DNA from: a virus
Direction: 5' to 3' (one strand)
Virus record (IMG/VR): IMGVR_UViG_3300032246_000430
Span: 1-29,528 of that record
DNA: 29,528 nt
The notes beneath the pieces are model-generated. The model had not been told where the DNA came from. It made no database searches and worked only from the letters and a program-made list of their open reading frames with translations. The translations under genes were made by a program, and so were the position numbers. Numbering within the stretch: position 1 is the stretch's first letter; each line of letters starts with the position of its first letter. Below, in pieces: positions 1 through 29,528 of the stretch.

Positions 1-184
1 TGTTACCTCCGTATGTTTCGTTGTAGTATTTTTCAAATGCTTCTTCTGATGTTAAATTATTAAAACCTTTTAAGTTTGTGATTCCGTATTCAAGTGCTGC
101 TATCCAAGTTTCGGCAAGTCGCTTCTTCTCCATTTCTTCCCTATCTATTGCCTCTAATAATTGTATTTCTGTGTATAGTTTCAT
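1..184 (-). CDS. Small phage protein with YYNETYGGN tail, cut by window edge
   Basis: Reads from an ATG at 184 and is still open at base 1, giving 61 complete codons. The visible protein is charged and helical and ends EKYYNETYGGN. The same tail ends the proteins at 181-579 and 29144-29392, so the true stop probably lies one codon outside the window (GGNK then TGA). The ATG overlaps the stop of the upstream gene (ATGA), and a GGAGGT encoded by that gene's Gly-Gly codons sits just before it. I recognise the C-terminal pattern from small accessory proteins of Bacteroidota phages but know no function for them. Confidence 0.7.
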   Translation of the reverse strand, partial: MKLYTEIQLLEAIDREEMEKKRLAETWIAALEYGITNLKGFNNLTSEEAFEKYYNETYGGN

Positions 185-579
185 TTGTTACCTCCGTATG
201 TTTGTTCGTAAAAATCTTCAAATGTTTTATAGTTACTCATTAAACTTTGGTTGTAAGTTTTTTCGTGTTGTGACTTCTCCATTTCTTTGGCTTGTTCAAT
301 TTCTGCTTTGTAAAATTCTAAAAATGATTTATCGTGTTTTAGAATATCATTAATTAACCATTCTACTGCCGTTTGTTGTTTGTTGTTTGTCCAATATATC
401 GGTTTGGTTGTAACTAATGTTGTTTTCCAATGTATTTCACTTTCTTTTGTGATTTGTTCTTGGCAAAATTTAATGATTGATAAATATACACCTTTGTGGA
501 TACTTGAATCTTTGTCCATTTGTTTTTGACAAAATTCAATAATAGAATCTACTGCCGTTTGTTTTGTTTTGTTGTTCAT
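181..579 (-). CDS. Accessory phage protein with internally repeated QTAV module
   Basis: 132 aa, function unknown. The N-terminus (NNKTKQTAVDSIIEF) is echoed about 65 residues later by TNNKQQTAVEWLI, and both resemble the N-terminus of the 29144-29392 protein. The second half follows the pattern TAVEWL, then an AKEME helix, then EDFYEQTYGGNK, which I recall as common in small proteins of Bacteroidota phages. It therefore looks like two related cassettes fused head to tail. Its start overlaps the VRR-NUC stop (ATGA), and its last codons encode the GGAGGT used by the next gene. Confidence 0.8.
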   Translation of the reverse strand: MNNKTKQTAVDSIIEFCQKQMDKDSSIHKGVYLSIIKFCQEQITKESEIHWKTTLVTTKPIYWTNNKQQTAVEWLINDILKHDKSFLEFYKAEIEQAKEMEKSQHEKTYNQSLMSNYKTFEDFYEQTYGGNK

Positions 580-920
580 ATCTGTATATATTTTTCTATT
601 GTTTGTTTAAACTCATCAAAGCCCCTTACAACTACATAATCAAATCCTTGCTCTTTTGCCATTCTCTCAAAAGCTCTTTGGCTAGGTTGCACAATACCTT
701 TTGCCGTTTTCATCTCAATCCACAATCCAGAGTACTCAGTATTTTTATACATCAAACACAAATCTGCAACCCCACTTAAAACTCCCTCAGCTTTCATAAT
801 AGATGCCGTTATTGGATTCCTATATCCCCCGTTTGGAATGGCAAATAAACATAAGTCAGGATAAGAATACTTAAACCATTTAACACACTGGATTTGTAAA
901 TTACTTTCTAAATGTCTCAT
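576..920 (-). CDS. VRR-NUC family nuclease
   Basis: 114 aa, the usual length of stand-alone phage VRR-NUC proteins. This is the PD-(D/E)XK-like fold found in Holliday-junction and flap nucleases. Visible motifs are Glu5 in the first helix, PNGG at 29-32, GVLSGVADLCL with the metal-binding Asp53, IEMK with Glu69 and Lys71, and a following QxxF helix. It lies at the distal end of the replication/recombination block, which fits processing of recombination intermediates alongside the ERF and SSB-like proteins. Start and stop both overlap neighbours by 4 nt, indicating coupled translation. Confidence 0.9.
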   Translation of the reverse strand: MRHLESNLQIQCVKWFKYSYPDLCLFAIPNGGYRNPITASIMKAEGVLSGVADLCLMYKNTEYSGLWIEMKTAKGIVQPSQRAFERMAKEQGFDYVVVRGFDEFKQTIEKYIQI

Positions 921-1102
921 CTAAATCCTTTTTGCTTTTTGTTAAAAACTATTGTACATTCCTTTTTATCGCAAATCTTTTGCTCCCCATCAAAATCAAT
1001 CAAATATTTATCTTTTGGCAAAGTTTCAACAACATAACCAAAAATTGATTTGATTGCCAGTAGTGGTCTGTATGCAACTAATTTTCCGTTATAGTTCATC
1101 AT
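917..1102 (-). CDS. Hypothetical 61-aa protein
   Basis: Not recognised. Basic and beta-rich, with one CDKKEC motif near residues 44-49 whose two cysteines could pair or bind metal. Its start overlaps the end of the DnaA-domain gene by 14 nt and its stop overlaps the VRR-NUC start (ATGA), so it is clearly part of the replication operon. The ATG at 1099, one codon later, is an equally possible start. Confidence 0.7.
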   Translation of the reverse strand: MMNYNGKLVAYRPLLAIKSIFGYVVETLPKDKYLIDFDGEQKICDKKECTIVFNKKQKGFR

Positions 1103-1508
1103 TTAACTCTATTTGTTTTAAAATACATTCCTCAACCAAATTAAATAAGTCTATTTCTTTTGGGTAACTAAAAGGATAAGTTTGCCACGCATTTACTCTG
1201 TTAATAGTGTAAATTATTGAGCTGTGGTGCCTACAAAACAATTTTGCTATTTGAAACTGAATAATTCCCCCGTGTTTGTGCATCATAAATATAGCCAGTT
1301 GCCTAACAATTGACAATTCCGCTGGTTTTTTTTGACTGACAAAATCCTTTTTATCGTACCCAGTTATTTCGTGTATCACATCAAAAATTAAATTAATCAT
1401 ACCAAAAGACTTTTCCCGTTTTTTATAATTGGAAAGGGTAATAATCTTTTTCCTTAATTGCTTATTTTCTTGTTCAAGGTGTTTAATCCTTGCTATAAAA
1501 CTGCTCAT
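1089..1508 (-). CDS. DnaA domain IV-like DNA-binding protein with coiled-coil N-terminus
   Basis: 139 aa. Residues about 5-30 form a charged coiled coil (KHLEQENKQLRKK). Residues about 65-108 resemble the C-terminal DNA-binding domain of DnaA: IVRQLAIFMMHKHGG, then QIAKLFCRHHSSIIYTINRV, where the stretch around HHSS aligns with the DHTT/DHST signature that reads DnaA boxes. The AAA+ ATPase part of DnaA is absent. Such stand-alone domains occur in phage replication blocks. Binding to host-type DnaA boxes, and either recruiting or blocking host DnaA, is inferred. It overlaps the upstream gene by 4 nt. Confidence 0.8.
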   Translation of the reverse strand: MSSFIARIKHLEQENKQLRKKIITLSNYKKREKSFGMINLIFDVIHEITGYDKKDFVSQKKPAELSIVRQLAIFMMHKHGGIIQFQIAKLFCRHHSSIIYTINRVNAWQTYPFSYPKEIDLFNLVEECILKQIELNDEL

Positions 1509-2179
1509 ATCTTTTTACTTTTAACAGTTATGTAAAATCTGGCAGCATTGCGAATCATAGTTTCATACTTTTCATTCTTAAATACATCCTCATGCCTTGC
1601 AATCATATTCTTAATCCATTGCTTTGGGTTTCTGCCATGTTCTAAATTAAAAACTTTCTTATCATGTCTGAAAAAGTATTGAACTATGTTTGAAAGCTCA
1701 TCGTCTGAAAAGTTTTTATCCTGAATATCATTTTCAAGGTACTTCCAACAAATCGACCATCTCGAATAAAAAATTGCTTTTGTAGAATTTTCCATCCCAT
1801 GAACCTCTTTTTTACATTGGTCTATCATAACGTTGTAATCAATACGGTCTAATCTTTGTTCTTGAGGGGCTTGTAGGTACTTTTTCGGCTCGGTTGGTAT
1901 CAACCTACCATTAACATCTAAATATGCGTTTAAAAGCGTTGAAATAAAAAACATATTAACAACCTTAACTGGTTTAATTAATGGCAAATTTCCAGCTGCC
2001 CAAAACTCAAATGCTCTTGGCAATAAAATAATATCATATTTTCCGTATGTCATACGCAAAAATGTGATAAATTCTGTTGGGTCGTTCTCAGGGGGTAACA
2101 TCCCACCCATATTACAAAGCCAGTGTAAATGTTTAGCAATAACGTATTGCTCGGTTTCTTTAATAAATTGTGTCTTCAT
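1505..2179 (-). CDS. Replication-block protein of unknown function
   Basis: 224 aa from the ATG at 2179. I chose this start over an in-frame ATG at 2257 because a near-consensus promoter with operator occupies 2185-2215, just upstream, and the longer version would overlap the previous gene. The protein is helical and aromatic-rich (HLHWLCNMGG, RAFEFWAAGNLP, a long helix with NAYLDVN). I recall similar proteins beside replication initiators in Bacteroidota phages but know no function. There are no nucleotide-binding or nuclease motifs. Confidence 0.75.
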   Translation of the reverse strand: MKTQFIKETEQYVIAKHLHWLCNMGGMLPPENDPTEFITFLRMTYGKYDIILLPRAFEFWAAGNLPLIKPVKVVNMFFISTLLNAYLDVNGRLIPTEPKKYLQAPQEQRLDRIDYNVMIDQCKKEVHGMENSTKAIFYSRWSICWKYLENDIQDKNFSDDELSNIVQYFFRHDKKVFNLEHGRNPKQWIKNMIARHEDVFKNEKYETMIRNAARFYITVKSKKI

Positions 2180-2184
2180 GTCTG

Positions 2185-2215
2185 CAAATATATTATTTAA
2201 TATTGTAAATACAAA
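2185..2215 (-). promoter_or_regulatory. Early promoter with near-consensus spacing
   Basis: On the minus strand TTTG (2212-2215), 19 nt, then TATATTTG (2185-2192), matching the Bacteroidota TTTG-N19-21-TAnnTTTG consensus. The box ends 5 nt before the ATG at 2179, so the predicted start of transcription falls on or next to the start codon. The spacer contains the operator at 2195-2210. Confidence 0.75.
2195..2210. promoter_or_regulatory. Operator-like near-palindrome, copy 1
   Basis: ATTTAATATTGTAAAT on the plus strand, between the -33 and -7 boxes, 2 nt from the -7 box. It matches the copy at 4665-4680 at 14 of 16 positions with identical placement. A bound protein would block RNA polymerase. 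Confidence 0.6.
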
Positions 2216-2216
2216 A

Positions 2217-2912
2217 TTAAACTCCCCAACTATTAATTTTTTCTTTCTTATCTTCATAAGGTAAACTATCATTCCAACGCTTTGAATTGATGTAAGTGCT
2301 AAAATGTGGTAAAAATTGCATCTTTCCGTTTCTGTGGTGATTCTCTAAATATTTTGGGATGTGTTCTTTTATTTCTAACATTTCTTTTTTTGTTAAACGC
2401 TTAAAAGCTGTTAATGAGGTTTGTTTGTTTCCTTTCTTTTGATAAGCATTCCAAAAAAAATCAAAAACTTCATCAACCTTTATTTTATCATTTTTAATTA
2501 AATCTTTATTATCAATTATAATTATATCTTCATTTTCATTTTCATTTTCCATATGTTCTACATATGTAATAGATGTGTTTAACATATCTTTTTCATGTGT
2601 TAATGTTTTTTCTTGAGGTTGTTCTTTCTTTTTTCTATTGTTAGCCCTACTTTCTGAATACGCTTTACGTTTACTGATTTCAGTATCTAACCTTTCATTA
2701 AAAAATAAACCATCCTCATCTTTGGCAAATTTTTCAAATATGTCTTCATCATATGCAATACATATCTTTAACATATCTTTTTCTTTAAGATGTCCATTTT
2801 GGTGCTGGTGGCAAAGTAAACGAATATATTTGCCTACTTGCTCATTAGTTAAAAACGATGTTCCAGTCAAGAAATCACTTGAATAAAACAAAAATGCTGG
2901 GTCTTTACTCAT
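2217..2912 (-). CDS. Phage replication initiator / helicase-loader-like protein
   Basis: 231 aa from the ATG at 2912 (an upstream TTG would add ten poorly supported residues). Residues 1-75 resemble the DUF1376/replisome-organizer winged-helix N-terminus (DPAFLFYSSDFLTGT, then VGKYIRLLCHQHQNG, then ISKRKAYSESRANN). A long acidic, Asn-rich linker follows. The C-terminal domain (FDFFWNAYQKKGNK, HFSTYINSKRWND) matches the end of DnaT/replisome-organizer-type proteins that bind origins and bring in a helicase. No helicase or primase gene is in the window, so it probably recruits host enzymes. It has its own promoter at 3026-3053. Confidence 0.75.
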   Translation of the reverse strand: MSKDPAFLFYSSDFLTGTSFLTNEQVGKYIRLLCHQHQNGHLKEKDMLKICIAYDEDIFEKFAKDEDGLFFNERLDTEISKRKAYSESRANNRKKKEQPQEKTLTHEKDMLNTSITYVEHMENENENEDIIIIDNKDLIKNDKIKVDEVFDFFWNAYQKKGNKQTSLTAFKRLTKKEMLEIKEHIPKYLENHHRNGKMQFLPHFSTYINSKRWNDSLPYEDKKEKINSWGV

Positions 2913-2932
2913 TATTTTTTTTACATAAAAAA

Positions 2933-2979
2933 ACCCTATCAAAAATGCCGCAGTCAGATTGCAACAAATTCAATAGGGT
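2933..2979. promoter_or_regulatory. Inverted repeat in the leader of the replication initiator
   Basis: ACCCTAT at 2933-2939 and ATAGGGT at 2973-2979 are exact complements separated by 33 nt, inside the predicted 5' leader of the 2217-2912 gene. It could be an initiator binding site or an mRNA hairpin. The stem is short, so this is tentative. Confidence 0.3.
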
Positions 2980-3025
2980 AAAAGTGGTTAAAGTATAGAG
3001 ATATCTGACACCTCACTTAACAATA

Positions 3026-3053
3026 CAAATATAATGCTTTTTTCTTATTTCAA
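3026..3053 (-). promoter_or_regulatory. Promoter of the replication initiator gene
   Basis: TTG (3051-3053), 17 nt, TATATTTG (3026-3033) on the minus strand, in the 145-nt gap between genes. Unlike the other early promoters it would give a leader of roughly 105 nt, and it has no ATTTA...TAAAT operator. Confidence 0.6.
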
Positions 3054-3057
3054 ACTT

Positions 3058-3483
3058 TTATTTTTTTAATTTCAAAACAATTGCCGTTGTGCCTTGTTTG
3101 TAACTTGCTGGGATGACTTCCTCGCCATCCCCAGTAACAACCATACCCTTTTGCAATCCTATTTTGTAGGCATTTTGAGAGGCTTTCTCAAGTTCTTTGA
3201 TACGTTCCTTCAAAATCACTATTTCATCAATATGAGAGTAATCATATTTACCACCAACTTCACGAACATCCACGTTATAACCTAAGTAGCCGTTGGCATC
3301 CCCTTTGTACTTTTCAGCTTCTTTTAATGCCATTGGTTTGATTACATCTATTCTGTCGCTTAAATAGTCTAAAAGCTCTTTAAAAAAAATAAATATTTCA
3401 AGTGGGCATTTATCACCATTTTCAACACGATAACTACACGCATCAATTTGCATTTTAATTATCTTTTTTACATCATCTATCAT
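3058..3483 (-). CDS. Conserved phage protein downstream of ERF, unknown function
   Basis: 141 aa. Helical first half, then a beta segment (GYNVDVREVGGKYDYSHIDE), then a coiled-coil helix and a beta-rich C-terminus ending in basic residues. The EVGxKYDYS pattern followed by a helix is one I recall in proteins next to recombination genes of Bacteroidota phages. No activity is known to me. It is coupled to the ERF gene by an ATGA overlap. Confidence 0.75.
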   Translation of the reverse strand: MIDDVKKIIKMQIDACSYRVENGDKCPLEIFIFFKELLDYLSDRIDVIKPMALKEAEKYKGDANGYLGYNVDVREVGGKYDYSHIDEIVILKERIKELEKASQNAYKIGLQKGMVVTGDGEEVIPASYKQGTTAIVLKLKK

Positions 3484-4001
3484 TTTAACAATTCATTTCT
3501 ATTCTTTTCGTCTAAAACAAAATGCTTAAATACTTCTTGAATATCGCCACCCTCTTTTAAGAACGTTTTAACCGATTCCCATTTTTCGTGAGCTGGGTTT
3601 AATGATGGTTTTGGCTTTTGTGTACTGGCTGCGTTGCCATCGTCATCCTCAGCCGATAAACAAAGTATTGATTGTAGTGCGTAACGTCTGGCATAGGTAA
3701 TCCCTGAACCCATTGCTTGAGGGTTGGTTTCGTCTTTTACTCTTATAGGGCAAAAACTTTTAAAGTACTCACCACTCTCAGCGTGAATTAAAGCTGTTAC
3801 TAAATCACTTCCGTCAGGGTGCTGGGTAATTATTAACCCACAATCTTGCAATATTGGATAAGAACTATCCAAAATGCTGTTTAAATCAGCATATTTGCTT
3901 TTAAAATGTGGGTTAATTGCACTTTTGCTTACTTTGTTCAAAAGACCTTGAAATTTAAACAATGCTTTTGAAATTTCTTTGATTGATGTACTTGTTTCCA
4001 T
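3480..4001 (-). CDS. erf: ERF family single-strand annealing protein
   Basis: 173 aa. Anneals complementary single strands in recombination-dependent replication or genome circularisation. The ERF core is clear: NPHFKSKYADLNSI near residues 31-44, CGLIITQHPDG, LIHAESGEYF, and the signature PQAMGSGITYARRYALQSIL followed by AEDDDGN. The C-terminal tail is a variable linker plus a short helical region. It lies directly behind the SSB-like gene, the usual arrangement for an annealase and its partner. Confidence 0.95.
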   Translation of the reverse strand: METSTSIKEISKALFKFQGLLNKVSKSAINPHFKSKYADLNSILDSSYPILQDCGLIITQHPDGSDLVTALIHAESGEYFKSFCPIRVKDETNPQAMGSGITYARRYALQSILCLSAEDDDGNAASTQKPKPSLNPAHEKWESVKTFLKEGGDIQEVFKHFVLDEKNRNELLK

Positions 4002-4027
4002 ATCTGTATATTTTGTTTGTTTAAATT

Positions 4028-4462
4028 CTAAAACGGCAAATCGTTAATTGCCTCTTGTGTTTGTTTGCTAAATTGCTGTGGTTGTTCGCCTTTAATCTTG
4101 CCAGTGTTCAAATAGTATTCAAACTCTTTTGCTCTCTCAACAATGCTTTGAATTGATGCCCCAACTGAACTATTTTGTACTGCCATTTGCAAAGCTTCTA
4201 ATTTAAAGCCCCACTCTTTCTTTGGTCCGTCTGTTGTTGCTAATTTAATTGCATAGTAAGTGCCTTGCTTACCTTGTTTAGTTTCAATAGTGTAGTTAAC
4301 ATCTTTGCCAGCTTCAAAACGATTTTGGTCTTGAGCTTTTGTTGTGAACGTTCCACAATCGCCATTGGCAAAGGTTACGATAAATTGGTACATTGTACCA
4401 TACTGCGATTCAAAGCTGCCAGATGGCTGTACGCTTTTTACTTTACTTAATTTTGTTTCCAT
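4028..4462 (-). CDS. ssb: Single-stranded DNA-binding protein-like (OB fold, acidic tip)
   Basis: 144 aa. The first 75 residues are beta-rich with OB-fold-like periodicity and aromatic residues (YQFIVTFANGDCGTF, VNYTIETKQGKQGTYYAIKL). The chain ends NDLPF, the acidic-Pro-Phe tip through which SSB proteins recruit partner enzymes. It does not look like canonical bacterial SSB, so it is a functional analogue, and the symbol is by role. It overlaps the HTH gene by 16 nt and precedes ERF. Confidence 0.75.
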   Translation of the reverse strand: METKLSKVKSVQPSGSFESQYGTMYQFIVTFANGDCGTFTTKAQDQNRFEAGKDVNYTIETKQGKQGTYYAIKLATTDGPKKEWGFKLEALQMAVQNSSVGASIQSIVERAKEFEYYLNTGKIKGEQPQQFSKQTQEAINDLPF

Positions 4463-4650
4463 GTTAAATTTGTTTCAGGTTTATAGTTTAGTTTTGTTAA
4501 TATTTCAATTTGCTTTTCCAGTGATAGTTCATTACGTTTAAAATTGAATTTCCAAGAGGTAACCGTGTTGTAATTTGTACCAGTAATCTTGGCAATTTTT
4601 TCGTTTGTGTATTTCTCAAAAATAGTGCTGAGTGCTTCGTTTGTTGTCAT
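4447..4650 (-). CDS. Small helix-turn-helix regulator, candidate early repressor
   Basis: 67 aa. A helix-turn-helix can be read at about residues 16-36 (NEKIAKITGTNYNTVTSWKF), followed by a second helical segment. It is the first gene of the SSB/ERF transcript. Its own promoter contains a 16-bp near-palindrome between the boxes, repeated at two other early promoters, so auto-repression and control of the early block are plausible inferences. Cro-like timing control is one alternative. Confidence 0.7.
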   Translation of the reverse strand: MTTNEALSTIFEKYTNEKIAKITGTNYNTVTSWKFNFKRNELSLEKQIEILTKLNYKPETNLTWKQN

Positions 4651-4654
4651 AGTG

Positions 4655-4662
4655 CAAAGATA
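4655..4662 (-). promoter_or_regulatory. -7 box of the regulator/SSB/ERF operon
   Basis: TATCTTTG on the minus strand, ending 4 nt (CACT) before the ATG at 4650. The -33 position reads only TTAA, so the promoter may be weak or need activation. A leaderless transcript is predicted. Confidence 0.6.
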
Positions 4663-4664
4663 GT

Positions 4665-4680
4665 ATTTATAATTGTAAAT
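4665..4680. promoter_or_regulatory. Operator-like near-palindrome, copy 2
   Basis: ATTTATAATTGTAAAT, a near-perfect palindrome (only the T/G pair at the sixth positions from each end breaks symmetry), 2 nt from the -7 box of the HTH gene. Confidence 0.65.
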
Positions 4681-4696
4681 ATTAAATTAAAATGTA

Positions 4697-4825
4697 TCAT
4701 TTGTTGTTTTTTATCTTTTTAAAATCTCTTATTAAATCCGCAGTTAAAACGATAATACATAAAGTTGATACAATTATTGCAATTATAAAAACCAAACAGA
4801 TAAAGACTTTTTCAATAATTATCAT
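4697..4825 (-). CDS. 42-aa single-pass membrane protein
   Basis: A short gene whose ATG overlaps the stop of the upstream gene (ATGA). The first ~30 residues are almost wholly hydrophobic (VFICLVFIIAIIVSTLCIIV), followed by a basic tail (RDFKKIKNNK), predicting one membrane helix with the C-terminus in the cytoplasm. Not recognised. It follows another N-terminally anchored protein, so the two may act together, for example in superinfection exclusion or early membrane take-over (inference). Confidence 0.65.
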   Translation of the reverse strand: MIIIEKVFICLVFIIAIIVSTLCIIVLTADLIRDFKKIKNNK

Positions 4826-5067
4826 ACTAATTCGTCCCTCATTTTGCCCTTATACATTTTGTTCAAAGTGCGATTGCATTGCTTTGCAAGCGGTGTCATT
4901 GGTTGCCAGTTTGGAATATCGTAAACTTCAAAGTTTCTAACGTGGTCGACCTCTGGGCGTTTCTTGTTGATTCTGATAATGTCAAGAATAATAATTCTTG
5001 TAAACATAACGCTAACCACTAAACCAAGTGCAGCGAATGAATAAATAATGTCTGTTAAATGATTCAT
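4822..5067 (-). CDS. Small membrane-anchored protein, unknown function
   Basis: 81 aa. Residues 5-32 are a membrane helix (YSFAALGLVVSVMFTRIIIL), followed by a basic stretch and a soluble tail containing DIPNWQPMTPLAKQCNRTLNK. Not recognised. It lies 2 nt after the coiled-coil gene and is coupled to the 42-aa membrane gene by an ATGA overlap. Confidence 0.7.
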   Translation of the reverse strand: MNHLTDIIYSFAALGLVVSVMFTRIIILDIIRINKKRPEVDHVRNFEVYDIPNWQPMTPLAKQCNRTLNKMYKGKMRDELV

Positions 5068-5069
5068 AA

Positions 5070-5258
5070 TTATAAGTTTTTAAGTGTTCTTTGCTTTAAC
5101 TCGTTAAACATTCTGTAATACTCCTTGTGCATATATTCTTCATGCTCAAGTTTTAATTGTGCCATTTCTAATTGAAATTTCAATTCTGATAGTTTGCTTT
5201 CAAGTTCAACAATCTGTTGAAATAAAGCTGTTGTTGGTGTCGTTTGTGTCTGTAACAT
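5070..5258 (-). CDS. Small coiled-coil protein, first gene of an early transcript
   Basis: 62 aa from the ATG at 5258. A GTG 15 nt upstream falls inside the promoter box and is rejected. After a Thr-rich start, residues 13-55 form a heptad-patterned coiled coil (IVELESKLSELKFQLEMAQL). Function unknown. The promoter box ends 4 nt before the ATG. Confidence 0.7.
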   Translation of the reverse strand: MLQTQTTPTTALFQQIVELESKLSELKFQLEMAQLKLEHEEYMHKEYYRMFNELKQRTLKNL

Positions 5259-5262
5259 GATG

Positions 5263-5292
5263 CAAATATACACCTATATTTTGAATTTACAA
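5263..5292 (-). promoter_or_regulatory. Early promoter ahead of the coiled-coil gene
   Basis: TTG (5290-5292), 19 nt, TATATTTG (5263-5270) on the minus strand. The -7 box ends 4 nt (CATC) before the ATG. The -33 TTG lies inside the operator copy at 5285-5300. Confidence 0.7.
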
Positions 5293-5300
5293 TACTAAAT
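5285..5300. promoter_or_regulatory. Operator-like near-palindrome, copy 3
   Basis: Minus strand ATTTAGTATTGTAAAT fits ATTTAnnATTGTAAAT. Relative to copies 1 and 2 it is flipped and sits 14 nt rather than 2 nt from the -7 box, covering the -33 element. Confidence 0.55.
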
Positions 5301-5311
5301 ATAAAATAATT

Positions 5312-5344
5312 AAAAAAATACCCAAACTTTTTTGTGAATGGGTA
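5312..5344 (-). terminator. Intrinsic terminator after the endolysin
   Basis: On the minus strand TACCCA and TGGGTA (5339-5344 and 5319-5324) form a 6-bp stem with a 14-nt loop, followed by seven Ts. It ends the endolysin transcript just before the early promoter at 5263-5292. Confidence 0.7.
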
Positions 5345-5370
5345 GTTTTATTGAGTGAATGGATAAAAAC

Positions 5371-6003
5371 TTATTTCAGGCTTTTTAAGGCTTCAATTAA
5401 TTTTGGATGAGGGTAAACATCACATTTATCTTTTCTCACGCTATTATGCGTAAAAACCCCATTATCGCCTTTTAAAGCTCTTGGGCATACTTGCCAAATA
5501 TCCTCATTATATTTTAAATCTATTTTGTATTTCTCTTTCCAAAGTTTCAAGAGCTCCACAACTGATGCAATTTGCTCATCAGTATAATTTTGGAAATACT
5601 TAAATCCTTTATATGTTTTTTCAAGTTCACAAACTTGGTCTTTGGGAATTTCAGTATTGGTATAAGAATAAAACTTTTCACCTTTTTTTGTGAGTTGCCC
5701 CCAGTTTACTAATTCAATCCCAATAGAATTTTTATCCAATGGAATAAAAGATAATCCAAATTCTCGAAATGTGGTATTTGTTAATCCTAAATGATATGCC
5801 CAAAATTCAGAACCAAAGCCCTGAGCAATTGAACCATCTCTGCCGATAGCAATGCAAGTTCCAACCCTACCAATTTTGTCTTGTTCCCAATTGTGAAATA
5901 CATTCTCAGGAATGCCAGTTCCAGCCGTATGGTGCAAATAGATTTGATTCTTATTTGTTACCTCACGATAAAAATCCTTAAATAATACTTGTTTTATTTT
6001 CAT
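5371..6003 (-). CDS. N-acetylmuramoyl-L-alanine amidase endolysin (Amidase_2)
   Basis: 210 aa. Cleaves the bond between MurNAc and the stem peptide of peptidoglycan at lysis. Motifs: IYLHHTAGTG with metal ligand His24, FWAYHLGLT, SIGIELVNWG near residues 93-102, and C-terminal GVFTHNSVRKDKCDVYPHP, which carries the other metal-site residues. There is no signal peptide, so export needs a holin, and two candidates lie at 7055-7410. It overlaps the DUF3310 gene by 26 nt and is followed by a terminator. Confidence 0.92.
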   Translation of the reverse strand: MKIKQVLFKDFYREVTNKNQIYLHHTAGTGIPENVFHNWEQDKIGRVGTCIAIGRDGSIAQGFGSEFWAYHLGLTNTTFREFGLSFIPLDKNSIGIELVNWGQLTKKGEKFYSYTNTEIPKDQVCELEKTYKGFKYFQNYTDEQIASVVELLKLWKEKYKIDLKYNEDIWQVCPRALKGDNGVFTHNSVRKDKCDVYPHPKLIEALKSLK

Positions 6004-6205
6004 TTTGTAATTCTATTAATTTATTTAAATACCATTGGGCTTTTTGTAAATCCTCAATCCCGTTTTTTCTGTCATATCTCCAAATATACTTTTGAATATT
6101 GCCTTTTAAATAGCCCTTAAACGCTTCATTACTCATTGAGCTTCTAATTGCCTCAATACATTCAATTGAGCCATCGTAATGGGCTGGTTTGTTTATCTTA
6201 TCCAT
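5978..6205 (-). CDS. DUF3310 protein (phage nucleotide kinase-like family)
   Basis: 75 aa from the ATG at 6205, chosen because a TATATTTG box ends 4 nt upstream and the family begins this way. It shows the DUF3310 pattern: KPAHYDGSIECIEAI, then GYLKGNIQKYIWRYDRKNG, then LQKAQWYLNKLIEL. These small proteins are common in tailed phages and were linked to T7 gene 1.7-type functions, but the activity is not settled. It shares a transcript with the endolysin. Confidence 0.9.
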   Translation of the reverse strand: MDKINKPAHYDGSIECIEAIRSSMSNEAFKGYLKGNIQKYIWRYDRKNGIEDLQKAQWYLNKLIELQNENKTSII

Positions 6206-6209
6206 TTTG

Positions 6210-6217
6210 CAAATATA
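6210..6217 (-). promoter_or_regulatory. -7 promoter box before DUF3310/endolysin
   Basis: TATATTTG on the minus strand in the 14-nt gap between genes, ending 4 nt (CAAA) before the ATG. No clear TTG lies at the -33 distance, so the call rests on the box and its position. Confidence 0.5.
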
Positions 6218-6219
6218 AG

Positions 6220-7065
6220 TTAAGCACGATAAGTAAATGCGTTTATTTTGCAAGTTGCTATTCCGTCAACCATTTTACGTTCTGGGCACATCTCTAACCA
6301 ACGACCACCAAGAGGCTTTGGAGTTGCCCCTCTCTCAACGTGCCACCCTCCTAATCCTTTGTTGTATTCCTCTTTATAGGTTGCTGTGCGAACCATTAAA
6401 ATATTGCGTAATTCAACCGTATAATGTTTTGTTAAAAATTCATTGGTATAAATAACTTCGTTACATTCGTGTACATGACCCATCCAAATAACATCAGCAC
6501 CCTCAACAAAAGTTGACATCCTATTAAACTGGATAACGCCTCTTGTAACTGGACCGCCCCCACCTGAGCCGTGAAAATATTTAATTTTAAATGTTCGGCG
6601 AATCACTTTCCCATCTAAAAAATTATAAACTATCCATCCACCATAACCACCAGCTTCAATATTGCTGCCACATTCTCTATTTAACCCGAAAACAAATCTT
6701 TGTATAACGTCTGTCTCTTGCCTTTTAATTATATTGGTTTCATGGTTGCCGTACCCAACAACTTTGATTAAATGTGCGTAAGGTTTAAACCATTCAATTG
6801 CATCGTTTACAACGGCATCTAAATAATTATTCACGTTGTGTTCTGGTCTGATTCCCTCCTTGTTCTTACGAGGGTCATAAGCTCCTTGCATGAGGCAGAA
6901 TGTATCGCCATTTAAATGGACATCGTGATTACCTTCAAGTGCTTGGTCTAAATGTTTTTTTAATAATACCCTATCGCATTTTGGGTTATCCCAGTGCAAA
7001 TCAGATAATAATAAAACTTTTTTATTTTCAAATGGAACGACAAATTTGTGAACGTTATTTTTCAT
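6220..7065 (-). CDS. Calcineurin-like metallophosphoesterase
   Basis: 281 aa. All five metallophosphoesterase motifs are visible in order: LLSDLHWDNP (DxH) near residues 20-28, HLNGDTF (GD), VGYGNHET (GNHE), YFHGSGGGG (H) and WMGHVHE (GHxH). These bind two metals and cleave phosphomono- or diesters, often nucleic acid ends or cyclic nucleotides. The substrate is unknown. It sits between the holin candidates and DUF3310/endolysin. Counter-defence by cleaving a signalling nucleotide is possible, but nothing here shows it. Confidence 0.9.
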   Translation of the reverse strand: MKNNVHKFVVPFENKKVLLLSDLHWDNPKCDRVLLKKHLDQALEGNHDVHLNGDTFCLMQGAYDPRKNKEGIRPEHNVNNYLDAVVNDAIEWFKPYAHLIKVVGYGNHETNIIKRQETDVIQRFVFGLNRECGSNIEAGGYGGWIVYNFLDGKVIRRTFKIKYFHGSGGGGPVTRGVIQFNRMSTFVEGADVIWMGHVHECNEVIYTNEFLTKHYTVELRNILMVRTATYKEEYNKGLGGWHVERGATPKPLGGRWLEMCPERKMVDGIATCKINAFTYRA

Positions 7066-7240
7066 CAGTAGTGAAAAAGTTAGTTATAAATTTTCCTAAC
7101 CCACCAGCTATTCCAGATATTAACATTAATTTAGGATTGTCAAGGTTAAGCCCCGCCACAAAAAGTGAAAGGGCTGCCAGTGAATCGCCAAGAACTCTAA
7201 AGCGTTTTGGCGTTGGTTGAAAATATCCTTTTAATCTCAT
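7055..7240 (-). CDS. Holin-like small membrane protein
   Basis: 61 aa. LKGYFQPTPKRFRVLGDS, then two hydrophobic stretches (about 21-34 and 38-55, SLAALSLFVAGL and LMLISGIAGGLGKFITNFF), then a charged end. I recall this layout from flavobacterial phage proteins in the lysis region. The size and the proximity of the amidase support a holin, but the hydrophobicity is moderate. It is coupled to the upstream membrane gene (ATGA). Confidence 0.6.
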   Translation of the reverse strand: MRLKGYFQPTPKRFRVLGDSLAALSLFVAGLNLDNPKLMLISGIAGGLGKFITNFFTTDEK

Positions 7241-7410
7241 TTTTTACTTTTTAAATAGTAGTAACGAATAGCAAATACAGCCGAAATTAAACTCAGAACA
7301 CCCACGCAAAATGATAATATAGGTTGTAATAATGTTGCATAGTGGGTTACTGCACTTATTAAAGTTGCTGTAATTACTGCATCCGCATTTGTATCGTTAA
7401 AGTTCTTCAT
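7237..7410 (-). CDS. 57-aa membrane protein, second holin or antiholin candidate
   Basis: A small gene overlapping the upstream gene by 14 nt and the downstream one by ATGA. It has a weakly hydrophobic first segment (residues about 11-28) and a strong membrane helix at about 30-53 (ILSFCVGVLSLISAVFAIRY), ending LKSKK. Paired membrane proteins ahead of an endolysin often form a holin/antiholin set, and that role is inferred. Confidence 0.65.
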   Translation of the reverse strand: MKNFNDTNADAVITATLISAVTHYATLLQPILSFCVGVLSLISAVFAIRYYYLKSKK

Positions 7411-7786
7411 CAATCAGTTTTAAAAATACTGCATAATACTCAGCCGCTTCAAGATTCTCAAACTGGTCAAGCGTAAAAATAGCATGTGTAATTTCTTTTT
7501 CAGTATCTAAAAGTTCAACGTATTGTTCTTGAAACTTTACAAAATTAGGGCTATCGTTTTTGATTTGTACTTGACCATCAATTTCTTCACCAAGTTCTTT
7601 GATAAGTCCATTACGAACTTCGTCAATTGTTGCAACTTCGGATTTTAACTTATCGGCTAATCTTTGCAACCAATATTTAACCTTTAAGGATAATGGTTGT
7701 GATAATAATCCTTTGTTGTTTTCGTTCCCGAATAACTCTAAATTTAGAGTGTAAATTTCGCCAAGTGTTAATGTTGTGTTTTTCAT
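7397..7786 (-). CDS. Hypothetical helical protein downstream of fibre genes
   Basis: 129 aa, acidic and helical with several coiled-coil-like stretches. No recognised domain. It lies between the tail-fibre group and the holin candidates, so it may be a fibre assembly factor or a small virion protein (inference). A TAACTTTG box ends 7 nt before its ATG. Confidence 0.7.
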   Translation of the reverse strand: MKNTTLTLGEIYTLNLELFGNENNKGLLSQPLSLKVKYWLQRLADKLKSEVATIDEVRNGLIKELGEEIDGQVQIKNDSPNFVKFQEQYVELLDTEKEITHAIFTLDQFENLEAAEYYAVFLKLIDEEL

Positions 7787-8049
7787 ATAATTACAAAGTT
7801 AAGTAAATTACACGCCCAATTGATTACAAAATTGTCATCGTTATTCCATTGACTATAAGTTTCAGCATCCATTGTGAGATTGCCTTGCAAAACTGATGTG
7901 TAGTTTTCTTTGTCTTTGATTGTTTCGACAGATAAAACTTGCCAATAAAATGTAACAGATGTTGGATTCATTGGAAAGTTTAATGCGTCAATTTGAAAGA
8001 TTGTTCCTTCGCCTTTTGTTGGCACTGATATAGGTTGTATAGTTGTCAT
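7783..8049 (-). CDS. Small beta-rich protein following the tail fibre
   Basis: 88 aa from the ATG at 8049, directly after the fibre stop at 8052. A start at 8076 would overlap the fibre end. Sequence: MTTIQPISVPTKGEGT, then alternating strands (VTFYWQVLSVE) and a NWACNLLNF end. I recall similar proteins beside Bacteroidota phage fibre genes but no function. A virion or fibre-associated role is inferred from position. Confidence 0.7.
   Translation of the reverse strand: MTTIQPISVPTKGEGTIFQIDALNFPMNPTSVTFYWQVLSVETIKDKENYTSVLQGNLTMDAETYSQWNNDDNFVINWACNLLNFVII
7794..7801 (-). promoter_or_regulatory. Possible -7 box before the 129-aa gene
   Basis: TAACTTTG on the minus strand, inside the last codons of the upstream gene. 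The nearest TTG is only 15 nt upstream, shorter than usual. It could start a lysis-specific transcript, but support is weak. Confidence 0.35.
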
Positions 8050-8051
8050 AG

Positions 8052-9983
8052 TTAAATTGCAGTTACGGTTGCCCAAGCCCCATTTTGATAAACTTTAAAT
8101 CTGTTAGTTGTAGTGTTATAATATATCATTCCATTTGTACCCGTTGGGTCTGATGCAAGTGAACCAAGTGTAAGTACGTTTGAAACTCTTGCAGTCCCTT
8201 GAACATCTAAACGATATCCAGCGTCTGTGAAAGTGCCTCCGTTTTGGAGGACGAGATTTCCCGTAGTGTTAAAAAATCTACCGACTATATTGCCACTTGC
8301 ATCGTTTAACTGAAAATTTATATTTGTTGTTGTACCCGTTGAAGATAAAACTAAATCAGCCACACTTGTACCCGAAAATCTTACCGAAAAAATTCTTCCA
8401 TAAGCAGCATTATTTGTTCCTATATTAAATCCAGTATGGACTGATGGTAAAATTGTACCAGCAATTCTTACACCGATTTGAGTCACCCCCGTAAATGCAC
8501 CATTCGTAAACGTAGGATTTATATCCAACCCCACCAGCACATCGTTATTCGCAGCAGCAACTAACGTTTGATTCATATACACACCTCTCGCAATTGCAGA
8601 TGAAGCCGTAATTGAACCCGTTGTTGTTAATTGGTTTTGGATACGAGCAGTTCCGTTGACGTCAAGTCGGAAACCAGCATCTGTGAATGTACCGCCGTTT
8701 TGAAGGGTAAAATTCCCAGTTGTACCAAAAAATTGACCTACTGAACCATTGCCTTGACGAAACAATAAAAAACCATTTGATTGTGGTGCGTTTAAAATAA
8801 CACTTTGTGTATCAGCTCTAATAAAATAATTTGATGAAATTGGGGTATCACTATGTAATGAAATAGTAGTTCCACCAATAACATTAGAAGTGTATAGATT
8901 AGCACTACCGATTGTGTTTCTAATAGTTCCGTTGACAGTTAAATTGCCCACCGTTATCGCATTCGTTGTCGTATTCCCCCTACCCGTTACACTTGCCAAC
9001 GTATCGCTTTCCGCAGTTAAATAAGTGTTTGTATCTAAAGCAAACGTTCCAGCAGCAGTCATCTTTACAAATGATGTTGACGCATAGGTTAATGCTGAAA
9101 TAGATGTGAGGTTTGCGTTTAATGGTTGACCACCTAAACCACTTAAAGAATAATTTGGAATATTTAGGACGTTGGCAGTTAACGTAGCCGCACCACTTGA
9201 ACCTGTTGTTGTTAACGATGTGATTCTATTTGTGTAGGCACTATCCCAATTCGAAGCACTTGCCGTTGTTGGAATAGCATAACCAGTTGTTAAACTAAAT
9301 ACACCCGTTGTATTATTGTAAGTTAAACCCGTTGCAATTGAACTTAATGCAGTCAAACCAATACCACCAAGTCCAGCCAATGTATAGTTTGGAATGTTTA
9401 AAACGTTTGCTGCAAAAGTTGAAGCACCCGAATTTCCCGTTGTTGTTAAACTGATAGTTGCTTGTTTGCCATTTAAAGCCATTTGCGTGGCAGTTGAGAT
9501 TGGTTTGTTAGCATCGCTTGTATTGTCGACATTAGACAAACCTACGGCAGTTTTATCGAGGGTTTGAAATGTCTTATCACCACGCCAATATTGTGCAGTT
9601 GTACCAGCAGTAATTGTACCTTCTTTTAGATTTAATGCGTTTTGTACAAGTGTTGAAATTGGTTTATTTATGTCCGATGTGTTGTCTACATTCCCCAAAG
9701 AAACATCATTTTTGTTGATTATAACATCACCAGTTTTACCGTTTACTGATGTAACTGGCGAATTTACATTTGCTATTTTTTGAACAAAATCGGTATCTAA
9801 AATTCCATCATTGAACCAATATTCAATAACTGGATTTGTTCCAATTCCAACTGTTAACCCAATAAATCTTCGATAAGATGGTAATTGGCTTAAAGCTGTT
9901 GAAATATCAACATATGGACCAAATCTATTGTCCAATGGTTTATTAAACTCGGTGCTAAAATTATCGTTTAAAATTATACTCAT
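8052..9983 (-). CDS. Tail fibre / receptor-binding protein
   Basis: 643 aa, rich in Thr, Ser, Asn and Gly, predicted mostly beta. The N-terminus (to ~75) is probably the attachment domain. SVNGKTGDV near 79-87 and two copies of GNVDNTSD/SNVDNTSD (about 97-104 and 150-157), with YWRGDKTFQ between, are typical phage fibre shaft motifs. TTTGxSGAxT...NVLNIPNY occurs twice (about 180-200 and 255-278), and LQNGGTFTDAGxRLDVxGTAR twice in the C-terminal half. The end (MIYYNTTTNRFKVYQNGAW) matches the C-termini of many Bacteroidota phage fibres. Host-receptor binding is inferred. Confidence 0.85.
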   Translation of the reverse strand: MSIILNDNFSTEFNKPLDNRFGPYVDISTALSQLPSYRRFIGLTVGIGTNPVIEYWFNDGILDTDFVQKIANVNSPVTSVNGKTGDVIINKNDVSLGNVDNTSDINKPISTLVQNALNLKEGTITAGTTAQYWRGDKTFQTLDKTAVGLSNVDNTSDANKPISTATQMALNGKQATISLTTTGNSGASTFAANVLNIPNYTLAGLGGIGLTALSSIATGLTYNNTTGVFSLTTGYAIPTTASASNWDSAYTNRITSLTTTGSSGAATLTANVLNIPNYSLSGLGGQPLNANLTSISALTYASTSFVKMTAAGTFALDTNTYLTAESDTLASVTGRGNTTTNAITVGNLTVNGTIRNTIGSANLYTSNVIGGTTISLHSDTPISSNYFIRADTQSVILNAPQSNGFLLFRQGNGSVGQFFGTTGNFTLQNGGTFTDAGFRLDVNGTARIQNQLTTTGSITASSAIARGVYMNQTLVAAANNDVLVGLDINPTFTNGAFTGVTQIGVRIAGTILPSVHTGFNIGTNNAAYGRIFSVRFSGTSVADLVLSSTGTTTNINFQLNDASGNIVGRFFNTTGNLVLQNGGTFTDAGYRLDVQGTARVSNVLTLGSLASDPTGTNGMIYYNTTTNRFKVYQNGAWATVTAI

Positions 9984-10483
9984 GAAAGAATCATTGAGCC
10001 ACTTGTTTTGGTGGCATAGTTAGATTTATAAATTTTAAAACTTGCATCGTATAAAGGTGTTACTACATTGCCAATTACGGCATCATTAAATAAATTTGAA
10101 GCACCACCAATATTGCCTTGATTCAAAGCCGTATTAAACCATTTTGTTTTATTTGAGTAAACATCTTGAATGGCAAACCAAAGGAATTTTCCGTTAGCAT
10201 TCCAGACAATTTGTAAATCTGAATTAGCATATTGATTTACAACGTTACAATTTTCAGTTCTTATCAATGTTACTATTTGAGCCGTTGTTAATAATGTATC
10301 TGATACACCCCAAAAGTAAGGGATTAATGTTGTTGGATTATCTACGTTTCTCACTATTGCACCAATTCCTTGAGCTTGTAAACTACCATCACAACACTTT
10401 TTTGAATATGTGCCATTTGGACATAAACAAGCTCTTATGCCTCCACCTTTTGGGCTAGAATATGATGGTGTTTTAAAACTCAT
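9980..10483 (-). CDS. Fibre-region virion protein with Cys cluster
   Basis: 167 aa. The N-terminus SYSSPKGGGIRACLCPNGTY followed by SKKCCDG contains four cysteines within about 15 residues, possibly a small metal site. The rest is beta-rich with many aromatics (LIPYFWGV, FLWFAIQDVYSNKTKWFN). I recall the Cys-rich start from proteins upstream of flavobacterial phage fibres. A role as fibre connector or baseplate wedge is inferred from its 4-nt overlap with the fibre gene. Confidence 0.7.
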   Translation of the reverse strand: MSFKTPSYSSPKGGGIRACLCPNGTYSKKCCDGSLQAQGIGAIVRNVDNPTTLIPYFWGVSDTLLTTAQIVTLIRTENCNVVNQYANSDLQIVWNANGKFLWFAIQDVYSNKTKWFNTALNQGNIGGASNLFNDAVIGNVVTPLYDASFKIYKSNYATKTSGSMILS

Positions 10484-10977
10484 TTTTTAAATATTAATGT
10501 TACCAAATAGACAGCCACTAAAATAATAACGTAAATCCACCAGTTGTGTTGACATTCTTTAACCTTAATCATAGGTTGGTAAATTGTCTGTTTAACTTTG
10601 ATAGTATCACCTTTAACAACCGTCTTTACTCTTATTACATCATGGTTTCGATATACAATCGTTTTAACGCCATCTTTTTCAATAGTTAGTGTATCTATCT
10701 TTTTTGAATAGAAAGTATCTGTAAACGCAAAAGAATCCCTAATTACAATAGTATCTTTTTGCACAGCTACTTTCATCATAATAATGTCAGGATTTTTCTT
10801 AATAGCTCGTTTTAAATGATACTCCGCCGAACACCCAGTGAATAAAAGTAAAATTAGTAATAGTTTAGTAATTTTAGTAAAAATATCTGATTTCACAACC
10901 TTTGCAAGTTTTACCTCAGAATAAACCTTAACTAATTTTTCTACCTTGTCTGGCTTTGGTGTATAGTTCTTTTTCAT
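10480..10977 (-). CDS. Probable unimolecular spanin (lipoprotein plus C-terminal TM)
   Basis: 165 aa. A long basic N-terminus leads to a hydrophobic stretch (about 38-46) and a lipobox, FTGC, with Cys49 as lipidation site. The middle is beta-rich with repeated DTI/TI motifs (KDTIVIRDS, KIDTLTIEKDG, KGDTIKVKQTIY). The C-terminus is a membrane helix (about 145-163, WWIYVIILVAVYLVTLIF) ending KK. Outer-membrane lipid anchor, beta periplasmic part and inner-membrane C-terminal helix are the architecture of T1-type u-spanins, which fuse the two membranes at lysis. The n-region is unusually long, and the gene is far from the endolysin. Confidence 0.7.
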   Translation of the reverse strand: MKKNYTPKPDKVEKLVKVYSEVKLAKVVKSDIFTKITKLLLILLLFTGCSAEYHLKRAIKKNPDIIMMKVAVQKDTIVIRDSFAFTDTFYSKKIDTLTIEKDGVKTIVYRNHDVIRVKTVVKGDTIKVKQTIYQPMIKVKECQHNWWIYVIILVAVYLVTLIFKK

Positions 10978-11486
10978 ATATTGAAATTAACGTAATTAGT
11001 TGGGTTTGAATTTGGATATTCACCATCCATTTGAGCTGCACTATATTCAGGAAATAAGCCAGTATAATAACTCAAATAACGTACAATCCTTACACGATAA
11101 CTTTCTGCAATATCTCTTTGACGTTTTACAATGGTATCAATTTCGTTTTTATCTGGCAACTGAGTATTTTCAGGGCTATTTCTAACTATCCCAGCATTGC
11201 TTACCTCATAACCATGAAATTGCAATAAATCAGCCATTGCATAATGAATCAATAAAGGTTGCACATATTTTTGAACCAACGCAAGATAATTGCCAGTTAA
11301 AACATTGTTTTTTACATCCGTTAAAATTTTACGATATAGAACCGTTCCTAAAACGCCCTGAACTTCTATATCCTGAGCAATTTTAATAAACGGGGTTAAT
11401 TTATCGACATCAAAATTACCTTGTAATTGGCTGTATTTGAAAATAGTATCTTTGTCTATCAGTAAGACATCATCGTTTGCGTACAT
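10974..11486 (-). CDS. DUF6712-like head-tail connector protein
   Basis: 170 aa. Helical protein with IDKDTIFKYSQLQGNFD, KIAQDIEVQGVLGTVLYRKI, then LLIHYAMADLLQFHG and RDIAESYRVRIVRYLSYYTG. This matches the DUF6712 pattern seen directly after portals in Bacteroidota phages, where it is usually regarded as a connector or adaptor. It lies 2 nt after the portal gene. Confidence 0.75.
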   Translation of the reverse strand: MYANDDVLLIDKDTIFKYSQLQGNFDVDKLTPFIKIAQDIEVQGVLGTVLYRKILTDVKNNVLTGNYLALVQKYVQPLLIHYAMADLLQFHGYEVSNAGIVRNSPENTQLPDKNEIDTIVKRQRDIAESYRVRIVRYLSYYTGLFPEYSAAQMDGEYPNSNPTNYVNFNI

Positions 11487-11488
11487 CG

Positions 11489-13300
11489 TTATTTATTTTT
11501 AAGGCTGCCTTTATTTGGTAAATCAATTGTTTTGGTGCTGGCTTCTTGCCAGTCAGGTGGGTTAAATGGAACGCCTAAAGCATCCGCACTTTGTGAGCTT
11601 ACTCTTTTGTAATTTTCCTCAATGTCCCTTTGTTGGGTTGCTTTTTCGCTTTCACTTAATGGAACGATTTTGCCATTCACTTGCTTTCTGCGATAAGTTA
11701 ATCTATACCATTGGTGGTTACAATTAACGCCACCTTTGAATTGCCAGATAGAATAGTTTGATTTTCCACTTGGTGCAAATTTCCCGTTAATTCCATCTTC
11801 ACCCATTGTTACAATATCCTCACGTCTGTAAACAACGCCTAACTTTGCATTGCTTACCATATCCCTACAAAATTGTCTTGAATTTGAGCCGTTTTGCATT
11901 GGGGCATATCTATAACGCATTAAATAAATTCCTTTGTCGTCTTTGCTCTTTTCGTTTGGTTCGGCAAACCTTTTAAATAATTCAAACTTTGACATTTGTA
12001 TTTCGCTTTCGGCATCCGTTACGGGTTCTTCACTTACCAATTCCCAGTCAGTTGACAAAGTTTCACCTTTTGTTTTAAGATAATCCAACCACTCTTGCTC
12101 ATCTGAATCTGTCATATCTGTTACTGGTGTATTTGAAGTTAATTTAACAGCACTCAAACCGATTTCTTTTTCAGTTGTTGCCTCATCCAAATTCTTACCG
12201 CTTAAATCAGTAAACTCCAACGGCTGTAAAGTTTTAAAGTACACATCTAAGGTGTACCCATTTTTGTACATTATTTGTTTAACAGCATCCAGTAAAAGTT
12301 CCTGAAAAGGTCTGATAACCGTATTGTCAAATAATATACTTGCGTTCTTAATTTCATCAGCGTTGTTACCCAATCCAGAATTATCTTTAATCCCCAATAG
12401 CATCGGAGACGTAATTCGGTGAGCCAACATGATTTTTTGCATTGATTCATTTGATAAAAAAGTATATTGGTTATGTGCATCTGATAATTGCACTGGTGTA
12501 ATATCCGCCTTTGATTCAGCATTGTCATTGAAAGCAATAATAACCTTTCCAGCGTTTGAACTTCCGCCAAATTTGGCTTTAATTTGTGCTTCAATTAAAT
12601 TCTTAATTTCATCAGATGGCTGCCCGTTGTTAAAATTGATTAACATACTTGGTGCCATTCCATTCTTAATATTGTTTAAATGGTAATTACCTATTTCGCA
12701 TTCGATTTCAGCCCATTGAGATCCTCCTTGATAATCTGGTGGGGAAAAATAATAAGAACCGATTGCGTAGGGTTTAATTACAAAAATACATTCGGTATCA
12801 GCCTCATCAAATCCAAATGCTGAAAACCTTTTTGGCTTTTGCCCTCTTTTTAACTCAGCCCAATTTGAACAAAAGTAATACCCCTCAATTTCACCATTTT
12901 CATTGCACTTTTCAGGTCTCAAAGTTTGGATAGCCCAATGGTTTGCTTTAATGTATTGCGTTTTGTCTTTGCTTTTTACAAGTTGAATTGCACATTCACC
13001 CATTGCTTTTAAATCTAACGCACAATTTCTTAAAACGTTTGGGTCTGCAAAAACTTGCATTAAGTTTAAATATCCAGTTAAATTCCTATCGCCCTTAACA
13101 ACTTCTAACCCTTTGCCATAAATTAAATTGGCAATACCTTTTATCGCTGCGTTATTTGTTGGGCTGCCATAAAATAAATCAATCAAGTATTGGTAATAGT
13201 TATTGTCATGGCCATACTCAACCCATTCTTTATTTTTTTGCTCCGTTATTACGGGGCTTGTATATGTTGAAAGGTTTACTATTCTTACGTTATCACTCAT
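11489..13300 (-). CDS. Portal protein with C-terminal extension
   Basis: 603 aa. The dodecameric DNA channel of the capsid vertex. The first ~400 residues read as portal: NNAAIKGIANLIYGKGL, MGECAIQLVKS, HWAIQTLRPEKCNENGEIEG, then ESMQKIMLAHRITSPMLLG and GNNADEIKNASILFDNTVIR. After ~410 comes an extra region with a conserved-looking Cys/His segment (SRQFCRDMV, then YRREDIVTMG, then FKGGVNCNHQWYRLTYRRK), which I recall from capsid-maturation-type phage proteins. The portal therefore seems fused to an assembly domain. It overlaps the upstream gene by 4 nt. Confidence 0.88.
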   Translation of the reverse strand: MSDNVRIVNLSTYTSPVITEQKNKEWVEYGHDNNYYQYLIDLFYGSPTNNAAIKGIANLIYGKGLEVVKGDRNLTGYLNLMQVFADPNVLRNCALDLKAMGECAIQLVKSKDKTQYIKANHWAIQTLRPEKCNENGEIEGYYFCSNWAELKRGQKPKRFSAFGFDEADTECIFVIKPYAIGSYYFSPPDYQGGSQWAEIECEIGNYHLNNIKNGMAPSMLINFNNGQPSDEIKNLIEAQIKAKFGGSSNAGKVIIAFNDNAESKADITPVQLSDAHNQYTFLSNESMQKIMLAHRITSPMLLGIKDNSGLGNNADEIKNASILFDNTVIRPFQELLLDAVKQIMYKNGYTLDVYFKTLQPLEFTDLSGKNLDEATTEKEIGLSAVKLTSNTPVTDMTDSDEQEWLDYLKTKGETLSTDWELVSEEPVTDAESEIQMSKFELFKRFAEPNEKSKDDKGIYLMRYRYAPMQNGSNSRQFCRDMVSNAKLGVVYRREDIVTMGEDGINGKFAPSGKSNYSIWQFKGGVNCNHQWYRLTYRRKQVNGKIVPLSESEKATQQRDIEENYKRVSSQSADALGVPFNPPDWQEASTKTIDLPNKGSLKNK

Positions 13301-13644
13301 AATGTTATAAATTCAGTTGTTTGGGTGGCAGTTGCCGTAAATGGTTTAAATATGTTATAATTATTTGTGCTTTCATTTGACCACGTTGCAAGGTATTCCC
13401 ACAATAAAATTTGCCCGTTAAAAACTCTAAATAGAATTACATCTAAATTATTTGCAACTGCATTAATTGGTGTTAAAGCTGGCAAGGTTAAAGAAACTTT
13501 TGTACCTACTTTTGTAGGTGTTTTAGTTGCCGTTATTTTAGTACGGGTATTTTTATGCAATATTTCAACACTTACACTATTTATTCCCTCAAATGAAATC
13601 AATGGGAAAAAACTTATTAGCGTTGTTGTGTTATTGATTACCAT
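13297..13644 (-). CDS. Small beta-sandwich virion protein, unknown function
   Basis: 115 aa, strongly beta-patterned (TTLISFFPLISFEGINSVSV, ILLWEYLATWSNES). Its position after the tail tube terminator and before the portal suggests a minor head or tail protein. It is the first gene after the terminator and is preceded by the CAACA-N14-CGTTAA motif 6 nt before its ATG. Confidence 0.7.
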   Translation of the reverse strand: MVINNTTTLISFFPLISFEGINSVSVEILHKNTRTKITATKTPTKVGTKVSLTLPALTPINAVANNLDVILFRVFNGQILLWEYLATWSNESTNNYNIFKPFTATATQTTEFITL

Positions 13645-13650
13645 ATTAAA

Positions 13651-13675
13651 TTAACGAAAATATAGATTTGTGTTG
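13651..13675 (-). promoter_or_regulatory. ECF-type late promoter (portal unit)
   Basis: Minus strand CAACA (13671-13675), 14 nt, CGTTAA (13651-13656), then 6 nt to the ATG at 13644. Lies directly downstream of the terminator at 13682-13709. Confidence 0.65.
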
Positions 13676-13681
13676 TTTATT

Positions 13682-13709
13682 AAAAGAAAAAGCCCCAATA
13701 AAGGGGCTT
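13682..13709 (-). terminator. Intrinsic terminator after the tail tube gene
   Basis: Minus strand AAGCCCC (13703-13709) and GGGGCTT (13690-13696), a perfect 7-bp stem with a 6-nt loop, followed by a T-rich tract. Confidence 0.85.
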
Positions 13710-13739
13710 AAACAAAACTAAACTATTATGAAAACAAGA

Positions 13740-14303
13740 TTATGATGCAATCGTAATTACAGAGGCAATATCTGAATAGGTGGCAGCGTCAACAATTGAA
13801 CGTTCAACTTTTTCCATACCTACCAAAACAATAGTATTTAAACGAGCATCGCCCATTTGAACACCCCAAGAGGCTGTATCAGTTGTTGCATCCATTCCCT
13901 CAGTTTCTCCAATTAAAGAAAATACATTGTTTCTGTCCCATACAATAACTCTCCAACGACCTTGAACCAAAGTATCAAATAAATCAACGTCTAAATCCGC
14001 AGCAGTTTTTGTTGCAGCTGATGGCTTCAAACTTAAAGTTAAAGTTTGAGTAAATGCTTTTGTTCCATTATCTCTTGACAAGGCACCAGCGATTTCCATC
14101 GTTGACAATCCTTTCAATTCAAAAAAGTAACCAGTTGCTTTAACTGGTGTTGGAGTAGCTCCATTATTAATGCTGGTAACTAAACCACTTGCATCTTTTG
14201 AAACTACATCACTCAATTTATAAGGTACTAAAAATACCCCTCTTAAACCGCCTACAAATTCTTTGCATGGTTCATTTCTGGTTGCTAATGTTATACACGC
14301 CAT
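13740..14303 (-). CDS. Major tail tube protein
   Basis: 187 aa. Starts MACITLATRNEPCKEFVGGL, a pattern I recall from tail tube proteins of Bacteroidota siphoviruses, followed by beta-rich sequence with an immunoglobulin-like tube fold expected (GYFFELKGLSTMEIAG, FTQTLTLSLKP, GRWRVIVWDRNNVFSLIG). It sits alone between two terminators, one after the capsid gene and one after itself, consistent with dosage control of an abundant protein. No separate promoter is evident, so read-through of the first terminator may supply it. Confidence 0.75.
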   Translation of the reverse strand: MACITLATRNEPCKEFVGGLRGVFLVPYKLSDVVSKDASGLVTSINNGATPTPVKATGYFFELKGLSTMEIAGALSRDNGTKAFTQTLTLSLKPSAATKTAADLDVDLFDTLVQGRWRVIVWDRNNVFSLIGETEGMDATTDTASWGVQMGDARLNTIVLVGMEKVERSIVDAATYSDIASVITIAS

Positions 14304-14327
14304 TTTGTTTTTTTGTTTTTTATGTTT

Positions 14328-14355
14328 AAAAAAAAGGGTGGGGATTAACCCACCC
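14328..14355 (-). terminator. Intrinsic terminator after the major capsid gene
   Basis: Minus strand GGGTGGG (14349-14355) and CCCACCC (14336-14342), a perfect 7-bp stem with a 6-nt loop, followed by eight Ts. It lies 25 nt after the capsid stop codon. Confidence 0.92.
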
Positions 14356-14380
14356 CATTATCAAAATATTTTACCAAATA

Positions 14381-15304
14381 TTAGGTAATATTTAAAGCTA
14401 CTTGTTGTGTTGGGTTAGTAGCAATCAAACCACCTGTGAAACGCATGATTACACGAATGTTTTGTGAACCATCAATGTCAGCCATGTCAATAACTTTCAC
14501 TTCGTTTGTATCAGATAACAAACCAGTTCCAAAGTGTAAATCAGATTTCAAACCTAAGATACAATCTGAATCAGAAAGACCTGGACACATTTGAACTGGA
14601 ATACCTTGAAAGTTCATTGGTTTTTCGCCAACATAGAATTGGAAATTATAGTTACCAGCAGACAACGCAGCTTGGTAAGCTTTCATTGTAGATGGACCTA
14701 CATAGTATTGGTATCCTTCTTTGCCATACAAAGCAGCAGGAGAAGCATCCAACATTGACTGCAAACGAGCTACTACGTTTGAACCAGTATTCGCACCAGT
14801 ACCAGTGATAGTGATTGCACTATTATCCAAAAGGTAACCGAACAAACCATTGTCAGCAGTACCAGTATAGAACAAATTTGATTTCCAAATACCTAATTCA
14901 ATTTTTTGAGCAACCTCAGCAGCTACACGAGCCAATAAGAATTGGTTAAAATCGGTAGGCAATTTTTCGTAAGCAGAATAACCAGCGGCAGCAGCTTCCC
15001 AAGTTGTTCTCAATTGGTTTTTACATAATTGTAAGTTAACTTGTTTTTCAACTGTTGTTAAAACGTACTCACCAAGTGTTACACTTGAACCATCAGTAAA
15101 ATCACAAGTTGCATCAGCAACTACGATTGAATTCTGCCAGTTACGAATAACTTCTTTGTAAGCAACATTTGGATGCAAAGTGATTAAATCCTTTGCCAAA
15201 GTGTCACCAGATAGTAAAGCTGCGGCAATGTATTTCCCCGCAAAATTACCAGCGTAAGTATTTGGACTTACGGTAGGTCCTGATAAATGAATTTTATTTG
15301 TCAT
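14381..15304 (-). CDS. Major capsid protein
   Basis: 307 aa from the ATG at 15304. An ATG at 15343 would overlap the scaffold gene and add a poly-Lys/Asn leader. Begins MTNKIHLSGPTVSPNTYAG. Contains GTADNGLFGYLLDNSA, SMLDASPAALYGKEGYQYYV and IPVQMCPGLSDSDCILG, ending VIMRFTGGLIATNPTQQVAL, which fits capsid proteins of the HK97 fold in Bacteroidota phages. It is the best codon-adapted and most alanine-rich gene here and is followed by the strongest terminator, as expected for the most abundant protein. Scaffold and protease lie just upstream. Confidence 0.85.
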   Translation of the reverse strand: MTNKIHLSGPTVSPNTYAGNFAGKYIAAALLSGDTLAKDLITLHPNVAYKEVIRNWQNSIVVADATCDFTDGSSVTLGEYVLTTVEKQVNLQLCKNQLRTTWEAAAAGYSAYEKLPTDFNQFLLARVAAEVAQKIELGIWKSNLFYTGTADNGLFGYLLDNSAITITGTGANTGSNVVARLQSMLDASPAALYGKEGYQYYVGPSTMKAYQAALSAGNYNFQFYVGEKPMNFQGIPVQMCPGLSDSDCILGLKSDLHFGTGLLSDTNEVKVIDMADIDGSQNIRVIMRFTGGLIATNPTQQVALNIT

Positions 15305-15329
15305 TGTAGTATTTTTTTTTTTGTTTTTT

Positions 15330-16001
15330 TTAAGATAAAGCATTCATTACTCTGTCTGCAATTGTTTCCTCACGTCTTGCACCAATTTTAAAATTGATTG
15401 ATCTTTCAGTTTGAGCATCAGGATTGAATTTTGTGTGTTGTGCTGGTGTTTCAGATAATGCCTTTTTCAAAGCTTCATTTTCCTCAGACAATTTTACGTT
15501 CATTGATTTCAAGTTTTCACTTTCATTTTCAATTCTTGACAATCTTGCCTCAATTTTAGAAAAATAAGATTCTTCGCTTTCGCTTTTGATTTTTACAACT
15601 TTTTTAGCAGCAGCTGGAGTCATTTCACTTGCCTTTTTGATTTGTTCTTTCATTGGTTGATTTTGCATTGCCTCTGGCATCATTGTATCAACTTCTTGGT
15701 CTTGAGCTTCTTCTTCGGCAGTTGAAACTTCAACAATAATACCGCTGTCATCAACAACGATAGATGTACCATCTTCCAACTGATATTCTCCCATAGGAAC
15801 TGGAATTTTTGTTCCATCTTCTGCAATCAAAAATACTGGTTCACCAATTGAAAAAGTTTCGCTATCAAATACAGCAGTTCCATCAATAGTTTTCTTTTCT
15901 GCCAAATCAACTTCAACCACTGGTGCAGTTTCAATTGGTGCAGTTTCCTCTTTGCCCATAAGCACGTTCAATGCTCTTTGCAAAATAGTTTCGTTACTCA
16001 T
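15330..16001 (-). CDS. Capsid scaffolding-like protein
   Basis: 223 aa. The N-terminal part has a small beta repeat (FSIGEPVFLIAEDGTKI, GEYQLEDGTSIVVDDSG), the middle is an acidic, Ala-rich low-complexity linker, and residues about 140-185 form a coiled coil (FSKIEARLSRIENESENLK). The basic C-terminus could bind the capsid protein. This matches phage scaffolds or decorated delta domains, and it sits between the protease and the capsid gene. It has its own CAACA-N14-CGTTAA promoter. Confidence 0.7.
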   Translation of the reverse strand: MSNETILQRALNVLMGKEETAPIETAPVVEVDLAEKKTIDGTAVFDSETFSIGEPVFLIAEDGTKIPVPMGEYQLEDGTSIVVDDSGIIVEVSTAEEEAQDQEVDTMMPEAMQNQPMKEQIKKASEMTPAAAKKVVKIKSESEESYFSKIEARLSRIENESENLKSMNVKLSEENEALKKALSETPAQHTKFNPDAQTERSINFKIGARREETIADRVMNALS

Positions 16002-16011
16002 AGTTATTAAA

Positions 16012-16036
16012 TTAACGTTGTTTATATTTAGTGTTG
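16012..16036 (-). promoter_or_regulatory. ECF-type late promoter (scaffold/capsid unit)
   Basis: Minus strand CAACA (16032-16036), 14 nt, CGTTAA (16012-16017), then 10 nt to the ATG at 16001. In the 39-nt gap before the scaffold gene. Confidence 0.65.
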
Positions 16037-16040
16037 AATT

Positions 16041-16397
16041 TTACTTACCTACCGTTGCAATAGCTTGAACAATATTTGTAATAGTATCATCAATTTGCTT
16101 TAATGAATCTAAAACTACATTTAAGTTTTTTGCTGGTTCCAGTGAATTTGGGGCAACCCCTAATTCTTTTGCCATTGCCTCAAATTTAGTTCCTAGAGAT
16201 TGAGCCTCCTTTACTTTAATTTTAGCATAGTTTTTGTTAGCTAAGAAAAATTTAGCCTCAGCATTTAAACTTTGTACTAATTTTTGAATTTTAGCATCTG
16301 AACTATTTGCTTTGTTCAAAAACGAAACGACATCCTTTTGTAAAAATGCTATGTCGTTAGACAAAGCCATTTCTATTTTTATTCCTTTTTTTTGCAT
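16041..16397 (-). CDS. Small helical protein between protease and scaffold
   Basis: 118 aa, almost entirely helical and Lys/Ala/Asn-rich (KVKEAQSLGTKFEAMAKELG, NVVLDSLKQIDDTITNIV). Not recognised. Its position in the head cluster suggests an assembly factor or small head protein. The ATG at 16397 lies 4 nt after the protease stop. An internal ATG at 16370, preceded by an A-rich run with GGAA, is an equally plausible start (109 aa). Confidence 0.65.
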   Translation of the reverse strand: MQKKGIKIEMALSNDIAFLQKDVVSFLNKANSSDAKIQKLVQSLNAEAKFFLANKNYAKIKVKEAQSLGTKFEAMAKELGVAPNSLEPAKNLNVVLDSLKQIDDTITNIVQAIATVGK

Positions 16398-16401
16398 AAT
16401 T

Positions 16402-17004
16402 TTATATTGCTTGTTTTAGTATTTCAATTGCTTTGTTTATTCTCTCTTGTATTGGGTCAACTTTTGACATTGTTGTTGGATTTGCCTTATCAGCAAAAAA
16501 ACCCTCAATTGAGAATCCTTTTACTTTGCCAGTCTTAACATAGTCGTTCCAAATCTCGTCATTATTAACTTTAAAAGAACCATACCAAGTGCCTATTGGG
16601 TCGTTCAAATTATAGGCAGCCGATTTGTCTTTTTCCATATCCATTTTAATCCAACTTTCAACCATACACAACCCTTTTAAAGCCATCTCATGCTCTAACG
16701 TTGTGTTCTTTTGATTGCCTTGCATTAAATACATTTGAGAGGCTTTCTCAACCGTTTTTTTGGAAAAGTAACAATAGAATTTTTCTATTTCACCATTTAA
16801 AAGTTGGTCTCTGTAAATCGGTTTGTCTGGAATCAAAATTGGTCCCATCAAAATCCTTTTTTCAGTATCAACACTTGCAAAATTAATTGCATGGTCTTTT
16901 AATGCTATAAAATTTGATTCAATAGCTGGGGAATGAACTACACTCACAGCGTTAATCCCTTGCTGCAATTCGTCTTCATTCAAAATAAGTTCAACTATTC
17001 TCAT
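16402..17004 (-). CDS. XkdF-like prohead serine protease
   Basis: 200 aa. Pattern of the XkdF-type putative phage serine protease: INAVSVVHSPAIESNFIAL (His24), GPILIPDKPIYRDQ, LEHEMALKGLCMVESW, TWYGSFKVNNDEIW and VKGFSIEGFF, where the Ser is the probable nucleophile. It processes scaffold and capsid proteins during head maturation. It has its own ECF-type promoter, whose -35 part lies in the end of the tape measure gene. Confidence 0.82.
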   Translation of the reverse strand: MRIVELILNEDELQQGINAVSVVHSPAIESNFIALKDHAINFASVDTEKRILMGPILIPDKPIYRDQLLNGEIEKFYCYFSKKTVEKASQMYLMQGNQKNTTLEHEMALKGLCMVESWIKMDMEKDKSAAYNLNDPIGTWYGSFKVNNDEIWNDYVKTGKVKGFSIEGFFADKANPTTMSKVDPIQERINKAIEILKQAI

Positions 17005-17010
17005 ATTAAT

Positions 17011-17035
17011 TTAACGTCTTAAAATTAGAATGTTG
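17011..17035 (-). promoter_or_regulatory. ECF-type late promoter (protease unit)
   Basis: Minus strand CAACA (17031-17035), 14 nt, CGTTAA (17011-17016), then 6 nt to the ATG at 17004. CAACA lies in the last codons of the tape measure gene. Confidence 0.6.
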
Positions 17036-18863
17036 CATTTTGTTTAATGTGCCTATCTAAACTTTGTTGGCTATTTATGTCTTGACCTACAACATATGCT
17101 CTTGTTGGTTTTTTGTTTTGCCCATTTAAAACTCCAGCCAATTGCAAATTGCTATTTGATTGAGGGGCAACCATACTTACAGATGGCATCCCACCACCCG
17201 AGCCACCTGACTGACCTTCTGCGTGAGGTACATCAGTTGATAATATTTTTTGAACGTTTGCCAAACCAGCTGCCACGACAGCCGCAGCTCCAACAAACCC
17301 AAGTGTACCACCTTGAGCAAGAGCTTTTGTTGCACCAGCATATGTATCAATTACGGCTTGAGATACTGCAATTGCTTTGCCAAATTGAGCATTTTCCCCC
17401 AATAACCCATTTAATGATCCAAGTACTTGAGTAGCTACTTGAATACGGCTTTCAAATAAATTTTTATCAATTTCTTTTTTCTTTTCAGCTTGTTCTTTTT
17501 CAAATGCCGTTTGTTCTTTGCCTATTGCTTGAGTATCTGCATAATATTGTGCATCTAATAATTTTTTTGAATTTACAGCCTCTTGATATGCTGCTGTACC
17601 TTCTTTATTATTTGCAATATCTAAATCTAATAATGCTTTTTTATCATCATATTCTTTTTTAAGCAATTCACGTTTTTTATCAAATGCTCCAATTTGCCCT
17701 TCTAATAAAGCTGCATCACTTTCAGCAATTATTTTGTTAGCATCAATAGTTGCTTCTGCCTCACTTTTTTTAATATCTGCACTTTCTTTTGTAAGTGAAT
17801 TTATATTGGCTTGTTGTTCTGAACGCAAACCAGTATATTTTGCAGTAATACCAGTTATTTCCTGTTCAAGAGCATTAATTTCAACTATTCGATTAGGGTC
17901 AAATTGTACTGAATTTAATTGTTTAAGCATAGCCATTCTAACTTTTAAATTCTCTTTTTCTTTTTGTTCCCCCTCATCTAAAACTTTTGCTAAAGCCTCA
18001 TTTGCTGCAACTCTTTCAGCCATTGTATTACTTTCTAAATCTCTTATTTGGCGTTGCTTTTCTGATAAATTATCATAAGTTTCTACAATCCCTTGATATT
18101 GGTTTTGCAATAAACCCATATTTTTTTCAAAGTCAACAACAAAATCTGCATTGGCAACAGCTTTTTTAGTGCTTTTTGCAATGGTATCAACACTTTTAAT
18201 AACAAATTTTACGACTTCATTTGTTACAGCTTTTATTTCAGTCATTTTTTTGGCATTTTCTTTTGCCATATCAATATTCTGTTGCTGTAATTCCCCAATA
18301 CGTTTACCAATTGATTCAGCTTCTTTTGTATCACCAGTAAATTCATTCCAAGACTTTTGTAATTCTAAAATGCTAATTTTAGTAATATTTGCCCATTCAG
18401 TAAATTTGTTTAAAACCAAATCAATCATATTTGTTTTAATCCATTTTGTGCCTTTTGTAAATGAATCAACTAAATCATCCCACCAAACTTTAGGTTCTGC
18501 AAATGCTTTATACATCCATTTAAATACTGGTTTTAAAACCTCAACAAAACCATTAAATACCCCTCCAAGTGCAACCATAATCTTGGATAACATTCTTTGA
18601 GATTCAGCATTTGCCCCTATTCCAGATGTTAGCATATCCATAGCTTTAACAGCTACCCCAATACCTAATCCACCTTTAAAAGCACCAGATAATCCTTTTG
18701 CTTCTTTTGCTGTGGATTCAATTGCTTTTTCTGATTTATTTAATGATGCTGTTGTTTTTTTACTGGATTTACCAATATCATCAATATCATCTTTTAAATC
18801 ATTAAGTTTCTTATTAGCACTTCCAGTGTTAATTTTAATATCGTAGTCTATTGTTTCGGACAT
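17025..18863 (-). CDS. Tail tape measure protein
   Basis: 612 aa, which by the usual length rule suggests a fairly short tail. Long coiled coils (about 8-55 and 190-480, Lys/Glu/Ala-rich) enclose hydrophobic segments: GAFKGGLGIGVAVKAMDML near residues 60-80, and TLGFVGAAAVVAAGLANVQK near the C-terminus, the usual membrane-active part. The Gly/Ser-rich tail (GQSGGSGGGMPSVS) and end are also typical. It lies downstream of the other tail genes, not upstream of them, unlike the lambda order. Confidence 0.88.
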   Translation of the reverse strand: MSETIDYDIKINTGSANKKLNDLKDDIDDIGKSSKKTTASLNKSEKAIESTAKEAKGLSGAFKGGLGIGVAVKAMDMLTSGIGANAESQRMLSKIMVALGGVFNGFVEVLKPVFKWMYKAFAEPKVWWDDLVDSFTKGTKWIKTNMIDLVLNKFTEWANITKISILELQKSWNEFTGDTKEAESIGKRIGELQQQNIDMAKENAKKMTEIKAVTNEVVKFVIKSVDTIAKSTKKAVANADFVVDFEKNMGLLQNQYQGIVETYDNLSEKQRQIRDLESNTMAERVAANEALAKVLDEGEQKEKENLKVRMAMLKQLNSVQFDPNRIVEINALEQEITGITAKYTGLRSEQQANINSLTKESADIKKSEAEATIDANKIIAESDAALLEGQIGAFDKKRELLKKEYDDKKALLDLDIANNKEGTAAYQEAVNSKKLLDAQYYADTQAIGKEQTAFEKEQAEKKKEIDKNLFESRIQVATQVLGSLNGLLGENAQFGKAIAVSQAVIDTYAGATKALAQGGTLGFVGAAAVVAAGLANVQKILSTDVPHAEGQSGGSGGGMPSVSMVAPQSNSNLQLAGVLNGQNKKPTRAYVVGQDINSQQSLDRHIKQNATF

Positions 18864-19015
18864 AATAATTTGCGTTTAAATTGGTTTTTTATTTGTTTGA
18901 AATTTGTTATATATTCACTTTTGCCTTTTGCAATTTCTACATTTTCAGAAACTCCATAAAAGTTATCTGATTGTAAAAGTTGAATAATTGAAGCTATGCC
19001 ATCTATTTTTTTCAT
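18848..19015 (-). CDS. 55-aa hypothetical protein
   Basis: Fills the 151-nt gap before the tape measure gene. Its ATG overlaps the stop of the tail protein gene (TAATG) and its end overlaps the tape measure start by 16 nt, so it fits exactly into the operon. Sequence: KKIDGIASIIQLLQSDNFYG, then a basic C-terminal half (FKQIKNQFKRKLLCPKQ). Not recognised. Confidence 0.65.
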   Translation of the reverse strand: MKKIDGIASIIQLLQSDNFYGVSENVEIAKGKSEYITNFKQIKNQFKRKLLCPKQ

Positions 19016-21660
19016 TATTTTTTTAATATTATAAAGTTTGTTTTTAATACACCAATTGAATGCGAACCACCTGAATAAGGTTTGTACATAAATTGCACCT
19101 CATCTCCTTCTCCCAATGTCAGGATGGTATCAATTTGAACTGAATGAAAATTACTATCCGCTGAGGCATAAGCTGTCGATTGTAACCCATTTATAAAAAT
19201 AGCAAATTCAACCTTTTTATTACCAGTTTGTTCAAAACTAACCATCCCAATAAATTTAAATTGCCCCCCTTCATTTGCAATAAATTTGGCATTTGCTAAA
19301 TCAAAAATAATGTCCCCAACATAACCAATCCTTTCTGAATTAACTTGCGGTATTGGAACCCAAACGGTATCACTGGTTGTTATTGGTGTTGAGGTATTAC
19401 TCCACAAAGTATATTGATTAAAAGTTAACGTATTTTGAACGTTTGCCATTTGCTTAACCAAATCAATTGTATTGTTTTGATTATAGCTTACATCTTGAGC
19501 CGTATTCAAAAAGTTTACCCCACCACTATTTAAAGCGTTTAACAATCCACTTGCAACGGGGTAATCTCTAATATATGTTAACCCATAATTATTACTTACT
19601 GGATTACCATAGTCAACCGTATCCCCCGTAGAATCAACCGTTAAAAAGTTAATATCTGGGTAAGTAATTAATTCTAAATTTGCAACCTCAGTCAACATAT
19701 CGTATTGAATAGATTGCATTTTATAATAATTGCCACTTAAAACAATTGTATCATTTAATTTCATATTCAACCACTCTAACACTGGCAATATTGCTTTTAC
19801 TCTTACAATTCTTGATTGCTCTGAATACATTCTTGAAACATACTTATGCCAGTACATAAAGTAAAACGTATTTAAAGGGGCATCGCCTGAAAATGAATTT
19901 TCTAAACCAAATGCGGCTGAATAATTAGTTTTTGATGTTGGAGCATCACTGTAAGTTGAAACGCAAGGGAATGTATTTTGCAATACATTTTCAAAATAGT
20001 AAGTATCGGTAACAGACTTTGCCCCAGCGTAATAAAATAACGTTAAATCTTGTTTTACCCCTTTCCCTTCCTTATCCAAAAATATTGGCATATTCAATTG
20101 ACTTACTCTTATTTTTTGACCAGTTTTATCAACCTCATCTAAGTAAGTTGGTGCCAAAACATTAAAAATACTTTCAACTTTTAATTCGTCTTTTGGAAAA
20201 TCAACTTTTGGAGAATAAGACATTGAACCATATTCCCTATTTGCTACACTTTTAAAATATCCATTTGCAAGGGTTTCACTTTCTTTATGGGCAAAACTTA
20301 TTGTGGCTGGCACTGGAATTTTTTCGTGTGAAATTTCTTTAATGTCAAGATATGGTGTGTAATCTTTTAAAATTCCTAATTCATACCAATCATAAATATT
20401 ATGCAACTCAACTTCATTATTTTGGTTTGGAATAGCTACAAGATTAAAAGTTTTAAAAACTGAATTTATAAAATCTTTAATTTTTACTTGTGGCATAGTA
20501 TCAGATATTCCAACCGTTGTATCTTTTAATCCATAAGGGGCTAAAATACATTTTAAACTATAATTTGTTATTTGGTTAGCTGATGAATATGAAATATATT
20601 CAACCGTTACAATATCCCCAGCGTTTAAAATTACTTTTAATGTTGATGGCTTTGGTGTGGCTGTTGAACTAATAAATTCTCTTTTTGCTTTTGATACGCC
20701 GTTTACACAAATACTAATTATTAATCTATTGGCAAAAGGTAGCATTGAAACAGTAGATAAACTAAATACAATTTCATAAAATCCTTTTCTATTTGCAGTA
20801 AATTGACTAAATGTAGAATTATAAGCCCCAGCAGGATTGCTTACAACGGTCGGGAATGGTAATATTTTATATGCAGCAGTCCCAATTCCTGGACTTGAAA
20901 AAGTAAATGTTGTGTTGGTTGCCTCAAATAATGCTGGTTGGCTTGTTGCTTTATTATACAAAGGTCCTGAACTTTGCATTGGCAATACATACAAATTTGT
21001 TAAATCTGCCCTACTAAAAAAAGAACCAGTAACAGAATAACCAACACTTGCAAAAGCGTTTGAAATTAATTTTTTTAATCTTATTGCTGGTCTTAAATCA
21101 TCAATTTCAATTCCTTTTGGGTTTCTTATATTATCATTAACCCCACTATAATTTGAATATCTAAACCCAGTTTCATAATCTGCCAAAGGGTAAACAATAT
21201 CCCCACTTAATAAAGTTTGATTCCAACTTGATGTAACATTTGAGTAATTTGCTGTATGGTCTAAACTACTAAAATTAATTTCATTTAATTGTGATTCACC
21301 CCACAAATCTAAAATGCTTTTTGATTTTCCATAAAAAATAACATCATAGCTTGATGGCAATCCATCAATAAACTTTGCACCCTTTAATTCTATACGACCT
21401 TCAAAAACTGGCAGCCCATGAATCAAAATTGAAGCGTCTAATCCGTTATTAGGATTCCATCCAGTAATTAAAGCATTCTCGCTAAACCAGTTTGAAAATA
21501 TTGTGTTATTATTTGGTGAAGCTGGGATATTTATGCTTTGAGTAAAGTCGGTGAATACAGCCGAAAGCTCTTGCAAATCCTTCAATTGCCTTGTAAGATT
21601 TATTGATTCATCGTTAAATAAATCAACTGGCGTATTTGAAATAATTAAAGAATATCTCAT
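19015..21660 (-). CDS. Large tail/baseplate protein with two beta-sandwich modules
   Basis: 881 aa. Begins RYSLIISNTPVDLFNDESIN and VFTDFTQSINIPASPNNN, a start I recall from the large tail-tip proteins of Bacteroidota phages. Two regions look like C1q/jelly-roll-like sandwiches: about 282-375 (FTANRKGFYEIVFSLS, VILNAGDIVTVEYISYSS) and about 785-881 (GGQFKFIGMVSFEQ, FAIFINGL, ILTLGEGDEVQFMYKP). Such modules often bind carbohydrate. Function as baseplate hub or receptor-contact protein is inferred. It overlaps both neighbours by one to three bases. Confidence 0.7.
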   Translation of the reverse strand: MRYSLIISNTPVDLFNDESINLTRQLKDLQELSAVFTDFTQSINIPASPNNNTIFSNWFSENALITGWNPNNGLDASILIHGLPVFEGRIELKGAKFIDGLPSSYDVIFYGKSKSILDLWGESQLNEINFSSLDHTANYSNVTSSWNQTLLSGDIVYPLADYETGFRYSNYSGVNDNIRNPKGIEIDDLRPAIRLKKLISNAFASVGYSVTGSFFSRADLTNLYVLPMQSSGPLYNKATSQPALFEATNTTFTFSSPGIGTAAYKILPFPTVVSNPAGAYNSTFSQFTANRKGFYEIVFSLSTVSMLPFANRLIISICVNGVSKAKREFISSTATPKPSTLKVILNAGDIVTVEYISYSSANQITNYSLKCILAPYGLKDTTVGISDTMPQVKIKDFINSVFKTFNLVAIPNQNNEVELHNIYDWYELGILKDYTPYLDIKEISHEKIPVPATISFAHKESETLANGYFKSVANREYGSMSYSPKVDFPKDELKVESIFNVLAPTYLDEVDKTGQKIRVSQLNMPIFLDKEGKGVKQDLTLFYYAGAKSVTDTYYFENVLQNTFPCVSTYSDAPTSKTNYSAAFGLENSFSGDAPLNTFYFMYWHKYVSRMYSEQSRIVRVKAILPVLEWLNMKLNDTIVLSGNYYKMQSIQYDMLTEVANLELITYPDINFLTVDSTGDTVDYGNPVSNNYGLTYIRDYPVASGLLNALNSGGVNFLNTAQDVSYNQNNTIDLVKQMANVQNTLTFNQYTLWSNTSTPITTSDTVWVPIPQVNSERIGYVGDIIFDLANAKFIANEGGQFKFIGMVSFEQTGNKKVEFAIFINGLQSTAYASADSNFHSVQIDTILTLGEGDEVQFMYKPYSGGSHSIGVLKTNFIILKK

Positions 21661-22760
21661 TACCTAACTATTTGATTTATAAGTGGTTGATTTAATTCAA
21701 TTTGAATTGTGTAATCAATCAATTTATCATTTGTGCGTTTCTTTTCTGAAAATGCTGAATCAATAACCCTTGCCGATTTAATGTCAGTATCTTTTACCAA
21801 AATATTATTAGAGAAAAACAATTGCTCAATCACTTGGACATAAGCTTCACTAATCCAATTTGTATTTAATGTCATTTGAGTAACCGCATTGACGTTGTAA
21901 CTTGAATTTATAGGTACACCAAACCCATAAGCATTGCGTAAATCTGATTGAGTGTAAATTGGTTTTGAATAAGTTTCTCTTGAAATATTCAGATTCTTTT
22001 TTGATACCCCGTTAAAAACCATAGAATCATAAACCCCATATTTATTTAAAAAATGTGCGGTAACTAATCCGTACCTATTTACACATTCTCTATAAATATT
22101 AAAAACAATATTACCACCACTTTTGGTAAAAGTAACCGTTGTATTGCCAGTAACTCCACTTTCATTTAATAATTGCACTAAGTCAATCCCTTGTATTGTA
22201 TTATCACTACCAGTTACTGAATTTGGTGTTTTTGTAGTTGAACCAATTGTGATTCCCGTAATTACTGAGGCATTATACCATAAATAATACGAATTTGTTG
22301 TTTCTGGAATATAAATTTCGTTTTTATCAGTATAAACTGCATTGGTATAATTCTTATTTAACCCCTCAAAAGTATATGAATATCCATTTGTTGCCATAAC
22401 TATGGGTGAGGTAATAATTGACGAACTGCCACCAGTCCAAAACGCTTGAACTTTTACAGCAAAATAACAAGCCCCGTTGTTTATATTTGGTTTGTAAGTG
22501 CCATCAACTAAAACGTTTTCAGATAGGTATTGTTGTACTAATTTATGAACATCAATCCAAGCTCTGCCACTTTCATAAGCATCTGCATTCTTTTGCAAAA
22601 CTTGAATGGGTGTTGCTGGGATTGTAGATGTCCCATGCCAAACATACAAACTAAATTTGTAATAAAATCCAGTTTGTGTATTCCAATTTGAATCATACAC
22701 CTGATAAATTATTGAGCTTTTTGCCCCTACTATTCCCGTTGGATTTTCGTTGAAATTCAT
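21660..22760 (-). CDS. Tail protein, possibly distal tail-like
   Basis: 366 aa, beta-rich, aromatic and Asn/Thr-rich. Begins NFNENPTGIVGAKSSIIYQV, with AWIDVHKLVQQYLSEN near residues 73-88 and a helical/charged C-terminus (RTNDKLIDYTIQIELNQP). I recall this type of protein next to the large tail-tip protein in Bacteroidota phages but cannot assign a fold. The sandwiched position suggests a distal-tail or baseplate component. Confidence 0.65.
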   Translation of the reverse strand: MNFNENPTGIVGAKSSIIYQVYDSNWNTQTGFYYKFSLYVWHGTSTIPATPIQVLQKNADAYESGRAWIDVHKLVQQYLSENVLVDGTYKPNINNGACYFAVKVQAFWTGGSSSIITSPIVMATNGYSYTFEGLNKNYTNAVYTDKNEIYIPETTNSYYLWYNASVITGITIGSTTKTPNSVTGSDNTIQGIDLVQLLNESGVTGNTTVTFTKSGGNIVFNIYRECVNRYGLVTAHFLNKYGVYDSMVFNGVSKKNLNISRETYSKPIYTQSDLRNAYGFGVPINSSYNVNAVTQMTLNTNWISEAYVQVIEQLFFSNNILVKDTDIKSARVIDSAFSEKKRTNDKLIDYTIQIELNQPLINQIVR

Positions 22761-23317
22761 AAAAATTTATTGTTGATTATATCTTGCTTTACAGCTTCTT
22801 TTATTGCTGGTAAAAATTTATTCATTGTTACTTTTCTTGGCATTGTTACAAAATCAAATGGTTCAATTCCAAAGTATTTAATTTTGCGATTCATCATAAA
22901 AGACATTGCCTCTTTCCCTTTATTACCTACAAATTGACCTTTTGCGTTTCTTGGTCTTATTCCACGTTGTTGAATCCATTTATTCATAGTTTCAACTGGA
23001 ATACCTTTGCCCCCTTTCCACTTACCAGCTGGTTGTCTTCCATTTATAATTGCTTGACCATACCAAGCAAATGAAACTCCAAATTCTAAACCATTATTTG
23101 TAATTGGTTGTACTGATTTTACAAGGTTGCCAGATGCAACATAATTCCGTGAACTTTTTGTTTTACGAACGCTTGTAGGCTGCCAATCGCTACCCACCCT
23201 TTTCCAAGTTGCTCTTATGTTCGTTCTTGGTTGTTTTGCTTGTAACTGATACTTGACTTGTTGAGCCATGTATTCACTAGCTTCATCAACAACTTTTTTT
23301 GTTTCGTTATACTTCAT
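22757..23317 (-). CDS. HK97 gp10-like tail/neck protein
   Basis: 186 aa, basic. A helical N-terminus (KVVDEASEYMAQQVKYQLQA), then TSVRKTKSSRNYVASGNLVKS, FGVSFAWYGQAIINGRQPAG and a basic C-terminal helix region (FDFVTMPRKVTMNKFLPAI). The order S/T-GNL..S then beta strand with a YG..I..G motif resembles the gp10/minor tail family that joins tail to connector. Its place between the tail terminator-like gene and other tail genes agrees. Confidence 0.65.
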   Translation of the reverse strand: MKYNETKKVVDEASEYMAQQVKYQLQAKQPRTNIRATWKRVGSDWQPTSVRKTKSSRNYVASGNLVKSVQPITNNGLEFGVSFAWYGQAIINGRQPAGKWKGGKGIPVETMNKWIQQRGIRPRNAKGQFVGNKGKEAMSFMMNRKIKYFGIEPFDFVTMPRKVTMNKFLPAIKEAVKQDIINNKFL

Positions 23318-23801
23318 CGTAACAATCTGTAATGAATGGGCTAAATACCTGAATGCTTAAAACAATGTCATAACCAGCCGTTACATCTTGACTGCCTTCA
23401 ATAAATGGTGTCATCATAATTGGGCGTGTAAACTGAATTTGTCCAAAATACTCTTGCTCTTTGCTTTTTAATTTTAACATAAATTGAACGTACAAATTCT
23501 GCAAAATATGAGCATAGTTTGTATTCTCAGTATAACCAATCTTAGAGTAAACAACTTCCTCATCTAAGTTTTGGTTTTCAGTTTTAACAAAGTTTAGAAT
23601 ATCACAAATCGTAATATTAAATTGAATTGTTGTAACTTGGTTTTCTACTGATACGTTTTGAATGGTGCAATGTTCAAAAGGATAAACGTTAACCGCTTTT
23701 AAACGGCTTTCGCTAATATTCCCGTGTGAATAATTATATCCTAATTCCTCAGCTATCTCTTTAAATACTTGGAATGCTGTGCCTATGTGGTTACTTGTCA
23801 T
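23307..23801 (-). CDS. Tail completion / tail terminator-like protein
   Basis: 164 aa. Alpha-beta layout expected of tail terminators: N-terminal helix (IGTAFQVFKEIAEELG), paired strands (TTIQFNITICDILNF), a central helix (YAHILQNLYVQFMLKL) and C-terminal strands (YDIVLSIQVFSPF). Its ATG overlaps the stop of the frameshifted chaperone product (ATGA), directly coupling it to that product. Functional call from fold pattern and position only. Confidence 0.55.
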   Translation of the reverse strand: MTSNHIGTAFQVFKEIAEELGYNYSHGNISESRLKAVNVYPFEHCTIQNVSVENQVTTIQFNITICDILNFVKTENQNLDEEVVYSKIGYTENTNYAHILQNLYVQFMLKLKSKEQEYFGQIQFTRPIMMTPFIEGSQDVTAGYDIVLSIQVFSPFITDCYDEV

Positions 23802-24525
23802 CGTGTGGCTTTTTTGAATTTTGTTTGTTCAAGTTTACTAAAATCGCTTTTGTAAGCTGCCCAGCTGAAAGCTGTGTGTACGGACATTCTACTAACTGCC
23901 TCAAATTTTGTAATGTCTCCATCAGTGAGGAGGTGTATTGTTGCCATCCATCCCCATTTTTTTGAAAACTGGGTTTCGTCTGGTGTGCCTTCCGAACCGC
24001 CCTCAAATATTTCTGGATAGAGGTTAATAAGTCGATTCCTAAACTCCAAAAAAAAAGCATACAACCCAATGCAACTTCACTTGGCATTTCTTTAAAACTA
24101 TCGTTTACCTCACCATTGTAGTTTTCAATGTCGTATCTTTTGCCCTGACCCTCAATTGTAATTGGGCGATATAAAACAGACATAACTTTATAAATGTCTT
24201 TTGTCTCTTTGCAGTAATTTTCAATGTCGATATATTCGCCAATTGGGATAGTATCAATGTTTGGAATCATTCCGTATTTCACCCCGTTAAATTCAAAAGT
24301 TTGATAAAACTTTGGCTTCTCATTTACCCATTTAGAAATAATAGTAATTGCCTTGTTTAAAACGCTTAAAGGCATTTGTCTAACCTCATCCATTGTTATT
24401 TGGCAAAATATACTAATAGCGTGTAATTGCCTTAAACTATCTGTCATATCTTCACTCAATGTTGAATACTCTACCATTTGGTATAATGGCACCTCATACA
24501 TTGATGTTGGCACTTTTAATTCCAT
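23791..24525 (-). CDS. Tail assembly chaperone, zero-frame product (G-like)
   Basis: 244 aa. First 159 residues are shared with the frameshifted form (MELKVPTSMYEVPLYQM, AISIFCQITMDEVRQMPLSV). After the T9 run the zero frame continues WSLGIDLLTSIQKYLRA, then NGDGWQQYTSSLMETLQNLR. That segment itself resembles C-termini I recall in Bacteroidota phage tail proteins. It is the first gene of the tail operon, where G/GT-type chaperones lie. An ECF-type promoter lies 6 nt before its ATG. Confidence 0.75.
   Translation of the reverse strand: MELKVPTSMYEVPLYQMVEYSTLSEDMTDSLRQLHAISIFCQITMDEVRQMPLSVLNKAITIISKWVNEKPKFYQTFEFNGVKYGMIPNIDTIPIGEYIDIENYCKETKDIYKVMSVLYRPITIEGQGKRYDIENYNGEVNDSFKEMPSEVALGCMLFFWSLGIDLLTSIQKYLRAVRKAHQTKPSFQKNGDGWQQYTSSLMETLQNLRQLVECPYTQLSAGQLTKAILVNLNKQNSKKPHDDK
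23798..24525 (-). CDS. Tail assembly chaperone, -1 frameshift product (GT-like)
   Basis: If ribosomes slip back one base at the T9 run, after codon 159 the chain continues LEFRNRLINLYPEIFEGG, then TQFSKKWGWMATIHLL, GDITKFEAVSRMSVH and a KLEQTKFKKATR end, giving 242 aa. The WGW...L..GDIT.FE pattern is one I recall as conserved at the end of tail chaperone fusions in this phage group. The stop overlaps the next gene's ATG. An alternative is an assembly indel in the homopolymer, in which case only one frame is genuine. Confidence 0.65.
24048..24056 (-). other. Slippery T9 run for -1 frameshift
   Basis: On the minus strand C-T9-GG is read CTT TTT TTT TGG in the zero frame (codons 157-160). T TTT TTT is a perfect X XXY YYZ slippery heptamer. 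No strong downstream stem is obvious by eye. Confidence 0.6.
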
Positions 24526-24531
24526 ACCTAA

Positions 24532-24556
24532 TTAACGAAATAAAAACGATTTGTTG
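24532..24556 (-). promoter_or_regulatory. ECF-type late promoter (tail unit)
   Basis: Minus strand CAACA (24552-24556), 14 nt, CGTTAA (24532-24537), then 6 nt to the ATG at 24525. With the copy at 13651-13675 it also shares AACAACA and TTTCGTTAATT around the two cores. Confidence 0.7.
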
Positions 24557-24585
24557 TTTTGATAAAATACATATTAGTTTACTGA

Positions 24586-24606
24586 CTTATAATTGTACAA
24601 TATAAG
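24586..24606. repeat. Inverted repeat centred on TTGTACAA
   Basis: CTTATA and TATAAG flank the 8-bp palindrome TTGTACAA with one extra base on one side. It lies 30 nt upstream of the late promoter of the tail operon, so it could be an operator for a dimeric regulator. Confidence 0.4.
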
Positions 24607-24700
24607 GTGTATGACTTATGTGGTAAAATTCATGCACTATTAAAATAATGTGCCTTTAATGTAGCATAAATCAAACATTTTGTAACTTATATTACACATA

Positions 24701-24736
24701 GCACCCTCAAAAGCACCCTCAAAAGCACCCTCAAAA
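24701..24736. repeat. Three perfect tandem copies of a 12-bp unit
   Basis: GCACCCTCAAAA occurs three times in a row on the plus strand at 24701, 24713 and 24725. On the minus strand it reads as repeated Phe-Glu-Gly-Ala in an open stretch of about 37 codons without a start codon. It abuts the terminator at 24733-24776. Confidence 0.9.
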
Positions 24737-24776
24737 AAAAAGCCCCAAAATCAGTTCTTACGGTATGAGATTGGGG
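24733..24776 (-). terminator. Intrinsic terminator closing the terL-tail intergenic RNA
   Basis: Minus strand CCCCAATC (24769-24776) pairs with GATTTTGGGG (24743-24752, two-base bulge), loop 16 nt, followed by C and nine Ts. Confidence 0.75.
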
Positions 24777-24850
24777 ACATTTGAAATACGGGCTCGACAG
24801 CCTCTCAACGGTTTAGTTTAACGTGGGCTTCCCTCCCATTTCCGTTTTTT

Positions 24851-24883
24851 AAAAACCCCCAAGTTGGTTTAATTCTCAGGGGT
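24851..24883 (-). terminator. Hairpin terminator after terL
   Basis: Minus strand ACCCCTGAG (24875-24883) pairs with CTTGGGGGT (24855-24863) including two G-U pairs, loop 11 nt, followed by TTTTT overlapping the stem base. It could end the terL transcript or be the first hairpin of the candidate small RNA. Confidence 0.6.
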
Positions 24884-24906
24884 ATGATACAGATATGAAG
24901 ACGGTA

Positions 24907-24914
24907 CAAAGATA
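24907..24914 (-). promoter_or_regulatory. -7 box directly after terL
   Basis: TATCTTTG on the minus strand, starting one base after the terL stop codon. No TTG at the -33 distance. No start codon follows closely, unlike the other TAnnTTTG boxes, which suggests it serves a non-coding transcript. Confidence 0.45.
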
Positions 24915-26072
24915 TTATCTTATATCGTAATTCCCATAAGTTTTTTTCAACCCAAAATGTTCCATTATAAAATAACGTACTGCGTCTATTATATGGTCAT
25001 CCCCACTGGGTATTGCAAGTGTATTGCCTGATTTATCTTTGTCCCAGCAATAACCTCTCAGCTCTTTTATTAAATTGGTTGAATCCTTTGTAATTAAAAA
25101 GTCTTTTGATTGCATTACCTGAATACCGTAGTTAATCGAATCCTTGCCCTTCGTAACACCTTTAATTGTTATTCCAAACCTTCTTATCTCCTCAATTGAT
25201 TTAGGTTCGGCAGAATCAGCGTATATCGTTATGTTTTTAGGCAGTATTTTTGCTATGTCTGAATTAATCATACCAGTAAGATAACAAAGCTCATTTAATA
25301 TTATTTGGTCGTTGTATTGATAAACCTCAACTATTGCCGTAGGGTCAACTGAATAACCAAAATCTAAACCTAAACCCAATAATCTAGCTTCTTTTGGGAT
25401 GGTATCAATTTGTTTGTAGTTGCTAAAAATTACCCCTTCAAGATTACCTATTTCACCCAAGCCATAAACTCGCCACCAGTTTGCCCAATATTGAGATGTA
25501 ATTGCTTTTTCTTTTGCCTTTTCAATCTCCCTAACCAATGATAAATCTAATGCCTCATTATCTTTGTAAGTTAGCACTATCATCTCAGTATCAACATCGT
25601 TTAATAACTCAGAATCAACCCAAAATTCACTCACTGGGTTATAATCTAAATAAATGAAACGTCTTGTTCTAATTGCTAATTGGTAATAAGATTCCCATTC
25701 TATGTTATTGCACTCATTGACAAACAATACATCCCTTCTTGCACCTCTCAACTTGTCTGGCTGGTCTGCACTAAAAAACTCAATAAAAGCACCGTTGTTG
25801 AATGTGTAGGTTAATGAACTCTTATTCCATTTACTTGCATCAAACATATCAACCATATCCATAATTTTAAGAAAATCACGGATGGCACCACGTCTTAAAT
25901 GTGGAATTGATTCAGCAACAATACTAATTTCGCACCCAGCGTTTTGAACTGCGTAGGTAATAAGCATTGGTAAAATTGAGAATGTTTTACTTGAAGATGT
26001 GCCACCACGAACGATTCGCACTCGTTTTTTTAACTTGGCTATCTTGGTCTGTGCAGTCGTTTTCTGTAACAT
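24915..26072 (-). CDS. terL: Terminase large subunit
   Basis: 385 aa. Packages DNA into the prohead. The ATPase Walker A variant GGTSSSKT is at 23-30, after IVR. The Walker B-like segment is DVLFVNECN near 113-121. The nuclease part shows GLGLDFGYSVDPTA, IYADSAEPKSIEEIRR and DDHIIDAVRYFI, the three acidic clusters of the RNase H-like fold. On the short side for terminases but with all parts present. Its first 86 nt overlap the upstream 72-aa gene. The start is fixed by the conserved KTTAQTKIAKLKKR beginning. Confidence 0.96.
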   Translation of the reverse strand: MLQKTTAQTKIAKLKKRVRIVRGGTSSSKTFSILPMLITYAVQNAGCEISIVAESIPHLRRGAIRDFLKIMDMVDMFDASKWNKSSLTYTFNNGAFIEFFSADQPDKLRGARRDVLFVNECNNIEWESYYQLAIRTRRFIYLDYNPVSEFWVDSELLNDVDTEMIVLTYKDNEALDLSLVREIEKAKEKAITSQYWANWWRVYGLGEIGNLEGVIFSNYKQIDTIPKEARLLGLGLDFGYSVDPTAIVEVYQYNDQIILNELCYLTGMINSDIAKILPKNITIYADSAEPKSIEEIRRFGITIKGVTKGKDSINYGIQVMQSKDFLITKDSTNLIKELRGYCWDKDKSGNTLAIPSGDDHIIDAVRYFIMEHFGLKKTYGNYDIR

Positions 26073-26205
26073 ATTTTATTATAAATACTGGATGATAAGA
26101 TAAGCAATCGCATTCCATTTTTTGCATTTTAAAATTAATTTTTATAGTTTCACAATCATTTGGTACATAAATAATATTACCCATTGAATCTATTACTTTT
26201 TTCAT
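25987..26205 (-). CDS. 72-aa protein overlapping terL
   Basis: Begins MKKVIDSMGNIIYVPNDCETI, then a C-D-C cluster (MECDCLSYHPVFIIKY) and a basic end. Not recognised. Its ATG overlaps the upstream stop (ATGA), supporting translation, but its last 29 codons are read in a different frame from terL, so its C-terminus is constrained by the terminase sequence. Confidence 0.6.
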   Translation of the reverse strand: MKKVIDSMGNIIYVPNDCETIKINFKMQKMECDCLSYHPVFIIKYVTENDCTDQDSQVKKTSANRSWWHIFK

Positions 26206-26390
26206 AACTTTTTTATTTCATCTTTTACTTCATTCCAAAAGTATATTCTTTCAAATACTCTTTCCGAATCCAGTTCTTGAATAATATGATTAACAACTTT
26301 TAAGGCACATTCTTTTGCTTTTTTATTATTGCCAATAATATCCCTTTCAAATTCAAAAACTAAATGGAATGCTTGTTCTTTAGCTGTCAT
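26202..26390 (-). CDS. Small conserved phage protein (TAKEQA...EVKDEI type)
   Basis: 62 aa from the ATG at 26390. An upstream ATG at 26429 would add an atypical MVMVWVL leader. Pattern MTAKEQAFHLVFEFE, then AKECALKVVNHIIQEL, then FWNEVKDEIKKL, which I recall as a very common small helical protein of Bacteroidota phages. Function unknown. Confidence 0.75.
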   Translation of the reverse strand: MTAKEQAFHLVFEFERDIIGNNKKAKECALKVVNHIIQELDSERVFERIYFWNEVKDEIKKL

Positions 26391-26425
26391 AATTAAAATC
26401 TTTGTACATAAAACCCAAACCATAA

Positions 26426-26436
26426 CCATTCAATGG
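26426..26436. promoter_or_regulatory. Perfect 11-bp palindrome before the 62-aa gene
   Basis: CCATTCAATGG (odd palindrome around a central base) lies between the 8-codon leader and the ATG at 26390, in the leader of the transcript started by the box at 26468-26475. Confidence 0.35.
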
Positions 26437-26463
26437 CTATAAAATTAATTTTAAATTTTTCAT
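26437..26463 (-). CDS. Possible 8-codon leader peptide
   Basis: An ATG placed 4 nt after a TAACTTTG box, exactly as in the leaderless early genes, opens MKNLKLIL and stops (TAG), well before the 62-aa gene. Half of the codons are Leu or Ile. This could be a leader peptide that couples ribosome movement to the palindrome behind it, or a degenerate gene start. Low confidence that it is translated for a purpose. Confidence 0.3.
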   Translation of the reverse strand: MKNLKLIL

Positions 26464-26467
26464 AACG

Positions 26468-26475
26468 CAAAGTTA
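26468..26475 (-). promoter_or_regulatory. -7 box of the terminase-proximal transcript
   Basis: TAACTTTG on the minus strand in the 150-nt gap between the small-terminase-like gene and the 62-aa gene. A TTG lies 15 nt upstream, shorter than the usual spacing. Probably starts the 62-aa/72-aa/terL transcript. Confidence 0.45.
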
Positions 26476-26540
26476 TACGAGGCAACAATTCAATTTGATT
26501 TGTGAAAGTTGTAAAAAATTCACTATAATAACTATATTTT

Positions 26541-26903
26541 TTAAATGGTGTCATCTTCATTTACATCTAAATTTAATCCGTTAAAAATAGGCTTTTCTTG
26601 TTTAATATCCAACTTTTGAGTAGGCAAACCATACCCATTATTTAAAAGCTCTTTATATGCGTTTACATCCCCATTACGGGCTTTCTTAAGAACTGCCAAT
26701 GTCATTATATCCTCTTGGCTTAATCTCTCATTTTCGCCCGTTATTGGGTTCTTTACAGATTCTATAACCTCAAGCCATTTTTTAGCAATAGTTGAACGGT
26801 TCAAGCTTCCCTTTGGTCTCCCGTTTGGGTTTCTTGTTTCGCCTTTTTGCATCGGTTTTAAATTATCCTCTCTTGCCATTGTATTTTCATTGTTTTTACT
26901 CAT
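26541..26903 (-). CDS. Terminase small subunit-like protein (DUF5681)
   Basis: 120 aa. A basic N-terminus with MQKGETRNPNGRPKGSLN (about 18-35) is the DUF5681 signature. It is followed by helices (IAKKWLEVIESVKNPITGEN, DIMTLAVLKKARNGDVNAYK) like those of small terminase subunits. Such proteins directly precede terL in many phages and are thought to recognise DNA for packaging. Here two small genes and a promoter separate it from terL. It overlaps the upstream gene by 8 nt. Confidence 0.78.
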   Translation of the reverse strand: MSKNNENTMAREDNLKPMQKGETRNPNGRPKGSLNRSTIAKKWLEVIESVKNPITGENERLSQEDIMTLAVLKKARNGDVNAYKELLNNGYGLPTQKLDIKQEKPIFNGLNLDVNEDDTI

Positions 26904-27081
26904 CTGGTGTTAATGGAATATACATCCACCAAAGAGGTGCATCAACTACAATATTTGAAAGTGAATTAATCCAATATTCCCCATCAAAATAAACCAATTC
27001 ATTCCCCCATGAATATCTACCAATAACCTCAACTTCACTTAACGGCTGTTGTTCTGTTGCTAATCGCCAACTTATCCTCAT
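26896..27081 (-). CDS. DUF551-like small protein
   Basis: 61 aa. The pattern WRLATEQQPLSEVEVIGRYS, then LVYFDGEYWINS, then a W-x-YIPL ending (LWWMYIPLTPDE) resembles DUF551 proteins of phages (W..a.e.lP..g..V..., closing with WMPLP). Function of the family unknown. Start overlaps the upstream stop by 4 nt. Confidence 0.65.
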   Translation of the reverse strand: MRISWRLATEQQPLSEVEVIGRYSWGNELVYFDGEYWINSLSNIVVDAPLWWMYIPLTPDE

Positions 27082-27299
27082 AACTTTAAACTATTTTCTT
27101 GTAAAACTTCATACAATTTATCTCGGCACTCTTCAAGTGCTTTGTAAGTGTCATCACTCATATCAGGGGCTGGGTGTTTAATTTGACTTCTCAACCATTG
27201 GTCTAATTCCCACATTGAGTGCATCCAACTTGAACCATTAACAGCCAAATCAAAATCTAACTGGTCATCTGGTAAATCAAATTCTAAAATTGCTTTCAT
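27078..27299 (-). CDS. Small conserved phage protein (LPDDQLDFDLAVNG type)
   Basis: 73 aa. MKAILEFDLPDDQLDFDLAV, then a Trp-rich helix (MHSMWELDQWLRSQIKH) and ALEECRDKLYEVLQENSL. I recall this as a widespread small phage protein of unknown function. It begins one base after the stop of the ParB-like gene. Confidence 0.75.
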   Translation of the reverse strand: MKAILEFDLPDDQLDFDLAVNGSSWMHSMWELDQWLRSQIKHPAPDMSDDTYKALEECRDKLYEVLQENSLKL

Positions 27300-27300
27300 A

Positions 27301-27831
27301 TTATTTTTTATTTATTTCTATTAATCGTTTTAAAGCCCCCTCAAGTGTTGAATCAATTAAATATAATTCATTCTCAATTCTTGCAGCCTCATCAATTGTA
27401 AACTTAAAAGATAATATTTTTGTAATACTTTCAACTTCTAAGTCTATATCATTTTCCTCAAAAACCTCAATTGGGATTTCTAAACCCCAGTCGCTTAATA
27501 ATTCTATATCCCAATCGTTTGCCAGTTCCTCATAATTCCATTCACCAAAACCAACATTATCTTTTACAATAAATTCTCTCTTTTGCTGCTCAGTTAAATT
27601 ATCAGCTATAACAATAGGCACCTCTTTTAAACCTATTTTAAGACAAGCTTTTAATCTCATATTGCCTCCAAGAACTACCATATCAGAATCAACTACCAAC
27701 GGGCGTAAATTCAACATATCTGGAAAATCTTTAATAGACTTAACCAATAGTTCAAATTTAATTTTGTCTATTGTTCTTGGATTATTCGGGTTTGGTTTTA
27801 CCTCTGTTATTTTTACTAATTGTATCTTCAT
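27301..27831 (-). CDS. ParB/sulfiredoxin-like domain protein
   Basis: 176 aa. N-terminal ParB-N fold: VKPNPNNPRTIDKIKF, then LVKSIKDFPDMLNLRPLVVD and VVLGGNMRLKAC (GGNxR replaces the GExR of ParB), then VPIVIADNLTEQQKREFIVK. The C-terminus is acidic and lacks a ParB HTH or CTPase dimer domain, so partition is unlikely. In phages this family often accompanies DNA methyltransferases or acts as a nuclease/regulator. None of these partners is in the window. It overlaps a 55-aa gene by 50 nt. Confidence 0.82.
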   Translation of the reverse strand: MKIQLVKITEVKPNPNNPRTIDKIKFELLVKSIKDFPDMLNLRPLVVDSDMVVLGGNMRLKACLKIGLKEVPIVIADNLTEQQKREFIVKDNVGFGEWNYEELANDWDIELLSDWGLEIPIEVFEENDIDLEVESITKILSFKFTIDEAARIENELYLIDSTLEGALKRLIEINKK

Positions 27832-27949
27832 TTTCTATTTCTTTAATTGTTACCATTTCGTTTTTATCCTCATCATAAACTCGCAAATATATTTTGCCAT
27901 TTATAAATGAAATGCAAGGTTTATGGATTGTATGTTTTGTAGACTTCAT
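27782..27949 (-). CDS. 55-aa hypothetical protein between two longer genes
   Basis: Begins MKSTKHTIHKPCISFINGKI, then YLRVYDEDKNEMVTIKEIEN and a basic end. It fills the 89-nt gap between its neighbours, overlapping the end of the upstream gene by 29 nt and the ParB-like start by 50 nt. The strand-turn-strand pattern looks like a small beta domain. Not recognised. Confidence 0.6.
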   Translation of the reverse strand: MKSTKHTIHKPCISFINGKIYLRVYDEDKNEMVTIKEIENEDTISKNNRGKTKPE

Positions 27950-28316
27950 TAAGGTCGTTAATCATTTCTTGAAAAGGTTTTGGGCTGCAAGAACGACATG
28001 GGCAATAATACGCTTTTGTTTGAAATATATAATTCCAAATCTCGCAAAGCATATCAACCTCTTTGCCAGTTAAAAAGTCTCTTGGAATCTCACGAAATTC
28101 AGTCCAATACTTGAAATATTCCTCAGTAAAACAAATGGGCTTTTTGTATTGAAATAGTTTGTTTAAAACATCCTTACGAGCATCACAACCGCAATCCTCA
28201 CCAGCTATAAATTTAACAACCTTTTCAATCCCAGTCGCCTGAGTGATTTTCTGTATAGTATCGCCCAATCCTTGAGATGGTCGATTTTTCGTTTTCCTCT
28301 TGACTGTATTTGTCAT
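27921..28316 (-). CDS. Conserved phage protein with Cys motifs
   Basis: 131 aa. Basic N-terminus, then GLGDTIQKITQATGIEKVVK, EDCGCDARKDVLNKLFQYKK and a C-terminal CPCRSC, so five cysteines in two clusters could bind a metal. I recall the GLGDTI...DCGC.KRK.LNK arrangement in Bacteroidota phages next to sigma-like proteins; function unknown. Its first 31 codons overlap the end of the sigma factor gene in another frame. Confidence 0.75.
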   Translation of the reverse strand: MTNTVKRKTKNRPSQGLGDTIQKITQATGIEKVVKFIAGEDCGCDARKDVLNKLFQYKKPICFTEEYFKYWTEFREIPRDFLTGKEVDMLCEIWNYIFQTKAYYCPCRSCSPKPFQEMINDLNEVYKTYNP

Positions 28317-28824
28317 ATAAATTTTGTGTTTTTTGTTTAATTAATTCCTTTGCATTTTTGACAATGTTAAAAACGGAACGGGTTGGAATGGATGTTCTTT
28401 TCTCAATTTCTCTAAAACTAAACCCATACACAAAATAAAGTTCCAATAACATCTGGTCATATTCCCTCATTCCATCAATAACTTTTTTTATCTCAGCCAT
28501 TAATTCAGAATAAGAATCGGTTAATTCAATTTCAATGCCATCAACTTCATTTTCATCAGTATAATTCTCATCAAAAATATCTTTCTTTTTTGCCCTAAAA
28601 TCATTAACAACATTTGATTGAATAATTTTAAAAACATACATCGTATGCAATTTGCCATTCTCACCAGTGATTCGGTTTAAATTACCATCGGTAGCGTTAA
28701 TTTCAATAATCTTAATGTAAAAATCTTGTATTATGTCATCAACGTTGTTTGCAGTCGCCCCTAAATACAATGCCATTTTACGCCATTCGTTATGCCTTAA
28801 CGCTATCGAATCAATTGTTATCAA
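28225..28824 (-). CDS. Phage-encoded ECF-like RNA polymerase sigma factor
   Basis: 199 aa, the size of ECF sigma factors (regions 2 and 4 only). Region 2 begins IALRHNEWRKMALYLGATAN and includes NVDDIIQDFYIKIIE (compare the DivQe.yik pattern). Region 4 is MLLELYFVYGFSFREIEKRT followed by SIPTRSVFNIVKNAKELIKQ, a good HTH. No ATG precedes the conserved start, and an in-frame stop lies four codons upstream, so TTG at 28824 is chosen. It probably directs host polymerase to the CAACA-N14-CGTTAA promoters of the morphogenesis genes (inference). Confidence 0.85.
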   Translation of the reverse strand: MITIDSIALRHNEWRKMALYLGATANNVDDIIQDFYIKIIEINATDGNLNRITGENGKLHTMYVFKIIQSNVVNDFRAKKKDIFDENYTDENEVDGIEIELTDSYSELMAEIKKVIDGMREYDQMLLELYFVYGFSFREIEKRTSIPTRSVFNIVKNAKELIKQKTQNLYDKYSQEENEKSTISRIGRYYTENHSGDWD

Positions 28825-28834
28825 TTTACTTATT

Positions 28835-28842
28835 CAAATATA
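28835..28842 (-). promoter_or_regulatory. Possible -7 box of the sigma factor gene
   Basis: TATATTTG on the minus strand in the 23-nt gap, ending 10 nt before the TTG start. No -33 TTG at proper spacing, so activation or chance is possible. Confidence 0.4.
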
Positions 28843-28847
28843 CAATA

Positions 28848-29147
28848 TTATTTAATATATCCTAATTCTTCCAAAACCTCAATTTCTTTTTCAAATCTTT
28901 TTTTGTAAACCGTACCCCTTAAATTAGGATTTTCGCTTTGAAGCTTTTGTCTGGACCGTCTTATTGATTCAGGTGAATGCAATAATTTTCTAGCAATAGC
29001 ATCCAAAACGTGAGTGCTTGTATAAGCTCCCAACATTATCAATTGCTCTCGCCAAATATCAGCCATTAATAAAGCATCATCGTCTCTCATTTGAGCATTA
29101 TGCTCAAGTCTGTATTTAACTTCGTTAATAATCAGTAAATTTTTCAT
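28848..29147 (-). CDS. Small phage protein with SIRRSRQKLQ motif
   Basis: 99 aa. NEVKYRLEHNAQMRDDDALL, then WREQLIML, HSPESIRRSRQKLQSE and NLRGTVYKKR. This order (short helices, then peSIrR.R..lq, then LRG..Y..R) is one I recall from a widespread family of small phage proteins. DNA binding is possible from the basic helices, but function is not known. Its start uses a GGAGGT encoded in the end of the preceding gene. Confidence 0.75.
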   Translation of the reverse strand: MKNLLIINEVKYRLEHNAQMRDDDALLMADIWREQLIMLGAYTSTHVLDAIARKLLHSPESIRRSRQKLQSENPNLRGTVYKKRFEKEIEVLEELGYIK

Positions 29148-29392
29148 TTGTTACCTCCGTATGTTTCGTTGTAGTATTCTTCTCCAGTTATTTTCTTAGG
29201 ATGAATTTGGCTATGTGAATAATCAAATTTAATACCATGTGCTTTAATTAAATGTTCTCTTTCCTTAATTTTTGCTCTCTCATAAGCCTTCAACAATCTA
29301 ATTCCAGTATTAATGTCAACAGTATATCGAAATATATCGCCTATTTCAAACCAAAAATCATCTACTGCCGTTTGTTGTTTGTTGTTGCTCAT
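29144..29392 (-). CDS. Accessory protein with NNKQQTAV head and YYNETYGGNK tail
   Basis: 82 aa. Shares its N-terminus (MSNNKQQTAVDDFW) and C-terminus (EEYYNETYGGNK) with the genes at 181-579 and 1-184, while the middle differs. The last codons contain GGAGGT, placed to serve the next gene's ATG, which overlaps the stop (ATGA). Function unknown. Confidence 0.78.
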   Translation of the reverse strand: MSNNKQQTAVDDFWFEIGDIFRYTVDINTGIRLLKAYERAKIKEREHLIKAHGIKFDYSHSQIHPKKITGEEYYNETYGGNK

Positions 29393-29508
29393 TGCTCACC
29401 TCCTTCGTAGGTTAAAATTTCTTTTTTATTAAATGTAATTTGAGTAAGATTCCAACCGTTCTTATCAAAAATATTTAATTCAAACCTATCTGCAAATACA
29501 ATTTTCAT
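29389..29508 (-). CDS. 39-aa protein at the window end, possibly longer upstream
   Basis: From the ATG at 29508: MKIVFADRFELNIF, then ITFNKKEILTYEGGEQ. The frame stays open to the window edge, so the real start may lie outside. Its end again encodes GGAGGT ahead of the next gene, whose ATG overlaps the stop (ATGA). It is the most upstream gene seen. Confidence 0.55.
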   Translation of the reverse strand: MKIVFADRFELNIFDKNGWNLTQITFNKKEILTYEGGEQ

Positions 29509-29528
29509 TATTGCACTTATCTTATAAA

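Follow-up and report, generated by a model that had tools for sequence, protein, structure and literature searches.

Candidate promoters of a late morphogenesis regulon and a phage-encoded ECF-type sigma factor in a lineage of probable Bacteroidota phages

The window analysed here is the entire IMG/VR record IMGVR_UViG_3300032246_000430, a stretch of 29,528 bases, and its features are collected in Table 1. It carries four exact matches to CAACA-N14-CGTTAA, all on the minus strand and each closely followed by the ATG of a gene. These four sites had been reported in a preliminary description of the DNA, and their coordinates, spacings and ATG distances were all reproduced. The exact sites precede only head, tail and connector genes, and host-type boxes of the form TAnnTTTG precede other genes. 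The -35 box of P2 overlaps the final codons (NATF-stop) of the tape-measure gene, so that its conservation is partly confounded with that of the coding sequence. The family phrog_24921 spans two neighbouring genes of the window, its N-terminal part matching the protease and its C-terminal part the scaffold-like protein. The next gene is likely the major capsid gene, as judged from its position and conservation; its product is conserved at 74-84% in freshwater-type records and at 41-43% in marine records. From their gene content, the units behind the four sites would be a tail operon, a head protease, a scaffold with the probable capsid, and a connector with the portal, and the designation "late" is likewise drawn from this content. 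A scan of the window for sigma70-type promoters gave chance level, and an Rfam search of the window gave no match.

Table 1. Features of the window (positions in the record; strand where given)
Feature	Position	Strand	Remarks
Promoter-like site P1	24532..24556	-	-35 CAACA 24552-24556, N14, -10 CGTTAA 24532-24537; 6 nt to ATG at 24525
Promoter-like site P2	17011..17035	-	CAACA 17031-17035, N14, CGTTAA 17011-17016; 6 nt to ATG at 17004
Promoter-like site P3	16012..16036	-	CAACA 16032-16036, N14, CGTTAA 16012-16017; 10 nt to ATG at 16001
Promoter-like site P4	13651..13675	-	CAACA 13671-13675, N14, CGTTAA 13651-13656; 6 nt to ATG at 13644
First gene of the P1 unit	23791..24525	-	phrog_32199; tail genes follow, down to the tape measure at 17025
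Tail length tape measure protein, last gene of the P1 unit	17025..18863	-	phrog_3336, 2.9e-14
Head maturation protease (Peptidase_S78_2), first gene of P2	16402..17004	-	
Scaffold-like protein, first gene of P3	15330..16001	-	matches C-terminal part of phrog_24921
Likely major capsid gene	14381-15343		after the scaffold-like gene; phrog_11320, an unannotated family
First gene of P4	13297..13644	-	115 aa; portal gene next
Portal gene	11489-13300		phrog_33693 portal, 2e-101
Intrinsic terminator	13690..13709	-	just upstream of P4
Terminator-like hairpin	24856..24882	-	CCCCTGAG...TTGGGGG then a T run; between terminase and P1
ECF-type sigma factor (by curated model and predicted fold)	28225..28824	-	199 aa, regions 2 and 4 only, TTG start
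131-aa protein	27921..28316	-	phrog_32048; overlaps the end of the sigma gene
TAnnTTTG box (Bacteroidota housekeeping -7 box)	28835..28842	-	TATATTTG; just upstream of the sigma start

Two of the sites had been described as lying directly downstream of terminators. This holds only for the site before the gene at 13644; P1 lies ~200-300 nt downstream of two terminator-like hairpins, and in the close relative G034 the hairpin of the terminase-P1 interval abuts it. In the relatives G023 and G024, a terminator hairpin sits within the promoter spacer itself. The terminator directly before P4, the one before P1 in G034 and the hairpin within the spacer in G023 and G024 indicate that the operons need promoters of their own.

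The 199-aa protein is an ECF-type sigma factor according to a curated model and its predicted fold. It matches the NCBIfam model TIGR02937 (sigma70-ECF) over residues 21-165 with 43.5 bits against a cut-off of 42.9, and a homologue from another record (L206) scores 56.9 bits; Pfam region-2 matches are weak or sub-threshold for most members. The AlphaFold model (mean pLDDT 78) comprises two helical domains with a low-confidence linker between them, and its top Foldseek matches are sigmaE of Escherichia coli (1or7), SigW of Bacillus subtilis (5wuq) and AlgU (8z6g), each at probability 1.00, with sigmaH of Mycobacterium tuberculosis also found. The global TM score is low because the two domains are oriented differently; region 4 alone aligns to sigmaE region 4 on -35 DNA with a TM of 0.76. 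The curated match and the predicted fold both bear out the earlier assignment of a sigma factor with regions 2 and 4 only; regions 1.1, 1.2 and 3 are absent, as is typical of ECF (group IV) sigmas.

Homologues of the sigma factor were detected in 163 IMG/VR stretches; a search of GTDB bacterial genome contigs yielded none. Single-sequence tblastn of the phage collection with the sigma of the window or of a relative as query gave no match, and a profile search was needed to reach the sigma of the cultured phage P12024S. When relatives were compared for presence of the gene, the profile found it in all long motif-bearing records with a contig that reaches the locus upstream of the terminase. None was detected in G013, G023, G024 and G029, whose contigs start at or near the terminase or have a short upstream part, and G015 holds a sigma fragment at the contig end. 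The motif persists in G023, G024 and G029, contigs that may end before the sigma locus. The host-type box just upstream of the sigma start has a counterpart, TACATTTG, at the same place in the records L202 and L203, with partial matches in others, which suggests early expression of the sigma gene by the host polymerase. As a separate observation, several TAnnTTTG boxes of the window stand 4 nt from an ATG (4662, 5270, 6217 and 26475), a distance that with the host register of 4-5 nt would give leaderless mRNAs. In nearly all sigma-bearing records, P12024S among them, the first window gene mapped downstream of the sigma homologue is that of the 131-aa protein, and in P12024S this gene itself carries the promoter motif; the 131-aa protein is a possible partner of the sigma, such as an anti-sigma factor.

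The exact motif occurs four times in the window against 0.02 expected, and none of 100 shuffled versions reached four, so that the count, which the preliminary description had proposed to set against shuffled sequence, is far above shuffles. With two mismatches allowed, the window has 21 matches against 14.7 expected, and no enrichment is seen. Since the motif was read off the same data, the shuffle figure alone is weak, and conservation was used as the proper test, with a strongly positive outcome. With the protease downstream of P2 as query, IMG/VR yielded 80 relatives. Many of them, at ~60-68% protease protein identity, retain CAACA-N14-CGTT and the ATG before the protease gene. The 82 protease-bearing loci contain 106 copies of AACA-N14-CGTTA; the other spacings between 6 and 25 yield 0-26 copies each. 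Of the 106, 102 are followed by a start codon after 4-13 nt. The pattern AACA-Nk-[CAG]GTT[AT]-N6..12-ATG was counted in 26 records of the lineage, with Flavobacterium phage Fpv5 tallied alongside as outgroup, and gave 68 matches at k=14, where the 19 other spacings gave 1-15 matches each; these counts are not independent, as some of the records are closely related. Markov versions of the window contained a mean of 0.11 AACA-N14-CGTTW followed by ATG. An anchored count, which started from CGTT[AT] situated 8-10 nt upstream of the ATG in ORFs of at least 80 aa with redundancy removed, gave 74 sites, of which 21 have AACA at N14; at any other offset AACA was seen in at most 5, and the spacer is nearly without information. 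The matches listed for the bare 14-base pattern across IMG/VR were mostly due to chance, and those counts were not used.

The sites are also conserved by position in relatives, whose intergenic regions the preliminary description had proposed to align. P1 precedes the orthologous gene in G004, G009, G010, G013, G016, G034, G041, G043, G045, G048 and G052. P2 is kept before the protease or a small gene ahead of it, P3 before a gene of the MSNAKE/MSNAKD type, and P4 before the MVINNTT/MHINNTS gene. Some relatives have extra sites before a 96-aa gene ahead of the counterpart of the gene at 24525, and before later tail or structural genes.

Variants of the element were found within the wider lineage. 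Marine relatives have CGTTATAT, with CGTT exactly 8 nt before the ATG in 18 cases against ~0.5 at other gaps, and, read by eye, the full layout CAAAA-N14-CGTTATAT, in which CAAAA replaces CAACA. G023 and G024 had been considered as negatives lacking both sigma and motif; this was rejected when their upstream regions were read and AACA-N14-[AG]GTTTTAT was found before the same genes. The cultured Nonlabens phages P12024S/L (Inhavirus) belong to the wider lineage, and P12024S shares with it the sigma before the terminase and the sites before start codons. The layout in P12024S is AACA-N16-CGTTAA; AACA-N16-CGTTA precedes the genes at 179, 3031, 5412, 21280, 25201 and 26802, and an N15 site precedes the gene at 23961, which makes seven AACA-N15/16-CGTTA sites. 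In the count by spacing, P12024S has 6 sites at N16, 2 at N15 and none at N14. Its gp33 is annotated with sigma-70 region 2 and, like the sigma of the window, lies a few genes before the terminase. P12024S differs from the window in the spacing, 16 instead of 14, and its protease and sigma are 41% and 26% identical, respectively. Fpv5, with a terminase ~54% identical, has neither the N14 nor the N16 layout, and a sigma-like gene without a recognisable motif occurs in a more distant clade (L394 type). Region 4 of the sigma is different in the freshwater, marine and Inhavirus groups, and a comparison by eye shows these differences running parallel to CAACA, CAAAA and the altered spacing.

ECF (group IV) sigma factors, such as sigmaE of E. 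coli and sigmaH of M. tuberculosis (GGAACA-N17-GTT), have the same two-domain architecture and rigid spacing. ECF promoters and the phage sites are alike in having AAC in the -35 box and CGT or GTT in the -10 box, and recognition by the phage sigma is proposed from association. The distance from AACA to GTT is exactly 17 bp in P12024S, as for sigmaH, and 15 bp in the clade of the window. Unlike known ECF sigmas, the phage protein is encoded by a phage core gene near the terminase and would serve virion genes instead of a stress response; unlike known ECF promoters, the phage -10 box is tied to the start codon. T4 gp55 and SPO1 gp28/gp34 are also phage-made sigmas that redirect the host RNA polymerase to later genes. 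The analogy is functional; these proteins belong to another sigma lineage and promoter type than the phage ECF-like sigma studied here, and the T4 and SPO1 late systems differ from the window, whose promoters are ECF-like and adjoin the ATG. That phage sigmas run late genes is already known from T4 gp55 and SPO1 gp28/gp34, and phage late sigma factors have been noted as essential (PMC9429907). Full-text searches of papers, few of them subscription papers, found no account of an ECF-type sigma that is made by a phage and has late promoters of its own, and no description of the promoters of P12024S.

It is very probable, on this comparative evidence, that the phage ECF-type sigma together with the host RNA polymerase drives a late morphogenesis regulon from AACA-N14-CGTT(A/T) promoters; the mRNAs are predicted to be leaderless or nearly so. 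The phages of this widespread group probably infect Bacteroidota. In the proposed scheme the sigma gene would be transcribed early by the host RNA polymerase from its host-type promoter, and the sigma, as its family suggests, would bind the host core enzyme. The polymerase carrying it would be directed to a -35 AACA and, at the fixed 14-bp spacing, a -10 CGTT(A/T), at the promoters of the tail operon, the head protease, the scaffold/capsid unit and the connector/portal unit. Transcription would start on the A of the start codon, or a few nt away, and produce leaderless or near-leaderless late mRNAs. The original suggestion of a phage ECF-like sigma driving a head and tail regulon is well supported in silico, and those of its proposed checks that could be run all favoured it.

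The leaderless prediction, which goes beyond the preliminary description, follows from the register. The -10 CGTT stands 8-12 nt before the ATG, commonly exactly 8, and in the M. tuberculosis sigmaH complex the -10 GTT lies at -11 to -9, with a -35 consensus of GGAACA and a best spacer of 17 bp (PMC6411747). Applied to CGTT-N8-ATG, this register places +1 on the A of the ATG, and leaderless late mRNAs are predicted. In genes starting with MM (e.g. MMTTQ), the first ATG would be too close, and the second stands at gap 9 from CGTT. Such mRNAs would be unusual for the phylum. In Flavobacterium johnsoniae, 87% of the transcripts with a probable promoter have leaders of more than 10 nt, with a mean of 33 nt (PMC6847099), and leaderless genes were detected in one of 37 Bacteroidetes/Chlorobi genomes (PMC3160421). 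Leaderless genes of Actinobacteria and Deinococcus have -10 boxes ~10-12 nt before the start codon (PMC3160421), the same placement of a promoter coincident with the start codon, but these are host sigma70 promoters. It is unlikely, though the strongest of the rival readings, that the sites are promoters whose transcripts start further upstream or variably, with something else, for example a translation signal, fixing the CGTT-ATG distance. Start positions at ECF promoters can shift by a few nt, and many sites of the freshwater clade have gaps of 9-10 nt. However, nearly all marine sites and most P12024S sites have a gap of exactly 8 nt, the commonest gap is the one that puts +1 on the A of the ATG by the sigmaH register, and a start further upstream would lie within the -10 element.

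Reading of real promoters by a host ECF sigma, with another role for the phage sigma-like protein, is improbable. Bacteroidota are known to carry many ECF sigmas, and three incomplete contigs have motif sites and no detected sigma; however, the phage sigma is conserved at the same position across the lineage, the -35 box or the spacing changes where sigma region 4 changes, and GTDB genome contigs yielded no close relative of this protein. There is still less to commend an RNA signal for translation initiation or processing, or an operator bound by a repressor, in place of a promoter. The element is tied to start codons and to one strand, and an A/T-rich context, as in the host, is favoured for initiation in Flavobacterium (PMC6847099), but two short boxes at a fixed spacing around an unconserved spacer, with AAC and CGT, are the layout of an ECF promoter, and the sites come after terminators, whose hairpin can even occupy the spacer. 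That the sigma-like protein is a Q-type antiterminator is barely credible, as its weak matches to Pfam Phage_antitermQ (0.0056) and phrog_79 (0.0031) stand against a full-length sigma70-ECF match above cut-off and matching two-domain ECF structures.

Beyond the phage sigma-driven regulon itself, a wider interpretation is somewhat favoured. A large lineage of Bacteroidota phages may run its entire late programme on leaderless mRNAs set by a phage ECF sigma, the unit being -35, spacer, -10, N8 and AUG. The host promoter code and the leadered start would then have been replaced together, and sigma region 4 and the boxes would have changed together, with the spacer going from 14 to 16. Late gene control in Bacteroidota phages is poorly known, and this lineage combines a compact sigma gene with a promoter code that can be read. 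The lineage spans well over a hundred uncultured virus contigs and a cultured Nonlabens phage, in which the prediction is testable at once. If true, it would provide a natural family of ECF sigmas and promoters with varied specificity and spacing, and a marker for the annotation of late operons. The promoter would also determine where translation begins, in a phylum whose mRNAs otherwise have leaders and lack a Shine-Dalgarno sequence.

The 131-aa protein encoded beside the ECF-type sigma factor is the better conserved of the two in the remote records (43-56%, versus about 24% for sigma) and is a candidate sigma partner. A diverged sigma-like gene is located near the terminase gene in a remote phage clade of terminase relatives (records L394, L397, L399, L408, L411 and similar), and no promoter motif of the AACA/CGTT type was recognisable in this clade. 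In the first homologue search, three TAG codons and one TGA codon were read through in the marine sigma homologues of the related records G031 and G027. This may reflect stop-codon recoding, an error in sequencing, or the search having run on past stop codons.

Location of the features described
Feature	Position	Strand	Remarks
131-aa protein (GLGDTI...GEDCGCD)	window 27921-28316	minus	adjoins sigma; homologues in related records
Marine sigma homologues	G031:C1:4619-5146; G027:C1:17991-18458		stop codons read through in the first search
Non-coding stretch	window 24733-24914	minus	behind terminase gene; box, hairpins, repeat
Terminator hairpin	L325 4352; L337 5626		records G023, G024; before first tail gene
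QueC-like, SET-domain, QueF-like genes	L337 121-902; L325 16-435		upstream of terminase
TAnnTTTG (host-type -7) boxes	window 4662, 5270, 6217, 26475, 2192	minus	before non-late genes

In the window, a TATCTTTG box immediately follows the terminase gene on the minus strand, and is itself followed by about 170 non-coding nt. These hold a pair of terminator-like hairpins, along with a triple GAGGGTGCTTTT repeat. The stretch could be a small RNA, a reading weakened by folding no better than that of shuffled sequence (z -0.57), an Rfam search without match, and the lack of conservation over most of its length. In the related stretches L325 and L337 the first-tail-gene promoter holds an entire terminator hairpin in the spacer that separates its -35 box from its -10 box, so that terminator and promoter have sequence in common. 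The QueC-like, QueF-like and SET-domain genes of this clade suggest 7-deazaguanine DNA modification. Since the host-type boxes end only 4 or 5 nt from the ATG, the non-late genes behind them may be expressed from host promoters as leaderless mRNAs, as is predicted for the late genes.
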